A stretch of DNA of 64,000 nucleotides from Priestia megaterium NBRC 15308 = ATCC 14581. GTDB taxonomy: Bacteria > Bacillota > Bacilli > Bacillales > Bacillaceae_H. Every line of letters starts with the position of its first letter. The first letter of the stretch is position 1. Position numbers and translations under genes: made by a program. Location: NCBI RefSeq assembly GCF_000832985.1, contig NZ_CP009920.1, positions 4,582,501-4,646,500 on the forward strand, in the 5' to 3' direction. The notes beneath the pieces were generated by a model. It had not been told where the DNA came from and ran no database searches. It was given only the letters and a program-made list of their open reading frames with translations. Shown one piece after another: positions 1 through 64,000 of the stretch.

Positions 1-384
1 TCTGGGATTTCTCATTATATTGTAAAAGAAAGTACAGGTATTAACTATATGGAGCTAGTTTTTTACTATGTATTAGGGTTAAAACCTCCTGTATTAAAAA
101 ATGAAAGAAAACGAAAGAAAGTGGTGGGCAACTACATTATCCCTGTGCAAGGTCATGGGATTTTTAAAGAAATTCGAGGCTTAGAAGACGTGCGTAGAGA
201 TACTGAAGTAAAAAGAGTTATTCAATTTATAACTAAAGGGACAGACATTTTACCATATCCGCACTTTTCAGGGTACCCTGGATTTATTTTAACCACTCAT
301 GAATCTTATTCCGACTGTGAGCAGTATTACAGCTATTTAGATAACAAAGTAAAAATCGTTTATAAAAATAAAGTAAACGCATAG
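1..384 (+). CDS. ATP-grasp amino-acid ligase, C-terminal part (5' end outside window)
   Basis: The reading frame is open from base 1 and stops with TAG at 382-384, so only the last 127 residues are present. The fragment (SGISHYIVKESTG, then a region with HGIFKEIRGLE) resembles the C-terminal lobe of ATP-grasp carboxylate-amine ligases of the BacD/biotin carboxylase-like type, which join amino acids using ATP. It sits 15 bases upstream of a BacA-type gene, which fits a ligase that couples a prephenate-derived amino acid to a partner. The catalytic ATP-grasp core lies to the left, so substrate and exact family cannot be decided here. The family call rests on overall resemblance and context. Confidence 0.6.
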   Translation, partial: SGISHYIVKESTGINYMELVFYYVLGLKPPVLKNERKRKKVVGNYIIPVQGHGIFKEIRGLEDVRRDTEVKRVIQFITKGTDILPYPHFSGYPGFILTTHESYSDCEQYYSYLDNKVKIVYKNKVNA

Positions 385-399
385 GGGGTATCAAAGGCT

Positions 400-960
400 A
401 TGATAGTTGCAGAGTCGTCTAGTAAGAAAAATAAGCAGCTTCAAAAAATTAGCATTATCCATACCTTAGGGCCTGAAGGAACAAATTGTGAAAAAGCAGG
501 CTATCTGTGGTTCGAACGCCAAAGCATACAAGGTCAGGTCTTTTTGCATCAAACGTTGGAAGAAGCTTTAGTTCATGTGAAAGAAACAGAGAGTTCTGCT
601 CTTCTAGGCTGCGCAGTATATCCTTACTTACATGATATTGTGTTCAAAAATTTAACTAGTTTAGAGCTAGTAGATAGCTTTATTATGCCAACGTATAACA
701 TGGTGCTTGCCTCAAAAGAAGAGGTGATAACAACCAATAACCTTTTAATTGCTTCACATCCTGCCCCTGTTGATTTAGCTCATTCCATCAGTCCCAATGT
801 TCAGTTAGTAAATAGTAATGCTCAAGCGGCGATTGATTGTTTAGAAGGAAAGGTAGACGCATGTATTACAACGAGTAAAGCCGCTAACGAGCAGGGGTTA
901 ACAGTTGTAAAAGATTTTGGAGAAGTGCCGATGTGTTTTACGCTCCATGGAAGAAAATAG
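400..960 (+). CDS. BacA-type prephenate decarboxylase homologue
   Basis: The 186-residue product aligns by eye with B. subtilis BacA over nearly its whole length. Shared landmarks are HTLGPEGTNCEKAG near residues 21-34, SHPAPVDLA near 118-126, a VNSNAQAA stretch near 136-143, and a terminal VPMCFTLHGRK. BacA-family enzymes (BacA, Photorhabdus Plu3043, SalX) decarboxylate prephenate without aromatising it and yield dihydro-hydroxyphenylpyruvate-type products. The protein has the prephenate-dehydratase fold length, lacks an ACT domain, and has no Thr-Arg-Phe dehydratase motif at its C-terminal end. That argues against an ordinary PheA. It follows the ATP-grasp gene and precedes an exporter gene, suggesting a small-molecule operon. 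Confidence 0.75.
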   Translation: MIVAESSSKKNKQLQKISIIHTLGPEGTNCEKAGYLWFERQSIQGQVFLHQTLEEALVHVKETESSALLGCAVYPYLHDIVFKNLTSLELVDSFIMPTYNMVLASKEEVITTNNLLIASHPAPVDLAHSISPNVQLVNSNAQAAIDCLEGKVDACITTSKAANEQGLTVVKDFGEVPMCFTLHGRK

Positions 961-992
961 GCTTAACTTTAAAAAAGAAATAAGGTGAAACA

Positions 993-1931
993 GTGATTTC
1001 TAAATTAACCCGTATTCATGTACATCTTTTGTTCTGTCTATTAGCGGTCATCGGGGGAACGACATGGGCTTTTCAAAAGACTGGATTAAAGGATAGCTTG
1101 CCTCTATGGTCAGCAGGTATGAGGTTTTTAATTGCTAGTTTAATAATTGCCCTCTACCTCTTACTCACAAAAAAAATGGCCGTTTCAAAAGAAGTAGTAA
1201 TCATTTCAGTATTAAACGGAATTTTGTACTTTGCTCTACCGTTTGGTTCTGTTTATTGGGCATCCGTCTATTTGCCAAGCGGGCTTGTTTCCGTTTTAGC
1301 TGCCAGCATTTCAGTGTTTGCTCTTTTATTTAATCGCTTATTTAAAGGAACACCAGCTACAAAAGGACAAAAGCTAGGTGTAGTCATGTGCTTAATTGGT
1401 ATGAGCGTTGTATTTGGAAATCAGCTGTTTATACAGGGAAATGTGATTCAAATAGTAGCCATGATCGTCATTTTAATGGCTATGCTAGGTTCTGCTTTTA
1501 TAACTGTTCAAGTTCAATCTCGCATAAAATCCTTGCCTATTATGACCTTTAATTCTTTTTCGATGCTAAGTGGAGGCGTTTGTTTACTGATTGTTAGTCT
1601 ATTTGTAGAAAATGGAAACCGCACTTTCTCTGGGATTAGTCTTATCTCATTATTATACTTGGCCATTATAGGGTCGGTCGTGGGGTTTTCTATTAATATT
1701 TATTTATTAAAAAAATGGCATATATCAAAAGCAACGGCGCATTTATTTATTTCACCGGTTATCGCCTTATATGTAGGATTTGTCTTTTTAGGTGAAACAT
1801 TAAACAAACAGGTCTATATAGGTACAGCGTTTGTAATAGCAGGGGTTATATTTATTAACTTGAAAAAGCAAATAGAGAAAAACACAAATAACTCTACTCT
1901 TAAATCATCTAAAAATATTTCTGCTAAGTAG
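993..1931 (+). CDS. EamA/DMT-family transporter
   Basis: 312 residues with about ten hydrophobic segments in two repeats, as in drug/metabolite exporters of the EamA family. The start is GTG at 993, preceded by an AAGG-type ribosome binding site near 982-986. The gap to the BacA-like gene is about 30 bases and to the next gene 27 bases, so it is probably co-transcribed. In this context it is the likely exporter of the cluster product, playing the part BacE (an MFS protein) plays in bacilysin clusters. The lysine- and asparagine-rich tail is cytoplasmic. Substrate is inferred only from neighbours. Confidence 0.8.
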   Translation: MISKLTRIHVHLLFCLLAVIGGTTWAFQKTGLKDSLPLWSAGMRFLIASLIIALYLLLTKKMAVSKEVVIISVLNGILYFALPFGSVYWASVYLPSGLVSVLAASISVFALLFNRLFKGTPATKGQKLGVVMCLIGMSVVFGNQLFIQGNVIQIVAMIVILMAMLGSAFITVQVQSRIKSLPIMTFNSFSMLSGGVCLLIVSLFVENGNRTFSGISLISLLYLAIIGSVVGFSINIYLLKKWHISKATAHLFISPVIALYVGFVFLGETLNKQVYIGTAFVIAGVIFINLKKQIEKNTNNSTLKSSKNISAK

Positions 1932-1958
1932 CTGTTCTAAAAAAGGAGGGTTTTAATC

Positions 1959-3194
1959 ATGTTAACAAAAAATCATACCCAAAGTTTAGTGGAGTTATTA
2001 AACGATAAAATAGTACCTGCTCTATATGAGATAAGAAAATATCAGGGCCCAAATGGAGAGGTCAAAAGAAATTACGAAAAAGCTAGAGAGCTCTTATTAA
2101 AAGTAGTTGCAGAAACTGAAACAATATATAACTCTTTAAACTTACCTGAAGTGTGGAATGCATTAAAAAATGACGTATGTGAGTGGATTGAAAGAGGACT
2201 CGATCAGTCTCCTTACTTTGATCAAACGCTAATTGCCTATAGCCCGCCTGCAAACAGGGAAGCGACGTTCTTTTTAGGACCGATTGTAACGCCTAATGGC
2301 CCTACAAAAAGAGGATTTTATTTAGAAGCCTTTATCGCTGTTCGCGATGAACCTGAAATCATGAAATCCATCGAAGCAGACCTTCCTCATCCTAAAAATG
2401 GATGTGAATCTTTAAAGCTGTTGGCTGGTACTCAAGGATTTATGGAAGGAAAGTGTATTGTATTTTTCCCTGAGAATGTAAAAACAAAAGAAAAGGTAAC
2501 AAGTCAAAACTTCGCGATATTTTTCTTTAATAAATTTCACAGCATATACAATGAGGATACATTAAAAAGAGCGTCTTCTATCTTTCCTGATTTCAACTTT
2601 AAATCTCATACTATGAATAGAGAAGACACTTATCAGGCAAGGGTAATCTGGGGATATCTGCATGATTATTACCATCACTGCGGAAATAAACCTTTTGACC
2701 AACATATACAGGCGAAAATGAATTTTTTTGCAGGCATACTAGAAGAAGTTAAAGTAGATTGCCAGACGGTGCTGACTCTTCATAAAAGAAAATATCCTTT
2801 TTGGGAAGAGATAACGGAATTTGTTCTCTTTGAACGACTTTTAAGATACCCTAGTCAGCATAATGCACCTCGAAACTTTGATTCTGGAACAGGTTTTTTT
2901 CTTTTTAGCTGGCTAGTTGCAAATGGGCGTTCAATATCCCGAAAAGGAGACCATGCTTATTTAGATTTAGACATATGCTTAAAAGAACTGGATCTTTTGG
3001 TAAAAGAAATTGAAGAACTTGAAACGATTCAAAGGGACCTTGACTATAAAGAAGAAGCTGAACATTATGTTCGAAAATACTTATTACCTAGTGAGAACGA
3101 TGATAAATTTATTATCCCGGACAATTACTTTATTAATCAGCAAAATAAAAAGATTGAAGTCCCATACTTACTATTCGATGACCATAATCTTTAA
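1959..3194 (+). CDS. Conserved protein resembling DUF6421, function unknown
   Basis: 411 residues with an AAAGGAGG ribosome binding site just before the ATG. I recognise only a resemblance to the uncharacterised DUF6421 family of actinomycetes: an Arg-Val-Ile-Trp-Gly-Tyr-Leu-His-Asp segment, a conserved GNKPFDQHIQAKM stretch, then an acidic LEEVKVD helix. His235-Asp236 with His239-His240, and Glu262-Glu263 with Asp267 about 25 residues later, look like possible metal ligands spaced roughly as in gluzincin-type sites (inference). There is no signal peptide and no membrane segment. It lies between the exporter and the aminotransferase gene (15-base gap) and is therefore probably a biosynthetic or self-protection enzyme of the cluster. 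Confidence 0.55.
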   Translation: MLTKNHTQSLVELLNDKIVPALYEIRKYQGPNGEVKRNYEKARELLLKVVAETETIYNSLNLPEVWNALKNDVCEWIERGLDQSPYFDQTLIAYSPPANREATFFLGPIVTPNGPTKRGFYLEAFIAVRDEPEIMKSIEADLPHPKNGCESLKLLAGTQGFMEGKCIVFFPENVKTKEKVTSQNFAIFFFNKFHSIYNEDTLKRASSIFPDFNFKSHTMNREDTYQARVIWGYLHDYYHHCGNKPFDQHIQAKMNFFAGILEEVKVDCQTVLTLHKRKYPFWEEITEFVLFERLLRYPSQHNAPRNFDSGTGFFLFSWLVANGRSISRKGDHAYLDLDICLKELDLLVKEIEELETIQRDLDYKEEAEHYVRKYLLPSENDDKFIIPDNYFINQQNKKIEVPYLLFDDHNL

Positions 3195-3209
3195 GGAGAA
3201 GGTGCACTA

Positions 3210-4511
3210 GTGACTGCTTTGCATTTGAGTAAAATAGGAAACAAAATGACTAATAAAGTAGGCGTTCGCGCTATTATGCATGACATCCAAGAGGTGCTCA
3301 ATTCCGATCTCAATCAATATGTGAATTTAAGTGCTGGCAACCCCGCCATCCTCCCTCAAGTTTATGAAATGTGGGAAGAAGCTTTAAGAGATATTGTGAA
3401 CGACAAACAATTAAAAAATTTGATTAGCCAATATGGTTCTAGCTACGGTACGCATGAATTAATTGATTGCATAAGAGAATACTTCTTTACGAATTATCGT
3501 ATTAAACTGGACAGAGAACAAGTCTTGATCACGTCGGGAAGTCAAAATCTCTTTTTTTTAGCTTTAAATTCGTTTTGCGGTACAAGTAAAGAAGGAAGAG
3601 TAAAAAAAGCATTAATACCTATGCTGCCAGATTACGCTGGGTATAGCGGAGTCGCACTCGAGGAAGGTGTAATAGAAGGAATTCCTCCTATCCTTTCAAA
3701 GCTTGATCATCATACGTTTCGTTATGAATTTAACAAACAAGCATTTAAAGATAAAATAGCTCAGGACCCAGACATCGGAGCTGTTGTATTATCAAGACCT
3801 AATAATCCAAGCGGCAACATCCTTTCCGAAGAAGCCGTACAGCTTATATCCCAAGTTTGCAAGAACTATCACATTCCATTGCTAATTGATTCAGCTTACG
3901 CACCGCCTTTTCCTGCTATTAATTTTATTAAAATGGATCCAATCATACATGATAATATCATTCACTGTATGAGTCTTTCTAAAGCCGGATTGCCTGGAGA
4001 GAGAATAGGAATTGCTATAGGAAAAAGTGACTTCATAAAAGTAATGGAAGCATTTCAATCAAATATGTTGATTCACTCCTCTAGGCTAGGGCAAAGAATG
4101 GTGGTTAACACCTTAAAAAGCGGGAAGTTACCTGAAGTTTCAGCTAACTATATAAGAACTCATTATAAACAAAAACATGACTATTTAAAAAACCTTTTAA
4201 CTACATGTATGCCGGATGATATTCCTTGGTATTTGCACAAAGCGGAAGGTTCGTTATTTGGCTGGCTTTGGTTAGAAGGTTTGCCTTTCAGTGATAGCGA
4301 TCTATACAATAAATTAAAAGCAGAAAACTTGATTGTAGTACCAGGCGGCTCATTCTTTCACGGCAGCCAATCTTCTTCTCACAACCGGGAGTGTATTCGT
4401 ATAAGTCTTACTGCTACAGATGAGGAGTTAAAGAAAGGAATCCACATTCTTTCATCAGTAGTTAAGAAAATATACAGTTCAAATACCATACTTGAAACAG
4501 GGAAAATATAA
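3210..4511 (+). CDS. Class I/II PLP aminotransferase, AvtA (valine-pyruvate)-like
   Basis: 433 residues starting at GTG 3210 behind an AAGGAGAAGGTG ribosome binding site. It follows E. coli AvtA closely: SAGNPA near residue 41, ITSGSQNLFF near 107, a RPNNPSGN motif near 198, and the PLP lysine at Lys258 inside MSLSKAGLPGERIG. The conserved C-terminal arginine motif (ECIRISLTA) is present. This family swaps the alpha-amino group between amino acids and 2-oxo acids. Next to a BacA homologue the natural role would be amination of the prephenate-derived oxo acid, as BacF does for bacilysin. A hairpin terminator follows, so this is the last gene of the operon. Confidence 0.8.
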   Translation: MTALHLSKIGNKMTNKVGVRAIMHDIQEVLNSDLNQYVNLSAGNPAILPQVYEMWEEALRDIVNDKQLKNLISQYGSSYGTHELIDCIREYFFTNYRIKLDREQVLITSGSQNLFFLALNSFCGTSKEGRVKKALIPMLPDYAGYSGVALEEGVIEGIPPILSKLDHHTFRYEFNKQAFKDKIAQDPDIGAVVLSRPNNPSGNILSEEAVQLISQVCKNYHIPLLIDSAYAPPFPAINFIKMDPIIHDNIIHCMSLSKAGLPGERIGIAIGKSDFIKVMEAFQSNMLIHSSRLGQRMVVNTLKSGKLPEVSANYIRTHYKQKHDYLKNLLTTCMPDDIPWYLHKAEGSLFGWLWLEGLPFSDSDLYNKLKAENLIVVPGGSFFHGSQSSSHNRECIRISLTATDEELKKGIHILSSVVKKIYSSNTILETGKI

Positions 4512-4534
4512 TTTCTTAAATATTTAAAGATGAC

Positions 4535-4567
4535 AAGAGCCGCCCTGTTCACCAGAAGCGGCTTTTG
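4535..4567 (+). terminator. Rho-independent terminator after aminotransferase
   Basis: Inverted repeat AGCCGC (4538-4543) / GCGGCT (4558-4563) followed by TTTT closes the left-end cluster. Confidence 0.65.
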
Positions 4568-4676
4568 GTGTTTAGATTAAGTAACAGGTGAATCAGAGAG
4601 AACAAATAGATATTTTTAATGATGTTTCTCTGTTCGTTGGTTAATCTTACAAGGGCTATGTTCTCGCTGTTGTAAA

Positions 4677-5069
4677 TTAAAGTTTTTTAGACACTTTGAT
4701 GACGGTTTCTTTTTCTTTTGAGATACCTTTCACAGTACCTTCTGTTCGCTGAAAGCCTTCTTCGCAAAAAGTATGGCTTATTTTTTCCACAAAAGGCTGA
4801 TCCTTCTTTAATGAGTTAATAAGCTCTTGTGAATCCTGAGGTTTCACATCTTTATACCAAATACCGTCTGGATAGGAAATGACGACGCATTTATCGTGGC
4901 ATCTACCATTACATCGAGTGCGAGTAGTGTGTATGTATGGATCTAATTCTTGATTGGCTATCTCACTTCGAATCGCCTGTGTAACTTCTTCGGCTCCAAA
5001 CCGATTGCAGCTGCTTCCATTGCAAATGAGAACGTGATGTTTCGTTGTATCTAAGTTCCATGTTGCCAT
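4677..5069 (-). CDS. Thioredoxin-like (2Fe-2S) ferredoxin domain protein, probable Zur target
   Basis: 130 residues. The first ~85 form a thioredoxin-like ferredoxin domain with cysteines at 16, 21, 53, 57 and 61 (CNGSSC, then RCNGRCHDKC), the spacing used by Shethna-type or CbiW-like 2Fe-2S proteins. The C-terminal ~35 residues are lysine-rich and unassigned. A GGAGGAATT ribosome binding site lies at 5073-5081, and a near-consensus Zur box overlaps the region just upstream (5085-5105), so the gene should be induced by zinc starvation. The neighbouring rpsN paralogue carries its own Zur box, reinforcing that reading. The partner protein and the electron-transfer or metal-handling role are unknown. 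Confidence 0.75.
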   Translation of the reverse strand: MATWNLDTTKHHVLICNGSSCNRFGAEEVTQAIRSEIANQELDPYIHTTRTRCNGRCHDKCVVISYPDGIWYKDVKPQDSQELINSLKKDQPFVEKISHTFCEEGFQRTEGTVKGISKEKETVIKVSKKL

Positions 5070-5084
5070 ATTAATTCCTCCTAC

Positions 5085-5105
5085 TAAAAGTAATGATTAC
5101 GATTT
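5085..5105 (-). promoter_or_regulatory. Zur box upstream of ferredoxin-like gene
   Basis: The core GTAATGATTACGATTT (5090-5105) matches the 3' two thirds of the B. subtilis Zur consensus (AAATCGTAAT-N-ATTACGATTT) exactly. The other half (AAAAGTAAT) has two differences. The centre is base 5095, 26 bases before the start codon, a repressing position. Confidence 0.75.
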
Positions 5106-5162
5106 ACAGAGCATGTTCCTTCTTTTTTTAGCCAAAAAGGCTGCCTTTATTTAATTAGAAAT

Positions 5163-5432
5163 TTACCAGCTTGATTTTTTCACTCCAGGAAGCTGTCCCT
5201 TGTGAGCTAACTCTCTAAAAGCAATTCGAGAAAGTTTAAACTTACGCAAATATCCGCGAGGCCTTCCCGTTACCTCACAGCGGTTATGCAGGCGAGTAGG
5301 CGAAGAATCTCTCGGGAGTTTTTGTAGTTCATCATAATTTCCTTGTTCCTTTAACTGTTTTCTTAACTCAGCGTATTTTTCAACAAGTGCCTGTCGCTTC
5401 TTTTCCTTTGCGATCTTTGATTTTTTAGCCAA
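5163..5432 (-). CDS. rpsN: 30S ribosomal protein S14, zinc-independent paralogue
   Basis: 89 residues matching the long Cys-less S14 form (RpsN2/YhzA type): [20 protein letters not shown], then a central [25 protein letters not shown] and a terminal KKSSW. It has a single cysteine and no CxxC pairs, so it needs no zinc. In B. subtilis this paralogue replaces the zinc-ribbon S14 when zinc is scarce, freeing zinc, and is repressed by Zur. The start is TTG with AAAGGA about ten bases upstream. A Zur box lies at 5464-5484. The gene points in the same direction as the ferredoxin-like gene downstream. Confidence 0.93.
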
Positions 5433-5463
5433 ATAATCAATCCTTTCTTAAAATCTTTTTTAT

Positions 5464-5484
5464 AAATCGTAATCATTATTATTT
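5464..5484 (-). promoter_or_regulatory. Zur box upstream of rpsN paralogue
   Basis: The left arm AAATCGTAAT matches the Zur consensus exactly. The right arm differs only at the CG pair (ATTATTATTT). It lies about 32 bases upstream of the TTG start, over the presumed promoter. Confidence 0.8.
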
Positions 5485-5682
5485 GTATTATTACATCATA
5501 AACCACTAAAGAATGAAAGGCAACTCATATTTAATCAGTAAAGTTATATTTTTATATGCTAAAAAAAATACGATAATATACAATTTCTTTTGGAACTGGA
5601 TAATTTTTTGCAATGAAAGACTCTTATCTTTCTGCTAGCATATGAACCACGTCAAGAAATAGCAAGGAGGCTTTTTATTTTT

Positions 5683-6141
5683 ATGATAAAGAAACTAGTA
5701 ATCGCTATAGCAATGCTTATCCCAAGTTTTGGTGCAGGTTACTCAGCATTTGCTGCAGCGCCCGCTCATGAACAGCACGTTCAAGTAAATAAAAATGATA
5801 AAGAATTATTAGCTCGTCTCGTATCAGCCGAAGCCAAAGGAGAGCCTTATGCAGGCAAAGTAGCCGTGGCGACAGTTGTATTAAATAGAGTCGACAGCAG
5901 CAAATTCCCAGACACTGTAAAAGGTGTTATTTATCAAAAAGGTCAGTATAGTCCGGTCAGCAACGGTCAAATTAATAAACCTGCAGACAAAGATTCAAAA
6001 AAAGCTGTAGAAGAAGCAATTAACTTCCAAGGTCAAGGAAAAGGTTCATTATTCTTCTTTAATCCTGATAAAACGGGAGATCAATGGCTGCGCCAAAAAC
6101 AAGAAACAATTAAAATAGGAAATCATGTATTTGCAAAATAA
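5683..6141 (+). CDS. Secreted cell-wall hydrolase, SleB/CwlJ-type catalytic domain
   Basis: 152 residues with an N-terminal signal peptide (KK, a hydrophobic core, then SAFAAAPA near residues 20-28). Most of the rest is a Hydrolase_2 domain: DKELLARLVSAEAKGEPYAGKVAVA with the conserved Glu, then VLNRV and a GKGSLFFFNP segment near the end. SleB-type enzymes are lytic transglycosylases acting on cortex peptidoglycan. Here there is no peptidoglycan-binding domain, so it is the short form found in several Bacillus paralogues. AAGGAGG precedes the ATG. A strong terminator follows directly, so it is monocistronic. Confidence 0.88.
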   Translation: MIKKLVIAIAMLIPSFGAGYSAFAAAPAHEQHVQVNKNDKELLARLVSAEAKGEPYAGKVAVATVVLNRVDSSKFPDTVKGVIYQKGQYSPVSNGQINKPADKDSKKAVEEAINFQGQGKGSLFFFNPDKTGDQWLRQKQETIKIGNHVFAK

Positions 6142-6142
6142 T

Positions 6143-6180
6143 GAAAAAGCTAATAGCTGCGCGCTGCTATTAGCTTTTTC
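6143..6180 (+). terminator. Terminator after SleB-type gene
   Basis: Arms AAAAAGCTAATAGC / GCTATTAGCTTTTT around a short GC-rich loop, ending in a T run. Confidence 0.85.
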
Positions 6181-6279
6181 AGTTATGTACATAAAATAAA
6201 CAGTAGAACAACCTTCAAAATTAGAATTTCGTGGTGAAATATAAAAAGTCATTCATAATTAAAAATATGAGGTGATAAC

Positions 6280-6479
6280 GTGAAAGAGAATATGATGTTT
6301 GCTTGGATAGCTTCATGGTTAGCTCTTGCTGGTCAGCTCGTTTTTTTATGGGAATAGCGCTTTTTACAGGGGATTGGCGCTACATGATGTGGAGTTTTAT
6401 GATAAGTATAATTGTAGGTATACCTAGTATCATTGGCACCTATAAACGAAATCAGCAGCTAAAAGCTTACAAAAAATAA
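6280..6479 (+). pseudogene. Small two-helix membrane protein interrupted by a frameshift at a T7 run
   Basis: GTG at 6280 follows a GAGGTG ribosome binding site and opens a reading frame that stops at TAG after 25 residues, just past a run of seven T (6341-6347). One more T would join it to the following frame (from MGIALFTGDWRYMMW to QQLKAYKK), giving one coherent ~66-residue protein with two hydrophobic segments and a basic tail. The frame change could be decay, a sequencing error at the homopolymer, or slippage. I do not recognise the family. A hairpin terminator follows at 6506-6538. Confidence 0.5.
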
Positions 6480-6505
6480 GGAATATCGTATTGAAACGAG
6501 TTATG

Positions 6506-6538
6506 AAAGACTTAGAGAAATCCTCCAAGTCTTTTTTT
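6506..6538 (+). terminator. Terminator
   Basis: AAGACTT / AAGTCTT stem with a short inner GAG/CTC extension and a T7 tail. Confidence 0.75.
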
Positions 6539-6599
6539 GTGTGGGTATAAAAAGACATGAACTGTACTCCGTTCTTCTAAAAAAAGTGCTTTTTACATA

Positions 6600-6627
6600 G
6601 TTTATCAATACAGAAAATTTGATAAAC
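6600..6627. promoter_or_regulatory. Inverted repeat upstream of sulfatase
   Basis: Perfect 9-bp arms GTTTATCAA (6600-6608) and TTGATAAAC (6619-6627) separated by ten bases, immediately before the sulfatase ribosome binding site. It could be an operator for an unseen regulator, because one helical turn separates the arms. No T run follows. Confidence 0.5.
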
Positions 6628-6643
6628 ACGCGGAGGAGTAAAC

Positions 6644-8386
6644 ATGCAGAAACAGCCTAATTTTTTGTTGATTATCGTGGACGAGGAGCGATTTCCACCC
6701 TTATATGAAAGTAAAGAACTAAAAAAGTGGAGAAAAAAGCATTTAAAAGCACATAAATTTTTAAAACAGCATGGAATGGAGTTTACTCGTCATTACGTCG
6801 GTTCTACAGCTTGTTCACCAAGTCGAGCTACATTGTTTACAGGACAATACCCTTCCTTGCATGGAGTTACGCAAACGCAAGGTATCGCAAAGAAGTCACA
6901 AGATCCTGATATGTTTTGGCTGCAGCCTAATACCGTCCCGACGATGGGAGAGTATTTTAAGAAGGCTGGGTATCAAACCTTTTATAAAGGAAAATGGCAT
7001 ATTTCTGATGAGAACATCTTAATTCCAGGAACACATAACGTTTTTTCTAGCTATCAGATGCAAACAGGAATACCGGATCCAGAGAAAGAATGCCTCTATC
7101 AACGGGCTAATAAGCTTGAAAAGTTTGGTTTTTCAGGGTGGATTGGTCCGGAACCGGAAGGGAGAAATCCGCGCAATTCTGGTTCATCTGCGGCCATTGG
7201 AGTGAGCGGACGAGACGAAATATATGCAGAGGAAATCATAGAGCTTATTCAACGATTAGAACATCAAGCGCCTGCGCAGCCTTGGCTCATGGTAGCTTCA
7301 TTTGTGAACCCGCATGACATTGCGCTGTTCGGAGCGATTACCAAACACCTTCCTATGTTTCAGTTTTCTATTGATGAGACGATTCCAAACATCGATCCGC
7401 CACCTACCATTAGAGAACCTTTACAAACAAAGCCTAGCGCTCAAAGCAGCTATAAATATATCTATCCAAAAGCGCTGCAGCCAACCCCAAATTCTAGCTT
7501 CTACCGGCGCTTGTATTATCAGCTGCAAAAAAATGTTGATAAACAAATTTTAAAAGTTCTTCGGACCATGGAACAATCTTCGTTCTATGAAAATACAATT
7601 ATTATTTTTACGTCTGATCACGGTGATTTGCTTGGAGCTCACGGGGGACTACATCAAAAATGGTACAACATGTATGAAGAATCTATTCACGTTCCGCTTC
7701 TCATTCATAACAAGCGTTTGTTTCCTAGTTATCAACGTACAGACACACTGACTAGCCACCTTGACTTGATCCCGACAATGCTTAGTTTAGCTAATATAGA
7801 TGCTTCCGCTATTCAAAAGCAATTACAAAAAAGTCATACGGAAGTACATCCATTTGTTGGGCGAGACCTGTCAGGTATACTTCGAGGAGAAACGTGTGCT
7901 GAGCAAGAGGAAACAGCGATTTTCTTCATGACAGATGATGACCCGACAAAAGGACTTCACCAAACAAATTTTTTAGGAGAAAGCTACCCGTCAGTTGTTC
8001 AGCCTAATCATATTCAAGCGGTCATTGTCGAGTTTTCGTCAGCGGCAGGAAAGGAAATTTGGAAATACGCTCGCTATCATGATAATCTGCAATTTTGGTC
8101 AGCAGATGACGAAAAAGATGAATTTATTCACGGAGAGCAATATGAAGGTTACCCTGTGAGTTTTGCTACCCTTAAAACAAATCGTGTTCCTGATCAAATT
8201 GAAATGTACAATTTGACCAAGGATCCGTTAGAAACAGTAAATCTGGCTCACCTGTATTTTTCGACAAATGAAACAAGGAAAATTCAGCGGCAGCTTGACG
8301 TTATTCTTAAAGAACAAGTCAGGAAAAAACGGATTTTTCCCCAAAGTGAAAGCATGCATGATGAGCTTCCGTCTAAAGATAGATAA
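6644..8386 (+). CDS. Sulfatase (arylsulfatase/choline-sulfatase type)
   Basis: 580 residues of the alkaline-phosphatase/sulfatase superfamily. The N-terminal NFLLIIVDEER carries the metal acidic residues. The signature CSPSRATLFTG contains Cys57, which is converted to formylglycine in active sulfatases. GKWH near residue 118 and a C-terminal-half FTSDHGDLLGAHGG motif complete the metal site. It hydrolyses organic sulfate esters. No signal peptide is visible, so it is probably cytoplasmic. GGAGGAG precedes the ATG. No maturase or arylsulfate transporter gene is adjacent. An inverted repeat upstream suggests specific control. Confidence 0.9.
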   Translation: MQKQPNFLLIIVDEERFPPLYESKELKKWRKKHLKAHKFLKQHGMEFTRHYVGSTACSPSRATLFTGQYPSLHGVTQTQGIAKKSQDPDMFWLQPNTVPTMGEYFKKAGYQTFYKGKWHISDENILIPGTHNVFSSYQMQTGIPDPEKECLYQRANKLEKFGFSGWIGPEPEGRNPRNSGSSAAIGVSGRDEIYAEEIIELIQRLEHQAPAQPWLMVASFVNPHDIALFGAITKHLPMFQFSIDETIPNIDPPPTIREPLQTKPSAQSSYKYIYPKALQPTPNSSFYRRLYYQLQKNVDKQILKVLRTMEQSSFYENTIIIFTSDHGDLLGAHGGLHQKWYNMYEESIHVPLLIHNKRLFPSYQRTDTLTSHLDLIPTMLSLANIDASAIQKQLQKSHTEVHPFVGRDLSGILRGETCAEQEETAIFFMTDDDPTKGLHQTNFLGESYPSVVQPNHIQAVIVEFSSAAGKEIWKYARYHDNLQFWSADDEKDEFIHGEQYEGYPVSFATLKTNRVPDQIEMYNLTKDPLETVNLAHLYFSTNETRKIQRQLDVILKEQVRKKRIFPQSESMHDELPSKDR

Positions 8387-8724
8387 AAAATAGTTTCTAC
8401 GGATTGAAGTCAAACATTTGCGTGAGCATAAAAAGGTGTATTTAATATTTTAATATATAAATAAAAAAACCTGATGATGCTTGTGATATGTTACTTGTTC
8501 TGGTTTGGGATAGTATTGGTTTCACTTCGTTAATTCCGCTTAGATAAACCAAATAAGGACTTATAGCATCTTTCTTTTTCGCCTTTATTGCTATAAAAAT
8601 AAGAATGAAATGTAGTCGTTAATAGTATAATAAAAAACTTTTTAAGTCCGTATATTCTTAAGTAACTTTTCAAAAATTCAAGCATAAAGTAATTCTATAC
8701 CATTAAAAAATAAAAAATTACTTC
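8387..8724. other. AT-rich intergenic stretch, no gene seen
   Basis: About 340 bases between the sulfatase and the T-box promoter. I found no open frame with a credible ribosome binding site and no convincing hairpin terminator. Confidence 0.5.
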
Positions 8725-8754
8725 TTGACTTTTGTTAAATTTATACACTATAAT
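8725..8754 (+). promoter_or_regulatory. SigA promoter of tandem T-box leader
   Basis: TTGACT (8725-8730), an 18-base spacer and a perfect TATAAT (8749-8754), about 25-30 bases upstream of the first T-box stem I. Confidence 0.85.
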
Positions 8755-8779
8755 CGCTTTTAACAACTAATAAACAGTA

Positions 8780-9029
8780 TTTGGCAATGAAAAGGACATG
8801 AATTAGATGCTGTTTTCTTCGCAGAGAATAGGGTCACTGGCTGAGAGCCCTTAAGAAATCATCTGATTTACCACCTTAGAGCTATTGCAGGGAACGTGCA
8901 TAACTGAAACTGCAATCGGTAAAACCGTTATCTTTTTTGAGCGTAAAATACGTATAGGTATTTTACGGAATTAGGGTGGTACCACGGCCGCATTCGTCCC
9001 TTCACTAGGGATGAGTGCGGCTTTTTATG
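8780..9029 (+). ncRNA. T-box riboswitch 1 (threonine)
   Basis: Stem I region (AATGAAAAGGACATGAATTAG, then AGGGTCACTGGCTGAGAGCCC), a specifier-loop ACC codon in GATTTACCACCTTAGAGC, the invariant AGGGTGGTACCACGG T-box sequence near 8973-8987, and a terminator with arms CCGCATTCGTCCC / GGGATGAGTGCGG and a T run. ACC is a threonine codon. Uncharged tRNA-Thr would stabilise the antiterminator and allow transcription of the synthetase downstream. Confidence 0.93.
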
Positions 9030-9047
9030 TAGAAAAAATGAATATAC

Positions 9048-9296
9048 AAGCAATGAAAAGGACATGAATCATTTTTGGATTTTCTTTACAGAGAATAGGG
9101 TCACTGGCTGAGAGCCCTTAGAAAACAAAATGAATTTACCACCTTGGAGCTGCGGCGGGGAATGTGTATACACTGAAACCGCAACCGGTAAAACCGTTAT
9201 CTTTTTAAGCGTAAAATACGTATGAGTATTTTACGGAATTAGGGTGGTACCACGGCCGCATTCGTCCCTTTACTAGGGATGAGTGCGGTTTTTTTG
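9048..9296 (+). ncRNA. T-box riboswitch 2 (threonine), tandem copy
   Basis: A near-identical second copy of the upstream leader, with the same specifier ACC (GAATTTACCACCTTGGAGC), T-box AGGGTGGTACCACGG at about 9241-9255 and a CCGCATTCGTCCC / GGGATGAGTGCGG terminator. Two in series need two readings of uncharged tRNA-Thr, which sharpens the response, as in the multi-T-box leader of B. subtilis thrZ. Confidence 0.93.
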
Positions 9297-9325
9297 TTGA
9301 ATAAAAATATATTGGAGGAATGAAC

Positions 9326-10543
9326 ATGTCAAAACAAGTGGAAGCAGAAAAGCGAAATCATCAAAAGTTAGGTCAAGAACTGGAGCTGTTTATGTCGATG
9401 GAAGAAGCTCCTGGTATGCCATTTTTCTTACCTAACGGAATGATTATTCGAAATGAGTTAGAAAATTATTGGAAACAAAAGCATTATAAAGCAGGCTATC
9501 AAGAAATAAAAACACCCATCATGATGAAACAGGAACTCTGGGAACAATCAGGGCACTGGGAGCATTATCATGAGAATATGTATTTTTCAAATGTTGACAA
9601 ACAAAACTATGCGATTAAACCGATGAATTGTCCGGGAGCCATTTTATTGTTTAACAGCAAGCGAAGAAGCTACCGAGAACTTCCGATTCGATACGCAGAG
9701 CTTGGATTAGTTCATCGTCACGAGCTTTCTGGGTCTTTAAACGGATTGCTAAGAGTCCGTTCATTTACACAGGACGACGCTCATTTATTCGTAGAACTCA
9801 GTCAGATTGAAGCTGAGATTAGCCGCATTCTAGCGTTTATCCATGACTTTTACTCACATTTTGGCTTCGATTACAAAGTAGAGCTATCCACACGACCTGA
9901 AAAATTCATGGGAGATATTGAAACATGGAACCAAGCAGAAAAGTCGCTTCAATCTGTGTTAAGTGAAAAAGGCTTAGACTATCAGGTGAATGAAGGAGAT
10001 GGAGCTTTTTATGGGCCGAAAATTGATTTTCATATTTTAGATTCCTTAGGTCGAAGCTGGCAGTGCGGAACAGTTCAGCTTGATTTCTTAATGCCGGAGA
10101 AGTTTGACTGTATGTATATTGGAGAAGACAATAAACCTCATCGTCCCGTAATGATTCACCGCGCTATATACGGTTCCGTTGAGCGATTCATGGCCATCTT
10201 GATTGAACATTACGAAGGCCAATTTCCTCTTTGGTTAGCTCCTGTTCAACTCAAACTATTGCCTATTGCACCGCCACACGTGGAATATGCATATAAAGTG
10301 AAACACGAGCTGGAGTTAAAAGGGTATCGTGTTGAAGTAGACGATCGCATTGAAAAAATAGGGCTGAAAATTCGAGAAGCAGAAATGCTGAAAGTTCCTT
10401 ATATGGCTGTGATAGGAGATAAAGAAGTGGAAAATGAATCGCTTGCTATGCGAAAGCACGGGAAGAAAAATATAGGAACAGTAAGTGTGGAAGAGGCAGC
10501 TGTACACTTGAATAAAGAAAAGAATTCAAACAGAGTTTGTTGA
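9326..10543 (+). CDS. Threonyl-tRNA synthetase lacking TGS and editing domains
   Basis: 405 residues from ATG 9326 (GGAGG at 9314-9318, eight bases away). The nearer ATG at 9320 is too close to it. The sequence begins a few residues before the class II core (HQKLGQELELF) and keeps motif 2 (RYAELGLVHRHELSG...RVRSF), motif 3 (IHRAIYGSVERF) and the anticodon-binding domain. The zinc ligands appear intact in MNCPGA, DDAHLF and MIHRA. A usual bacterial ThrRS is about 640 residues, so the N-terminal TGS and serine-editing domains are wholly missing. Two tandem threonine T-boxes control it. It is probably a second, starvation-induced ThrRS, and it cannot clear Ser-tRNA-Thr in cis. Confidence 0.92.
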   Translation: MSKQVEAEKRNHQKLGQELELFMSMEEAPGMPFFLPNGMIIRNELENYWKQKHYKAGYQEIKTPIMMKQELWEQSGHWEHYHENMYFSNVDKQNYAIKPMNCPGAILLFNSKRRSYRELPIRYAELGLVHRHELSGSLNGLLRVRSFTQDDAHLFVELSQIEAEISRILAFIHDFYSHFGFDYKVELSTRPEKFMGDIETWNQAEKSLQSVLSEKGLDYQVNEGDGAFYGPKIDFHILDSLGRSWQCGTVQLDFLMPEKFDCMYIGEDNKPHRPVMIHRAIYGSVERFMAILIEHYEGQFPLWLAPVQLKLLPIAPPHVEYAYKVKHELELKGYRVEVDDRIEKIGLKIREAEMLKVPYMAVIGDKEVENESLAMRKHGKKNIGTVSVEEAAVHLNKEKNSNRVC

Positions 10544-10595
10544 AGCTATTTACCTTACTAAATAGAAAAATCTGATTTTTTAAGTCGGATAGTGA

Positions 10596-10631
10596 TTCCC
10601 TTCATTTTGTCTCACACCAAAATGAAGGGAA
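10596..10631. terminator. Strong hairpin after ThrRS gene
   Basis: 14-bp arms TTCCCTTCATTTTG / CAAAATGAAGGGAA around an 8-base loop. No T run follows, so termination is likely but it may act mainly as a 3' stabilising hairpin. Confidence 0.55.
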
Positions 10632-10714
10632 TATTGAACTAGAAGGGTATAAGATAATATATATCAGCAGTATAACTTTTGCCTTAGACAAACGCCGGTA
10701 TTTTATAAAAAAAT

Positions 10715-10885
10715 TTATCTTATTCCATTCGAATCGTTTGTACGGGATGAAGCTGAAGCCTCACCTGATGGTTTGTTCATGTTTTGCTGATCTCGCTTCT
10801 TTTTAGAAGGAGAGTAAAAAAGAAATTTAAACATAAAGTATACTCCTAATGCTAGTAAAATACAGCCAATAAGTAAGTTAATCAT
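10715..10885 (-). CDS. Small single-pass membrane protein
   Basis: 56 residues when started at the ATG whose complement is 10883-10885, which has GGAG four bases upstream. The earlier in-frame ATG overlaps a TATAAT box (10920-10925, minus strand) and has no ribosome binding site. One N-terminal hydrophobic segment (INLLIGCILLALGVYFMFKFLFY) is followed by a basic SPSKKKR stretch and a polar, Ser/Asn-rich tail. No family recognised. It stands alone between two transcription units. Confidence 0.6.
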   Translation of the reverse strand: MINLLIGCILLALGVYFMFKFLFYSPSKKKRDQQNMNKPSGEASASSRTNDSNGIR

Positions 10886-11146
10886 CTTTCTCCGCCCTTC
10901 ATACACTTCAGTTTTCATCATTATAACACCCGGTAAGATAAAACATTCATCGTTCTGTAAATAATCTCTATGTCAGGAATTTATATCTGAAGATAGTTAG
11001 TAAAAAAGTTATCTAAAAACATATAAAGTAATTTTTTAGAATATTATTTTTATTCAAATTTATTATACATAAGCACAATGATAACCTCTTTATTTAGTTT
11101 ATAAATCCAAAATAGAGCGATACTAAGAAATCGCTTACAAAAACTC

Positions 11147-11176
11147 TTGAAATATATATAATGATATTAGTATACT
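11147..11176 (+). promoter_or_regulatory. SigA promoter of permease gene
   Basis: TTGAAA (11147-11152), an 18-base spacer and TATACT (11171-11176). The ~130-base leader that follows has a small AT hairpin (GTAATTA / TAATTAC) but no riboswitch I can recognise. Confidence 0.6.
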
Positions 11177-11305
11177 AATAGACAAGTTAGTAATTATTTC
11201 TATATAATTACTTCTGTATCTGAAGTGAAAACGCGCAGGCAAATGGGAAAAGGCGTTATTTTCAAGTTTTTAATGGATGAGTGGCAACAGAGAGGAGAGA
11301 GTGCA

Positions 11306-12706
11306 ATGGGAAAACTATTTAAAAAGAAGTCAATCGAGCAATTATTAGAACAAAGTCAAAACAAATCTCTAGTCAAAACATTAGGAGCATTCGATTTGAC
11401 TCTTCTTGGTATTGGAGCCGTAATCGGAACGGGGGTTTTAGTATTAACAGGCTTAGTAGCTGCTAACGATGCTGGACCAGCCGTTATTTTTTCTTTTATA
11501 TTGGCTTCTATTGTATGCGGTTTTGCAGCGCTGTGCTATGCGGAATTTGCTTCAACTATACCTGTATCTGGGAGCGTTTACACCTATACATATGCAACCA
11601 TCGGCGAAGTGGTAGCGCACTTAATGGGATGGACGTTGCTTTCTGTCTATTTGTTAACAATGTCAGCAGTAGCAAACGGATGGTCTTCTTATTTTAACAA
11701 CTTTTTAGAAGGCTTTGGTTTTTCGCTGCCAAAAGAATTGATTACGATCCCTGCAAATGGAGGTCTAGTGAACCTTCCTGCTATTTGTATTACGCTTCTT
11801 ATTACATGGCTGCTTTCAAGAGGAACAAAAGAAAGTAAAAAAGTGAATAACTTTATGGTGCTTGTTAAATTGTTTATTATCCTTCTTTTTATTATTGTAG
11901 GAGCTTTTTATGTAAAACCGTCTAATTGGACACCTTTTATGCCTTATGGAATTGAAGGTGTTGTGACAGGGGGCGCGGCCGTATTTTTTGCTTTCTTAGG
12001 TTTTGATGCCTTATCTACATCAGCAGAAGAAGTAAAGAATCCGCAGCGCAATTTGCCCATTGGAATTATTAGTTCACTTGTGATCTGCACGATTATTTAT
12101 GTAGCAGTATGCCTTGTTATGACTGGAGTTGTTTCGTACAAGGAATTGAATGTTCCAGAAGCAATGGCCTATGTTCTCCATTCAGTAGGACAAAATGCAG
12201 TGGCAGGAGTTATTGCTGCAGGAGCCGTCATTGGAATCATGGCTGTTATTTTCGCCTACATTTATGCAGCAACACGCATTTTATTCTCAATGAGCCGCGA
12301 CGGCTTGCTGCCAAAAGCATTTGCTAAAACAAATGAGAAAACGGGAGTTCCGACTCTTTCTACTTGGCTAGTAGGGATTATCGGAGCGTTAATTTCAGGA
12401 TTTATTGATCTAAAAGAACTTGCGAATTTAGCAAATATCGGAGCTCTTTTAACTTTCGGCATGGTGGGCGTCAGCATTATCATCTTACGTAAAACGCACC
12501 CAACTTTAAAACGTGGATTTACAATGCCGTTTGTACCTGTTTTACCAATTTTATCTGTATTATCTTGTTTATTTTTAATGATTAATCTTCCTAAAACAAC
12601 ATGGCTGTATTTTAGCATATGGATTGTGCTTGGTATAGTTGTATATGTCGGTTATTCTCGTAAACACAGTCGATTAACAAATAAAGAAATGAAAAAAGTA
12701 AGTTAA
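11306..12706 (+). CDS. yfnA: APC-family amino-acid permease, YfnA-like
   Basis: 466 residues from ATG 11306, which has GAGGAGAG just upstream. An in-frame GTG 81 bases earlier lacks a ribosome binding site. About twelve to thirteen membrane segments. The N-terminal LGAFDLTLLGIGAVIGTGV motif and CYAEFASTIPVSGSVYTYTYATIGE match the cationic amino-acid transporter branch (B. subtilis YfnA, animal CAT proteins). It imports amino acids by proton coupling in the cytoplasmic membrane. A strong terminator follows, so it is a single-gene unit. The exact substrate is not evident. Confidence 0.85.
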   Translation: MGKLFKKKSIEQLLEQSQNKSLVKTLGAFDLTLLGIGAVIGTGVLVLTGLVAANDAGPAVIFSFILASIVCGFAALCYAEFASTIPVSGSVYTYTYATIGEVVAHLMGWTLLSVYLLTMSAVANGWSSYFNNFLEGFGFSLPKELITIPANGGLVNLPAICITLLITWLLSRGTKESKKVNNFMVLVKLFIILLFIIVGAFYVKPSNWTPFMPYGIEGVVTGGAAVFFAFLGFDALSTSAEEVKNPQRNLPIGIISSLVICTIIYVAVCLVMTGVVSYKELNVPEAMAYVLHSVGQNAVAGVIAAGAVIGIMAVIFAYIYAATRILFSMSRDGLLPKAFAKTNEKTGVPTLSTWLVGIIGALISGFIDLKELANLANIGALLTFGMVGVSIIILRKTHPTLKRGFTMPFVPVLPILSVLSCLFLMINLPKTTWLYFSIWIVLGIVVYVGYSRKHSRLTNKEMKKVS

Positions 12707-12710
12707 AAGT

Positions 12711-12749
12711 AAAAAAAGAGCCTTTCAGCAAAGAAAGGCTCTTTTTTAC
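12711..12749. terminator. Bidirectional terminator
   Basis: Arms AAAAAAAGAGCCTTTC / GAAAGGCTCTTTTTT serve both the permease (+) and the converging MFS gene (-). Confidence 0.9.
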
Positions 12750-12771
12750 TTATTGTTCGGTTGTTAGACAG

Positions 12772-13980
12772 TTAGAACGATTGTTCACTATGTTTTTTGC
12801 GTGTCTCCACAATAAAAAGACAAGTGCTGATAATAAAAGCCGTTCCTACAAAAATGGCGCCAACCCAAGGAAGTGAAGTAAGTCCCATATGGTTAATAAT
12901 TACGCCTCCGAAAAAGGCGCCAAAAGCATTTCCTAAGTTAGCAAACGAGTGATTCGAAGTAGAAGCTAAAGCAGGTGCTTCCTGTGCTAAGTTCATAATT
13001 TTCACTTGAATACCAGGCATTACAGCAAATGCTGCTGCTCCCCAGAAAAACAGCGTGATAATAGCTGCTGTTGGGCTTTTGACAGTAAACGTAAAAATAG
13101 TCAGCACAATACAAAGAAAAGCAAATATACCTACAACCGAAGGCATTAACTTCCAGTCTGCTAGCTTGCCTCCAACAACGTTTCCGAGCGTAACGCCGCA
13201 TCCATATAATACAAGTATCCACGTAACGCTATGTTCACTTACTCCTGTAACGTCTTCAAGAAGCGGTGTAATGTACGTAAATACAGTAAATAAACTGCCG
13301 CATCCTATTGCGCTTAAAAGAAGCATCACAAGAAGTTTTGGTTGAGTAAAAGCAGCAAACTGCTGTTTTAGACCCGTTAATTTGTCTTGACCAAGCTTTG
13401 GGATAAACAGAATAATACCAATAAATGCAATAATCCCCATGATCGTAATAGCTCCAAACGAAGCTCTCCAGCCTAAGTGTTGCCCAATGAATGTTCCCAC
13501 AGGAACGCCGATGATATTTGCAATGGTTAAACCTGCCATCATCGTTGCGACAGCACTTGCACGTTTATGAGGTTGTACGAGCCGTGAAGCAATAACAGCG
13601 CCTACTCCAAAGAAAGTACCGTGACATAATGCCGTAACTAAACGAGCTCCCATTAAAATTCCATAGCTGGGTGCAACAATAGCAATTGCATTTCCGAGAA
13701 TAAACAAAAGCATAAGTAAACAAAGCAGAAGCTTTTGAGGAAGTCGATGAGTAAAAATAGTTAAAATTGGCGCGCCGATTGCTACTCCTAAAGCATAGCT
13801 TGTAATTAGCTGTCCAGCAGTCGAAATGCTAACATGAAGGTCTTCCGCAACGTTAGGCAGTATCCCCATAATAACAAATTCCGTCATTCCAATGGCAAAA
13901 GCTCCAAGAGTCAATGAGATGAGAGCAATTGGAAAGGAATCTTTCTTACTGACCTGCTCATTAGCATGCATTGTATTCAT
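12772..13980 (-). CDS. MFS efflux transporter, DHA1/AraJ-like
   Basis: 402 residues with twelve hydrophobic segments. The sugar-efflux/AraJ-type N-terminus (GAFAIGMTEFVIMGILPNVAEDL, then STAGQLITSYALGVAIGAP) is typical of DHA1 12-TM antiporters such as AraJ, YdhP and PbuE. It probably exports a small molecule using the proton gradient. It diverges from the marR-mmpL unit (about 250 bases apart), which could mean shared control, although the operator palindrome lies on the marR side. The start ATG has AGGGTGATC upstream, a moderate ribosome binding site. Confidence 0.83.
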   Translation of the reverse strand: MNTMHANEQVSKKDSFPIALISLTLGAFAIGMTEFVIMGILPNVAEDLHVSISTAGQLITSYALGVAIGAPILTIFTHRLPQKLLLCLLMLLFILGNAIAIVAPSYGILMGARLVTALCHGTFFGVGAVIASRLVQPHKRASAVATMMAGLTIANIIGVPVGTFIGQHLGWRASFGAITIMGIIAFIGIILFIPKLGQDKLTGLKQQFAAFTQPKLLVMLLLSAIGCGSLFTVFTYITPLLEDVTGVSEHSVTWILVLYGCGVTLGNVVGGKLADWKLMPSVVGIFAFLCIVLTIFTFTVKSPTAAIITLFFWGAAAFAVMPGIQVKIMNLAQEAPALASTSNHSFANLGNAFGAFFGGVIINHMGLTSLPWVGAIFVGTAFIISTCLFIVETRKKHSEQSF

Positions 13981-14149
13981 GTGTGATCACCCTTTCTGTG
14001 TATAAAATTTATATCTCCTTGAAAAGAAGTCAATTATTAATAATACTTAAGTGATGGAGCTTTGACAACCAAAAAAGCTGATGTAAGCGGTATCTTTCGG
14101 GATTTCTATTTATCTTTATCATATATGAAGACAGTCAGACATAAATTTA

Positions 14150-14177
14150 TTGACAGAATAAAGTTTAGTCCTATAAA
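14150..14177 (+). promoter_or_regulatory. SigA promoter of ydgGH-like operon
   Basis: TTGACA (14150-14155), a 16-base spacer and TATAAA (14172-14177). The -10 lies inside a TATAAACTA half-site that recurs in the operator downstream. Confidence 0.75.
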
Positions 14178-14214
14178 CTATTTTTAAAGTTGAATAGTTT
14201 ATACCTATAAACTA
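14172..14214. promoter_or_regulatory. Probable MarR operator
   Basis: TAGTTTATACCTATAAACTA at 14195-14214 has perfect 9-bp arms around CC. A third copy of TATAAACTA at 14172-14180 overlaps the -10 element, and 14172-14203 as a whole is also an inverted repeat (TATAAACTATT / AATAGTTTATA). This is the layout expected for autorepression by the MarR protein encoded next. Confidence 0.75.
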
Positions 14215-14236
14215 AATGAGTAAAGGAGGGAAAGAA

Positions 14237-14698
14237 GTGACGAAAAGCAAGTTATATCAAGCTGTAGAACTTTTTGAAGAAGTGCTGTTTGTAGGAACAG
14301 AAGTAATTCACAGAGAGCTTAGCCATAACCTCTTCGAACATGTCTCTAGGCAGCAGTTTGATTTGTTAAATAGTTTAATGATTAAAGGTCCATCTTCACC
14401 AGGCAGTCTTGCTGTCTTGCAAGGTGTTCATAAAAGTGCCATTTCGAATCGAATTAAAAAACTGCTCGAAAAAGGGCTTGTGGAGTGGGACACTAACGAA
14501 CTAGAGAGCGATAAACGTTCTAAGCTTATTAAGATTACGGCTGAAGGAGAAAAGGTAATAAATGACGGAAATGCCGCGTGTTTTAGTATCATTGAGAATT
14601 TGTTTGATGATGTAGAAGAAGAAAAAATAGATACATTTATTGAAATTCTTACAATGGCAAAAGAAAAGTTAACTATAAAAGGGGAAAGCAAAAAATGA
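14237..14698 (+). CDS. ydgG: MarR-family repressor, YdgG-like
   Basis: 153 residues from GTG 14237. The Shine-Dalgarno AAGGAGGG is at 14223-14230, so the in-frame ATG at 14216 lies before it and is not the start. It is a winged-helix MarR protein: SLAVLQGVHKSAISNRIKKLLEKGLVEW is the recognition region and DKRSKLIKITAEGEKV the wing. Ligand binding releases such repressors from DNA. Its stop overlaps the start of the MMPL transporter gene (ATGA), the same order as B. subtilis ydgG-ydgH, so it probably represses its own operon through the palindrome at 14195-14214. Confidence 0.85.
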   Translation: MTKSKLYQAVELFEEVLFVGTEVIHRELSHNLFEHVSRQQFDLLNSLMIKGPSSPGSLAVLQGVHKSAISNRIKKLLEKGLVEWDTNELESDKRSKLIKITAEGEKVINDGNAACFSIIENLFDDVEEEKIDTFIEILTMAKEKLTIKGESKK

Positions 14699-17364
14699 AA
14701 TTTATTGTGAAATTTAAGTGGGTGATTGCGGCCTTTATTTTAGCTTTAACGGTTATATTGATGCTAACGTCACCAAATTTAACAAAGCTCGCAAGTGAAA
14801 AAGGACAGTCTCAGCTTCCCGACGATGCCGTTTCATCTAGAGCCAGCCAAATTCTAAAAAATGCTGGAGAAGATAGTAATACCATTAGCATGGTTATCAA
14901 GTTAGATAACGCATTAGATAAAGATAGTGAGAAACAAATACAGAAAATCATTGATAAGACAGAGAAAATTAAAGGTGTAAAAGATGTCACAACGCCTTTA
15001 ACAGATGATCAAGATGTTCGTAATCAATTAATGTCTAAAGACAAAAAAACCGTTTTAGTTCCGGTTACTGTCAGTGGATCGGATGAAAAAGTTGAAAAAA
15101 TAGCGAATCAGATTTATGATAGCGTGCCAAAAGACACTACGGCATATGTAACAGGTGCATCTCTTATTAATCAGGATTTTGCACACAGTTCAGAAGAAGG
15201 GTTAAAGAAAACCGAGTTTATTACTATCTTTTTGATTTTAGGTTTGCTTTTACTCGTTTTCCGTTCAGTCGTGACACCGTTTATTCCTATTTTAATTGTG
15301 GGAATCACATACTTAATCAGTCAATCGTTACTAGGGATTTTAGTTAAAAATGTCGATTTTCCAATCTCAACGTTCACGCAAACGTTCTTAGTAGCTATTT
15401 TGTTTGGAATTGGTACGGATTACTGCATTCTTTTACTTAACCGTTTCCGTGAAGAGTTGGCAAACGGACATGATAAAGCAGAGGCCACGATCACGGCTTA
15501 TCGTACAGCAGGAAGAACGCTATTTATCAGCGGAATTGCCGTATTTATTGGGTTTGCAGCCATTGGATTTGCCAAGTTTGCCATTTTCCAGTCGGCTGTC
15601 GGGGTAGCAGTGGGCGTAGGTGTACTGCTAGTCATTTTATTTACTCTGCTTCCACTTTTTATGGTTACGCTTGGAGAAAAATTATTTTGGCCGTCTAAAA
15701 AAGTGGCTTCTCATAGCGATAATAAGCTGTGGGGCTTTTTAGGAAAAAAGGCGGTGGCGCGACCGTTCGTGTTTTTAGTCATTACAGCGATTATTACCGT
15801 GCCTTTTATTGTAACGTACGACTCAAAAGTATCGTTTGATTCTACTGCTGAAATAAGCAGTGAGTATAAATCTATAAAAGGACTAAATGCTATCAGTGAT
15901 GCACTGGGAGAAGGAAAAGCGTTTCCTGTCAATGTTATTATTAAAGGAGATAAAGAGTTAACAAAGGCGGATGTTATTCCTTATTTAGGAAATATAAGCA
16001 AAGCAATTGAAAAAGTGGATCACGTGGATTCTGTTATGACTATCACACAGCCTACCGGAGAAAAGATTGATGATTTATATGTTAATTCACAGCTAGGCTC
16101 TGTATCAGACGGAATCAAAGATGCTGTTAAAGGAATCGGAGATGTACAAAAAGGATTAAGTGATGTTGAAAAAGGGCTAAATCAAATAGCTGACCAAACG
16201 GGTTCTGCTTCTAAAGAGAAATCTAGCGGGTCGCTTGCACCTGCTGCAGATGGATTAGCTCAAATTAATCAACAGCTGCAGCTCATCAGCACTCAGCTCT
16301 CTACAACAGGAAATGTGCAGCAAGCGGTTCCGCAGCTTGTTGCAATCAGTAAACAGCTTACTACCATTCAAACCGGTCTCCAACAAGCAAATAAGAATCT
16401 TTCAGCTCAGCAAGGTCAAGTTGGAACGTTATCAGACAGTATCAACCAGTTAGCAAAAGGCGTTAACAGTGCGAATGACGGACTGACGAAGATCTCAGAT
16501 GGCTTAACAAAAGCAACAGATATGCTTGATAACATGAGTGACAGCTCAACAGTTAGAGATACGGGTATTTACCTTCCAGCAGAAGTGATGAAAGATAAAG
16601 GGTTTAAACAATCCATCGATAACTATTCTTTTGCAGATGGAAAAGGAGTTAAGCTCAGTGTAGTGCTCGATCAAAATCCATATTCTGAAGAAGCCATTTC
16701 AACCGTAAAAAATATTGAAAAAGCGGTGGCAAGCGAAGTCGTTGATACGCCGTTTGAGGATACAGAAATTGTGTACGGAGGGGTATCGAGCTCAAATGCG
16801 GATTTAAAAGATTTATCTACAACGGATCTTTCACGCACAATGGTTATTATGATGATTGGATTGTTTATTGTGCTGACCATTTTATTCCGTTCAATGATCA
16901 TGCCTGTATACATGATTGCTTCACTGCTGCTTACGTATTATACAGCAATGGGGATCTCAGAGCTTCTATTCGTGGATATAATGGGGAATGACGGAATCAG
17001 CTGGGCTGTGCCATTCTTTAGTTTTGTTATTTTAGTTGCCCTTGGAATTGACTATTCTATTTTCTTGTTAGACCGTTTTAACGAAGAAGTAAAAAGCGGC
17101 GTAGCAGAAGGGATGGTTACGTCCATGAGTAAGATGGGATCGGTTATTATTACTGCTGCTATTATCTTAGCTGGAACGTTTGGGGCTATGATGCCATCGG
17201 GTGTATTAACACTTGTTCATGTAGCAACGGTTGTTATTATTGGTCTTTTACTTTATGGCCTTGTCATTCTTCCGCTTCTTATGCCAGCGATTGTCGTAAC
17301 GCTTGGAGAAGGAAATTGGTGGCCGTTTCTTCCGAAAAAAGAAAAACACAAAGTAGAAGAATAA
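14695..17364 (+). CDS. ydgH: MMPL/RND-family exporter, YdgH-like
   Basis: 889 residues, close to the B. subtilis YdgH length. Two MMPL halves each carry the conserved acidic motif in a membrane helix: LFGIGTDYCILLLNRFREE near residues 236-254 and ALGIDYSIFLLDRFNEE near 782-798. Between them is a long extracytoplasmic loop with Gln/Ser/Gly-rich heptad-like repeats (about 470-625) that is probably coiled coil. It should be a proton-driven exporter of lipids or amphipathic drugs in the cytoplasmic membrane. Start overlap with the marR gene implies translational coupling. Confidence 0.87.
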   Translation: MKFIVKFKWVIAAFILALTVILMLTSPNLTKLASEKGQSQLPDDAVSSRASQILKNAGEDSNTISMVIKLDNALDKDSEKQIQKIIDKTEKIKGVKDVTTPLTDDQDVRNQLMSKDKKTVLVPVTVSGSDEKVEKIANQIYDSVPKDTTAYVTGASLINQDFAHSSEEGLKKTEFITIFLILGLLLLVFRSVVTPFIPILIVGITYLISQSLLGILVKNVDFPISTFTQTFLVAILFGIGTDYCILLLNRFREELANGHDKAEATITAYRTAGRTLFISGIAVFIGFAAIGFAKFAIFQSAVGVAVGVGVLLVILFTLLPLFMVTLGEKLFWPSKKVASHSDNKLWGFLGKKAVARPFVFLVITAIITVPFIVTYDSKVSFDSTAEISSEYKSIKGLNAISDALGEGKAFPVNVIIKGDKELTKADVIPYLGNISKAIEKVDHVDSVMTITQPTGEKIDDLYVNSQLGSVSDGIKDAVKGIGDVQKGLSDVEKGLNQIADQTGSASKEKSSGSLAPAADGLAQINQQLQLISTQLSTTGNVQQAVPQLVAISKQLTTIQTGLQQANKNLSAQQGQVGTLSDSINQLAKGVNSANDGLTKISDGLTKATDMLDNMSDSSTVRDTGIYLPAEVMKDKGFKQSIDNYSFADGKGVKLSVVLDQNPYSEEAISTVKNIEKAVASEVVDTPFEDTEIVYGGVSSSNADLKDLSTTDLSRTMVIMMIGLFIVLTILFRSMIMPVYMIASLLLTYYTAMGISELLFVDIMGNDGISWAVPFFSFVILVALGIDYSIFLLDRFNEEVKSGVAEGMVTSMSKMGSVIITAAIILAGTFGAMMPSGVLTLVHVATVVIIGLLLYGLVILPLLMPAIVVTLGEGNWWPFLPKKEKHKVEE

Positions 17365-17455
17365 TTTGTATATGATAGCTGTATCAAAAATTAGATATCT
17401 GTTAGGAAATAGTGATACGCCTGTATAGCATTAAACATTATATAGGGTGAAAATG

Positions 17456-17498
17456 AAGGATAGATGAGCGTCATAAGACTGCTCTATCTATCCTTTTT
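17456..17498 (+). terminator. Terminator after MMPL gene
   Basis: Arms AAGGATAGATGAGC / GCTCTATCTATCCTT with a T tail. About 90 bases after the stop codon. Confidence 0.85.
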
Positions 17499-17626
17499 GT
17501 ATGATTGGAAAACGTGAGTATAGTTTAAAAGCACAATCAAGCAGGTGCTGTTATAAATACACCTAGTCGAATAAAAGACCTACCATCAGGAAAACCTATA
17601 GTCAAAAACATGAGGGAGGTTTTTTT

Positions 17627-17791
17627 ATGAAATTTGTAAATTTCTTAGCTAATCAGCGAGACAAACGACGGGAACAAATGCGCGAAGCAGGAACATGTCC
17701 AGATTGCTTAGGTAAACGATTCCACCATATTGGACTTTATTTTGTGCATGTTTATGAGTGTCCAAGCTGTCAAGGCAAAGAAGATATGTAA
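17627..17791 (+). CDS. Small zinc-ribbon protein
   Basis: 54 residues with a GAGGGAGG ribosome binding site seven bases before the ATG. A basic N-terminal helix (NQRDKRREQMRE) is followed by CPDC at residues 24-27 and CPSC at 45-48, a treble-clef or zinc-ribbon pair. Such Bacillus miniproteins are usually uncharacterised. No partner gene is evident, and hairpin terminators lie on both sides. Confidence 0.75.
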   Translation: MKFVNFLANQRDKRREQMREAGTCPDCLGKRFHHIGLYFVHVYECPSCQGKEDM

Positions 17792-17841
17792 TAAAATCTT
17801 CAGAAATAAGGCAAAGGCAGTCTTTATGCAGATTATGATGT

Positions 17842-17878
17842 GAAACCTTCTTATTTTAGAGAAGGTTTTTATTTTTTT
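17842..17878 (+). terminator. Terminator after zinc-ribbon gene
   Basis: AAACCTTCT / AGAAGGTTT arms with a long T-rich tail. A second hairpin (GGTTGCT / AGCAACC, about 17888-17918) follows. Confidence 0.7.
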
Positions 17879-18092
17879 GAAGGTGAACGGTTGCTTGTAT
17901 GTTTTGTGTTAGCAACCTTTACATATTTATTTTCTGTCTAACTAGATTCGATTAGTATAGTTATTAAGTTACTTTAATGTCTCAAGTTAACAATTTAAAT
18001 AAAAAGGAGGAAAGAATTAAGGATTAAGGAAAAAGAGACGCGTAACTTGCAATCATGTATCTCAAACTTTAAATATAAGGAGCTGAGGTGAG

Positions 18093-19241
18093 ATGACAAT
18101 GTTACATTTAGATAAAGTATATAAAATATATGATAAAAAAAATATCGCCGTAAATGATTTTAACCTTCAGATTGGAGAGAAAGAATTTGTTGTATTTGTT
18201 GGACCTTCAGGCTGTGGTAAATCTACTACGCTGCGAATGGTTGCAGGTCTAGAAACGATTTCAAAAGGTGATTTTTACATTGATGGAGATCATATGAACG
18301 AAGTAGCTCCAAAAGATCGTGACATTGCTATGGTCTTTCAAAATTATGCTCTTTACCCTCATATGACTGTTCGAGAAAATATGGCATTTGGTTTGAAGTT
18401 AAAAAAAATAAAGAAAGACGAAATTGATAGACGGGTAAATGAAGCAGCCAAAACATTAGGTCTAGAAACATATTTAGATAGAAAGCCAAAAGCTTTATCC
18501 GGAGGGCAGCGTCAGCGAGTTGCTTTAGGTCGTGCTATTGTTCGGGAAGCAAAAGTTTTCTTAATGGATGAACCATTATCTAATTTGGATGCGAAGCTGC
18601 GAGTACAGATGCGTGCTGAGATTATTAAACTGCATCAAAGGCTGCAAACAACAACAATCTATGTGACGCATGATCAAGTGGAAGCTATGACAATGGCTAC
18701 TCGCCTAGTTGTTATGAAAGACGGGATTATTCAACAGATTGGAACTCCTCAAGATATTTATAGACATCCTAGGAATGTATTTGTAGGCAGTTTTATTGGA
18801 TCGCCCGCAATGAATTTTTTTCGGGGGTATCTCCAAGGCACTTATTTTATAATGGGCGAAACTAAAATACAGCTTCCTGATTTTCTAATACACGCTTTAC
18901 ATTCTCAAGGTCATAATAAGAAAGAGGTCATAATGGGTGCGCGTCCTGAACACATTGTATATCATAAAGAGGATAGTAAGAGAGAGTTGAACAATGAGTT
19001 TTGCTTCACTACGACACTAGATATGATAGAGGTACTAGGTGCTGAAACAATTTTATATGCTAGTTTAGAAAAGCAAACGTTTGTGGCCCGAGTGCCTCTT
19101 TTATGTGAGTTTGAAGCAGGGGACAAAGGGGATTTTTCGTTGAATTTAACCTACGTGCATTTTTTTGATGGAGAAACAGAAGAGCGCATTTCTACAAATG
19201 TAGATAAAAAAGTTAAATATTCTGATAAATGTATTGACTAG
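18093..19241 (+). CDS. ABC transporter ATPase, MsmX/UgpC family, probably for the Frl transporter
   Basis: 382 residues: Walker A GPSGCGKST near 37-45, Q-loop FQNYALYPH, signature LSGGQRQRVALGRA, Walker B VFLMDEPLSNLDA, and a C-terminal TOBE-like regulatory half. This is the carbohydrate-importer ATPase type (MsmX, UgpC, YurJ/FrlP). In B. subtilis the Frl permease borrows an ATPase encoded elsewhere or nearby (MsmX, YurJ). Here it is directly upstream of frlB, so it is likely the dedicated energiser of FrlONM. A 79-base gap with an operator palindrome separates it from frlB. Confidence 0.85.
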   Translation: MTMLHLDKVYKIYDKKNIAVNDFNLQIGEKEFVVFVGPSGCGKSTTLRMVAGLETISKGDFYIDGDHMNEVAPKDRDIAMVFQNYALYPHMTVRENMAFGLKLKKIKKDEIDRRVNEAAKTLGLETYLDRKPKALSGGQRQRVALGRAIVREAKVFLMDEPLSNLDAKLRVQMRAEIIKLHQRLQTTTIYVTHDQVEAMTMATRLVVMKDGIIQQIGTPQDIYRHPRNVFVGSFIGSPAMNFFRGYLQGTYFIMGETKIQLPDFLIHALHSQGHNKKEVIMGARPEHIVYHKEDSKRELNNEFCFTTTLDMIEVLGAETILYASLEKQTFVARVPLLCEFEAGDKGDFSLNLTYVHFFDGETEERISTNVDKKVKYSDKCID

Positions 19242-19272
19242 TTAACGTTTGCAGTTTAATATAACAATATAT

Positions 19273-19288
19273 AACATTACATAATGTT
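19273..19288. promoter_or_regulatory. Candidate FrlR operator upstream of frlB
   Basis: AACATTACATAATGTT: 7-bp arms AACATTA / TAATGTT with a 2-base spacer, between the ATPase gene and frlB. The same half-sites recur upstream of frlO. Confidence 0.6.
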
Positions 19289-19320
19289 GTATATCATATT
19301 TTATTTGAGGAGTGGGGAAA

Positions 19321-20307
19321 ATGAGCAGAACAGCAGTGAATGTAAAAAGTGATGTGCAAGCCGTATTAAACGAATTAAAAAGCAAGCAAATTCGTAATGT
19401 GTTTTTCGTCGCATGTGGAGGATCTTCTGCGATCATGTATCCAGCTAAGTATGTACTAGATCGAGAAGCTCAACATATTACATCCGATTTGTATAGCTCG
19501 AACGAATTTATCCACCGCAATCCGCAGCAGCTAGGAAAAGACTCCTTAGTTATTTTATGTTCTATGTCAGGAACAACTCCTGAGACTACAGAAGCAGCTA
19601 AGTTCGCTAAAAGCAAAGGCGCTTATGCTGTAGCCTTAACAAATGAACCTACTTCACCTTTAGCACACAGCGCAGATATTTTTATTAAGTATGAGTGGGG
19701 CAATGACATCGATGCTTTTGAAACAAACTTAGGCGTTTTATATCAGCTTGTATTTGGTCTCTTATACGTAGCAGAAAAAAATGATAAATTTGCAAAGTTA
19801 GTTACTAGCTTAGAAAATCTACAGTCTGTTTATGAAAAAGCTTTAGAATACGAAGCGAGCAACGCAAGAAAATTTGCTGAATCCCATAAGTCTGAACCGG
19901 TTATTTATACAATGGCCAGCGGCTCGAACTATGGAGCAGCCTATTCATTCAGCATCTGTATCTTGATGGAAATGCAGTGGATTCATTCTCACGCTATTCA
20001 CGCTGGAGAGTATTTCCACGGTCCATTCGAAATTATTGATGAAAACGTACCGTTTATCATCCTAGCTGGACTAGATGAAACGAGACCTTTAGAAGAACGC
20101 GCCTTATCATTCTCTAAACGATATGGAAAGAAATTAACTGTTCTAGATGCAAAAGTATATGACTTCGAAGGAATTGATAAAGATGTGCAAGGGTATATCG
20201 CTCCTCTTGTATTAAATCGTGTACTGCGTCAGTATGCCGAAGAATTAGCCGAAGCACGCAATCATCCTTTAAGTAAAAGACGCTACATGTGGAAAGTAGA
20301 ATATTAA
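19321..20307 (+). CDS. frlB: Fructoselysine/fructosamine-6-phosphate deglycase
   Basis: 328 residues from ATG 19321 (GAGGAG at 19306-19311). An in-frame GTG at 19312 abuts the ribosome binding site and is rejected. It is nearly collinear with B. subtilis FrlB: NVFFVACGGSSAIMYPAKYV, SMSGTTPET, MEMQWIHSHAIHAGEYFHGPFE and a C-terminal HPLSKRRYMWKVEY. It is a two-SIS-domain enzyme that splits fructosamine 6-phosphates into glucose 6-phosphate and the free amino acid, acting after the FrlD kinase. It is followed by the substrate-binding protein gene. Confidence 0.95.
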   Translation: MSRTAVNVKSDVQAVLNELKSKQIRNVFFVACGGSSAIMYPAKYVLDREAQHITSDLYSSNEFIHRNPQQLGKDSLVILCSMSGTTPETTEAAKFAKSKGAYAVALTNEPTSPLAHSADIFIKYEWGNDIDAFETNLGVLYQLVFGLLYVAEKNDKFAKLVTSLENLQSVYEKALEYEASNARKFAESHKSEPVIYTMASGSNYGAAYSFSICILMEMQWIHSHAIHAGEYFHGPFEIIDENVPFIILAGLDETRPLEERALSFSKRYGKKLTVLDAKVYDFEGIDKDVQGYIAPLVLNRVLRQYAEELAEARNHPLSKRRYMWKVEY

Positions 20308-20351
20308 TAACAATCCCTAATAAAGATAGAAATCTGTATATTTTCCTTACG

Positions 20352-20389
20352 AGTTATACTATAATGTTATAAAACATTATAGTATAACT
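20352..20389. promoter_or_regulatory. 17-bp perfect inverted repeat between frlB and frlO
   Basis: Arms 20352-20368 and 20373-20389 (AGTTATACTATAATGTT and its exact complement) flank ATAA. The inner TAATGTT/AACATTA matches the candidate FrlR half-sites at 19273-19288, so it may be the operator. As RNA it would be a long AU-rich hairpin in the frlB-frlO spacer. Confidence 0.65.
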
Positions 20390-20395
20390 TATATA

Positions 20396-20409
20396 TGAAA
20401 GCACTTACA
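20396..20409. promoter_or_regulatory. cre-like site (CcpA) before frlO
   Basis: TGAAAGCACTTACA matches the cre consensus TGNAANCGNTNNCA except for A in place of the central G. It is adjacent to the frlO ribosome binding site, fitting carbon-catabolite repression of an alternative-sugar operon. Confidence 0.45.
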
Positions 20410-20425
20410 ATAAGGGGGTTTCTAT

Positions 20426-21712
20426 ATGAAAAAGACAAATTTAATCTTAGCCTCACTTTTAAGTTGTTCTTTAATGCTCGGGGGGTGTGCGGGAAAACAA
20501 ACGTCTTCAGACTCAGACACAGGAAAGACAACGTTAACATTCTTTCACAGATGGCCAAAAGAACCTGAAAAAAGTTACTTTGAAGAAGTTGTAAAAGAAT
20601 TTGAAAAACAGCACCCTGATATTGATATTAAAACAGAAGCGGTGTTAAACGATTCGTATAAAGACAAAATTAAAGTTATGACAGGTACTAATACCCCTCC
20701 TGATGTGTACTTTTCTTGGAGCGATGAGTTTGCTAGACAATTTGTCAGAGGAAACAAAGCCTTAGATTTAACCTCTTATTATAAGAAGGATTCAGCGTGG
20801 TCTTCCAAGCTTGTTCAGTCTCAAATTAAACCATATACCGTTAATAAGAAAATTTACGGTGTTCCTGTCACAATGGACGGGAAAATGTTTTTTTACAACA
20901 AAGATATCTTCGATAAATTAGGATTAAAAGCGCCTACAAACTGGAACGAGCTACTAAATGTTTTAAGCGTGTTAAAAAAGAAGCATTATACAGCTTTAGA
21001 ATTTGGAAGCCAGGATACGTGGACCATTTCTCACTACGTAGGAACCTTAAATCAGCGCATGGTAAAGCCTGACGTTCTTTCAAAAGACTATAATTCAAAA
21101 ACTGGGACATTCACGGATAAAGGCTATGTAAAAGCTCTAGAAAAATTAGAAGAATTAGTTCCTTACTTTAATAAAAATACAAATTCGATTGATCATGAAT
21201 ATGCAAGACAACAATTTTCAAATGGAAAAGCAGCTATGTTTTATGCTGAAACCGCTGAAATTAAGCTTTTCGGTCCAACGAAATTTAAGATTGGCATGTT
21301 TAATTTTCCTAAATTAGAGGATGGAAAAGGAAATGCTACTAATTTAACTGGATCACCTGAAGGGTTTATGATTTCTTCTAAAACAAAGCATCCAAAAGAA
21401 GCGATGGAATTTCTTGAATTTTTAACATCAAAACAAATGGGTGAAAAGCTAGTAAAAGAAGTAGGGAAATACAGTGCAGTAAATGATACAGCTAACAGCA
21501 GTAATTCAACACCGGAGCAATTAGAAGCAGTAGATAATATTTTAAAAGCCAAAGAGATGGCTCCATGGTTTGATATGGCAATCGATGCTCGAATTGCAGA
21601 TGCTTATTTAACAGGGGCTCAGCTTATGCTAAATGGTGATAAAACACCTAAAGAAGTAATGAAAGATGTGCAAAAAGCTGCAGCGAGTGTTCGTGCTGAA
21701 TCTAAAAAGTAA
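20426..21712 (+). CDS. frlO: Fructoselysine/Amadori ABC transporter, solute-binding lipoprotein
   Basis: 428 residues. A type II signal peptide with a lipobox (LMLGGC, Cys near residue 21) is followed by a family 1 extracellular solute-binding domain ([55 protein letters not shown]). It is anchored outside the membrane and delivers Amadori compounds to FrlN/FrlM. Its position after frlB and before two permease genes is the B. subtilis frlBONMD order. AAGGGGG precedes the ATG. Confidence 0.93.
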
Positions 21713-21727
21713 GGAAGTGAAAAAGCG

Positions 21728-22609
21728 ATGTTAAAACGCAATAAGCTAACCCCTTATTTATATCTTCTTCCTGCTTTTGCTTTTTTACTACTTGTGTACA
21801 TCCCTATTTTTCAGAATATTTGGGATAGTCTTTATGAGTGGAGCACATTTTCACCAGACAAAGTTTTTGTAGGAATAGATAATTATGTGCACTTATTTAA
21901 AGACCCTGTCTTTTATCAGGCACTCAAAAATAATATTCTTTATGCGGTCATTTCAATTATTTTTCAAGTAGGAGGCGGTCTAATTGTGGCTGCCGTTTTA
22001 GAAGATAAACTTATTCGAAGGTTTTCTCCTTTTTTTCGAACGGTTTATTTTTTACCAGTAGTGGTTTCGATGACCGTTATTGCCTTATTGTTTACTTTTT
22101 TTTACAATCCTGAAGTGGGGCTTTTAAATCAAATGCTCAAAATGATCGGATTAGACTCATTGGCAAAACCTTGGCTAGGAGATAGTAATACGGCTATTTA
22201 TGCAGTTATTGCTGTATCTCAGTGGCAGTCTATCGGCTATATTGCCATGCTGTATATTGTAGCGATACAAAAAATCTCACCTGAATTGTATGAAGCAGCT
22301 GAAATAGACGGCGCTAATAAATTTAAAATGTTCTTTCATATTACTGTACCGCAAACAAAAGAAATGACATTTGTGGCTGTTATTTTAACGCTCACTGGTG
22401 CTTTTACAGTATTTAATGAACCTTATATTTTAACTGGAGGCGGACCGGGTACATCATCTGAAGTGCTAAGTACGTATTTATACAAAACAGCCTTTTCGAA
22501 AGATATGATGGGCTATGCTTCCTCAATTGCTACTGTCATTTTAATTATTACGCTGTTGATTTCTCTTATTCAAATGAAAGCATTTAAAACAGGAAAGGAA
22601 GACGCTTGA
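21728..22609 (+). CDS. frlN: Amadori-sugar ABC transporter permease
   Basis: 293 residues, six membrane segments, MalF/UgpA-type. The EAA loop that contacts the ATPase is ELYEAAEIDGANKFKMFFHITVPQ near residues 187-210. AAGGAAGTG precedes the ATG. Its TGA overlaps the ATG of the next permease, implying coupled translation and a FrlN-FrlM heterodimer. Confidence 0.92.
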   Translation: MLKRNKLTPYLYLLPAFAFLLLVYIPIFQNIWDSLYEWSTFSPDKVFVGIDNYVHLFKDPVFYQALKNNILYAVISIIFQVGGGLIVAAVLEDKLIRRFSPFFRTVYFLPVVVSMTVIALLFTFFYNPEVGLLNQMLKMIGLDSLAKPWLGDSNTAIYAVIAVSQWQSIGYIAMLYIVAIQKISPELYEAAEIDGANKFKMFFHITVPQTKEMTFVAVILTLTGAFTVFNEPYILTGGGPGTSSEVLSTYLYKTAFSKDMMGYASSIATVILIITLLISLIQMKAFKTGKEDA

Positions 22610-23493
22610 TGCAGATGCCTAAAACAAATGTCACCTTACCTAATGTTGTCAATACAGCCACTAAAGAAAGAAAAAAGAAGAGGTACACAGGTGTAACGAT
22701 AGTATATGTCGGATTGATTGTCTATTTTATCGTCATTGCGTATCCTTTGCTTTGGATGATTATAAGTTCTTTTAAAAGCACAGAGGAAATCTTTACTCAC
22801 AGCTGGTCTATGCCGCATACTTGGCTAATTGAAAATTATGTGACAGCGTGGAAAAGTGGAATATCTTCTTACTTTTTAAACAGTGTGATCGTCACGGGCG
22901 CGTCTTGTTTTTTGACGGTCCTGGTCAGTGCGTTAGGAGCTTATGGACTATCACGCTTTGAGTTTCAAGGAAAAGCTTTTGTCCTCATTATATGTCTCGG
23001 AGGACTTATGCTTTCTCCTCAGGTAAGTTTAATCCCTTTGTATAGCATTATTCAAAAACTTGGAATCTATAATACACACTTGGCACTGATTCTCCCTTAT
23101 GTTGCTTATCGAATTCCTTTAACCATTTTGTTAATTCGAGCTTATTTTCTTTCGATTCCAAAAGAACTGGAGGAAGCAGCTCGGTTAGATGGATGTACAA
23201 GCTTAGGGATTTTATTTCGAATTTTTATTCCAATGAGCACGCCCATTTTATTAACAACGACAATTTTGACAGCTTACTACACATGGAATGAATTTATGTT
23301 TGCCATTATCTTTATCGACGATGACAGTTTACGTACAATCCCAGCAGGATTAATGCAATTTAGAGACGCTTTGCAAACAGATTGGGGGGTATTACTAGCT
23401 GGACTGACCATTTCAGCAGCACCGATTGTTATGTTGTTTTTATTTATGCAAAAATATTTTATCCGTGGCATTGCTAACGGAAGTGTTAAATAA
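22609..23493 (+). CDS. frlM: Amadori-sugar ABC transporter permease
   Basis: 294 residues from ATG 22609, overlapping the frlN stop (ATGA). A TTG one codon earlier is less likely. MalG/UgpE-type with six membrane segments and the EAA loop ELEEAARLDGCTSLGILFRIFIP near residues 184-206. The N-terminal ~40 residues are hydrophilic and basic. It is the second subunit of the Frl importer, with FrlO for substrate and probably the ATPase at 18093 for energy. Confidence 0.92.
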   Translation: MQMPKTNVTLPNVVNTATKERKKKRYTGVTIVYVGLIVYFIVIAYPLLWMIISSFKSTEEIFTHSWSMPHTWLIENYVTAWKSGISSYFLNSVIVTGASCFLTVLVSALGAYGLSRFEFQGKAFVLIICLGGLMLSPQVSLIPLYSIIQKLGIYNTHLALILPYVAYRIPLTILLIRAYFLSIPKELEEAARLDGCTSLGILFRIFIPMSTPILLTTTILTAYYTWNEFMFAIIFIDDDSLRTIPAGLMQFRDALQTDWGVLLAGLTISAAPIVMLFLFMQKYFIRGIANGSVK

Positions 23494-23508
23494 TAGGAGG
23501 ACAAGCAG

Positions 23509-24351
23509 ATGAAACTAATTGGAGTAGGGGATAATGTAGTAGATTACTATAAAGATCAAGGAAAGATCTATCCAGGCGGCAACGCGCTAAATGTGGCCGT
23601 ATTTTATAATAGATTGAGCAATCATCAGTCTTCCTATATGGGAATCGTGGGGAATGACGAATCGGCAGAGCATGTAGTAAATACTCTGCAGCAAGAAAAG
23701 ATGGATATTAGCAGAGTAAGAAGAGCTGTAGGAGAGAATGGAATGGCGATTGTAACACTTGATGAACAAGGTGATCGAGTTTTTGTAGGATCAAATAAAG
23801 GGGGCGTTCAATCTAGGTTAAAACTAATGCTGAATGAATCGGATTTAACCTATATTCGCCAGCACGATCTTCTTCATACGAGCGTTTTTAGTCATTTAGA
23901 ATCTGACCTTCCGTTGCTACATAAAATCATTGATATTTCCTTTGATTTTTCTACAAGATACGATGAGGAATATTTACAGCAAGTATGTCCATATATCAGC
24001 TATGCATTTTTCTCAGGAAGCAGCCTGCCAGAAGAAGAGTGTATGAATTTAATAAAGCGAGTACACCTGTTAGGAACCAGTGTCGTATGCGTGACAAGAG
24101 GAGAAGAGGGAGCTTTATTATCAGTCGAAAATCAGTTATTTAAACAGCCTATAATTCCTACAAATGTAGTGGATACGCTTGGGGCTGGAGATTCTTTTAT
24201 AGCTGGTTTTCTTTCTTCTTATCTACCAGAAAAAAACATAGCCAAAGCCCTCCATAATGGATCATTGGTGGCATCACAAACTTGTCAGAATTACGGAGCA
24301 TTTGGATATGGAAAAGAATATCATACAGACTGTGCGATAGTTTTAAAATGA
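23509..24351 (+). CDS. frlD: Fructoselysine (fructosamine) 6-kinase, PfkB family
   Basis: 280 residues. It has a PfkB/ribokinase fold: an N-terminal GVGDNVVDYY and YPGGNALNVAV, and a C-terminal VVDTLGAGDSFIAGF motif carrying the catalytic Asp and anion hole. It phosphorylates imported fructosamines at the 6-hydroxyl, making the substrate of FrlB. AGGAGG precedes the ATG by about ten bases. It is the last gene of the operon before a bidirectional terminator shared with the converging frlR. Confidence 0.92.
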   Translation: MKLIGVGDNVVDYYKDQGKIYPGGNALNVAVFYNRLSNHQSSYMGIVGNDESAEHVVNTLQQEKMDISRVRRAVGENGMAIVTLDEQGDRVFVGSNKGGVQSRLKLMLNESDLTYIRQHDLLHTSVFSHLESDLPLLHKIIDISFDFSTRYDEEYLQQVCPYISYAFFSGSSLPEEECMNLIKRVHLLGTSVVCVTRGEEGALLSVENQLFKQPIIPTNVVDTLGAGDSFIAGFLSSYLPEKNIAKALHNGSLVASQTCQNYGAFGYGKEYHTDCAIVLK

Positions 24352-24353
24352 AT

Positions 24354-24391
24354 AAAATAGCGCCTTTGCTTTTAAAGCAAGGCGCTATTTT
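24354..24391. terminator. Bidirectional terminator between frlD and frlR
   Basis: Arms AATAGCGCCTT-GCTTT / AAAGC-AAGGCGCTATT with A and T runs on the outer sides, able to end both converging transcripts. Confidence 0.88.
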
Positions 24392-24392
24392 A

Positions 24393-25124
24393 TTAAGAAT
24401 TAGAACTGTCTATAGTGAACGTAACGCGATTCGCAGGGTAGTGTAGAAAAGATGAATGAATCGGTCTTTTTTGTGCATCATACGCCACTTTTTCCACTTT
24501 AAACAGCGGCTCTCCGACTTCACATTCTAAATGTTTTGCTTCATCCACGTTTGCAAATACCATGTTCAATAATTTTTTATTATGAACCGGAGTAATATTG
24601 TACTTATTTTTTATAGTATCGTACATTGAAACTGAATTATGGACGTGCTGATCTAAGTGTGGTAACAATTCTAAGGAGTAGTGAGAAATTTCTAAGGTAA
24701 GAGGCTGGTCGTCATAATACAGGATGCGCTGCAGTTCAAGGACTTCACTTTCTGGAGGGATTGATAACATCTTTGCCACATGAGCTTTTACAGGTTTTAT
24801 ACCAAAAGACAAAATTTTAGTCTGCGGTACTTTCCCTAATTCCGACATATACTCTGTATGCCCATTAACGGCAAACAGCTCTCTCTTAGCTTTTGGATAT
24901 TGAACAAAGGTTCCTTTTCCTTGCTGACGTATCAGAAGGCCTTCTTCTACTAAATCTAATACGGCTTTTCTTACCGTAATCCGACTTACTCCGTATATAT
25001 CGCACAAATCCGTTTCAATTGGAAGTTTTTCACCCGGAGTATAAACTCCTTTATTAATATCTTCTGTAATAGCCTGTTTTAACTGCATATATAAAGGCGT
25101 AGAGCTATGAGTATTTAGCTTCAT
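24393..25124 (-). CDS. frlR: GntR/HutC-family regulator of the frl locus
   Basis: 243 residues: an N-terminal GntR winged helix (YTPGEKLPIETDLCDIYGVSRITVRKAVLDLVEEGLLIRQQGKGTFV) and a C-terminal UTRA ligand domain, the HutC/FrlR layout. It converges on the operon it presumably represses. A phosphorylated fructosamine is the expected inducer from the B. subtilis system. An imperfect palindrome in its own promoter region (25172-25193) shares the TATAAC/GTTATA pattern with the operator candidates upstream of frlB and frlO, suggesting autoregulation. Confidence 0.9.
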   Translation of the reverse strand: MKLNTHSSTPLYMQLKQAITEDINKGVYTPGEKLPIETDLCDIYGVSRITVRKAVLDLVEEGLLIRQQGKGTFVQYPKAKRELFAVNGHTEYMSELGKVPQTKILSFGIKPVKAHVAKMLSIPPESEVLELQRILYYDDQPLTLEISHYSLELLPHLDQHVHNSVSMYDTIKNKYNITPVHNKKLLNMVFANVDEAKHLECEVGEPLFKVEKVAYDAQKRPIHSSFLHYPANRVTFTIDSSNS

Positions 25125-25171
25125 CTTTTTCCTCCTCTTTCCTAAATACTTGCTTTTGAATATAATTATAT

Positions 25172-25193
25172 TATAACGTAATGTGATGTTATA
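25172..25193. promoter_or_regulatory. Candidate FrlR operator upstream of frlR
   Basis: TATAAC (25172-25177) / GTTATA (25188-25193) arms around a CGTAATG-type core, 48 bases before the frlR start. Confidence 0.45.
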
Positions 25194-25414
25194 TTACAAT
25201 TTGCTTTTCTTCCTTTTTATCATGTATGTTTGATACAAAAGAAAGAAAAGTTGGCGAACTCAAAGTTCTATAGCATTCACCTTTCTTTTCTATTAATTGA
25301 AAACATGGGTAATGGTTAGACAAGCAATAGAAAATATGCAACAATTTTTATTACCAGCTTCTTCAACATAAGATAAAATAGAAGGTAAAAACTTTAATAA
25401 AAGGAGATTCCGCC

Positions 25415-26434
25415 ATGGGTGAAAAAAAGAATATTGATATAGGTGGTCTTAGTTTTGCTTGGGATTTAGAAAAAGGCCAATTTAGCTTTGAGGGAGAAGA
25501 TGCGATCCTTTTTTGGATTACTTCTGCGATGAAAACATTGTTTGACACAATCGAAGAAATATCTGGAGAAGAGGCAGCTTCTGTAGTACTGGAAACCACT
25601 GGTTTCCGACAGGGATTAGTAGTAGGAGAGTACTTTCAAAATATGAAAGGCGTAACGGTTTTTGAAGCGGCTGAGTTAATTACCAATACATACGCTTCGG
25701 CTGGATGGGGAAAAACTACTATCAAATATTTAAATCCTGAAAGTAAAACTCTATCTGCTGAATTAAAAGACAGTTGGGAACATAAAATTAACGTTGCGCA
25801 AAAGAAAACAAAGGGAGGAAATTTTCTTCCGGCCCATTATGCAGGGATTTTTACAGGACTATTTGGCACAAATATTTGGTACAAGGTGATTCAACATCAA
25901 ATAGAAGGACATGAATGCACCACAGTAGAATACTTCCCTTCTAACATTGATATCACTCAAAATATTCATCAATTAGCGAGAAGAAAAGAAGCGCAGAAAA
26001 TAGAACATTTGCAAAACATTGTAGCAGAAAAAACAGCAGAGTTAAAAGATCTTATTAAAAAGCTTTCTTCTCCTATTATTCCGGTTTTGGAAGGTATAGT
26101 CGTCGTTCCTTTGATTGGCAAATACGACGAGGATCGAACGGAAGATTTGATTGTCAATACATTAAATAACCTCCCAAAACACCAGGCTAATTATCTTGTG
26201 CTGGATTTAACCGGATTGGATAAAGAACTTACTGAATATACGGCAAGTCTTATTGAAAAATTAGGTGCAGCAGCGTCCCTGATTGGTACGAAAACAATTT
26301 TAGTAGGGATTTCTGCCGATTTAGGCTTAGTTATATCAAAGACCCATATTGATTTATCGAAATATGATTGTTTTCAAACATTGCAACACGGCATTCATTA
26401 TGCATTGGCACAAAGCGGACGAAGCATCGTTTAA
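25415..26434 (+). CDS. RsbR-like protein: N-terminal V4R-type sensor plus C-terminal STAS domain
   Basis: 339 residues. Residues about 1-185 look like a V4R (4-vinyl reductase-like, XylR N-terminal type) small-molecule domain, including GVTVFEAAELITNTYASAGWGKTT and AHYAGIFTGLFG. A short helix (about 190-215) leads to a STAS domain (SSPIIPVLEGIVVVPLIGKYDEDRTEDL, LDLTGLDKEL) like those of RsbR paralogues. RsbR proteins form stressosomes that feed RsbT and SigB. The Thr in LDLTGLD is where phosphorylation would be expected. It is monocistronic with a good AAGGAG ribosome binding site. The input domain differs from the globin-like one of canonical RsbR. Confidence 0.75.
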   Translation: MGEKKNIDIGGLSFAWDLEKGQFSFEGEDAILFWITSAMKTLFDTIEEISGEEAASVVLETTGFRQGLVVGEYFQNMKGVTVFEAAELITNTYASAGWGKTTIKYLNPESKTLSAELKDSWEHKINVAQKKTKGGNFLPAHYAGIFTGLFGTNIWYKVIQHQIEGHECTTVEYFPSNIDITQNIHQLARRKEAQKIEHLQNIVAEKTAELKDLIKKLSSPIIPVLEGIVVVPLIGKYDEDRTEDLIVNTLNNLPKHQANYLVLDLTGLDKELTEYTASLIEKLGAAASLIGTKTILVGISADLGLVISKTHIDLSKYDCFQTLQHGIHYALAQSGRSIV

Positions 26435-26539
26435 AATATATATTTGAAATATAACAAAATGCACTCATTCAGCATCATAACAAATCTCTTTATTAAAGAA
26501 CGGAAATGAATTGAAGGATTTCATTTTTTAAAAGATGAA

Positions 26540-26567
26540 TTGACATGAAACCAAAAGGTGTTATATT
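26540..26567 (+). promoter_or_regulatory. Promoter and repeat upstream of AHSA1-ArsR pair
   Basis: TTGACA (26540-26545), a 16-base spacer and TATATT (26562-26567). ACCAAAAGGTGTTAT inside the spacer is echoed 35 bases later by CTTTTTGGTGTTAT, making inverted ACCAAAA/TTTTGGT arms that could be the ArsR-type operator. Confidence 0.6.
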
Positions 26568-26623
26568 GTTTTTATATAAAACTTTTTGGTGTTATTTTTT
26601 TAAAAAGGAGAATGAAGATAACG

Positions 26624-27052
26624 ATGAATGATAAAAGTGTAGTAGAAGATGTAAAACAGACGATAATATTTAACGCGCCGATTCAAAAAGTTTGGGATAA
26701 AGTAGCAAGCGCAGAAGGGCTCCAACAATGGTTCATGCCTAATGATTTTCAGCCTCAGGTAGGATATGAATTTCATTTGCAATCGCCTTTTGGCCCATCT
26801 CCGTGTAAAGTATTAGAAATAGATGCACCAAACTATCTTTCTTTCTCTTGGGATACGGATGGATGGGTCGTTTCGTTTACCTTAAAAGAAATGGGTAATC
26901 AAACTGAATTTACGCTTATTCATAGCGGGTGGAAAGAAGCTGAAACACTTCTTGAAAAAGCAAACGAAAAGAGTTCAGTGGTACGAGATAGAATGAGCTA
27001 CGGGTGGATTAGTCTCGTAAATGAAAAACTTCGAAAGGTTGTTGAAAACTAA
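26624..27052 (+). CDS. SRPBCC/AHSA1-domain protein
   Basis: 142 residues from ATG 26624. An ATG at 26612 directly abuts AAGGAG and is disfavoured. This is a START-like Aha1-C family domain: [49 protein letters not shown], then FTLIHSGW. The fold binds hydrophobic ligands, and its substrate here is unknown. The TAA is immediately followed by the ATG of an ArsR-family repressor, a common pairing in Bacillus. Confidence 0.85.
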
Positions 27053-27388
27053 ATGACTTCATCAGCTGCCAAGCATGATATCTTTCAAGCCATTGCTGAT
27101 CCTACTCGAAGAAAAGTACTTGAGCTGCTTTCTGAAAAAGAATTGCCTATATCAGAAATAACGTCTCATTTTTCAATAAGCCGTACCGCTATTGTCAAGC
27201 ATCTTCATATACTTTCAGAAGCAGACTTAGTCCATGGACAGAAAAAAGGCAGAGAAAAAGTGTATTGTCTTCAACCAGAGCCTTTAAAAGAAGTACAAGA
27301 TTGGCTTTCTTACTACGAGCAATTTTGGACGAACAAATTATCTATTCTTCAGCATATTGTTGAAAGAGATGAAGAAAGAAATCAATAG
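27053..27388 (+). CDS. ArsR-family transcriptional regulator
   Basis: 111 residues: DIFQAIADPTRRKVLELLSEKELPISEITSHFSISRTAIVKHLHILSEADLVHG is a full ArsR/SmtB winged helix. The usual metal-ligand cysteines are absent, so it belongs to the SdpR/AHSA1-linked non-metal group. It starts directly after the preceding stop codon and so depends on coupled translation. It likely represses the two-gene unit through the repeats around 26550-26595. Confidence 0.85.
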   Translation: MTSSAAKHDIFQAIADPTRRKVLELLSEKELPISEITSHFSISRTAIVKHLHILSEADLVHGQKKGREKVYCLQPEPLKEVQDWLSYYEQFWTNKLSILQHIVERDEERNQ

Positions 27389-27425
27389 AAAAAGCATAAA
27401 AACGTTTTTTATAGGGAATATAGCA

Positions 27426-27455
27426 AAGCCAGTCGTTAAAAAGACTGGCTGTTTT
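27426..27455 (+). terminator. Terminator after ArsR gene
   Basis: AGCCAGTC / GACTGGCT arms with GTTTT following. Confidence 0.75.
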
Positions 27456-27572
27456 ACATAAAAGCTGGTTTTATTCTAGAAGGACAAATAAAAGAACGAT
27501 GCAGAACAACATAGGACATTTCTTGAAATAAAAAGATAGACCTTTAGAAGAAAAAAAGGGGGAGACAGAGCA

Positions 27573-28352
27573 ATGAACAAGCTTTTATTTTATGGGACGA
27601 GCGATGCTCAAGGAGTGCCTCGATTATTATGTGACTGTAAAGTATGTACACAAAAAGATCAATTAAATCAGCGCACAAGGCCTAGTGCACAGTTTACAAT
27701 GGACGGTAACGTGTTTTTGATTGACGTATCACCCGATTTTAAACATCAATTTCACTTATACAATAACAAAAAAATCCCTTCTACCGTTTTTATTACTCAT
27801 CCTCACAATGACCATGTGGCTGGTTTAGGAGATTTAGCAGACTTATGCTATTGGAATAATGTAAATACAGAAGTCGTAGGAGCGCCTGAAGTCATCAGCG
27901 AGTTAACCGAAAGATTTCCTTATCTCGCAAAAAGAAAAGGGCTTACCTTTAAAGGAAGGTTAAAATGGGATAGTGGAGAAACAACCATTACGTTTCATAA
28001 AGTAAATCACGGATTTAACGGTCATTCCTACGGCATTGTGGTTCATCAAAAACAAGGCGAACGCTGGGCGTATGTATCCGATTCTTTTAATGTGACAAAA
28101 GAACAGTGGCAGCCCTTTTACCACTTAGATTTACTGATATTTGGTACATCTTTCTGGAAAGAATATCTTCAAAAAGAAAAAAGATCCGTATATGACGTGA
28201 CAGAGGCAATGGAGATCAAAGCGAAGCTACAGGCCAAAAACATGGTATTTACTCATTTATCACATGATATTGATATCCAAAAGCACGCCGAGATGCTTTC
28301 AGATGAAAACGTAAGCTTTGCCTATGACGGACGCGAGATTTTATTACCCTAA
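27573..28352 (+). CDS. MBL-fold hydrolase, PhnP-like
   Basis: 259 residues. FYGTSDAQGVPRLLCDCKVC near the N-terminus resembles the PhnP/cyclic-phosphodiesterase branch (GT.. then Cys pair). The metal site is THPHNDHVAG (HxHxDH), followed by YVSDSF and a C-terminal THLSHDID. These proteins are metal-dependent phosphodiesterases. AAAAGGGGGAG precedes the ATG. It is monocistronic, converging on the alpha/beta hydrolase gene at a shared terminator. The physiological substrate is unknown. Confidence 0.83.
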   Translation: MNKLLFYGTSDAQGVPRLLCDCKVCTQKDQLNQRTRPSAQFTMDGNVFLIDVSPDFKHQFHLYNNKKIPSTVFITHPHNDHVAGLGDLADLCYWNNVNTEVVGAPEVISELTERFPYLAKRKGLTFKGRLKWDSGETTITFHKVNHGFNGHSYGIVVHQKQGERWAYVSDSFNVTKEQWQPFYHLDLLIFGTSFWKEYLQKEKRSVYDVTEAMEIKAKLQAKNMVFTHLSHDIDIQKHAEMLSDENVSFAYDGREILLP

Positions 28353-28382
28353 AGCAATACATAAAGGCATAAAAGGTTTCAT

Positions 28383-28419
28383 TTAAAGAAGCAGCGTAGC
28401 TAAAGTGCTGCTTCTTTAA
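28383..28419. terminator. Bidirectional terminator
   Basis: TTAAAGAAGCAGC / GCTGCTTCTTTAA arms between converging genes. Confidence 0.82.
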
Positions 28420-28428
28420 GTTTGTAAA

Positions 28429-29232
28429 TTAGATATGTTCGATAAAGTTGCTCACAACTTTGTTAAATCGATCGCTTTCTTCCAGAAAAGGGCAGTGGCA
28501 GCTGTTCTCAAAAACTTCAAGTACAGAACCTGAAACCAGCTTTTGAATATGTCTTCCAGCTGCTACCGGAATGAGCTTTTTTTCTTTTCCAAAGCACAGT
28601 AAGGTAGGGATTGCAATAAACGGGAGAAAATCTCGATAGTCCACAATGGATTGATCAAACAAAATAGCACTGGCTATCGACTCAGGCATTTTCGTTCCTT
28701 CTTTCATAATCCAATGTTTATCTTCTTCAGTTAATTCATCCTTAAACATAAGCGGAATAAAATTTTCTAATGTACTTGTTCGATCAAGCTGAATACCCTG
28801 CATGAGCGAAATAAGAGCAGGTAAATCAAATGCACCGATCGGAAAGTCGGGCCATTTAAAATCTGAAGCCATTTCATCTACAATAATATTTCCTTTTACA
28901 TTTTCTTGACCAAATTGTTTCAAATATTCCCATACAACAAAAGCACCCATCGACCAGCCTACTAATATGACGTCTTTTAATTGATGAGTGGTTATAAACT
29001 CATGCACATCACGAGCATAAGTGGAAATTGTATGGCCGTATGGAGTATGACTTGAATTTCCATGTCCTCTTAAATCCAAAAGAATAGTTTGATACTGTTT
29101 TGAAAAAAAAGAAAGCTGGTTATGGAAAAAACGACTGCTCATCCAAACTCCGTGAATGAAAATAATAGGTGTTCCTTCCCCTTGTTGTTCATAGTACAAA
29201 GTTGCACCGTCTTTTAATGTATAAAAAGGCAT
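28429..29232 (-). CDS. Alpha/beta hydrolase
   Basis: 267 residues if started at MPFYTLKDGATLYYEQQG, where the domain begins and GGGGG lies nine bases upstream. An in-frame ATG 78 bases further out has no clear ribosome binding site. The oxyanion HG (IIFIHGVWMSSRFF), the nucleophile elbow GWSMGA, the late acidic residue and the terminal His in SCHCPFLEESDRF make a complete Ser-Asp-His esterase/peroxidase-type set. Substrate unknown. Cytoplasmic, no signal peptide. Confidence 0.85.
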   Translation of the reverse strand: MPFYTLKDGATLYYEQQGEGTPIIFIHGVWMSSRFFHNQLSFFSKQYQTILLDLRGHGNSSHTPYGHTISTYARDVHEFITTHQLKDVILVGWSMGAFVVWEYLKQFGQENVKGNIIVDEMASDFKWPDFPIGAFDLPALISLMQGIQLDRTSTLENFIPLMFKDELTEEDKHWIMKEGTKMPESIASAILFDQSIVDYRDFLPFIAIPTLLCFGKEKKLIPVAAGRHIQKLVSGSVLEVFENSCHCPFLEESDRFNKVVSNFIEHI

Positions 29233-29566
29233 TATTTTTGCCCCCAATCTCAAAGATTTATATCTCATCATGTATGCGCGGGCACATTCATGTAGAACGT
29301 ATCGCGTCAATAAAATTTTTATTGAAGAACAAATCCTAGAAGTGGACGCTTTGATATGTTATACTATTACAGGCTTAAATACTGTATGTTTTTGAAACAA
29401 TCATTCACTGTAATACTTTTTAGATAGAAGCATCCTCATAAAAAGGATGTTGTTTTTGTCGTAATGTACCTTTAAGTAATGAATTGTTACCATCAATTCG
29501 GTTCACAATAACCGACCTACATGCATTATATCTTGCAAATATAAACAGATAGGTGGAAGAAGCAAC

Positions 29567-30535
29567 ATGACTGAAAGAAAACCATATCAAGTACTACTAT
29601 ATTATTTGTACACTCCAATTGAAAATCCTGAAGAGTTCACAGCTGAGCACTTGGCATTTTGTAAAGAGCTTGAATTAAAAGGACGCATTTTAATTGCGGC
29701 TGAAGGGATCAATGGAACGGTATCAGGGACAGTTGAACAAACAGATAAATACATGGAAACGATGAAAAATGATCCTCGTTTTGAAGGTATTGTATTTAAA
29801 ATAGACGAAGCAGATGAACATGCGTTCAAAAAAATGCACGTGCGTCACCGCAAAGAATTAGTAACTCTTCGATTAGAAGATGATGTGAATCCTCTTCGCG
29901 TAACGGGTAATTACTTAAGCCCAAAAGAATTTTATCAAGCGATGCAAGATGAGAATACGGTCGTAATTGATGCACGAAACGATTATGAATACGATTTAGG
30001 TCATTTCCGAGGAGCTGTTCGTCCGGATATTCGAAACTTCCGTGAGCTTCCTGAATGGATTCGCGACAACAAAGATCAGTTTGAAGATAAAAAAATCTTA
30101 ACTTACTGCACAGGCGGTATTCGCTGTGAAAAATTCTCTGGATGGCTTCTTGAAGAAGGTTTCGAAGATGTAAGCCAGCTTCACGGAGGTATTGTAACAT
30201 ACGGAAAAGATCCTGAAGTACAAGGTGAACTATGGGACGGTCAGTGCTATGTATTTGATGAGCGCATCAGCGTACCAGTTAACCAAAAAGAGCATGTGAT
30301 TGTCGGAAAAGACCACTTTACCGGCGAGCCTTGTGAACGTTATGTTAACTGTGCAAATCCAGAATGCAATAAGAAAATCTTAGCTTCTGAAGAAAATGAA
30401 CACAAATATTTACGCGCTTGTTCACATGAATGCCGAGTGAGCCCTCGTAACCGCTATGTAAAAGAACACGGTTTAACAGAAGAAGAGTTTGCAGCACGTG
30501 TTAAAGAATTAGAAAAAGAACACGTAACTTTATAA
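29567..30535 (+). CDS. trhO: tRNA uridine(34) hydroxylase, rhodanese family
   Basis: 322 residues matching TrhO/YbfQ: an N-terminal acylphosphatase-like domain ([16 protein letters not shown]), a central rhodanese domain with catalytic Cys181 in [15 protein letters not shown], and a C-terminal zinc-like cysteine cluster ([15 protein letters not shown]). TrhO uses O2 to hydroxylate wobble uridine 34, starting 5-methoxyuridine synthesis in some tRNAs. AGGTGG precedes the ATG. Monocistronic, ended by a very strong hairpin. Confidence 0.93.
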
Positions 30536-30537
30536 TA

Positions 30538-30578
30538 AAAAAAGCAGCACGCTATACAAAGCGTGCTGCTTTTTTTAT
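30538..30578 (+). terminator. Terminator after trhO
   Basis: AAAGCAGCACGCT / AGCGTGCTGCTTT arms followed by T7. Confidence 0.92.
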
Positions 30579-30736
30579 GAAAAGATTCTCTTAGAACCTG
30601 GTGTTTAAAGAATGTCATACAACGGGTATTTATGAAAAAGGAAAGATATTCCTAGCTTTTTTATTTGTTTAAAAGAATATTTTTTTGAGGAAGCCATAAA
30701 AAAGCTTGTACATAAAAACGAAAAAGGAGCTTGAAA

Positions 30737-31594
30737 ATGGAAGCGAAAATTGAAAAAAAGTACGATGGCCGTTTGCTTGAAGGACCCCTATGGGATGAAG
30801 AAAATCAAAAATTAGTGCTAGTAGACATCTTAGATAAAAAGCTTCTTACGTACGATCCAAAAACGACAACCTTAGAAGGTATTGCTCTTCCTTCAGTCGT
30901 TACAAGCGTTTCTAAAACCAATCATTCAAATTTGATTGTCTCCACCCGTAATCAGCTGCTTTTAGTTGATAAAAACAAAAAGAATCATGAAGAGTATATC
31001 CGCTTAGATACTCTTGAAAAAACCATGCGTTTTAATGATGGAAAATGTGATCCATATAATCGCTTTTGGATTGGAACGATGAGTGAAGAAGATGAAGAAG
31101 GAAAAGCCCAGCTGTACGTAGTAGATGAAAAAGGTGTCATTAAGAGCGCTAAAGAAGGATTAAGCGTGTCAAACGGGCTAGCATGGAATCGAACAGGAGA
31201 CAAATTCTTTCTGGTTGATTCACCGAAAAATAAAATTATGTCTTATTCGTTTTCTAAAGAAACAACAAGGCTCGAAGATGAAAAAGTGGTGATTGACCTT
31301 TCAGATATGGACGGGTTTCCTGATGGAATGACAATTGATGAACACGATCGATTATGGGTAGCACTTTGGGGAGGTTCGAAAGTCATTTGTGTAGATCCAG
31401 ATAAAGGAGAAATTATAGAATCTATTCATCTTCCTGTTTCCAATGTAACCTGCTGTACATTTGGAGGAGACGATTTACAAACCTTATTTATCACCACAGC
31501 TAAGGAAGAAGAAAAATACGAAGAAGCTGCCGGCTCTATTTTTTCATGCCGAGTAGGAGTAAAAGGCGTGCCGGCTTATACTTACGTGTACTAG
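30737..31594 (+). CDS. SMP-30/gluconolactonase-like protein
   Basis: 285 residues from ATG 30737 (AAGGAG at 30724-30729). A TTG two codons earlier abuts that site. Six-bladed propeller landmarks are the N-terminal LEGPLWDEENQKLVLVDI, RFNDGKCDPYNRFWIGTM, VSNGLAWN and DGFPDGMTIDEHDRLWVALWGG, which contain the Glu, Asn and Asp metal ligands of SMP-30. It probably hydrolyses sugar lactones. It stands alone, followed within bases by a perfect 14-bp palindrome. Confidence 0.88.
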   Translation: MEAKIEKKYDGRLLEGPLWDEENQKLVLVDILDKKLLTYDPKTTTLEGIALPSVVTSVSKTNHSNLIVSTRNQLLLVDKNKKNHEEYIRLDTLEKTMRFNDGKCDPYNRFWIGTMSEEDEEGKAQLYVVDEKGVIKSAKEGLSVSNGLAWNRTGDKFFLVDSPKNKIMSYSFSKETTRLEDEKVVIDLSDMDGFPDGMTIDEHDRLWVALWGGSKVICVDPDKGEIIESIHLPVSNVTCCTFGGDDLQTLFITTAKEEEKYEEAAGSIFSCRVGVKGVPAYTYVY

Positions 31595-31607
31595 ATAAGC
31601 GCTTATC
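31594..31607. promoter_or_regulatory. Perfect 14-bp palindrome GATAAGCGCTTATC
   Basis: Lies directly at the SMP-30 gene stop, about 210 bases before the globin gene. The AAGCGCTT core resembles a cre half-pattern, and the function is unknown. Confidence 0.4.
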
Positions 31608-31818
31608 AAAATGTAAAGATTCCTAAAGCCCAGTAACGAGAGATGTTACATACAGCTTCTACAATTCCTTTACATTGTGTTCATTTCTTTACATTTTATT
31701 CTTTATGTGGAAGAGGAATAAAATATGGGGACAACGAATTTCCATAAAGAAGCCTTTTAAAGAATATGAACACTTCTATTGGGTAATAATGGGTAAAGGT
31801 AGAAAAGGAGGAATTGTT

Positions 31819-32181
31819 TTGGAACAAACATTGTATGAAAAAGTGGGCGGACAAGAAGCTATTGAAAAAGTAGTTGATTATTTTTATTCTGAGCTCGTGT
31901 TAAAAGATGAAACGGTCAGTCACTTTTTCGAGCATACGGATATGGATAAACAGCGTCGACACCAAGCCAAGTTTATAAGCTTTGCCTTAGGTGGACCGAA
32001 TCAATATTCAGGAAAGTCGATGGCCAAAGCACATGCAAATATGAATATTCAACCCGAACATTTTAATGCAATTGCTAAGCATCTTCACGATGCACTTGCT
32101 CACTTTAATGTTGAAGAGCCGGATATTGACCAAGCATTAAATAAAGTTGAATCCCTAAGAAATGATATTCAATATAAATAA
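31819..32181 (+). CDS. Truncated haemoglobin, group I (GlbN-like)
   Basis: 120 residues if started at TTG 31819, which has AGGAGG at 31806-31811. Longer in-frame starts would place the ribosome binding site inside the gene. It is a two-over-two globin: LYEKVGGQEAIEKVVDYFYSELV, the PheB9-like YFY, HQAKFISFALGGPNQYSGKSMAKAHANM (with the proximal-His region in the AHANM helix) and HFNAIAKHL. Group I members bind O2 and NO and detoxify NO or supply O2. B. subtilis carries a group II type (YjbI), so this is a different globin. Confidence 0.85.
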   Translation: MEQTLYEKVGGQEAIEKVVDYFYSELVLKDETVSHFFEHTDMDKQRRHQAKFISFALGGPNQYSGKSMAKAHANMNIQPEHFNAIAKHLHDALAHFNVEEPDIDQALNKVESLRNDIQYK

Positions 32182-32186
32182 ATTAT

Positions 32187-32218
32187 AAAAAAGAAGGTTA
32201 CTGTGACCTTCTTTTTTT
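32187..32218 (+). terminator. Terminator after globin gene
   Basis: AAAAGAAGGT / ACCTTCTTTT arms, T7 tail. Confidence 0.88.
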
Positions 32219-32320
32219 GTGCTCAAAGCTGTGATGTATGAAGGAAACATGGAAAAGACATCGTAATATGATAAAAATGCAATAGGTAAAAATATTTATC
32301 GAAAGTCTGGGAGTGGGAGT

Positions 32321-33757
32321 ATGTCAGCAATTAATGGGAAGCAATACGTAGAGAGAATTAATCAATTAAAAGCAAATGTATGGGTTGATGGCAAGCTCGT
32401 AACAGGCAATATATCAGAACATCCGGCTTTTAAAGGAGCCATTAACAGTCAAGCTAAACTTTATGATTTTCAGCATGATAAAAAAATTAAAGATATCATG
32501 ACATACCAATCTCCGGATTCTGAGGATTTTTTTGGTACATCTTATTTACAGCCTACAACAAAAGAAGAGTTAAAAAAACGACGAGAGATGACTCAGCAAT
32601 GGGCGCAATTAACCCATGGTATGATGGGAAGAAGTCCGGATTATATGAATACCGTATTGATGGCTTTTGCATCCTCTGCAGAACTCCTGAGAGGAACAGA
32701 AAACTGCTTTCCTGAAAACATCATTTCTTATTATGAATATGTGAGAGAGCACGATTTATCGCTCACTCATACATTCATCGATCCTCAAGTCAATCGAATC
32801 CAATTTTATTACGAGCAAAACGACGAACCGATAGCAGCAAAAATTATTGATAAAAACAATGAGGGAATCGTTATTCAAGGCGCGAAACTGCTTGCTACAC
32901 AGGGTGGAATGACGGATGAGCTGCTCGTACTGTCTTCAGCGGGCATTCAAGGAAAAGAAAAAGGATTTGCTTTTTCGATTCCAAGTAATACAAAAGGAAT
33001 TAAATTTATTTGTAGAGAATCATTTGCAGGAAAAGATTCGGCGTTTGATTATCCATTAAGTTCTAGATTTGAAGAAATGGATACAATTGTTGTCTTTGAC
33101 CATGTATTAGTACCGTGGAACCGCGTGTTTTTCTATGAAAATGTAGACGTATCAAATACATTCCTTGCTTCTAGTTCCTTCTCAGCTTTTGCTCTGCATC
33201 AAGTAACTTCAAGGAGAATTGTCAAAACAGAGTTTGTATTAGGGATTGTACAATCTCTGATTGAAACCATTAACATTATAGACTATCCGCATGTACGAGA
33301 AAAAGCAACAGAGCTTATTATTGCGTTAGAAACGATGAAAGCTCTCGTGATGAAAGCAGAAGAAGAAGCGGAGATTGATCCATGGGGATACATGCGTCCG
33401 AATGAAACTACACTTCGTATTGCCGCAAATATATTTTCAAAAACCTATCCTACCTTTACAGAGATTATCCAGATTTTAGGTGCGAGCGGACTAATAGCAA
33501 TACCAACAGAAAATACGTGCCACTCATTGGTTAAAGAAGATATTACGCGTTATTTGCAAGCTAAATCGAGAGGGGCAGAAGATCGTATTAAGCTTTTTCG
33601 ACTAGCGTGGGATTTAACTATGAGTCCGTTTGGTACAAGGGAAACACTGTATGAACGTTTTTTCTTTGGGGAGCCTGTACAGTTAACCAGTTATCTGTAC
33701 TTATCTTACGATAAAGAGCGCTATGTACAGAGAGTAACCGATTTTTTGAAAAGTTAA
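32321..33757 (+). CDS. FAD-dependent 4-hydroxyphenylacetate 3-monooxygenase-like (HpaB/YoaI)
   Basis: 478 residues of the HpaB family: an N-terminal GKQYVERINQLKANVWVDG, central THTFIDPQVNR, KLLATQGGMTDELLVL, a VFDHVLVPWNRVF segment and an acyl-CoA-dehydrogenase-like C-terminal helical domain. HpaB ortho-hydroxylates phenols using FADH2 supplied by a separate reductase. No reductase (HpaC) gene is adjacent. Length and order match B. subtilis YoaI. Preceded by GGGAGTGGGAG. Alternatives within the family are chlorophenol or pyoluteorin-type oxygenases. Confidence 0.87.
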   Translation: MSAINGKQYVERINQLKANVWVDGKLVTGNISEHPAFKGAINSQAKLYDFQHDKKIKDIMTYQSPDSEDFFGTSYLQPTTKEELKKRREMTQQWAQLTHGMMGRSPDYMNTVLMAFASSAELLRGTENCFPENIISYYEYVREHDLSLTHTFIDPQVNRIQFYYEQNDEPIAAKIIDKNNEGIVIQGAKLLATQGGMTDELLVLSSAGIQGKEKGFAFSIPSNTKGIKFICRESFAGKDSAFDYPLSSRFEEMDTIVVFDHVLVPWNRVFFYENVDVSNTFLASSSFSAFALHQVTSRRIVKTEFVLGIVQSLIETINIIDYPHVREKATELIIALETMKALVMKAEEEAEIDPWGYMRPNETTLRIAANIFSKTYPTFTEIIQILGASGLIAIPTENTCHSLVKEDITRYLQAKSRGAEDRIKLFRLAWDLTMSPFGTRETLYERFFFGEPVQLTSYLYLSYDKERYVQRVTDFLKS

Positions 33758-33905
33758 CGGAGGAAACAAACCTCCGCTGGGTATGATAGTTTCGTTACCA
33801 AAACAGCGGAGATGCTTATTGAATAAATTTGAAAAATCTGCAATAATTTTCAGGGAATCATTTCTGTGAAAATACTAAGGAATACTATAAAGATAGGATG
33901 TTACA

Positions 33906-34712
33906 ATGAAGCAATTAATCTATTTTGGTTTAGAACAAGCAAAATCTTGTGTTTTTCCTGTTATCATTTTTCTTACATTGGCTATGACAAAAACAATTGA
34001 AGTACCATTTATTTCTAGATATGACCTTATTTTATTAGTCTGTCTAGGAACTCAAGTTTTAATGGTGATGTTTAAACGAGAAACGCTTGATGAAGTAAAA
34101 GTCATCGCAGTATTTCATTTAATTGGGCTAGCGTTAGAACTCTACAAAGTTCATATGGGCTCATGGAGCTATCCAGAGAAAGCTTTCACTAAAGTCTGGG
34201 GAGTTCCGCTGTACAGCGGATTTATGTATGCTAGTGTAGCCAGCTACATGTGCCAAGTGTGGAGAAGGCTTGAATTAAAGCTTACGAATTGGCCTTCTAC
34301 GTGGGTTGTCAGTATACTAAGTATGGCTATTTACCTTAATTTTTTCACGCATCATTTTATTTACGACTTCCGCTGGTTTTTAAAACTTTTTACTTTACTT
34401 ATTTTTTATCGAACTTTTGTATATTTTACGGTTAACAAACGTACGTATCGCATGCCTTTAGTATTGTCTTTTGTACTGATTGGCTTTTTCATTTGGATCG
34501 CTGAAAATATCGCAACATTTTTCGGGGCATGGCAGTATCCAGATCAACAGCAGCAGTGGACAATGGTTCATATAAGTAAAATTAGCTCTTGGCTTCTTCT
34601 TGTGATTATTAGTTTCTTGATTGTTGCTTTACTAAAGCATTTAAAAGAAAATCAAAACCAATTTAAACAAAGGGAGAAATCAAAAGAAACAAATGAAATA
34701 TATGAAAGATAG
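33906..34712 (+). CDS. yoaT: DUF817 integral membrane protein, YoaT-like
   Basis: 268 residues with about eight hydrophobic segments and a cytoplasmic, Lys/Glu-rich tail. HMGSWSYPEKAFTKVWGVPLYSGFMYASV and FFGAWQYPDQQQQW are the recurring Trp/Tyr/Pro motifs of DUF817 (B. subtilis YoaT). Function is unknown for the family. AGGATGTTACA precedes the ATG. Confidence 0.85.
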   Translation: MKQLIYFGLEQAKSCVFPVIIFLTLAMTKTIEVPFISRYDLILLVCLGTQVLMVMFKRETLDEVKVIAVFHLIGLALELYKVHMGSWSYPEKAFTKVWGVPLYSGFMYASVASYMCQVWRRLELKLTNWPSTWVVSILSMAIYLNFFTHHFIYDFRWFLKLFTLLIFYRTFVYFTVNKRTYRMPLVLSFVLIGFFIWIAENIATFFGAWQYPDQQQQWTMVHISKISSWLLLVIISFLIVALLKHLKENQNQFKQREKSKETNEIYER

Positions 34713-34777
34713 AAACATAACTATGTATATGTACATACACACTATTAATATGAAGTGCAGGATCTTTGGAGGCCTAT

Positions 34778-35338
34778 ATGCAAGAATATATTTTTTATCT
34801 TCCCTATTTTAAATCAGCGGGGAAGACCGTAGCAGTTAAAAATGAAAATGGAGAAAACGTCGGACAGCTTAAGAGAGCGCATAAAAATATGTGGACTAAA
34901 AGTATTGATTTTTTAACTCGTGATGGACTTCCAGTTTTAGATTCTATTTCTTGGTTTCCTATCTTCTCCTGCGGCTTAAAGGTACATTTACAAGTTCAAT
35001 GGGAAGGAAGAACGGTGCTTATTGATCACGTGGAAAAACACCGGTGGGTGATAAAAGAAAATGGAAAAACAGTGGGGTATCTATTAGGGAAAGGAATAAT
35101 TAAAAACGAAGGGGAACAAGAAATTAGATGGTTAAATAACGTCTACATGTTAAGCAGTCATGAAGCCATAGAGGAAGCGTGTATTTTTAATCAAAAAAGA
35201 GAAAAAGTCGCAGAGTTTAAATCAGACCTTTTTCATTTTAAAGAAGGCAAACACTCAATAAGAGTAATAGAAGAACTGCCGATACCCATTTTTATCGCTT
35301 CTTACTATATAACTAATTTTATTATGTTATACATATAA
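34778..35338 (+). CDS. Conserved hypothetical protein, possible tubby/LURP-like beta fold
   Basis: 186 residues from ATG 34778, which has GGAGG at 34768-34772. The in-frame TTG at 34766 is within the ribosome binding site. Short alternating beta-type strands with repeated G-N-G/E-N-G turns (KNENGENVGQLKR, KENGKTVGYLLGKG) suggest an LURP-one or tubby-C-like barrel. A C-terminal hydrophobic stretch (PIPIFIASYYITNFIMLYI) could anchor it to the membrane. I cannot assign a function. It converges on htpG at a shared terminator. Confidence 0.6.
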   Translation: MQEYIFYLPYFKSAGKTVAVKNENGENVGQLKRAHKNMWTKSIDFLTRDGLPVLDSISWFPIFSCGLKVHLQVQWEGRTVLIDHVEKHRWVIKENGKTVGYLLGKGIIKNEGEQEIRWLNNVYMLSSHEAIEEACIFNQKREKVAEFKSDLFHFKEGKHSIRVIEELPIPIFIASYYITNFIMLYI

Positions 35339-35370
35339 TCAGGCGCAGATTGATTCTGCGCCTGATTTTT
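35338..35370. terminator. Bidirectional terminator (34778 gene / htpG)
   Basis: AATCAGGCGCAG / CTGCGCCTGATT arms between converging genes. It slightly overlaps both gene ends. Confidence 0.82.
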
Positions 35371-37246
35371 ATATCATGATTTTACAAATATCATTTGTGA
35401 ATTCAACGGGATCACTAATAGATAAGCCTTCAATTAAAAGAGCCTGGTTATATAATAGATTTGTATAAAGGTCTAATTTCGCTTTATCATTTTCAAGTGC
35501 TTCTTTTAAAGAAGCGAACACATCGTGATTTACGTTAATTTCTAGCACTTTTTCTGCTTTTACATGCTGATTGTCAGGCATAGCACTTAAAATTTTCTCC
35601 ATTTCAATCGTTACTTCACCATCAGCTGATAAGCAAACGGGATGTGTTTTTAAACGTTTAGACGCGCGCACATCTCCTACTTTTCCCGCCAAAGCTTTCT
35701 TCATATAGTTAAATAGCTCTTTATTCTCTTTTTCCTCAGACTCATTGAGCTGTTCTTCTTCTGATTCAATCCCCAAGTCACTGCTTGAAACAGATTTAAA
35801 TTCTTTTTCTTCATACGTCATTAACATTTTAATCGCAAATTCATCGATATCCTCTGTGAAATACAGAATTTCGTATCCTTTATCTGCAACCAATTCTGCT
35901 TGAGGAAGTTTTTCAATTCGGTCGTACGATTCACCTGATGCATAATAGATATACTTTTGATCCTCAGGCATGCGCGATACATACTCATCTAGTGTTACGA
36001 GCTTTTTCTCTGTAGAAGAATAGAATAAAAGCAGGTCTTTTAACAAGTCTTTGTTGCTGCCAAAATCACTGTAAACGCCGTACTTCAGCTGGCGGCCAAA
36101 TGAGTCATAAAACTTCTCGTACTTTTCACGTTCGTTTTTAAGCAAGCTTTTTAATTCATTTTTGATTTTCTTGCCGATGTTTTTGGCAATCAGCTGAAGC
36201 TGGCGGTCTTGCTGCAAAATTTCACGTGAAATATTAAGAGATAAATCTTCAGAATCTACCATACCTTTTACAAAGCTAAAGTAATCCGGAAGAAGATCTG
36301 CACATTTATTCATAATTAAGACGCCGTTTGAGTAGAGTTCAAGTCCTTTTTCAAATTCTTTTGAGTAGTAATCAAACGGACTATTTTCTGGAATAAATAA
36401 AATAGCATTGTAGCGAATCGTTCCATCCACGTTAATATGAAGGTGAGTGAGCGGTTTATCAAATCCATAGCGTTTTTCTGAATAAAACTGCTCATAGTCT
36501 TCTGAAGTCAATTCATTTTTATTTTTCTTCCAGATCGGTACCATACTGTTGATAACTTGTTCTTCTGTATAATCTTCTAGCTCGTTATCAGAACCTTCTT
36601 TAGGACGTTTTTCCGTTATATCCATTTTAATCGGGTAGCGGATAAAGTCTGAATACTTTTTAATGATCTCTTTTAAACGATATTCTTCTAGATACTCATC
36701 ATATGTTTCATCTTCTGTATTTTCTTTAATTTTTAAAATGATTTGAGTTCCAACCGTTTCTTTTTCGCACCGCTCGATTGTATAACCATCAGCACCAGTA
36801 GATTCCCATTTATAGGCTTTATCGCTGCCTAAAGCTTTACTAATCACCGTTACGACATCTGCTACCATAAACGCTGCGTAAAACCCAACGCCGAATTGGC
36901 CGATAATCGTGTGCCCGTCCTTTGTTTCATTTTCGTTTTTAAACGCAAGAGAGCCGCTTCTCGCAATTGTGCCCAAGCTGCTTTCAAGCTCTTCTTGCGT
37001 CATGCCAATTCCAGTATCCGTAATGGTTAAGGTACGGTCAGCTTTATCTGGTGTTACTTTTATGTAGTAGCTTTCTTTGTTAAAATGCAAGGAGTCGTCT
37101 GTTAAAGCTTTGTAATAAATTTTATCGATTGCATCACTTGAATTTGATAAAAGTTCTCTCAAAAATACTTCTTTTTGAGAATAAATGGAATTAATCATCA
37201 TCTCTAATAATCGCTTTGACTCGGCTTTGAATTCTTTTTTTGACAT
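35369..37246 (-). CDS. htpG: Chaperone HtpG (Hsp90)
   Basis: 625 residues, full length. GHKL ATPase: [28 protein letters not shown] and [17 protein letters not shown]. Middle domain with [11 protein letters not shown], then the dimerisation domain ending in NDICKIMI. It is the cytosolic bacterial Hsp90. An AAGGAGAAC ribosome binding site precedes the ATG. The promoter carries a CIRCE element, so HrcA control is expected, unlike B. subtilis htpG, which is not in the HrcA regulon. Confidence 0.97.
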
Positions 37247-37283
37247 AAGAAGTTCTCCTTTCCAAATAGGGCTTATAAAATAA

Positions 37284-37310
37284 TTAGCACTTGAGTTGAT
37301 AGAGTGCTAA
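37284..37310 (-). promoter_or_regulatory. CIRCE element (HrcA operator) of htpG
   Basis: TTAGCACTT (37284-37292), nine bases, GAGTGCTAA (37302-37310). One mismatch from the TTAGCACTC-N9-GAGTGCTAA consensus, placed just downstream of the promoter as in groES and hrcA operons. Confidence 0.9.
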
Positions 37311-37320
37311 TTACTCTTCT

Positions 37321-37349
37321 TATTTAACATGTATTGGGGTATTTGTCAA
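37321..37349 (-). promoter_or_regulatory. SigA promoter of htpG
   Basis: On the minus strand TTGACA (37349-37344), a 17-base spacer and TAAATA (37326-37321), with the CIRCE element directly downstream. Confidence 0.75.
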
Positions 37350-37414
37350 TATATTAGGAGATTCACCAAAGAGATTAAAAATTAGACTGAAAAAAGCAAA
37401 CTTTTAAAAAAAGG

Positions 37415-37443
37415 TTGAACGTTCTGAAAGAGTTTGCTAGAAT
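37415..37443 (+). promoter_or_regulatory. SigA promoter of ZTP riboswitch-serA
   Basis: TTGAAC (37415-37420), a 17-base spacer and TAGAAT (37438-37443). Confidence 0.75.
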
Positions 37444-37458
37444 ATACTTAATTTCAAA

Positions 37459-37570
37459 GACTATATGTGACTGGCGAAACGCGGATAACCGTGAGGAAGC
37501 ATATAGTGACGTAGCCGTTCGCCTGGGCAGAGGTAAGGGATTAATACATATCTCTTACCTCTTTCTGTTT
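37459..37570 (+). ncRNA. ZTP (pfl-motif) riboswitch with terminator
   Basis: The aptamer shows P1 arms CTATATG / CATATAG, the conserved GTGACTGGCGA after the first arm, a small P2 (CGG-ATAA-CCG), and the hallmark CGCCTGGGCA at the 3' end. It runs straight into a terminator (AGAGGTAAG / CTTACCTCT, 37529-37562, then TTTCTGTTT). Because the GCCTGGGC segment adjoins the terminator arm, binding of ZTP/ZMP should prevent termination. ZTP signals shortage of 10-formyl-tetrahydrofolate. The gene controlled here is a phosphoglycerate dehydrogenase, which supplies serine for one-carbon units. Confidence 0.88.
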
Positions 37571-37703
37571 AGGGGGAGAGGATATAGAAGTTATCAGACA
37601 TGTAGGCTGAAAAACCAGACTTTTAAAAAAATTAAAAATGAAGTTCCTTTATCCAAAGGTAAAAACATGTAAAACTACGATGATAATCAGAGGAGAGTAC
37701 AAA

Positions 37704-38903
37704 ATGAGCACATTAACATTAGAAAAAGTACAAACAATCAAAACTTTAAACAACATTGCACAAAAAGGTCTAAATGTTTTTAATCAAGAAGGTTATCAAA
37801 TTGACAACGACAGCGAACATCCAGATGCGATTGTCGTGCGTAGCTTTAACATGCACAGCATGGCATTTGACCAAAATTTAAAAGCTATTGCACGAGCTGG
37901 AGCAGGGGTTAATAATATACCGGTGGACGCTTGCACGGAGCAAGGTATCGTTGTATTTAATACGCCAGGAGCTAATGCAAACGCAGTAAAAGAAATGGTT
38001 TTAACTACAATTATGGCTTCTTCTCGTAACTTATTTGCTGGAGTTGAATGGACAAAAGGATTAGATGGCCAAGGTGATCAAATTCCTAAATTAGTTGAAG
38101 CAGGTAAAAAACAGTTTGTTGGAAAAGAAATCAAAGGTAAAACGTTAGGTGTTATTGGTTTAGGTGCAATTGGTGCTCTTGTAGCAAACGATGCGCTTGA
38201 TTTAGATATGGACGTAATTGGTTTTGATCCATTCATTTCTGTTAATACAGCTTGGAATTTGTCTCGCAACGTACAGCGTGCAATGTCTCTAGAAGAACTA
38301 TTTGCAGCATCTGACTATATTACGGTTCACGTTCCATTAACGGACGATACAAAAGGGGTTTTCAATAAAGAAACGTTCAGCATCATGAAACCGGATGTTC
38401 ATATTTTGAACTTCTCACGCGGTGAGCTTGTAAACGAAGAAGATATGAAAGCTGCTCTTGAAAGTGGAAAAGTTGGACGATACATTACAGATTTCCCAAA
38501 TCAAAATGTCTTGAACATGAAAAATGTTGTGCCAATTCCTCATCTAGGGGCATCAACTCAAGAATCAGAAGAAAACTGTGCGGTAATGGCAGCACGTCAA
38601 GTGAAAAATTTCTTAGAAACAGGAAACGTTAAAAACTCAGTGAACTTCCCGAATGCATCTCTTCCTTACACTGGGAAAAAACGCGTAGCTGCTTTCCATC
38701 ACAACGTGCCGAATATGGTAGGACAACTTACGCAAGTATTCTCAAACTACAATTTAAACATCGCAGATATGGTGAACAGAAGCCGCGGTGAATATGCGTA
38801 TACAATGATCGATATTGACAATCAAGTAAGTGACGAGATTGTGCCTGAGCTAGAAGAAAAAATCGGTCAAATTGAAGGAATTATTACAAGTCGTATTATC
38901 TAA
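37704..38903 (+). CDS. serA: D-3-phosphoglycerate dehydrogenase, ACT-domain form
   Basis: 399 residues from ATG 37704 (AGAGGAGAG upstream). It is a D-2-hydroxyacid dehydrogenase: IARAGAGVNNIPVDACTEQGIVVFNTPGAN, nucleotide-binding LGVIGLGAIGALVAN near residue 147, the catalytic Arg in LNFSRGELVNEEDM, the acid pair in PHLGASTQESEENCAVMA, then a C-terminal ACT domain (NVPNMVGQLTQVFSNYNLNIADM). It oxidises 3-phosphoglycerate in the first step of serine synthesis. No serC or serB is adjacent. A ZTP riboswitch upstream ties it to purine/folate status. Confidence 0.9.
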   Translation: MSTLTLEKVQTIKTLNNIAQKGLNVFNQEGYQIDNDSEHPDAIVVRSFNMHSMAFDQNLKAIARAGAGVNNIPVDACTEQGIVVFNTPGANANAVKEMVLTTIMASSRNLFAGVEWTKGLDGQGDQIPKLVEAGKKQFVGKEIKGKTLGVIGLGAIGALVANDALDLDMDVIGFDPFISVNTAWNLSRNVQRAMSLEELFAASDYITVHVPLTDDTKGVFNKETFSIMKPDVHILNFSRGELVNEEDMKAALESGKVGRYITDFPNQNVLNMKNVVPIPHLGASTQESEENCAVMAARQVKNFLETGNVKNSVNFPNASLPYTGKKRVAAFHHNVPNMVGQLTQVFSNYNLNIADMVNRSRGEYAYTMIDIDNQVSDEIVPELEEKIGQIEGIITSRII

Positions 38904-38930
38904 TTTGGTTCCCGTCATATTTTAGTGTTA

Positions 38931-38963
38931 CAGCCCTAACTTAGAAAAGTTAGGGCTGTTTTT
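38931..38963 (+). terminator. Terminator after serA
   Basis: CAGCCCTAAC / GTTAGGGCTG arms with TTTTT. Confidence 0.9.
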
Positions 38964-39035
38964 ACATGGTGTTTACCTCATATCAATTCCTTCATTCTCA
39001 TAGCATATAGAAATACCTTTAAAGAGGTGAACGTT

Positions 39036-39488
39036 TTGACAGGAGAACTGATAGGAATTTTGATAGGGTCGCTCATCGCGCTGGCAGGAACATTCATTAC
39101 GTCTGTCGTAGCTATAGTGATGTCGAAAGAGCAATACAAACAAGAGCTTCGCAAAGCATTTATCCAAAAGAAAGTTGATGCCTATACCCATGTGTGTCAA
39201 GTTATTCTAGCTATAAAAAACGATTTACTTACAAAAACTGTTTCTTCAGCTGGCTTAAACTGGACGGCTCAATCTATTAACGAACTAGCAGATGTGTGTA
39301 TTACGGAAGGTCTATGGATCGATGAAGAAGACAGCAAAAAGCTGGAGGTTCTGCAGAAGCAGCTTTCAAAATTTGTATTTGATGAAATAGAACTGTCTAG
39401 ACATGATATTCTCACAGCCTGTTATGAAATTGTTGAATATTGTGAAAAAAAGGTAAGGATTCTTCATTCTATGACTACAAAAGAATAG
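39036..39488 (+). CDS. Membrane-anchored hypothetical protein
   Basis: 150 residues from TTG 39036, with AAAGAGGTG about eight bases upstream. A GTG at 39027 is inside that site. One N-terminal hydrophobic segment (LIGILIGSLIALAGTFITSVVAIVM) is followed by a soluble helical domain (KEQYKQELRKAFIQKKVDAYTHV...) rich in charged residues. Topology suggests a cytoplasmic helical bundle tethered to the membrane. No family recognised. Confidence 0.65.
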   Translation: MTGELIGILIGSLIALAGTFITSVVAIVMSKEQYKQELRKAFIQKKVDAYTHVCQVILAIKNDLLTKTVSSAGLNWTAQSINELADVCITEGLWIDEEDSKKLEVLQKQLSKFVFDEIELSRHDILTACYEIVEYCEKKVRILHSMTTKE

Positions 39489-39613
39489 GTGATTACTACT
39501 TTAAGAAGTGATAGTAGAAGTATTAAAAAAGCATCGGTCTTAACGATTGTATAAGAAGTGTATGAGCTATTTCATATTTCATACAGTTCTTAACAAACAG
39601 TAAGTGTTTATGA

Positions 39614-39649
39614 AAAGAACTTTGCAGCAGCATACAAAGTTCTTTTTTT
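39614..39649 (+). terminator. Terminator downstream of 39036 gene
   Basis: AAAGAACTTTG / CAAAGTTCTTT arms with T7. It sits about 125 bases after the stop. Confidence 0.82.
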
Positions 39650-39892
39650 ATAGCTTGCGTTTTTTCGTTTGATTGTGGATATCACTCAAGAAAAACAAAG
39701 CAAGCAAAAGGATAATTCTAACTACACAAGCCATTTGAATGGTATTTAAGGATGTTGATAACTAAGGGATTAAAGCGATAATACATAAAACTAAGCTACC
39801 TAGTACAATAGCAAAACGAATAACGAATAACAAAGACGACTGTTATAGAACGAATGCCATATACAGCTGATATACTAATCACTTCTTTGTAG
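39648..39892 (-). pseudogene. Decayed small membrane protein (7-bp duplication plus amber stop)
   Basis: On the minus strand GTG (39892-39890) opens a frame reading ISISAVYGIRSITVVFVIR. A direct 7-base duplication (TTATTCG twice, about 39815-39829) then shifts the frame. Removing one copy continues into FAIVLGSLVLCIIALIP, an in-frame TAG, and CVVRIILLLALFFLSDIHNQ ending in a basic KKRKL tail. Together this looks like a former ~80-residue two- or three-helix membrane protein. Family unknown. No good ribosome binding site remains. Confidence 0.4.
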
Positions 39893-40039
39893 AATGAAAT
39901 AACTTTTTTGTCCAGGGGATAAGCATGCTTAACATCTCACGTTAATGTCTACATTCACATTATCTTAAGTTTCAATTCATACTGGCTTCATATAAATTAA
40001 TCATACTGAATGTATTAATGAAAGATATGAGGTGGAACA

Positions 40040-40168
40040 ATTTTAAAAAAGCTTGTTAAACTATTTAGACAAGAAACCGAGATATCTAAAGATAAAGAAG
40101 TAGATCTCCACGAAGAGAACGATTTTAACGAAGTTTGTGATGATCATTTCATTATAGATGAGTATTAG
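40040..40168 (+). CDS. Possible 42-residue acidic peptide with ATT start
   Basis: GAGGTGG at 40029-40035 is followed by ATT at 40040 and a frame of 42 codons ending in TAG. There is no ATG, GTG or TTG between the upstream in-frame stop (40028) and the end, so if real it must begin at ATT. The basic start (LKKLVKLFRQ) is followed by a strongly acidic remainder (VDLHEENDFNEVCDDHF). No family recognised. The frame and spacing are visible, but translation is inference. Confidence 0.35.
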   Translation: MLKKLVKLFRQETEISKDKEVDLHEENDFNEVCDDHFIIDEY

Positions 40169-40343
40169 AAACCCTATAAAATGCTGCGGAATTTAAAGAA
40201 TTGATTGAGTATATTCGTATAACCAGTAATTGCACAAGGGTCGTAAAGGTATACTTTTACGGCCGATTAATATTGATGAATTGCTTTTTACATGAAACAA
40301 TGTGAAAAAAATGGGCATCCTAGAAGCAAAAGGAGGGGATAGA

Positions 40344-40493
40344 ATGGGCAAAGAACCAAATGATGAAACAAGTGAAGGGCTGAATCAGCTTTTTGAAATC
40401 ATCAATGCAAAAGGCGACGAGGGTGAACTTAGAGAAATTGTCAGCAGGAGCAGTGAAAAGAATAATCATAAAAATCATGAGGATCAATCGTAA
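40344..40493 (+). CDS. Small hydrophilic protein
   Basis: 49 residues from ATG 40344, with a consensus AAAGGAGGGG nine bases upstream. An earlier in-frame GTG at 40302 precedes that site. Highly charged, with one amphipathic stretch (EGLNQLFEIINAKGDEGELREIVS). No family recognised. It lies between the ATT-start ORF and tRNA-Ala. Confidence 0.55.
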   Translation: MGKEPNDETSEGLNQLFEIINAKGDEGELREIVSRSSEKNNHKNHEDQS

Positions 40494-40502
40494 AAAGAAA
40501 AT

Positions 40503-40533
40503 AAAAAACCTCTTCATGGAAATCATGAAGAGG
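40503..40533 (-). terminator. Terminator of tRNA-Ala transcript
   Basis: CCTCTTCATG / CATGAAGAGG hairpin with the T run on the minus strand, about 80 bases past the tRNA 3' end. Confidence 0.7.
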
Positions 40534-40610
40534 TCAGATGAAATAGTATTGCAACCATTCCATCCTGCAGAGTTTTAAAGTGTTTTAAACTCTTGATACG
40601 ACTGGTTTTA

Positions 40611-40682
40611 TGGAACTGATGGGATTCGAACCCACGACCCCTTGTCTGCCAGACAAGTATTCTCCCACTGAACTACAGTCCC
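40611..40682 (-). tRNA. tRNA-Ala (anticodon GGC)
   Basis: The minus strand folds into a 72-nt cloverleaf: acceptor GGGACTG / CAGTTCC with the G3-U70 wobble pair that marks alanine tRNAs, D arm GTTC...GAAT, anticodon arm CTTGT-CTGGCAG-ACAAG (GGC at positions 34-36), and T arm GTGGG-TTCGAAT-CCCAT. The discriminator is A and CCA is not encoded. It reads GCC codons. It is a solitary tRNA gene. Confidence 0.95.
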
Positions 40683-40788
40683 GATTATGTAGAGCCTTTA
40701 TTGCGTGTTGACTCTACTATATTTTAATACGTATGCCGCGCGTTCGCAATAGTTATTTTCAGTGTTTTCTAATTTCTTCATATGAATA

Positions 40789-41337
40789 TTAACTTTTAAA
40801 AAAATCATTTACTTCTTGTTTATACGTATAAAAAAAACTTGGAATTTGGCTTGGTTCCAATCCTTGTGCAGCGTATTTGCTGATGGATTCGTAGTACCAT
40901 TTCTGCTTTTCGAATCCTCTTTTAAAGCTATTCCAAATCGTATCTCCTTGCTGATCGTAGCTTTCTTTTAAAGACCGTAAATTGTCTAATTTGTCTGCTA
41001 CAATTAAAGATTTCACTTCAAGAGAACCAGTTTTCACAATTTGAATTGTATGCTGTTTACGTTCTTCCCAGCTTTTTGATTTGTTTTCTGTATGAGCTTC
41101 AACAATCCCCGCTACCTCTAAACCAAATCTTTGTACAATTTCTTCGAGTGTTACACTTGTATCTTCTACAGCATCATGCAGATAAGCTGCTGCAATTACT
41201 TCTTCACTAAAACCTGCTTTTTCTAAAATATTACCTACGTTAATAGGATGAACAATATAAGGTGTATCAGACAGCTTGCGCATTTGGCCGCTATGAGCGT
41301 GTTCTGCATATCTACGTGCTTCTTTTATTAAAGACAT
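40789..41337 (-). CDS. HD-domain phosphohydrolase resembling small alarmone hydrolases
   Basis: 182 residues. The start is the second of two adjacent ATGs, with GGAGG six bases upstream. HD signature: HSGQMRKLSDTPYIVHPINVG, AAYLHDAVEDTSVTLEEI (HD..ED) and VADKLDNLRSLKE. This order and the length match the hydrolase domain of RelA/SpoT and stand-alone hydrolases (SAH, Mesh1 type). No synthetase or TGS/ACT domain. It probably cleaves (p)ppGpp or a related 3'-phosphorylated nucleotide. Monocistronic. Confidence 0.75.
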   Translation of the reverse strand: MSLIKEARRYAEHAHSGQMRKLSDTPYIVHPINVGNILEKAGFSEEVIAAAYLHDAVEDTSVTLEEIVQRFGLEVAGIVEAHTENKSKSWEERKQHTIQIVKTGSLEVKSLIVADKLDNLRSLKESYDQQGDTIWNSFKRGFEKQKWYYESISKYAAQGLEPSQIPSFFYTYKQEVNDFFKS

Positions 41338-41562
41338 CATATTCCTCCACTTTTTATTCAGTATATCTTCATATTATTAGTATAAACGAATATAGCTTTC
41401 CTCACTTTATAAAATTGCAAAAATTCATTTCTTATAATAAGGGAAGGCTACCAAAATCCCTTCTTATTGTAGTTTTTTTATAAAGCCTAATATCTATTTA
41501 ATAGGCCTGTATCAGTTGCCATTTCCTTTTTTATTCATAGTTTGTATGAAGGAGTGATAGCA

Positions 41563-42864
41563 ATGCAAAACCGTAATAGTCAAAATATTAAGGTCATTGA
41601 TGTTTCTCATCACAACGGAACAATTGATTGGGCAAAAGTGGCGTCGGATGGTGTAAAAGGCGCGTATATTAAATTAACAGAAGGTACAACCTTCTTAGAT
41701 AAAAAATCATATGATAATTATATAGGTGCAAAAAATGCAGGTCTACGTGTAGGCTTTTATCACTTTGCTCATGCTGATAATGATCCCATTGCAGAAGTTA
41801 ATTTCTTTTTAAATAAATTAGGCAGCATGAAGGTTGATTTGCCTCATTGCTTAGATTTGGAAGAAAATAAAGGGAAAACAAAAGCGCAGGTCACAGCCTT
41901 TGCAGTTAGATGGATGGAGTATATTGAAAGGAAAACAAGCATTACGCCTATTCTTTACACGGGGTATAGTTTTATTAAATCCAATTTTACAAGCGCTGTG
42001 GCAAGATATCCGCTATGGATAGCTCGTTACAGTGGAAGTAACCGTTCTAAGGGATTTGTTAACCCAGGTGATACGGCGATTTGGGATAGATGGTCTATGT
42101 TTCAATATACAGATCAAGGAAAAGTAAACGGGATTAAAGGCAATGTTGATATCAATGAAATGAATCTGGATTTCTTTAATAGTATTAATACAGGCGTGAC
42201 GGTGGTGGAAAATAATAAGCCATCAGCACAATTGCAGCAAGGTGATAGCGGACTAGCTGTAAAAGAACTGCAGCAAAACTTAATTAGATTAGGATTTGAA
42301 CTTTCCCAGCAAGGAACCGATGGTCAATACGGCAGCGAAACTGTTACAGCTGTTAAAGCTCTTCAGGAAAAGTATGGATTAACGTCAACCGGAAAAGCTG
42401 ATGAGAAAACATTAGCTAAAATGATGGAACTCCTTAAAGGTGTAAGTAATCCTATAGAAGAATCGTTACCAAAGGTTACTTCACTCGGAGATAAATATTC
42501 TTTTCAAGTAAAAGCGAAGAAGGATATTGGAGTCTACAAATATGCGAATATAACAGAGAATTTTAGAACTATAAAAAAAGGCACGGTATTTAGCGTATAT
42601 GGCTATACGAATGCAGCATGGGCTGTTCCAGGCGGATTTGTGCAAATGAAAGACGTAGAACCTATCCCAATTACAATTAAAACAGGCGGATTAAGTAAAG
42701 ACATGGAAACAGAGTTTCGTGCTTTCTTAAAAAATGAAGGAATTGACAGTGAATTACACGTACATGCAATAGGTAATCCGTCAGCTGAACTCACAGCAGC
42801 TGGACTGGATTTGGTAAAAGTTAAACAGTTTTTAGATAAAAAAGGCTGGTACTACAAGCAATAA
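41563..42864 (+). CDS. GH25 lysozyme with peptidoglycan-binding domain
   Basis: 433 residues from ATG 41563 (AAGGAG eight bases upstream). Residues about 9-205 are a glycosyl hydrolase 25 muramidase (VIDVSHHNGTIDWAKV, FYHFAHAD, CLDLEENKG, WIARYSG, FQYTDQG). About 228-292 is a PG_binding_1 domain (LQQGDSGLAVKELQQNLIRLG, DGQYGSETVTAVKALQEKYGL). The remaining ~140 residues include an SH3-like part (about 310-367) and an unassigned C-terminal domain (GLSKDMETEFRAFL...). No signal peptide is visible, which fits a phage-type endolysin or a mother-cell/spore lysin. No phage genes flank it. Confidence 0.88.
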   Translation: MQNRNSQNIKVIDVSHHNGTIDWAKVASDGVKGAYIKLTEGTTFLDKKSYDNYIGAKNAGLRVGFYHFAHADNDPIAEVNFFLNKLGSMKVDLPHCLDLEENKGKTKAQVTAFAVRWMEYIERKTSITPILYTGYSFIKSNFTSAVARYPLWIARYSGSNRSKGFVNPGDTAIWDRWSMFQYTDQGKVNGIKGNVDINEMNLDFFNSINTGVTVVENNKPSAQLQQGDSGLAVKELQQNLIRLGFELSQQGTDGQYGSETVTAVKALQEKYGLTSTGKADEKTLAKMMELLKGVSNPIEESLPKVTSLGDKYSFQVKAKKDIGVYKYANITENFRTIKKGTVFSVYGYTNAAWAVPGGFVQMKDVEPIPITIKTGGLSKDMETEFRAFLKNEGIDSELHVHAIGNPSAELTAAGLDLVKVKQFLDKKGWYYKQ

Positions 42865-42896
42865 ACTCCCGCTCCGAAGAGCGGGGGTTTATTTTG
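42863..42896 (+). terminator. Terminator after GH25 gene
   Basis: CCCGCTC / GAGCGGG arms with TTTATTTT. Confidence 0.82.
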
Positions 42897-43045
42897 GTAT
42901 TTTGTAAAAAAAGAATAGCAGAGATCAATTAAGTAATTAAAATATGTTCTAAATAACAAAGTAGGTGGTAACAAAAAAGTTTCTATGTATAGTTCACCTC
43001 TAACAGTCATATTTTTAGTCAACGGCTCATGGAGGGTGAATGAAT

Positions 43046-43276
43046 ATGAAAAATACGCAGATTCGAATTGAAACACTATCCTATCACTATGAAAACATTA
43101 TGGTGAATGATGAAGTAGAGCGTGCGATAAAAAGTATCGAAGTGACGTATCGAGCATATAAACATAACCACGTTTTAAACGGACATGTAGTACTTTCAGG
43201 AGAAGAGATTTACGATCTTCAGCAGCTGACTCACGCAGTGGCTGGAAAAATAAAAGCAGAATTAGAAACTACATAA
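43046..43276 (+). CDS. Small conserved-looking hypothetical protein
   Basis: 76 residues from ATG 43046 (GGAGGG nine bases upstream). The ATG at 43040 is only three bases from it. Predicted beta strands then a C-terminal helix (GEEIYDLQQLTHAVAGKIKAEL). No signal peptide and no family recognised. A strong terminator starts at its stop codon. Confidence 0.6.
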   Translation: MKNTQIRIETLSYHYENIMVNDEVERAIKSIEVTYRAYKHNHVLNGHVVLSGEEIYDLQQLTHAVAGKIKAELETT

Positions 43277-43328
43277 AAAAGCGCCTTTCTTTAAATCTTA
43301 AACCAAGATTAAAGAAAGGCGCTTTTTT
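43275..43328 (+). terminator. Strong terminator
   Basis: Long stem AAAAAAGCGCCTTTCTTTAA / TTAAAGAAAGGCGCTTTTTT with an inner ATCTT/AAGAT extension. Confidence 0.93.
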
Positions 43329-43426
43329 ATTAATTAAATTGCAAAAAGAAGAAATTAAAGTATGTTCTAAATAAAATATATAAATAAAAAACATAGCCTC
43401 TAAGAGAATTCCTTAAAGCGTACACA

Positions 43427-44326
43427 TTATCTTTGCATTGTGAACTTTGTCTCTTTTACCACTACTTTTCTTTTACTATGTGTAAGCAACACGCCGCATA
43501 ACGTAATGATGCTTCCAATAATGGAAGCTGCACTCGGGATATCTTTTAAAAGCAGCCACGCTAAGAAAAAGGACAGCGCAGGAGTTAAGTAAAGAGAAAT
43601 GGCAGCCTCAGCAGAACCTATACGCGATGTCAGATAAGCGAGTACCATATAGGGAATAACGGTTGGAAATAATCCTAAATATGTCACGCTTATCGCTGAT
43701 CTGACAGAGATATGTGCAAGTTCTGTTTCTAACCCAGGTAAAAAAACAAGCATAGAAATTGTAGCCCCCCAAATACTGTACGTCACAAAAGAAAGGAAAC
43801 CATACTTTTTTAATAAATTTTTTTGACATACTATATAGATGCTTTCTGCAAGGGCAGCTAGCAGAATCAGTAAGATTCCATTAACTGAGTGTACAAAGTT
43901 CTCTTGGCTGAAGGTTAAAAGTGTAATACCCGCAAAGCTTACTGCAGATCCAATCCATTTTCTTTTTCCGAACTCCTCCTGAAAAAGAAAAATAGCTAAA
44001 AGTGAAGAAAAAATAGGAGTAGTCGAGACCAGTAAACTCGCAATACCCGCACTCACCGTTTTTTCTCCAATGTTTAATGCCGTGTGATATACGGTAAAAC
44101 CTAAAAAACCGAGTGCTAAAAGAAGTGGAATATCTTTTATATCAGGCAAGCGCATGCGTGTGACTATTGCAATAACTAACAGCACTAAAGAAGCAATACT
44201 TAACCGAACAAAAGCAAGGTGCTGAGGAGAAAACGATTCCAGCCCTATTTGAATAACTGGAAATGCTGAAGCCCATAAGCTAATCATCAGTATATGTAAG
44301 AACACCAAACTACACGTTAATTTCAT
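43427..44326 (-). CDS. EamA/DMT-family transporter divergent from MocR gene
   Basis: 299 residues from the ATG complementary to 44324-44326 (GGAGATG upstream). Ten membrane segments in two EamA repeats (SLWASAFPVIQIGLESFSPQHLAFVRL, then WLLLKDIPSAASIIGSIITLCGVLL). It probably exports amino acids or related metabolites. Its divergent arrangement with a MocR-type regulator, separated by about 135 bases holding repeated CAACCA elements, suggests that regulator controls it. Confidence 0.87.
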   Translation of the reverse strand: MKLTCSLVFLHILMISLWASAFPVIQIGLESFSPQHLAFVRLSIASLVLLVIAIVTRMRLPDIKDIPLLLALGFLGFTVYHTALNIGEKTVSAGIASLLVSTTPIFSSLLAIFLFQEEFGKRKWIGSAVSFAGITLLTFSQENFVHSVNGILLILLAALAESIYIVCQKNLLKKYGFLSFVTYSIWGATISMLVFLPGLETELAHISVRSAISVTYLGLFPTVIPYMVLAYLTSRIGSAEAAISLYLTPALSFFLAWLLLKDIPSAASIIGSIITLCGVLLTHSKRKVVVKETKFTMQR

Positions 44327-44356
44327 GCTATTCATCTCCATTTTTCATTTTGAATC

Positions 44357-44448
44357 CAACCAGTATCTATTGTGGTTCCCATGTTAATAAACATTTGATA
44401 AAATGTCTTCAACCAGTTTAAAAGCAATTAACCCAACCACTTTAAAAA
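44357..44448. promoter_or_regulatory. CAACCA direct repeats, candidate MocR binding sites
   Basis: CAACCAGTAT at 44357, CAACCAGTTTAAAA at 44410 and CAACCACTTTAAAA at 44434 on the + strand. The last two are 24 bases apart. MocR proteins such as GabR and PdxR are known to bind spaced direct repeats. Confidence 0.55.
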
Positions 44449-44461
44449 CAGGAGTAAGTGT

Positions 44462-45895
44462 ATGAATCAAGAGAACAGTTCGAGTTATCCAAAATACAAG
44501 CAAATCATTGATTTTATGAAAGAGAAAATTGCGCGTGGAGAATGGCCGATTGGAAGTAAAATTCCTAGTCAGCGAAAGCTTGCTGCTATGTTCGATGTTA
44601 ACCGAAGTACGATCATCACGGCATTAGAGGAATTAACAGCGGACGGTTTAATTAAAGGTAAGATGGGAAAGGGAACAACTGTTATAAATAATACATGGAC
44701 ACTTTTTGCTACGACTCCGCCCGATTGGAATGTTCATGTGAAATCAGGTATGCATCGTCCGAGTCAAGCAATGGTACAAGATATTAATGAATCCGAATTT
44801 AACTCAAATCTTATTCAATTAAGCAAAGGAGAGCTTTCACCTGACATATTCCCTAAAGATAAAATGAAATACGCCGTAGAAAGAGTAGCAGAAAATATGG
44901 AGGTTCTGGGATACGAAGAACCAAAGGGTTATTTTCCTTTACGAAAAGAGTTAAGTGCATATATGAAAACAATAGGGATTGAATCTTCTTCAGATTCTAT
45001 TTTAATTGTTTCCGGCGCTCTTCAAGCTCTTCGGCTTATTTCAATTGGACTGCTGCAAAAGAACTCTTCGGTTTTGTTAGAAAAACCTTCTTATCTATAC
45101 TCCTTACATGTATTTCAATCAGCTGGAATGAACCTCAAAGGTCTTGCTATGGATGAGGAAGGAATAAAAGTAACAGCTATAAAACGCGCCGACCCTCAAG
45201 AAGGGCAAGCTATTTTATATACAAATCCATGTTTCCATAACCCAACGGGAACATTAATGTCCTCAAAAAGGCGTTACGATTTGCTGAAAGAATGTGAGGA
45301 ACATCAGCTTCCTATTATTGAAGATGATTTATACCGCGAATTATGGCTAAATAAACAGCCTCCGTTGCCATTAAAGGCTTTAGATAAAAATGGACACGTG
45401 TTATATGTTAGCAGTCTTTCTAAAACATTAAGCCCGGGATTACGTATCGGATGGATAGTCGGCCCAGAACCAGTCATTGAGCGTTTGGCGGATATTAAAA
45501 TGCAAACAGATTATGGATCCAGCTCATTGTCTCAAAGAGTGGCAGCAGAATGGTTTAAAAATGGCTTATATCAACAGCATATGAAAACGGTACGAACCGA
45601 ATTGCGAACAAGAAGAAAAGTTATGCTGAATGCTTTAGAAACATATGCAGGAGATGTAGCGACATGGACGAATCCTGAAGGAGGCTTTTTTATATGGGTG
45701 CATATTCACCCTTCTATTTCAATGAAATCTTTATACTCTCGTGCTTTAAAAAGAGGAATATTGCTTAATTCCGGAAGTATCTATGCACAAGAAACCGGCA
45801 GTTATCTTCGGCTTTCTTACGCCTATGCTTCTTTACCAGATATCGATAGAAGCATTAAAATTATTGCTGAACTTATTCGGGAATTGCAAGTATAA
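44462..45895 (+). CDS. MocR-family (GntR-aminotransferase fusion) transcriptional regulator
   Basis: 477 residues: residues about 10-75 form a GntR winged helix (IARGEWPIGSKIPSQRKLAAMFDVNRSTIITALEELTADGLIKGKMGKGT). From about 110 on it is a fold-type I aminotransferase domain with YTNPCFHNPTG, IEDDLYRELW and the PLP lysine in YVSSLSKTLSPGLRIGWI. MocR regulators use PLP and an amino compound as effectors. Probably controls the divergent EamA exporter. Confidence 0.9.
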   Translation: MNQENSSSYPKYKQIIDFMKEKIARGEWPIGSKIPSQRKLAAMFDVNRSTIITALEELTADGLIKGKMGKGTTVINNTWTLFATTPPDWNVHVKSGMHRPSQAMVQDINESEFNSNLIQLSKGELSPDIFPKDKMKYAVERVAENMEVLGYEEPKGYFPLRKELSAYMKTIGIESSSDSILIVSGALQALRLISIGLLQKNSSVLLEKPSYLYSLHVFQSAGMNLKGLAMDEEGIKVTAIKRADPQEGQAILYTNPCFHNPTGTLMSSKRRYDLLKECEEHQLPIIEDDLYRELWLNKQPPLPLKALDKNGHVLYVSSLSKTLSPGLRIGWIVGPEPVIERLADIKMQTDYGSSSLSQRVAAEWFKNGLYQQHMKTVRTELRTRRKVMLNALETYAGDVATWTNPEGGFFIWVHIHPSISMKSLYSRALKRGILLNSGSIYAQETGSYLRLSYAYASLPDIDRSIKIIAELIRELQV

Positions 45896-45935
45896 TAAAA
45901 AGGAGTAGTGGATTACCCACTATTCCTTTTTATTT
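45896..45935 (+). terminator. Terminator after MocR gene
   Basis: AAAAAGGA-TAGTGG / CCACTATTCCTTTTT arms with a T-rich tail. Confidence 0.85.
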
Positions 45936-46006
45936 GTATCAAACTCTTCTTCCTATAAAAAACTCCAAGTAACAACTGACTATATATTCCCGTCTATAAA
46001 TACATG

Positions 46007-46111
46007 TTATCTTTTATGACAAAAATAAGTTAAGAAGACTTTTAATTTGCTTTCTGTATGTTTTACATATAAATCGTGAATGGTTTTAACTACGTAATCA
46101 TTATCAAACAT
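46007..46111 (-). CDS. Possible 34-residue peptide
   Basis: On the minus strand GAGGTG lies six bases before an ATG that opens 34 codons (MFDNDYVVKTIHDLYVKHTE, then SKLKVFLTYFCHKR) and ends in TAA. Amphipathic and basic, no family recognised. It lies in an otherwise gene-poor stretch (45937-46382). Support is the ribosome binding site and the single frame only. Confidence 0.35.
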   Translation of the reverse strand: MFDNDYVVKTIHDLYVKHTESKLKVFLTYFCHKR

Positions 46112-46186
46112 TTTCAACACCTCAATTATTGTTAAGTTTCCTGTTTGTTATAGTTTATGAAATAATCAGAAGCATATCATCCGCCA

Positions 46187-46344
46187 TCAGCTGTAACTTT
46201 GCGGTTCATCTTTTACAACTAAAGGCTGAAATGTACGCTCATGATTGAACGCACGAATAACAGGATATGCAAAAAAATGAAAAGTGTGCACGTTTTGTTT
46301 TAAAAAAGGTATATCTTTAAAAAAAGAAAATTGTCACACACATT
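46187..46344 (-). pseudogene. Start-less coding remnant
   Basis: The minus strand carries about 50 codons ending in TGA (46189-46187) that read like real protein (FKDIPFLKQNVHTFHFFAYP, then RAFNHERTFQPLVVKDE) with no upstream ATG or TTG before a stop. The one internal GTG has no ribosome binding site. It may be the tail of a lost gene. Low certainty. Confidence 0.25.
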
Positions 46345-46406
46345 TATGAATATGTATCTACTAAGTAAGAAGACTTTTTTAGTTGGTGGGATTGAAGGTG
46401 AAAAAG

Positions 46407-47039
46407 ATGGATGAATTATTTAAAGATCTTGATGTGTACAGGACGCAAGAAGAAATGAAGCAGTATTTTGAACATACGCAGAAAATGATTCATCAAAACA
46501 GAGAATATATAAAATTAGCCCGACTTAAAAAAGGGCGTTTCAAAAAGTTTTTTGAAGAGTTTTATCCGCTTTATTGCTTCAGCCAATCTTCCTATTGTCC
46601 GAGGAAGTCAAAATTGAAGCTTATTATTGGAAGTCAAGGATACGACGGATTAATTCTTCAACCGGATGGTACTGAAAAACGAATTGAAATTACTTCTTAC
46701 AAAGATGGGAAACTGGAATTTGAAGATGCACAGAGGGTGAATTCAGGAAATTTTGCTCTACCTCGTATCCAGACGGAAGGTTCTGTAGAAGAGTATATAG
46801 AAAAAGTGCTAGAAAACATCCAAAAAAAGAGCAAAAAAGATTACAGTGGAGCATCCATTCTATTTGTTGTACACACGTTTCATTATTTTGAAGCCTATGG
46901 AAAAAGTTCAGCTGCCTTTATTCGTACCTTAAAAAAAGAAATGAAGAATACTGATTTTCGAGCGGATAAAATTTATTTATTGGAATTAAATCAGCCAGAA
47001 AGTGAAAGTGTTAAGCAAAACATTCATTTCATTAAATAA
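46407..47039 (+). CDS. Hypothetical protein, possible PD-(D/E)xK-like core
   Basis: 210 residues from ATG 46407 (GAAGGTG upstream). A charged helical N-terminus (LDVYRTQEEMKQYFEHTQKM) leads to a central GYDGLILQPDGTEKRIEITSY near residues 84-104. The Asp and Glu-x-Thr spacing is reminiscent of a degenerate restriction-endonuclease-like core, followed by an alternating beta segment (ASILFVVHTFHYFE). Nuclease activity is speculative, since the usual Lys of ExK is Thr. Single-gene unit with terminator. Confidence 0.5.
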   Translation: MDELFKDLDVYRTQEEMKQYFEHTQKMIHQNREYIKLARLKKGRFKKFFEEFYPLYCFSQSSYCPRKSKLKLIIGSQGYDGLILQPDGTEKRIEITSYKDGKLEFEDAQRVNSGNFALPRIQTEGSVEEYIEKVLENIQKKSKKDYSGASILFVVHTFHYFEAYGKSSAAFIRTLKKEMKNTDFRADKIYLLELNQPESESVKQNIHFIK

Positions 47040-47078
47040 GAAGACACGCTGCAGATGTTGAGGCGTGTCTTCTTTTCT
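47038..47078 (+). terminator. Terminator
   Basis: AAGAAGACACGC / GCGTGTCTTCTT arms followed by TTCT. Confidence 0.85.
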
Positions 47079-47177
47079 GATAAAAGAACTCTCTTAATAC
47101 AGGTGGATAATTTTGAAAATTTCAACAATTAAGTGCTATAATTCAAGTATGAATATGCATTCAGAGGAGGAAAACCG

Positions 47178-48023
47178 ATGGATTTAGCTTATAGAGATAA
47201 AGCTTACGAATATGCCAAAAGATTCGAATCTAGCTATGACGATTATGATGAACGCTATAAGGTGCACAATAATCCGACGGTGTGGCGATTTATGCCGATG
47301 TCTGATTTTCAAGATTTACTGGAAACCAATGCGCTTTTTTTCGCAAAACCTGATGCATTTTCGGACCCCCTTGAAGGATGCTCTTCAATGTGGAACATAG
47401 AAGAGTTAAGAAAAAAAGGCGAACGTCATAACCGTACCTCTAGAACCTATATAAGAAAAATCCATGAATTTTCTGCTGTTTCATCCTGGCATATCAATGA
47501 TTACGAAGCCGCTGGAATGTGGGATTTATATTTAAAGGGGAATGATGGCATAGCTATTAAAACCACCTATGAAAATTTATTGTGCAGTATTAAAGATTTA
47601 CGCTATAAAATCTTCTCTGGCAAAGTGCAGTACATAGACTTCCAAAAAGAAATGGTCAGTCACTCTGTATATGACACGTTATTTTACAAGCGCAAATCCT
47701 ATCAGCATGAAAATGAATTGAGGCTTGTTATTGTAGCAAGCCGTATACACGCTTGGAAGCTGCAAAAGCTATTCGAAATTCAAGGTATTTCCGCAAATCA
47801 ATGGCAAAAACGAATGGATATCCTTGAAAAAAGATCGTATGAGTTTTCTCATGAGCATGGTAACCTCCTGACATGTAATTTACATCAGCTTATCAATGAA
47901 ATTTACGTATCACCAAGAAGCGCTCAAAGCTGTGTAGATGAAGTAAAATCCCTTGCTAAAAAACACGGACTCGCTTATAAAAAGGTCACTCAGTCCGACT
48001 TGTATAAGGACTATATTTATTAA
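47178..48023 (+). CDS. DUF2971-family protein
   Basis: 281 residues with GAGGAGG before the ATG. DUF2971 landmarks: WRFMPMSDFQDLLETNALFFAKPDAFSDPLEG near residues 36-67, SSWHINDYEAAGMWDLYLKGNDGIAIKTTYENL near 105-137, then YKRKSYQHENELRLVI near 174-189. The function of the family is not established, and members occur in mobile and defence-related settings as well as core genomes. It precedes a ChaB-like gene by about 65 bases, so co-transcription is possible. Confidence 0.82.
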   Translation: MDLAYRDKAYEYAKRFESSYDDYDERYKVHNNPTVWRFMPMSDFQDLLETNALFFAKPDAFSDPLEGCSSMWNIEELRKKGERHNRTSRTYIRKIHEFSAVSSWHINDYEAAGMWDLYLKGNDGIAIKTTYENLLCSIKDLRYKIFSGKVQYIDFQKEMVSHSVYDTLFYKRKSYQHENELRLVIVASRIHAWKLQKLFEIQGISANQWQKRMDILEKRSYEFSHEHGNLLTCNLHQLINEIYVSPRSAQSCVDEVKSLAKKHGLAYKKVTQSDLYKDYIY

Positions 48024-48088
48024 ATGTTTATGTTATTTGAAAACAGGTAAATCAGTAGTAAAAGATGTTTTCAAGGAGGAATACGATC

Positions 48089-48286
48089 ATGCCTTACAAT
48101 TCATTAAAAGAACTGCCGGATGGAGTAAGAGATAATCTTCCTCATCATGCTCAGGAAATTTATAAAGAAGCATTCAATTCAGCAAGTGATGAATACAAAG
48201 AAGAAGCTACCGCTCACAAAGTCGCTTGGAACGCGGTGAAAACGAAGTACAAAAAAGATGATAATGACAACTGGGTGAAAAAATAG
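48089..48286 (+). CDS. ChaB-family small protein
   Basis: 65 residues from ATG 48089 with AAGGAGG nine bases upstream. LPDGVRDNLPHHAQEIYKEAFNSASDEY near residues 7-34 and AHKVAWNAVKTKYKK near 42-56 are the ChaB signature (cation transport regulator family, E. coli ChaB). Soluble, helical. Its role in Bacillus is unclear, and some homologues belong to the general stress response. Confidence 0.85.
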   Translation: MPYNSLKELPDGVRDNLPHHAQEIYKEAFNSASDEYKEEATAHKVAWNAVKTKYKKDDNDNWVKK

Positions 48287-48345
48287 AGACAAAAGAGCCT
48301 AACCATAATGGATTTATTATTTTTTGAAAAAAATCTCCGAATTAG

Positions 48346-48370
48346 GTTTCAATTATTTTTTCGGGGGTAT
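48346..48370 (+). promoter_or_regulatory. SigB-type promoter
   Basis: GTTTCA (48346-48351), a 13-base spacer and GGGTAT (48365-48370) fit the general-stress sigma-B consensus GTTTAA-N12-15-GGGTAT. Confidence 0.65.
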
Positions 48371-48413
48371 ACACTCTATGTAAGGCCAATACAAGAAAGG
48401 AGAGACTGTACAC

Positions 48414-48521
48414 ATGCATTGTTTTACAGCGACTTCAAGAAACGTATTGAGCACCTTAGAAGGAAGATTTGTTTTGATTACAAAAGGCACATTGGTAAAC
48501 AATCGTTATACTAAGTGCTAG
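48414..48521 (+). CDS. 35-residue basic peptide behind a SigB-type promoter
   Basis: ATG 48414 has AAAGGAGAG about ten bases upstream and opens 35 codons: MHCFTATSRNVLSTLEGRFV, then LITKGTLVNNRYTKC. The segment LEGRFVLITKGTLVNN looks beta-rich. No family recognised. A sigma-B-like promoter ends 44 bases before the start and a strong terminator follows at 48573, so it forms a compact stress-inducible transcription unit. Confidence 0.5.
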   Translation: MHCFTATSRNVLSTLEGRFVLITKGTLVNNRYTKC

Positions 48522-48572
48522 GCTGTCTAATTAAGACAGAATACTCCACTATTCAAACATAAAATTAAGTAT

Positions 48573-48609
48573 AAAAAAGAAGATGCGTTCTAAGCGCATC
48601 TTCTTTTTT
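48573..48609 (+). terminator. Terminator
   Basis: AAAAAAGAAGATGCG / CGCATCTTCTTTTTT arms. Confidence 0.9.
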
Positions 48610-48682
48610 GTTAACTCTATTTTCCCTCCCTTTTTGTACTTCGTCTTATTTTTCCGCATAAAGTAATAAAAAGGAGGGGGTT

Positions 48683-50617
48683 ATGCTGTTTGATTATGAA
48701 CAGGAGTTAACGATTCACCGAAAAGATGCTACTCAAAAGACGGCAGCGACTAATGCTGATACTTATAAAAACATAGACTGGGAACAAGTGAAATCAGAAA
48801 AAAATCTTGCCGATTACCAAGCTCTTGTACGCGTACCTTTTCCTCTGATTTTCAAAAAAAATCAGCTGTATCCTGTATGGAATTTAAGAAAGTACGCTTT
48901 TTTATTTGAACAATCTACACCTGCTACTGTCCACCCTAAACTGTGGGAACAAGGAAAATTAAATGTACAAGCCGGCTTATATCAAGTAACTGAAAATATC
49001 TTTCAAGTAAGAGGCTTTGATATGGCTAATATTACATTTGTTAAAGGGAAAACGGGATGGATTGTTATTGATTGCTTGACGTCAAGAGAAACAGCAGAAG
49101 AAGCGCTTAAACTAGTAAACCAGAACTGCGGGAAGCGTCCTGTTAGAGCCGTTATCTTCTCACATTCACATATAGACCATTACGGTGGAGTTTTAGGAGT
49201 ATTACCTGACTCAACACAAAATAAAACTAGTAAAGTTTATGCTCCTGCTGGGTTTATGGATGCGGTTATCGATGAAAACGTCACAGCGGCAACAGCAATG
49301 ACACGAAGAAGTCAATATATGTACGGTATTCAACTGCGACGCGATGAAAAAGGCTTAATTGACAACGGTATCGGAAAAGAAATTTCATTTGGAACAATCA
49401 CGCTTATTAAAGGCATAGAAGAAATCCATCCTTCCGAACATCATTCTTATGTAAGTAAGAAAATTGACGGCGTCTCATTTCAGTTTCAGCTTACGCCAGG
49501 AACGGAAGCGCCTGCTGAAATGAACATCTATATTCCTAGTGAAAAGTCTCTGTGTATTGCAGAAAACTGTACGGCCACTCAGCACAACCTCTATACGCTC
49601 AGAGGAGCAAAAGTAAGAGACGCAGCGGCATGGGCAAGATACCTGCAGCAAGCAATCGATTTATTTGGCCAAGAACTAACAACTGTATTTGGGGTACATA
49701 ATTGGCCAAGGTTCGGAAACGAGTCGTCCATCACATATATCGAAAATCAACGAGATGTTTATCAATATATTCATGATCAAACATTAAGGCTCATGAATCA
49801 AGGATATACCATTGATCACGTCGGCCGAATGATGAAGCTCCCAGAAATCTTATCTCACGAGTGGTATACCAACGGTTTTTATGGAACGGTTAACCACAAC
49901 GCAAAAGCGGTTTATCAGCGCTATATGGGCTGGTATAACAGCAATCCTGTCGATTTAAATAAACTGTTTCCTGAAGAGTCAGCTAAGAAGTACGTAGAGT
50001 ATATGGGGGGAGCGGACAACATTGTCAAAAAAGCGCAGCGTTGTTTTCAACAAGGCGACTATCAATGGGTAGCTGAAGTGACCAAACAAGTTATTTACGC
50101 TGATCCTCACCATGTGAAGGCAAAACTTTTATGTGCAGACGCGCTTGAACAATTAGGGTATATAGCGGAATCTGGCCCTTGGCGAAATGAATATTTAACA
50201 GGAGCCAAAGAACTTCGTTTAGGTAATATACCGCTGCCTGCCAACATTATCACAAAAGAAGTATGGGATACACTTCCTTTAAAAAATATCTTAGAACTAT
50301 TTAGCATTCGCGTAGATGGATTAAAGGCAGGTGGATGTAACTATCGTCTATTGTTTGTCATACCAGATCGTAATGAAGTAGCTCTCACAGAACTTAAGCA
50401 TGGAATCTTTAGGTATCTCGGAGATACGCGAAAGAAAGCTGAGGTGACGGTAACGATGTGGCAAGATACCTTATATCGACTCACAACTACAAATGATCAC
50501 TCTTATAGCTCGGTCATATTTGTTCAAGGAAATAAATCAAAATGGGATTTCTTTTTGTCTTGTCAGGATTCTATCGATCCAAACTTTAACATTGTGACAC
50601 CTGTTTCTAAAAAATAG
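48683..50617 (+). CDS. Alkyl sulfatase (MBL-fold SDS hydrolase type)
   Basis: 644 residues. N-terminal MBL domain with IFSHSHIDHYGG (His161, His163, Asp165, His166), then CIAENCTATQHNLYTLRGAKVRDAAAW, VFGVHNWPRFG, an alkylsulfatase dimerisation domain, and a C-terminal SCP2-like domain. SdsA1/YjcS-type enzymes remove sulfate from primary alkyl sulfates. No signal peptide, unlike periplasmic SdsA1, so it is probably intracellular. AAGGAGGGGG precedes the ATG. It is the second sulfate-ester hydrolase in this window, with the arylsulfatase near 6.6 kb. Confidence 0.93.
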   Translation: MLFDYEQELTIHRKDATQKTAATNADTYKNIDWEQVKSEKNLADYQALVRVPFPLIFKKNQLYPVWNLRKYAFLFEQSTPATVHPKLWEQGKLNVQAGLYQVTENIFQVRGFDMANITFVKGKTGWIVIDCLTSRETAEEALKLVNQNCGKRPVRAVIFSHSHIDHYGGVLGVLPDSTQNKTSKVYAPAGFMDAVIDENVTAATAMTRRSQYMYGIQLRRDEKGLIDNGIGKEISFGTITLIKGIEEIHPSEHHSYVSKKIDGVSFQFQLTPGTEAPAEMNIYIPSEKSLCIAENCTATQHNLYTLRGAKVRDAAAWARYLQQAIDLFGQELTTVFGVHNWPRFGNESSITYIENQRDVYQYIHDQTLRLMNQGYTIDHVGRMMKLPEILSHEWYTNGFYGTVNHNAKAVYQRYMGWYNSNPVDLNKLFPEESAKKYVEYMGGADNIVKKAQRCFQQGDYQWVAEVTKQVIYADPHHVKAKLLCADALEQLGYIAESGPWRNEYLTGAKELRLGNIPLPANIITKEVWDTLPLKNILELFSIRVDGLKAGGCNYRLLFVIPDRNEVALTELKHGIFRYLGDTRKKAEVTVTMWQDTLYRLTTTNDHSYSSVIFVQGNKSKWDFFLSCQDSIDPNFNIVTPVSKK

Positions 50618-50626
50618 AGCATATGA

Positions 50627-50782
50627 TTACAGCTCAGAAAGCACATCGTTGACTTTTTGTTCAAAGCAGCTGTCGCATGTGAATATTTCTTTTTCTTGAA
50701 AAGATGTTAGCCTTTCTCCGCAGATGGAACAGCATTCTATACAGTGATTGTTTCGCTCTTGTTCTTTTCTTTCACGTAACAT
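50627..50782 (-). CDS. Small Cys-rich zinc-ribbon-like protein
   Basis: 51 residues on the minus strand with AAAGGAGG before the ATG. CIECC and SICGE near residues 14-22, then CDSC at 36-39, form two potential metal-binding pairs. The N-terminus is highly charged (LRERKEQERNN). No family recognised. It converges on the alkylsulfatase gene. Confidence 0.65.
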   Translation of the reverse strand: MLRERKEQERNNHCIECCSICGERLTSFQEKEIFTCDSCFEQKVNDVLSEL

Positions 50783-50917
50783 AGCACTTTCCTCCTTTGC
50801 AGTATAAATAGTTTGTCTTATTTCTTTAAGTATATACTAATATCAGCCTATGCAGGGAATATAAGGCTTGCTAATGCGGATTATTTATAATATAAGAGTG
50901 TTGTAAAGCACCATAAG

Positions 50918-50935
50918 TTGGCATAGGAATTGCAT
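50918..50935 (+). promoter_or_regulatory. SigL (sigma-54) promoter of rocG
   Basis: TTGGCATAGGAATTGCAT: the -24 GG and -12 GC elements with the exact spacing of TGGCAC-N5-TTGCA. It lies about 45 bases before the start codon, as for B. subtilis rocG. Confidence 0.88.
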
Positions 50936-50980
50936 GTTAAATCGTTGAGAAAATTCAATGATTAATATGGGGTGAACAGA

Positions 50981-52273
50981 ATGTCCATTACAAAAACAGC
51001 TAGTGAATTAAAAAAAGAACGGCAGCAAGAACAGGAATCACTTAATTTATTTTTATCTACTCAAACAGTTATTCAAGAAGCGCTTCAAAAGCTAGGCTAT
51101 GGTGAAGAAGTATACCATTTATTGAAAGAACCGCTGCGCATGATGACGGTTCGCATTCCGGTTAAAATGGATAACGGATCGGTAAAAGTATTCACCGGCT
51201 ACCGCTCTCAACATAATGATGCTGTCGGGCCTACTAAAGGAGGAGTACGTTTTCATCCTGAAGTAAATGAAGAGGAAGTGAAGGCATTATCCATTTGGAT
51301 GAGCTTAAAATGCGGAATTGTCGATCTTCCATACGGCGGTGGTAAAGGCGGAATTGTATGTGACCCAAGAAACATGTCTTTTGGTGAACTAGAACGACTC
51401 AGCCGCGGCTATGTAAGAGCCATCAGTCAAATAGTTGGGCCTACTAAAGATATTCCTGCACCGGATGTCTATACAAACTCTCAAATTATGGCGTGGATGA
51501 TGGATGAATATAGCCGACTGCGCGAGTTCGATTCTCCTGGTTTTATTACCGGAAAACCTATCGTACTCGGAGGATCTCAAGGACGCGAAACTGCAACGGC
51601 TAAAGGAGTAACCATTTGTATAGAAGAAGCTGTTAAGAAGAAAAACCTTAGCTTGCAAGAAGCGCGAATTATTATTCAAGGCTTCGGAAATGCCGGCAGT
51701 TTTCTCGCTAAGTTCATGCATGATGCAGGAGCAAAAGTAATTGGCATTTCAGATGCATACGGAGCTCTTTATGATCCGCTTGGTCTTGATATTGATTACC
51801 TGCTTGATCGACGCGACAGTTTTGGTACCGTAACGAATTTATTTACCAATGTGATGACAAACGAAGAACTATTAGAAAAAGAATGTGATATTTTAGTGCC
51901 CGCAGCCATTTCGAATCAAATTACGGTTCGCAACGCTCATCGCATTAAAGCTTCTATTGTAGTAGAAGCAGCGAACGGACCGACTACGCTTGAAGCTACG
52001 CGCATTTTAGATGAAAAAGGCGTGCTTTTAGTGCCAGATATTTTAGCGAGTGCTGGAGGCGTAACGGTTTCATACTTCGAATGGGTGCAAAATAATCAAG
52101 GCTACTACTGGTCTGAAGAGGAAGTAGCTTACAAATTACGCAAAGTAATGGTGGATTCATTTGAAACGGTCTATCAAATCTCTCAAGAAAATGACGTAGA
52201 TATGAGACTTGCTGCTTACATGGCAGGAATCAAAAAATCAGCTGAAGCTTCGCGTTTCCGCGGCTGGGTATAA
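50981..52273 (+). CDS. rocG: NAD-specific glutamate dehydrogenase
   Basis: 430 residues from ATG 50981. A GTG at 50972 is within the GGGGTG ribosome binding site. Catalytic and substrate motifs: GYRSQHNDAVGPTKGGVRFHP, SLKCGIVDLPYGGGKGGI with the catalytic Lys, and PAPDVYTNSQIMAWMMDEYS. The Rossmann domain has IIQGFGNAGSFLAKF. It deaminates glutamate to 2-oxoglutarate at the end of arginine catabolism. The sigma-54 promoter supports rocG rather than the constitutive gudB. The RocR enhancer is not identified. Confidence 0.92.
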   Translation: MSITKTASELKKERQQEQESLNLFLSTQTVIQEALQKLGYGEEVYHLLKEPLRMMTVRIPVKMDNGSVKVFTGYRSQHNDAVGPTKGGVRFHPEVNEEEVKALSIWMSLKCGIVDLPYGGGKGGIVCDPRNMSFGELERLSRGYVRAISQIVGPTKDIPAPDVYTNSQIMAWMMDEYSRLREFDSPGFITGKPIVLGGSQGRETATAKGVTICIEEAVKKKNLSLQEARIIIQGFGNAGSFLAKFMHDAGAKVIGISDAYGALYDPLGLDIDYLLDRRDSFGTVTNLFTNVMTNEELLEKECDILVPAAISNQITVRNAHRIKASIVVEAANGPTTLEATRILDEKGVLLVPDILASAGGVTVSYFEWVQNNQGYYWSEEEVAYKLRKVMVDSFETVYQISQENDVDMRLAAYMAGIKKSAEASRFRGWV

Positions 52274-52276
52274 GAT

Positions 52277-52315
52277 GAAAAAACGATTTGGACTCTATGT
52301 TCCAAATCGTTTTTT
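52277..52315 (+). terminator. Terminator after rocG
   Basis: AAAAAACGATTTGGA / TCCAAATCGTTTTTT arms. Confidence 0.93.
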
Positions 52316-52420
52316 ATTTGCCTGAACTGCCAAATAATTAAAAGAAAACCTGCTAAAAAAACAAACACGCTTAAAAAATTGGCATATTTATTTATCGCAA
52401 CCCGGATGATGGCAAAACAT

Positions 52421-52450
52421 TTGACAGTGAGAATGATTTTCAATTATTCT
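52421..52450 (+). promoter_or_regulatory. Promoter with embedded Fur box
   Basis: TTGACA (52421-52426), an 18-base spacer and TATTCT (52445-52450). The 7-1-7 Fur motif TGAGAATGATTTTCA (52428-52442) fills the spacer, with two mismatches from TGATAATNATTATCA, a position that would block RNA polymerase. Confidence 0.7.
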
Positions 52451-52511
52451 ATATATAAGATATATACATACCTATACTAATAAATTGAATGTAGAAAAGG
52501 AGAAAGAAAGC

Positions 52512-53072
52512 ATGAGCGTATTAGATATTATTAAAGCCAGAAGAACGATTGGGGCTATGCAAGACAAAGACGTATCAGAAGATGCTATTAACCTTATGTT
52601 AGAAGCCGGCACTTGGGCTCCTAACCATAAAAAGACAGAGCCTTGGAAATTTCGAGTGATTACGGGGGATTCACGCGTTCGTTTAGGAGACGAAATGGAA
52701 CGTATTATGAAACAAAAAACGGCTCACCTAAGTGAAGAAGAAGCGTTGAAAAAAACAACAAAAGCTAAAAAAGGCCCGCTTCGTGCTCCTGTCATTATTG
52801 CTGTAGCAGTAAGTCCTTCTGGTAAAGTGCCTGAAATTGAAGAAATCTCTGCCGTAGCGGCAAGTATACAAAATATGCTATTAGTAGCGGAAGAACAAGG
52901 TTTGGCTACAATTTGGAGAACCGGTGAAATTGTCTATCAGTCAGAACTGAATGACTTTTTATCTCTAGAAGACGGAGATAAGCTCTTAGGCTTAATTTAC
53001 GTCGGTCATCCTAACAAAGAAGCTTCATCAAAACGTATTCCGTATCAAGATAAAACGATTTGGTATCGTTAA
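52512..53072 (+). CDS. Nitroreductase-family flavoprotein, YdjA-like
   Basis: 186 residues from ATG 52512 (AAGGAG nine bases upstream). It is an FMN-dependent nitroreductase fold: RRTIGAMQDKDVSEDAINLMLEAGTWAPNHKKTEPWKF near the N-terminus, then PVIIAVAVSP and LLGLIYVGHP. The short YdjA-like class reduces nitro compounds or quinones with NAD(P)H. A Fur box overlaps its promoter, so it is probably induced by iron limitation. Single-gene unit with its own terminator. Confidence 0.87.
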   Translation: MSVLDIIKARRTIGAMQDKDVSEDAINLMLEAGTWAPNHKKTEPWKFRVITGDSRVRLGDEMERIMKQKTAHLSEEEALKKTTKAKKGPLRAPVIIAVAVSPSGKVPEIEEISAVAASIQNMLLVAEEQGLATIWRTGEIVYQSELNDFLSLEDGDKLLGLIYVGHPNKEASSKRIPYQDKTIWYR

Positions 53073-53098
53073 AAGGTTTTTCCTGTGTTTCTATAAAT

Positions 53099-53138
53099 AA
53101 AAGGCAGCAGCTCAACTTATGAGCTGCTGCCTTTTATT
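53099..53138 (+). terminator. Terminator after nitroreductase gene
   Basis: AAAAGGCAGCAGCTC / GAGCTGCTGCCTTTT arms. Confidence 0.93.
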
Positions 53139-53264
53139 GTTTTTGAAAAGTGGCGTTAAGTTGCGCTTTTATAAGCTTACCTGCAATGGTTTTTTTAGTA
53201 TTTTATGGAGAACTTCTCTGGTCTCCATAACTACTAGTCAAAGCAAAACAGGAATTGTCTGTGT

Positions 53265-53342
53265 TCAGTCTTCTTTTCGAAGACCAAAATAATAGGTACA
53301 TGCCAAACCGAAGATAATGGGCGGCAAGAGAAAGACAATCAT
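53265..53342 (-). CDS. Possible 25-residue membrane peptide coupled to DoxX-like gene
   Basis: The ATG overlaps the TGA of the upstream DoxX-like gene (ATGA). 25 codons: MIVFLLPPIIFGLACTYYFG then LRKED. One hydrophobic helix with a charged tail. Support is the coupling and composition only. No family known to me. Confidence 0.35.
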   Translation of the reverse strand: MIVFLLPPIIFGLACTYYFGLRKED

Positions 53343-53740
53343 TTAACGGTCACCTTCCTTTCGGATGATTGAACGTCTACTTTCTGCATTTGGGTAGCAG
53401 CGTTGACAAAGAAGATGCCTTTTAACTTTGAATATTCCATCAATACTAATAGCAAGCTCATTGCAAGCAGCGGAACACACACTACTTTGGCAGGAATGTT
53501 GAAACAATAGTTAAGGACGGTGATGTTGGCAATAAAATAGTTGTAGAAATCAGAATACCCAAAGAAATACCACGCCAGTTTCATCGCAGAATCTTTTGTT
53601 GAATCGAACACAAAATCGCCTGTTATAAATTGTCCTGGGTAGATTTTGGCCATTCCATAAATAAGAAACGTAATGGCCATGGTCCACCTTAGGGTCGCAA
53701 GAATGCTTAAACGAAATTTTTCTTTTGTTGATAAACGCAT
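53339..53740 (-). CDS. DoxX-like membrane protein, apparently internally deleted
   Basis: 133 residues. The N-terminal half (STKEKFRLSILATLRWTMAITFLIYGMAKI, then KLAWYFFGYSDFYNYFIA) looks like a DoxX-like four-helix protein. It then jumps to NITVLNYCFNIPAKVVCVPLLAMSLLLVLMEYSKLKGIFF, which resembles the family's last two helices. The stretch that normally forms helix two seems missing without a frame break, so it may be a non-functional or reshaped product. The gene lies just downstream of a DCC-family oxidoreductase gene, a common partner of DoxX-like proteins. Confidence 0.55.
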   Translation of the reverse strand: MRLSTKEKFRLSILATLRWTMAITFLIYGMAKIYPGQFITGDFVFDSTKDSAMKLAWYFFGYSDFYNYFIANITVLNYCFNIPAKVVCVPLLAMSLLLVLMEYSKLKGIFFVNAATQMQKVDVQSSERKVTVK

Positions 53741-53761
53741 TGTTTTCCTCCATTTGTATGC

Positions 53762-54175
53762 TTAGTCCAAAAATCGCATTTTAGTTTCAGGGGTCGGCAA
53801 CATGCATGACGTTTGTTTTCCAAACCACTTATACCGATTACGTGCAATGAAACGATAGAGTGGGTTTCGGATGAATGCGGGAACAACTCGGAAACATGCC
53901 ATCAGTTGAATGGGTCCCCGAAGCCAGCGGACAATATGGAGGATCGCCGTAGACTCTGTGTAAAGATTCCCATTCATAAGAAGAATGACCGATTGAAGTG
54001 GTGGACGCTCATAGTTATGCTGACTCAGCAAGGTTTCCGCAGTATCGGATTGAAGCGATGTAAAACGAAACAGAGCACGCGAATCTCGCTTGATGACGAA
54101 TTGAATCCATTGGTTGCAGAGATTGCAAATACCATCAAATAGAATAATAGGATGGTGTGATGGGTTTGGGAGCAT
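53762..54175 (-). CDS. DCC-family thiol-disulfide oxidoreductase-like protein (DUF393, YuxK-like)
   Basis: 137 residues. HPIILFDGICNLCNQWIQFVIKRD carries the family's Asp-x-x-Cys-x-x-Cys motif near residues 14-20, followed by FTSLQS and SVILLMNGNLYTESTAILHIVRWL. Thioredoxin-like fold, predicted to be redox active. GGAAGGAGGAAG precedes the ATG. It lies 21 bases upstream of the DoxX-like gene and is probably co-transcribed with it. Confidence 0.85.
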   Translation of the reverse strand: MLPNPSHHPIILFDGICNLCNQWIQFVIKRDSRALFRFTSLQSDTAETLLSQHNYERPPLQSVILLMNGNLYTESTAILHIVRWLRGPIQLMACFRVVPAFIRNPLYRFIARNRYKWFGKQTSCMLPTPETKMRFLD

Positions 54176-54284
54176 GCTTTCTTCCTCCTTCCTTTTTTAT
54201 GAATATTTACTAAAATAAGTATAATAGTTTACATGTTGGACTACAAGGCATAAAGGTAAATATGGGAATAATCTAAATGAATTC

Positions 54285-54320
54285 TAAAAAAAGAAGAGTT
54301 AACTACGACTCTTCTTTTTT
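54285..54320. terminator. Hairpin terminator
   Basis: AAAAAGAAGAGTT-type arm pairing with ACTCTTCTTTTTT, with A and T runs on both sides. No gene reads into it from the left on the + strand, so it may insulate the following ABC operon. Confidence 0.65.
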
Positions 54321-54486
54321 GTGTTTGCTATACATAATTAAAATTTTTTACCTATTTTCTTCAAAATGTAAAACTATTCCTGTTTTGAAACGTACTAGAT
54401 ATAGTAGAAATTTACAAAGGTAGATGCGATAAAAGAGTTAACCATCTTTGTTACTACAAAAAAGAAACTTACTTCGAGGTGAAGAC

Positions 54487-55254
54487 GTGAAAAATCAACA
54501 TATTTTAGAGGTGAAAGATTTAACTAAAGTTTATAAAGGAGAGGGCTATGAAGTTACTGCACTAAATGATATATCCTTTCAGTTAGGGGTAGGTGAAATG
54601 GTTGCTGTTATGGGAACAAGCGGTTCAGGAAAAAGTACGCTTTTGAACATTTTAGGAGCACTTGATGAACCAACTAGTGGAACGATTAAATTAAAAGGAA
54701 TGCTTTCAAAAGATATGTTCCAAGAACCTCAAGCCTCAGCGTACAGACGAGATAATATCGGATTTATCTTTCAATCATTCCACTTATTAAAAGATTTATC
54801 TGTAGAAGAAAATATAGCTCTGCCGCTAGTTTTAAAGGGACTTACATCGGATGTAATTGATTTAAAAGTAAATAGCATTGTTGAGCTCTTGGGTTTAACA
54901 GCTTGGAAAGAACACCGTCCTGTACAACTGTCAGGTGGACAACAGCAGCGCGTAGCTATAGGAAGAGCAATTATAACTGAACCACCTATTATTCTGGCAG
55001 ACGAGCCTACAGGTAACCTTGATTTTAATACTTCCGAAGTCATACTACACACACTAGTAACTACAAAAAACGAACTTAGCCAAAGCATACTTCTTGTTAC
55101 TCACGACCCTAATGTAGCTACTTATGCAGATCGTGTTCTATTCTTTCATGATGGCTCTATTGTCGATACATATATCTGTAGCGGAAATAGTGATTTGGAT
55201 CATATACTAGAGAAGTTTAAGCTTATTACAAAAGTCGAGAGTCCTAAGATATGA
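54487..55254 (+). CDS. ABC exporter ATPase, MacB/LolD-type
   Basis: 255 residues from GTG 54487 (CGAGGTGAAG upstream). Walker [11 protein letters not shown]-loop [20 protein letters not shown], signature [15 protein letters not shown], Walker [14 protein letters not shown]-loop THD. This class pairs with FtsX-like permeases and acts in peptide sensing, detoxification or lipoprotein handling. Its TGA overlaps the permease ATG, so the two form one transporter. No two-component system is next to it, unlike BceAB. Confidence 0.88.
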
Positions 55255-57758
55255 AAACACTACAAGGCTTAGCTTTTCGTTTATTTAAGTCCAATAAATT
55301 TATAGTGTTTTCATCTATTGTAAGTATAGCTATTTCTACGATGCTTGTACTTAGTATGGTTTTATTCTCTTTTAATGCGCAGGACACATTAAAAAGTCAA
55401 TTAAAACAAACTTACGGTGAGATGGATTTGTCTGTAGGGTTTGAGATGGATCAAGGCAAAATTTTGACATTGACTTTAGTGGAAGAAATTCACCAGGATA
55501 AAATGGTAGATAAGGTATCAAAAGTATCTATTGCTCATTTGAATCTAAATAAACTAAATACCTCTATCTATACAGTAGGTGTCGAAAATGATTATTTAGC
55601 TAAAAGTCGGTATCACTTTTCCAAACCGTTGAATAAGAATTCTGTCGCAATGAACAAAGGACTAGCTAAAGATTTACATGCAAAAGTAGGAGATAAAGTT
55701 CTTATAGAAAACAAAACATATACATTAGCAGAAACGGTAAAAGATTTATCCGCTACTGGGGTAGCTCCAGATATGCTAATACTTAATCAAAAAAACGTAA
55801 AAGGCTATATTCAAGCAAAAGAAAAAAGCAGCGCAGAAGCAACTTATTTATTAATAAAGGCACACAAGAATGAGAGCGCCTTAAAGTTGGCCGATCGTAT
55901 AAAATCTTATAACAAGAACTTACGTATTGATATAGCTGAACAAGATGCAGGCGTGCAAAATAATTTACAATCCTTACATACATTTATTATTGTTTTATCG
56001 GCATTGGTGTTAATTATCACGTCTCTTATTCTCATTTCAAACTTTGAGCTTTTGCTTTACAAGATGAGGAATCAGTTCGCCATTATGCGTTCAATAGGAG
56101 CCAGTGCTAAACAGATTAGCAAGATTATCATACTTCAAAGCACCGTTATAAACACCGTAGGTACAGGTGTAGGATTTTTGCTAACCTTTTGCAGTCAAAG
56201 GTACTTATATAGCTGGTTAGGAAAAGTGTCAGAAATACCTTCCTTTCCATCTGACTTTAACGTAGATACTGCCATTACCCTTACAGTTGTAATGTTTGTT
56301 ATTATTCAATTCTTTTTACTCGTTCCAGCTTATCGAAGTACAAAAGTATTGCCCCTAAAAACAATGCAGACGAACGAGAAAATTAACTATGGTTTTTCCA
56401 AGACAAGAGTAGTAGTTTTTAAGGTACTATTAGCACTGTCCTTATTTTTAGTTATAGGAAGCCAAGTATTTCCTACAAGAGGCACATACGGACCTGGGAT
56501 GTTGCTAATTACAGTTATTTTAGTTTTGCTTGCCTTTATACTAATCTTTCCTATCATAGTGACTAAAGGATTAAAATGGTTTTTGCCATATGGACAAAAA
56601 ATATTTGGCAAAGAATTTTATATTGCGGTAAAAAACCTAATTCCCCAAGTTAAAAAAAACACAATGATTATCTTAATAATATGCGGATTAATGATCATTA
56701 CTGTATTTGGGTCAATTACATTCAGAACCATACAAATTAATGGACTAACCTACTTAAAAAAAGAATATGTAATGCCTATTATTGTGGAAACTCGCCTTGA
56801 TGATTCAAAAATAGATGTAGAAGAACTAACTAGAAAGACTGAACAATTACCTAACGTAAAAAGCGTTAGCAACATGAGTAATCAGGGTTTAGGAGAGATT
56901 TTAAATTCAAAAAAGGTTGCGGATATTCGTTACAATGTGGTTGACTTGAAAAGATTGCAGAAGCAAGGACTTCTAGAGCACTTCTCGTATGTAAAAGGAA
57001 GTAATAAAGAGAATAGTATAATAGTGTCTAAAAAATTTGCTGAAAGTCATGATTTAAAAGTAGGTCAGGTACTCCATTTAGGTATGTATGTTGAAAATCA
57101 AGATGAATCAATGGTAGAGGGAAATATAATACCTAAGGGAGATTATGTGGTAACAGCTATACCTAATCACCTTCTTGACAATAATGAAGCATTTTTAGAT
57201 TGGAAAAGCAACAAGTTTAAAGATGTAGATTTTTACCGCCTATACATAGATGCTACGGATGTAAAGGCCGCTGTAAAAGAAATTGAAGGTTTAAAAAGCC
57301 AGTATCCCGAATTAAAGGTAAGCAGCTATGATCAATCTGTTAAAGAAGCAAACGAAATGTTTTATCAGCGCTGGGGAATTTTTATAGTTGTTATTGCCAC
57401 GTTGGTTGTTTCTACCATGGTAGGAGTATTTAATTCATTGGCAAATAATATTTATTCAAAACGAAAAGAATTTGCTGTTTTACGCGCGATGGGCATGACG
57501 CCAAAATCCATTCGTAAAGTCATTCTTTCACAGGTGAATTTATATATTACGATTGGAGTAATATGTGGAATTGTAATGGGACTTTTAGTGACATTAATTC
57601 TGCTATTAATGGATCCAGGGAAGTTTGTTATAGCTTATAAAACGATTCTTTCTGTAGTAGTATCAATGCTTGTAGTTAGCACTTTTTTATTCTCATACGT
57701 AAGTCGAAAAATATCTGGACAAGATCTTTCTATAGAGCTTACTAATGATAATAGGTGA
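55251..57758 (+). CDS. FtsX-family ABC transporter permease
   Basis: 835 residues. An N-terminal helix and a large extracellular domain (about 40-240), three helices, a short central region with another helix pair (about 385-430), a second extracellular domain (about 490-680), and three C-terminal helices. FtsX motifs appear in LLYKMRNQFAIMRSIGASAKQISKIIILQ and IYSKRKEFAVLRAMGMTPKSIRKVILSQ. The duplicated MacB/FtsX layout fits mechanotransmission exporters. Lipoprotein genes cluster just downstream and may supply accessory subunits. Confidence 0.87.
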   Translation: MKTLQGLAFRLFKSNKFIVFSSIVSIAISTMLVLSMVLFSFNAQDTLKSQLKQTYGEMDLSVGFEMDQGKILTLTLVEEIHQDKMVDKVSKVSIAHLNLNKLNTSIYTVGVENDYLAKSRYHFSKPLNKNSVAMNKGLAKDLHAKVGDKVLIENKTYTLAETVKDLSATGVAPDMLILNQKNVKGYIQAKEKSSAEATYLLIKAHKNESALKLADRIKSYNKNLRIDIAEQDAGVQNNLQSLHTFIIVLSALVLIITSLILISNFELLLYKMRNQFAIMRSIGASAKQISKIIILQSTVINTVGTGVGFLLTFCSQRYLYSWLGKVSEIPSFPSDFNVDTAITLTVVMFVIIQFFLLVPAYRSTKVLPLKTMQTNEKINYGFSKTRVVVFKVLLALSLFLVIGSQVFPTRGTYGPGMLLITVILVLLAFILIFPIIVTKGLKWFLPYGQKIFGKEFYIAVKNLIPQVKKNTMIILIICGLMIITVFGSITFRTIQINGLTYLKKEYVMPIIVETRLDDSKIDVEELTRKTEQLPNVKSVSNMSNQGLGEILNSKKVADIRYNVVDLKRLQKQGLLEHFSYVKGSNKENSIIVSKKFAESHDLKVGQVLHLGMYVENQDESMVEGNIIPKGDYVVTAIPNHLLDNNEAFLDWKSNKFKDVDFYRLYIDATDVKAAVKEIEGLKSQYPELKVSSYDQSVKEANEMFYQRWGIFIVVIATLVVSTMVGVFNSLANNIYSKRKEFAVLRAMGMTPKSIRKVILSQVNLYITIGVICGIVMGLLVTLILLLMDPGKFVIAYKTILSVVVSMLVVSTFLFSYVSRKISGQDLSIELTNDNR

Positions 57759-57784
57759 CTTCTCATGTAGATATATTATAATAT

Positions 57785-57823
57785 TAATAAGACCCAATCT
57801 CTTTGTAGAGTTTGGGTCTTATT
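57785..57823. terminator. Bidirectional terminator
   Basis: AATAAGACCCAA / TTGGGTCTTATT arms between the FtsX gene and the converging lipoprotein gene. Confidence 0.82.
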
Positions 57824-57857
57824 AGTTTCTATGTTATTTATTTAACAACAACGTTCC

Positions 57858-58301
57858 CTACATATTGTGCGTAGCCTCATCAGTTTGAAGTTCTAGCACA
57901 TAAACATAATTCCCTTTTTTCTTTGGGAACGTAAAAGTTCTATCTTGTTCGTTTATACTAATATCTTGCTTCGCATTACTAGTACTTATTGTATAAGAAC
58001 TAATGTCATTAACAAGAAAATCTTCGCTGTCAAACCTTAAATTCCCTGGTGTTTCAGGGGCTACAGCTAGCTGTTGCTGCTTTTTAGCTCTATTTATACC
58101 ATTCCTTGTATTTGTTTCCTTTCTGTACTGTTTTCCTTCTTCGCCTCGCCAATCTACATTAGTTTCTTTCAGTTCGACATCCAAAACATCATTGGCCGAT
58201 AATGTAACCGTAGGGGGAGAGAAGTCATATTCTTCGCCTATACATCCTGATAATCCAACGATAATAAACGTAAACAGAGATAATTTTATAAACCCTTTCA
58301 T
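57858..58301 (-). CDS. Lipoprotein, unknown function
   Basis: 147 residues. Type II signal peptide with lipobox VGLSGC (Cys near residue 20). The rest is hydrophilic and beta-rich, ending in FPKKKGNYVYVLELQTDEA, a pattern of bacterial immunoglobulin-like or DUF-type lipoproteins. No family recognised. AGGGGGAC precedes the ATG. It is in line with the second lipoprotein gene upstream (49-base gap) and may be co-transcribed. Confidence 0.7.
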   Translation of the reverse strand: MKGFIKLSLFTFIIVGLSGCIGEEYDFSPPTVTLSANDVLDVELKETNVDWRGEEGKQYRKETNTRNGINRAKKQQQLAVAPETPGNLRFDSEDFLVNDISSYTISTSNAKQDISINEQDRTFTFPKKKGNYVYVLELQTDEATHNM

Positions 58302-58349
58302 ATATAATGTCCCCCTTAGTGAGTTGTGACTAGTAAAAAAAATTGCTGC

Positions 58350-58850
58350 TTAATTTCTTGGAACAGGGGAGAGGTAATAATAAATATTATATTCTTTATC
58401 AATATGAGGGACTACTTCAGTATCGGTACGGGTTTCAATTGTCATATTTGATTTTGTTGGGGTACCGGCATAAAAATCGTACTTTACACCTTTTGGAGTC
58501 GTTATTTCACTAGTGATATCTGTATTTCCCTTTGATTGTTTGATAATAGCTGGATTCCCATTAAAATACCAACGGATTTTTTGATCCTTTTGAGTTAATG
58601 TAGCTGTTCCTACACCTACATTCGATTTTTCTTTAATTGTATAGATAACAATCTTTTCGTTATCTACATATTTGCTTTCACCGATAATATCTTGTATTCC
58701 TGTAGACTCTTTTTTTGCATTTTCAAAGGCTTCATCTTCACTAGAATAGAATTCCACGTCTTTTTTACTGTGTACGTTCGTTGCTGAACAAGCCGTTAGT
58801 ATACTGGCTGACAGTAGAGATGCGAGTAATGCAGAATATACCTTTTTCAT
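58350..58850 (-). CDS. Lipoprotein, unknown function
   Basis: 166 residues from the ATG complementary to 58848-58850, with GGAGG six bases upstream. A further ATG 12 bases out is part of that site. Lipobox SILTAC (Cys near residue 21), then a polar beta-rich domain (VEFYSSEDEAFENAKKESTGIQDIIGESKYVDNEKIVIYTIKEK). The family is unclear. Divergent from the + strand lipoprotein gene at 58974. Confidence 0.7.
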   Translation of the reverse strand: MKKVYSALLASLLSASILTACSATNVHSKKDVEFYSSEDEAFENAKKESTGIQDIIGESKYVDNEKIVIYTIKEKSNVGVGTATLTQKDQKIRWYFNGNPAIIKQSKGNTDITSEITTPKGVKYDFYAGTPTKSNMTIETRTDTEVVPHIDKEYNIYYYLSPVPRN

Positions 58851-58973
58851 ACAAACCTCCATTTTATTAATTTCTTTAACTTTAATCTTAATATAAATAG
58901 TTAAAATAATCCATTTATGTGATATAGTTGTTCAGTATGTAAAAGTTAAACAACAAAGAAATGGAGTTTCACA

Positions 58974-59780
58974 ATGAAGAATTCAAGAAAGATAGCAGAA
59001 GGAGTAGCTGTTCTAATTGTTGCTTTTAGTTTAATGGGATGTACCTCAAAAGAATCAATTAGCAAAAATACAAAACAAGAAGAAGCCCAAAAAGAAATGA
59101 AAATAGAGTTAACGTTTCTCCAAAATGAATGTGATCGTCTTATTAATAAAGATGAGGATGTAGAAAAAACGTTTCAAAGTTATAAAAATGATTTTAATTT
59201 GTTATCTGTGTCCGTTAACAGTACTGCAAAGGTTAATAAAATGAATAATGACGAGTTAGAGGTAAGTATCAATAACCTTGAAAAAGATGTGGACAAACTA
59301 AATGGAGAAGAGGCTTTAAAAGCTTATACAAAATACACTTCCCCTAAAACAATATATAAAGTGACAATGATGGACAATATGCGTTCTGTTGTAGATGCCA
59401 CCGATCGAAACGATAAAAGTATAGACTTCTTCTATGATCACCTTCACTCTTCGCAAAAAGAAACTAACAGGGATATAAAACCTACGGTTAATGACATAAA
59501 GAATGGACCGGTATACAAACTGAGTATAGTGCAAGATGAATTACAAAAGCATCGAGATGATTTTAGTAAAGAACAGCTTGAACAGTTGGAAACAGCAACG
59601 AAAGGTTTTGATTATTCTTTGGATGCTCAATTAAAAACCCTCAGATCATATAAAAACATTGTTAACAATCCGTACACAAGTAATAATTTTGACTATGAAG
59701 AAGAAGAGAAATATAACGGAGCCCGCACGTACCTTACTGATTTTGAATCGAATTTAGGTGTTGCTAAGCCTGAGTATTAA
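58974..59780 (+). CDS. Lipoprotein with long helical domain
   Basis: 268 residues. Lipobox FSLMGC (Cys near residue 23) followed by an almost wholly alpha-helical, strongly charged region (EEAQKEMKIELTFLQNECDRLINKDEDVEKTF... LEVSINNLEKDVDKL) with coiled-coil character. GGAGTTTCACA precedes the ATG. It is the third lipoprotein gene within 2 kb of the MacB/FtsX transporter. Function unknown. Confidence 0.7.
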   Translation: MKNSRKIAEGVAVLIVAFSLMGCTSKESISKNTKQEEAQKEMKIELTFLQNECDRLINKDEDVEKTFQSYKNDFNLLSVSVNSTAKVNKMNNDELEVSINNLEKDVDKLNGEEALKAYTKYTSPKTIYKVTMMDNMRSVVDATDRNDKSIDFFYDHLHSSQKETNRDIKPTVNDIKNGPVYKLSIVQDELQKHRDDFSKEQLEQLETATKGFDYSLDAQLKTLRSYKNIVNNPYTSNNFDYEEEEKYNGARTYLTDFESNLGVAKPEY

Positions 59781-59803
59781 AAACGTATGAAATGGAGGAC
59801 AAC

Positions 59804-59839
59804 TATGAAAAAGCATAAAAAAATGTTAATTGCATTTTA
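59804..59839 (+). pseudogene. Remnant of a signal-peptide-bearing gene
   Basis: GGAGG six bases before ATG AAA AAG opens MKKHKKMLIAF, then TAA. The same frame continues with CFLSLSML before another TAA, the typical look of a lipoprotein or exported-protein start that has been broken. A terminator follows at 59887. Confidence 0.4.
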
Positions 59840-59886
59840 ATGTTTTTTAAGTCTTTCGATGTTGTAATTCATCCTATTCAAGAAAT

Positions 59887-59929
59887 AAAAAAGCTGAGGC
59901 CTAGTGTAAATAGGAGCTCAGTTTTTTTA
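59887..59929 (+). terminator. Terminator
   Basis: AAAAGCTGAG / CTCAGTTTTTTT outer arms with a CCTA/TAGG inner stem. Confidence 0.8.
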
Positions 59930-59943
59930 GTATAAACTAATAT

Positions 59944-60603
59944 TTATATCTTCTTTCGTCTGACCAAAATGAAATGTCCTGCAACCGCTAAAGCAAGAGC
60001 TAATGCAATATTCTTTACAGCTAACAGGATAATCCTTGGATACAACTGCATATCTATAGAGAATGACATTACGTTATATATCGGAATGTCCCTAGTCGTC
60101 CAATACTTGACCGCTATATATGTTAATAAAATAAATAGCGGAATAGCAATGTTTCGTGACAATACCATAAGGAAAAATCCTAAGTAACAGTACAACACAG
60201 TTTGAGGAGCATAAATAATAGTTAAATTAAATAATGATATGTAAGGATAAGGGTACCTTAATGTAATAGAAATTAGTAATGCAAAAAATGCCGCTAGAAA
60301 AATAAGAAAGAAAGATGTCACTCTAATAAGGCCGTAAGACAAAATAGATGGCGAGGAGTTAGGTGTTAACTCAGCTGTTTTATCTTTATCAACAGAGTGA
60401 TTTAAAAATAAGTATACGGACCACCAAGCGGCCATGGGACATACAACAAATTCTATTATTCTTGATATATATTGAAGGCTTTCTAGATCAGGGGAAAAGC
60501 ACGTATAAAGTATGGCAATTAAAATAATTAAAAAAGGTACATAGAAGTCTATACCCATTGATTTAGCTTCGGACGAGATGTTTATTTTTTTAACGAAGGC
60601 CAT
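59944..60603 (-). CDS. Six-helix membrane protein, ABC-2 permease-like
   Basis: 219 residues if started at MAFVKKINISSEAKS (GAAAGGAAA about nine bases upstream). Six hydrophobic segments: YVPFLIILIAILYTCF, IIEFVVCPMAAWWSVYLFL, VTSFFLIFLAAFFALLISITL, YAPQTVLYCYLGFFLMVL, IAIPLFILLTYIAVKYW and VKNIALALALAVAGHFIL, ending in RRKKI. The layout is that of small ABC-2-type permease subunits. No ATPase gene is beside it, so a partner must be elsewhere if the call is right. Unassigned otherwise. Confidence 0.55.
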   Translation of the reverse strand: MAFVKKINISSEAKSMGIDFYVPFLIILIAILYTCFSPDLESLQYISRIIEFVVCPMAAWWSVYLFLNHSVDKDKTAELTPNSSPSILSYGLIRVTSFFLIFLAAFFALLISITLRYPYPYISLFNLTIIYAPQTVLYCYLGFFLMVLSRNIAIPLFILLTYIAVKYWTTRDIPIYNVMSFSIDMQLYPRIILLAVKNIALALALAVAGHFILVRRKKI

Positions 60604-60845
60604 TAGCATTTTCCTTTCTCTTAATTATAAGGGCGTAGTTACAGAAATAACCAAGTTTAACTGGTAGAGTTCTTACGCATCAAATTAAGATGTTACTAGT
60701 GTATAATTAAAACATATTTAGAAAAACAAGTAAAATAAAAATGTGATAATTTGTTAATATAAAAATCGAAGAAGATTACGCGTTTAGTAAACCTCCCGTA
60801 GCTCCAAAAACGTATCCTTCCTATAAAGTTTTTGGGGGGATTAAC

Positions 60846-60885
60846 AAAAAGTGCTTGTATATTTAAATATCCAAGCACTTTTTTT
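60846..60885. terminator. Bidirectional hairpin terminator
   Basis: AAAAAGTGCTTG / CAAGCACTTTTT arms in the 400-base gap between 60.6 and 61.0 kb. No intact gene is seen feeding it from the left on the + strand. Confidence 0.75.
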
Positions 60886-61006
60886 ATAAATTATTTTAAC
60901 TAGAAAGATTAATCAGGTGGCAGATACCTAAAATTCACAAAAAAAGTGTAATTATTATAAAATTTAGTTAGGTGTACTTTTAAGTGATTTCTATAGGGGG
61001 GATAGT

Positions 61007-61297
61007 ATGAGTTTAAAAGAAAGAGCAACTAAAGAATTTAAAGAAAAGATAGATAGCGACGAAGAAATTAGAGAATCTATTTTAACTTACTATGAATGTG
61101 AAAGTGGATTTTCGGGACTTGTAGGTGTACCAAATGGAAATTCTGTACCTATTCGAGGTGTTTTAGCTTATACAGAAAAAAGCCTACTTTTTTACGGAGA
61201 AGTTTTCTCTAATCTGCCTATTGTATTACATATCCCATTCAATAAAATCAGAGAAATAAAAACAGGAAAGCAAATCCTTACAATTCAGGACTTATAA
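61007..61297 (+). CDS. Small PH-like domain protein
   Basis: 96 residues with GGGGGG before the ATG. An N-terminal charged helix (KERATKEFKEKI, ESILTYYECES) is followed by GVLAYTEKSLLFYGEVFSNLPIVLHIPFNKIREIKTGKQILTI, the strand pattern of bacterial PH-like (GRAM/bPH) domains. It ends early compared with such proteins, and a hydrophobic reading frame follows in another phase (61339-61449), so it may once have continued into a membrane anchor. Confidence 0.6.
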   Translation: MSLKERATKEFKEKIDSDEEIRESILTYYECESGFSGLVGVPNGNSVPIRGVLAYTEKSLLFYGEVFSNLPIVLHIPFNKIREIKTGKQILTIQDL

Positions 61298-61338
61298 TAG
61301 CTTTAGCAAACATTTTTAATTCTGCATTCCAAGGAAGT

Positions 61339-61449
61339 ATGCGTTGGATTATGGTTGGGGGTGGTTTGTTGATTTTTATATACAATTTAATAGTAACTTT
61401 TGATCAAAAACAAAATGAAGCGGTTAATCAAAATAAAGAACAGAACTAA
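61339..61449 (+). CDS. Possible 36-residue single-helix peptide or detached C-terminus
   Basis: ATG 61339 with AAGGAA close upstream opens MRWIMVGGGLLIFIYNLIVT and a charged tail (DQKQNEAVNQNKEQN). The same frame extends back to about 61297 without a stop. It could be an independent small protein or the frameshifted membrane tail of the preceding gene. Confidence 0.35.
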   Translation: MRWIMVGGGLLIFIYNLIVTFDQKQNEAVNQNKEQN

Positions 61450-61605
61450 CTAAAAGTCTCGTGGAGAACAAGTTCATTTTAAGCAAAATTTAATGAAGAG
61501 GGACATTTCGAAAAGAAGTATAAACATTTACCTAGTAGATTGCCAAGAAATTTTAGCTTCTAGATTCTATATAAGTAAAAGGGTTATCGAGATTGGAAGG
61601 AAAAG

Positions 61606-61782
61606 ATTGAAATAAAAATTAAAAAAACAAAGTTATTAAACATATTAGGACTTCTATTAATAATGAGCGCTACGCTTTATCCAGCTGGCTACATAAAATC
61701 ACTTTATACTTTCATAGCGCTATATGGTGTAGGTATGACTTTAATTTTAACTGTAGGAATTGTATCTAGAAAAAGGCGTTAA
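61606..61782 (+). CDS. Small two-helix membrane protein with apparent ATT start
   Basis: GGAAGGA at 61595-61601 is followed by ATT at 61606 and 58 codons to TAA: a basic start (EIKIKKTKLLN), helix one (ILGLLLIMSATLYP), a short loop and helix two (FIALYGVGMTLILTVGIV) with a basic SRKRR end. An internal ATG near codon 20 would remove the first helix and has no ribosome binding site. No family recognised. Confidence 0.45.
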   Translation: MEIKIKKTKLLNILGLLLIMSATLYPAGYIKSLYTFIALYGVGMTLILTVGIVSRKRR

Positions 61783-61877
61783 TTGTTTTAGGGAGTTTAA
61801 AGTACTTAAATTTACTTTTTTTATAGGTGAGGTAACGAAGATTCTGGAGTGAATATTTTATAGGAAAGAGGGAAGAA

Positions 61878-62207
61878 ATGGACGTTCAAAAGGTAGCAAA
61901 CTTATTTTTGATTTTTGTCTTAATTGCAGCAGGCATTTCCTTGGTAATTGGCTTTGTTGTTGCTGTGAGAAGTACAAACTATAAGAAGGGATATATATGT
62001 ACTTTTATATCCAGTGTGGTCTTTTTACTACTGATTGTGAGCTGGTATGATAAAGCATCTTCAAACATTTTTATGGGGACAATACCTTGGATTTTAAATG
62101 TTATTGCCGTCATTATTGTGTTACCACTGTACTTGTTAGTTGCTCGCTTTATATTTAAAAAGGCTACAAAAGGACAAAAAGGAACAAAGAAAAAGTTTAC
62201 TGGTTAA
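61878..62207 (+). CDS. Three-helix membrane protein, unknown
   Basis: 109 residues with AAAGAGGG before the ATG. Hydrophobic segments near residues 7-30, 40-56 and 68-94 and a lysine-rich C-terminal tail (KKATKGQKGTKKKF) expected in the cytoplasm. No family recognised. It follows the two-helix gene by about 95 bases. Confidence 0.6.
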   Translation: MDVQKVANLFLIFVLIAAGISLVIGFVVAVRSTNYKKGYICTFISSVVFLLLIVSWYDKASSNIFMGTIPWILNVIAVIIVLPLYLLVARFIFKKATKGQKGTKKKFTG

Positions 62208-62336
62208 ATTACTTTCTTTCATCGTTTTTTCTAATCTTCACGATTTTAAATAAATGAAGATACACAAAAAAAATTTTTATCAATATCCTGTTAGAGAAAG
62301 TGATTGATATCATTTTCTGTAAAGGAGAGAACGTCT

Positions 62337-63152
62337 ATGATTAAAGTTAACCACCAAATTGTGAAAATAAGTGATCTAAATAATAGTTCGTTAACGAAAG
62401 AAAAAGCAGACATTTTAAAACAGATGGATGCCTATAGGGAAGTGTATGAGTATGCTACATTTGACCAGCTTGATTTTGATGTATCTGTTAAATTACAAAT
62501 TATTGAATCATCTGTACTGCTGCGCAAAAGCGGCGCTAAGTTTGCTACATTTGCACGTTCTAGGTGTAACGAAAAGTATTGGAAACGAACCGATAATGGA
62601 GGGTTTCAGCTACTGCCTACCGTTTCTCCTCATCAGGCCATCGATGATATTTTTTACAACGGACACGAATACGCGTTTGAGTGCGCGACGGCTGTTATCA
62701 TCATCTTTTACAAAGCTGTATTAAATAATATTGGCAAAGCAAACTTTAACAGGCTTTTTGCTGATCTTTACTTACACGATTGGCAATACGATGAAGATCT
62801 TGAGCTCCATGGTTATAAAGGATCTGACTACTTGCCCGGAGACTGTGCGTATTTTAAAAACCCTGATTATAACCCTGATACTCCCCAGTGGAAAGGTGAA
62901 AACACTATTGTATTAGATGAAACTCTATATTTTGGTCATGGAATTGGAATCACGACGCGAGAAAGAATTATTGAAGTGTTAAATTTAAAGAGAAAAGACG
63001 ATGCAAAGCAATCAGCTTATCTGTCAGATGAAATTGTCAGGCTGCACACGGCTCACCTCAGTTATTTTGCAGTTAGATACGAACCTGTTGTTTGGTACGA
63101 CAGAAACAGCGCTATTATTTCCACTATTGGGTCGATTACGTATGTAGCTTGA
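62337..63152 (+). CDS. tgl: Protein-glutamine gamma-glutamyltransferase (spore coat)
   Basis: 271 residues from ATG 62337 (AAAGGAGAG upstream). The alignment with B. subtilis Tgl is clear: FATFARSRCNEKYWKRTDNGGFQL, the catalytic cysteine at Cys116 in EYAFECATAVIIIFYKA (the same number as in B. subtilis), and a GDCAYFKNPDYNPDTPQWKGENTIVL segment. It forms Gln-Lys isopeptide crosslinks between spore-coat proteins late in sporulation. Marks the host as an endospore former. Confidence 0.95.
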   Translation: MIKVNHQIVKISDLNNSSLTKEKADILKQMDAYREVYEYATFDQLDFDVSVKLQIIESSVLLRKSGAKFATFARSRCNEKYWKRTDNGGFQLLPTVSPHQAIDDIFYNGHEYAFECATAVIIIFYKAVLNNIGKANFNRLFADLYLHDWQYDEDLELHGYKGSDYLPGDCAYFKNPDYNPDTPQWKGENTIVLDETLYFGHGIGITTRERIIEVLNLKRKDDAKQSAYLSDEIVRLHTAHLSYFAVRYEPVVWYDRNSAIISTIGSITYVA

Positions 63153-63302
63153 TTGATCAAAGTTTTGATACTTTGGTCTTTTTGTGTAAAAAGGAAAGAA
63201 TTACATGAAGGTAAATTTGAGAATTCAAAAGGATTTTATGTATAAAAGAAGAATCCATTTAATACACAGGTCTTAAAACTAAAAGGAAAGGAGGAGATTC
63301 CC

Positions 63303-63431
63303 ATTAAAAATCGTGATAAAAGACGCAAGAGAAAACGCGGCGCATTAAAAGATTATCTGAAAAATAAGCTTGGTCAGCTAAAACCGAAGCCAAACAAAGG
63401 ACCTGTCTCAAATTTGAAGTCTTCTGCTTAA
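63303..63431 (+). CDS. Small basic peptide with apparent ATT start
   Basis: A consensus AAAGGAGGAG at about 63287-63296 is followed by ATT 63303 and 42 codons to TAA. No ATG or GTG is available in frame, and the only TTG is near the end. The product is very basic (KNRDKRRKRKRGALKDYLKN, then LGQLKPKPNKGPVSNLKSSA), like small nucleic-acid-binding or spore proteins. A strong terminator begins at its stop. No family recognised. Confidence 0.5.
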   Translation: MKNRDKRRKRKRGALKDYLKNKLGQLKPKPNKGPVSNLKSSA

Positions 63432-63470
63432 AACATCCCCCTAGTTTTTATATAGGGGGATGTTTCTTTT
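63430..63470 (+). terminator. Terminator
   Basis: AACATCCCCCTA / TATAGGGGGATGTT arms followed by TCTTTT. Confidence 0.85.
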
Positions 63471-63584
63471 GAATTTTCTTTTATTTTAAGGTTTAAATGT
63501 TATGAGTGGCATTTAAGGGTTAATTTGTGCACAATAGACATTGAATAGTTTATCTAATACGACAACGTAAGGAGAGATTAGACG

Positions 63585-64000
63585 ATGGAAAACATGATTT
63601 TAAAACATATGGACGTTGTAAGAGGAATTACGATTAGTATCCTCGAAAAAACAACAGAAGAGGCAGCGGACATCACACCAAAAGGATTCAATAACAATAT
63701 CCGCTGGAATCTTGGACACATTGCCTTTATTCAAGAAAAGCTTGTGTTTGGCTTAGCTGGTGAACCGATGCAAACGCCTGAGAGTTATGAAAGCTTTTTC
63801 GGCGCAGGAACAAAACCTGCCGATTGGACGGAGGCTGCTCCTTCTCTTGAAGAAATTGCGAATGTGTTGAAAGACCAAGCACAGCGTATTAAAGAGTTCA
63901 TGCCCGGGCAGTTTGATAAGCAGTTAATCACACCTTTTACAAATAAAGCGGGTATTAACTTTACAACAGTTGGCGAAACGTTTTTATTCAGCTTCTACCA
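63585..64000 (+). CDS. DinB-family protein (3' end outside window)
   Basis: ATG 63585, with AAGGAGAGA upstream, opens 138 codons that run off the window end. Four-helix DinB-type pattern: VVRGITISILEKTTEEAADITPKGFNNNIRWNLGHIAFIQEKLVFGLAG with the metal-ligand His in the LGHI helix, then a TVGETFLFSFY segment. DinB/YfiT-like proteins bind metal and many are thiol-dependent transferases. Substrate unknown. Confidence 0.8.
   Translation, partial: MENMILKHMDVVRGITISILEKTTEEAADITPKGFNNNIRWNLGHIAFIQEKLVFGLAGEPMQTPESYESFFGAGTKPADWTEAAPSLEEIANVLKDQAQRIKEFMPGQFDKQLITPFTNKAGINFTTVGETFLFSFY

Follow-up and report, generated by a model that had tools for sequence, protein, structure and literature searches.

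A micro-gene of Priestia megaterium with a candidate SigB-type promoter and a conserved RNA hairpin: computational evidence for a multi-copy peptide family in Bacilli

Known small SigB genes and the layout of the locus

Judged by their descriptions, the functionally nearest analogues of the micro-gene analysed here seem to be SR7/SR7P of Bacillus subtilis and SbrA/SbrB of Staphylococcus aureus. As far as the accounts in PMC8152036 and PMC7430163 go, SR7 (S1136) is a dual-function transcript of small-RNA size with a SigB-dependent promoter, which acts as an antisense RNA, lies in the tyrS-rpsD spacer and has 10 homologues, all of them in Bacillus. The peptide SR7P comprises 39 aa and is described there as a product of cells stressed by ethanol, salt, manganese, heat or acid. 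SbrA and SbrB were found as combinations of a SigB promoter and a terminator in spacers, and the section on them in PMC3861533 suggests a dual function for SbrB. A further point of comparison are the mRNAs of txpA-type type I toxins, in which, according to the description in PMC7430163, a small ORF has its Shine-Dalgarno sequence (SD) in a double-stranded region.

The micro-gene is located in a stretch of 64,000 nucleotides, which is called the window in the following. It resembles SR7/SR7P, as described, in combining a SigB-type promoter with a short ORF (35 codons here, 32-51 in the family, 39 aa in SR7P). However, it is not an antisense RNA gene within a tyrS-rpsD spacer but stands alone, flanked by chaB and an alkyl sulfatase gene, its family is multi-copy and occurs in many genera instead of in Bacillus only, and, in contrast to the published picture of SR7, it possesses a predicted SD-hiding hairpin that extends into the ORF. 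The likeness to SbrA/SbrB, again by description, consists of a SigB-type promoter and a terminator in a spacer, but these two are staphylococcal and the pertinent section of PMC3861533 does not mention an SD hairpin. With txpA-type mRNAs the micro-gene shares a small ORF with the SD in a (predicted) paired region, whereas the hydrophobic toxin and the cis antisense RNA ascribed to that type were both not seen for the micro-gene family.

A first-pass annotation had proposed that a promoter, a ribosome binding site, 35 codons and a terminator form one compact unit, and all four elements could indeed be located within 48346-48611 (Table 1). The ATG is the sole ATG, GTG or TTG codon in the frame of the ORF since the preceding stop. 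A sigma-70/terminator scan of positions 47500-49500 listed no terminator, and the single sigma-70-like site that it gave, at 48236, is not part of the unit. The micro-gene and both neighbours have the same orientation. In four other Priestia genomes the unit is found with 91-94% identity (in L004 over 276 of 340 bases), and in three of them (L001, L004, L005) it is also flanked by ChaB and the sulfatase; L003 has kept the sulfatase but has no ChaB between the unit and a DUF2971-like gene 1.4 kb upstream. Five Priestia genomes, the own genome included, encode the 35-residue peptide with 94-100% identity. Elsewhere, the window contains two T-box leaders in tandem (8778-9272) and a ZMP/ZTP riboswitch (37457-37535).

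Table 1. Features of the micro-gene unit and its neighbours (positions within the window)
Feature	Positions	Strand	Details
Candidate SigB-type promoter	48346-48370	+	GTTT 48346-48349, 15-nt spacer, GGGTAT 48365-48370; read from sequence
Shine-Dalgarno AAAGGAG	48396-48402	+	GGAG paired in predicted hairpin
35-codon ORF MHCFTATSRNVLSTLEGRFVLITKGTLVNNRYTKC with stop	48414-48521	+	ATG 48414, TAG 48519-48521; profile and pN/pS
Intrinsic terminator	48571-48611	+	19-bp stem, -22.6 kcal/mol, z -7.7
Conserved structured RNA (domain 1)	48378-48467	+	Leader and about 18 codons; covariance model, covariation, fold
Predicted second RNA domain (weaker case)	48462-48548	+	Last about 19 codons and 3' UTR; folding energy
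ChaB family protein, upstream neighbour (context)	48089-48286	+	PF06150, E 1.5e-24
Alkyl sulfatase / metallo-beta-lactamase fold, downstream neighbour (context)	48683-50617	+	PF14863, PF14864, PF00753

The peptide family and its promoter

The peptide had initially been described as matching nothing recognisable. This holds for the curated libraries, since Pfam, NCBIfam, PHROG and PADLOC gave no significant profile match for the up to 26 members searched (best E 0.1), but it does not hold beyond them: on sequence comparison, the peptide is a member of a large, unnamed multi-copy family and not an orphan, and the host genome alone contains three copies. A family-profile search of solved structures yielded nothing at E ≤ 1, one family peptide used as query had no match in phage records, and no publication on the family was among the matches listed in a literature search by locus type and sequence strings, which covers few subscription papers.

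The family members are 32-51 aa long and share the motif TATS..V(L/I)...(K/Q)GTLVxNR(Y/W). With the window peptide as query, matches at E ≤ 1 were obtained in 16 of 61 relatives, distant copies counted, although six of these (E 0.15-0.8) are probably due to chance. Profile A1 detected copies in 10 of the 16 genomes of the taxonomic family of the host and matched 31 of the 397 genomes of the order, where the matches in G276 (with an internal stop) and G364, both at E of about 0.005, are probably chance as well. A wider profile matched 14 of 329 genomes of the class, five weakly in the genera g191/g201 (E 0.0009-0.006) and one weakly in G533 (0.008). A contig scan resulted in at least 51 family loci, drawn from 80 pattern matches, in Priestia, Peribacillus, Mesobacillus, Neobacillus, Cytobacillus, Psychrobacillus, Rummeliibacillus, Aneurinibacillus and Bacillus sp. 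The distribution is patchy across the order, and even within Priestia the family is absent from three of ten genomes. Many loci carry tandem copies approximately 200 nt apart, and a plasmid search at E ≤ 1 found copies in 54 records of Priestia, 51 of which cover at least 80% of the query; none of the 30 plasmid matches listed carries an annotated feature in the (incomplete) gene table. One contig titled Chryseobacterium sp. ISL-80 (L108) holds a Mesobacillus-like pair of copies with peptides as in L061, and this assembly is perhaps mislabelled or mixed.

In each of 87 members, which were selected by the peptide motif, an in-frame start codon is located 2-9 nt past the SD block. This codon is TTG in 40 cases, ATG in 32 and GTG in 15, the window member being one of those starting with ATG. 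Since the ORFs are short and 40 of 87 begin with TTG, gene finders may overlook the family. TATS is present in 64 and GTLVxNR(Y/W) in 73 of 85 distinct coding sequences. The pN/pS ratios, counted over non-independent sequence pairs, are 0.22-0.42 across the 15 C-terminal codons and 0.26-0.58 for TATSxxVL, and support purifying selection on the peptide. The 66 peptides analysed have a median pI of 9.2 (range 4.7-11.8) and a median net charge of +1.5 (range -1 to +8), with values of 9.8 and +4 for the window peptide. They are not membrane-like, as the best 15-residue Kyte-Doolittle window reaches at most 1.30 (median 0.85), and AlphaFold with 26 rows gave no confident fold (pLDDT 58.9).

SigB promoters are of the type GTTT-N14-16-GGGTA. 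In PMC3861533, the consensus is quoted as GWWT-N14-17-GGGWWW. Taken alone, the promoter of the micro-gene is at chance level, since the 64 kb contain two GTTT-N14-16-GGGTA sites where 1.2 are expected; the other site lies at 26875-26897 on the plus strand. It is the comparison across genomes, with the conservation of the unit and of the promoter in front of first copies, that raises it above chance. The sample for this comparison comprised 87 distinct members from L001-L123 (71 first and 16 downstream copies), or 55 first and 11 downstream tandem copies without near-duplicates. GTTT-N14-16-GGGTAT was matched at 8 or more of 10 positions before 51 of the 55 first copies (11.4 in shuffles), in 48 of these 51 with a spacing of 15, and at 9 or more of 10 before 42 of the 55 (1.35 in shuffles). 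None of the 11 downstream tandem copies has a match (1.0 in shuffles). The four first copies without one are L087, L007, L022 and L119, of which the last three come after remnant or sister copies of the gene. The first-pass proposal of a SigB-type promoter ahead of the small gene is supported.

As a positive control, the host's own rsbV-rsbW-sigB operon is preceded by GTTT-N15-GGGTA with the same spacing. SigB is encoded in the host genome (TIGR02941, 441 bits) and was matched at E ≤ 1e-124 in 30 of the 31 genomes of the order with a peptide-profile match, the exception being G276 with its doubtful peptide match. However, since 343 of the 397 genomes of the order possess a SigB above the cut-off, this co-occurrence is only mild. 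In four family-bearing genomes of f58, no SigB exceeds the curated cut-off and there is just a relative scoring 245-255 bits; similar promoters were seen by eye in these genomes as well. According to the part of PMC7053513 that deals with high salt, the products of the SigB operon and predicted SigB genes are up in B. megaterium under this condition, which indicates that the SigB switch is active in that group. The conserved promoter suggests that the micro-gene itself depends on SigB.

A predicted RNA hairpin over the ribosome binding site

The first-pass annotation had overlooked a predicted RNA hairpin, which covers the leader and the first approximately 18 codons and pairs the ribosome binding site. 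Throughout the family, the block AAGGGACTGG before the start and the codons ACAGCGACTTC are strongly conserved despite differing spacing and frame. In the inner part, GAAG pairs with CUUC and CUG with CAG, with a purine internal loop in between, while the outer stem is formed by CAAUAC / GCCAAUAC of the leader and GUAUUG / GU-AUUGGC inside the ORF; the first bases of the leader (UGCAAGG and variants) pair farther along the ORF. In the window, the outer stem joins UAAGGCCAAUAC (48381-48392) with GUAUUG (48444-48449), GC (48451-48452) and CUUA (48455-48458), the SD helix GGAG (48399-48402) with CUUC (48433-48436), and a third helix CUGUA (48406-48410) with UACAG (48425-48429).

The covariance model R1, built from 19 sequences, matches the window over the whole of domain 1 with 34.8 bits (E 4e-6). 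Among 84 R1 matches (80 distinct), 89.9% of the cells are paired compared to 81.0% in shuffles, and there are 103 two-sided changes compared to 24 in shuffles and 21-39 when the pairing is slid. For 47 matches at loci that had not entered the model, the corresponding values are 90.3% paired vs 77.1% shuffled and 34-45% slid, with 95 vs 29 cells with two-sided changes; both alignments are fitted to the covariance model. An unfitted MAFFT alignment of the 19 sequences gave a small excess (88.0% paired vs 85.4%; six two-sided cells vs 2.1). Almost all of the two-sided changes fall within the outer stem, which covaries strongly. In the SD helix, a two-sided change occurs at one pair in seven of the 84 matching sequences, namely the L114-L119 clade, and the 47 outside-model matches display there G-U changes only and no two-sided ones.

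Folded to lowest energy with no model imposed, 41 of 51 members show the complete set of three helices, compared to 2.8% of 1020 controls with shuffled flanks. RNAalifold returned no pairs or the inner helices only for the MAFFT alignment of all 51, and on 15 related members it recovered the outer stem too. For the window alone, the stability of domain 1 is nothing out of the ordinary (z -1.34) and was equalled by 15 of 200 shuffles.

R1 matches 29 of the 397 genomes of the order. RNA and peptide searches point to the same 28 genomes, setting aside G276, G364 and G382 (peptide only) and G049 (RNA only); G382 holds a genuine divergent family member (L071). Nine RNA-model matches without or with a weak peptide match were inspected by eye, and eight of them have a family-type small ORF, with a good promoter-like site in six and a poor one in two (L161, L166). 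The ninth, L163 (E 0.005), was taken as a chance match. A second peptide subfamily of the MKVLSASSKLVIGSALEGGFVYLKKGTLTPNKVIRRGKL type in f47 genomes (L158, L160, L162, L164, L165) came to light via the RNA model. In Rfam, the RNA element of the window stayed below the gathering score, also far below in a low-threshold scan of the locus, and the sole match among 18 family loci was a ribosomal RNA adjoining the copy of L097.

The SD is predicted to be held in mRNA structure family-wide. Its five bases have a mean unpaired probability of 0.30 at 37 °C vs 0.59 with shuffled flanks, changing from 0.29 at 25 °C to 0.34 at 55 °C, and for the GGAG of the window the predicted values are 0.04 at 37 °C, 0.07 at 45 °C and 0.16 at 55 °C. 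In folding predictions for the growing chain, the SD core is unpaired with a probability of 0.8 until 24 nt past the block, 0.35 at 30 nt and 0.15 at 60 nt.

Constraint at the RNA level is also visible within the codons. In TATS, the second threonine is encoded by ACT in 64 of 64 and the alanine by GCG in 57 of 64 cases; for the threonine of GTLV, three codons are in use. When each of 51 members was recoded synonymously 60 times, the natural mRNAs proved on average more stable in their folds than the recoded versions, with a mean z of -0.84 for the 5' part, -1.55 for the whole and -1.66 for the 3' part. The whole RNA of the window has a z of -4.8, terminator included, and its domain 2 folds with -24.7 kcal/mol (z -4.5). 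Covariation counts for domain 2 among relatives are no higher than in shuffles. Stop-codon hairpins of two clades were considered and dropped, since their pairing (84.4 vs 83.4% and 77.6 vs 76.5% shuffled) exceeds that of slid versions only, and domain 2 is therefore a folding-energy result only. A small hairpin in the KGTLV codons was set aside as well, as 59% paired vs 55% shuffled (sd 1.3) and 30-41% slid reflects little beyond column composition.

Proposed mode of action and alternatives

What computation supports is the family with its promoter pattern and its RNA structure, as well as purifying selection on the peptide. We consider it probable, at roughly 0.6, that the micro-gene gives rise to a SigB-transcribed mini-mRNA, which is gated by its own hairpin and makes a small, usually basic stress peptide; SigB dependence, gating, translation and stress role are what we infer here. 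Under stress, active SigB would produce an RNA of about 235 nt, running from approximately 48378 to the terminator at 48611 if the conserved promoter is used. Its 5' end would fold into the long hairpin, with the SD paired with the TATS codons and the start codon in the apical part, and translation of the full-length RNA would be held back. Since the SD is predicted to be open early and closed after the 3' strand has emerged, initiation would most likely be co-transcriptional or need an opening factor. The product would be a small, usually basic peptide with the conserved (K/Q)GTLVxNR(Y/W) end, which, speculatively and by analogy to SR7P, might bind and modulate some cellular partner in general stress.

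Evolution seems to have preserved the peptide as well as the shape of the RNA. Since the hairpin pairs the SD and constraint acts on the RNA itself, the originally proposed stress peptide may be half of the story only. It is possible, although doubtful, that the folded SigB RNA, acting through base-pairing or by binding a protein, is the actual product, with the ORF being second or dispensable. The constrained synonymous sites and the stability lost upon recoding are in favour of such a dual-function or mainly RNA-acting transcript, as are the loci of the f49 genera g191/g201 (L178-L181). These have kept a promoter-like site and the 32-nt invariant core TGCACAGCCTTGGCGG(A/G)AAATTTGCTTTACTG, while none of the four retains the usual SD-start block with AAGGGACTGG (L178 carries a different GGAGG) and three are without the KGT codons. 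They might be RNA-only descendants, but they could be decaying copies, and R1 finds none of them. Preservation of frame and start codon in all 87 motif-selected members, pN/pS ratios below 1 and the shuffle-level covariation of domain 2 also argue against a mainly RNA-acting transcript. Selection on the peptide is supported, but constraint on synonymous sites and a lineage with the RNA core but no usual start block make an RNA function conceivable. A similarly tentative idea is that of a new SigB-controlled dual-function RNA class in Bacilli, in which one transcript of about 240 nt is folded along most of its length, ORF and RNA structures coincide codon for codon, the RNA acts in trans and the peptide separately, and one lineage is RNA-only.

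Multi-copy, tandem and plasmid-borne small ORFs with a hidden SD also call to mind the toxins of type I toxin-antitoxin systems. The copies in Priestia plasmid records, the tandem arrays, the SD sequestration predicted in silico and the weak start codons would be consistent with a toxin, but the peptides are not hydrophobic, a scan for sigma-A-like antisense promoters at 51 loci found seven sites vs 15.5 in base-shuffled sequence and none in the window, and for 26 members PADLOC gave no match and PHROG none below E 0.12, so that we regard a toxin as quite unlikely. An RNA thermometer, from which the peptide would be made upon heat shock, is unlikely too. SigB responds to heat in Bacillus and the SD lies in an imperfect helix with internal loops, but the slight predicted opening up to 55 °C speaks against a simple thermometer. 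Finally, the promoter of the window, which by itself does not exceed chance, could have met a chance ORF in a spacer, with close relatedness as the only cause of conservation; the cross-genus family, the promoter statistics and the covariation speak strongly against this and render it extremely improbable.

The mini-mRNA for a stress peptide would enlarge the general stress response of Bacilli by an unnamed, multi-genus gene family and would be a clear case of a short coding sequence superimposed on a conserved RNA hairpin. Since the peptide and RNA layers are separable, their roles are directly testable. At Psychrobacillus-type loci (L079, L084, L085 and others) and at those of g191/g201, there is also a conserved block near TTTTTTGTG(G/A)AAGTGCA 3' of the ORF, which can pair with UGCAC inside the ORF.
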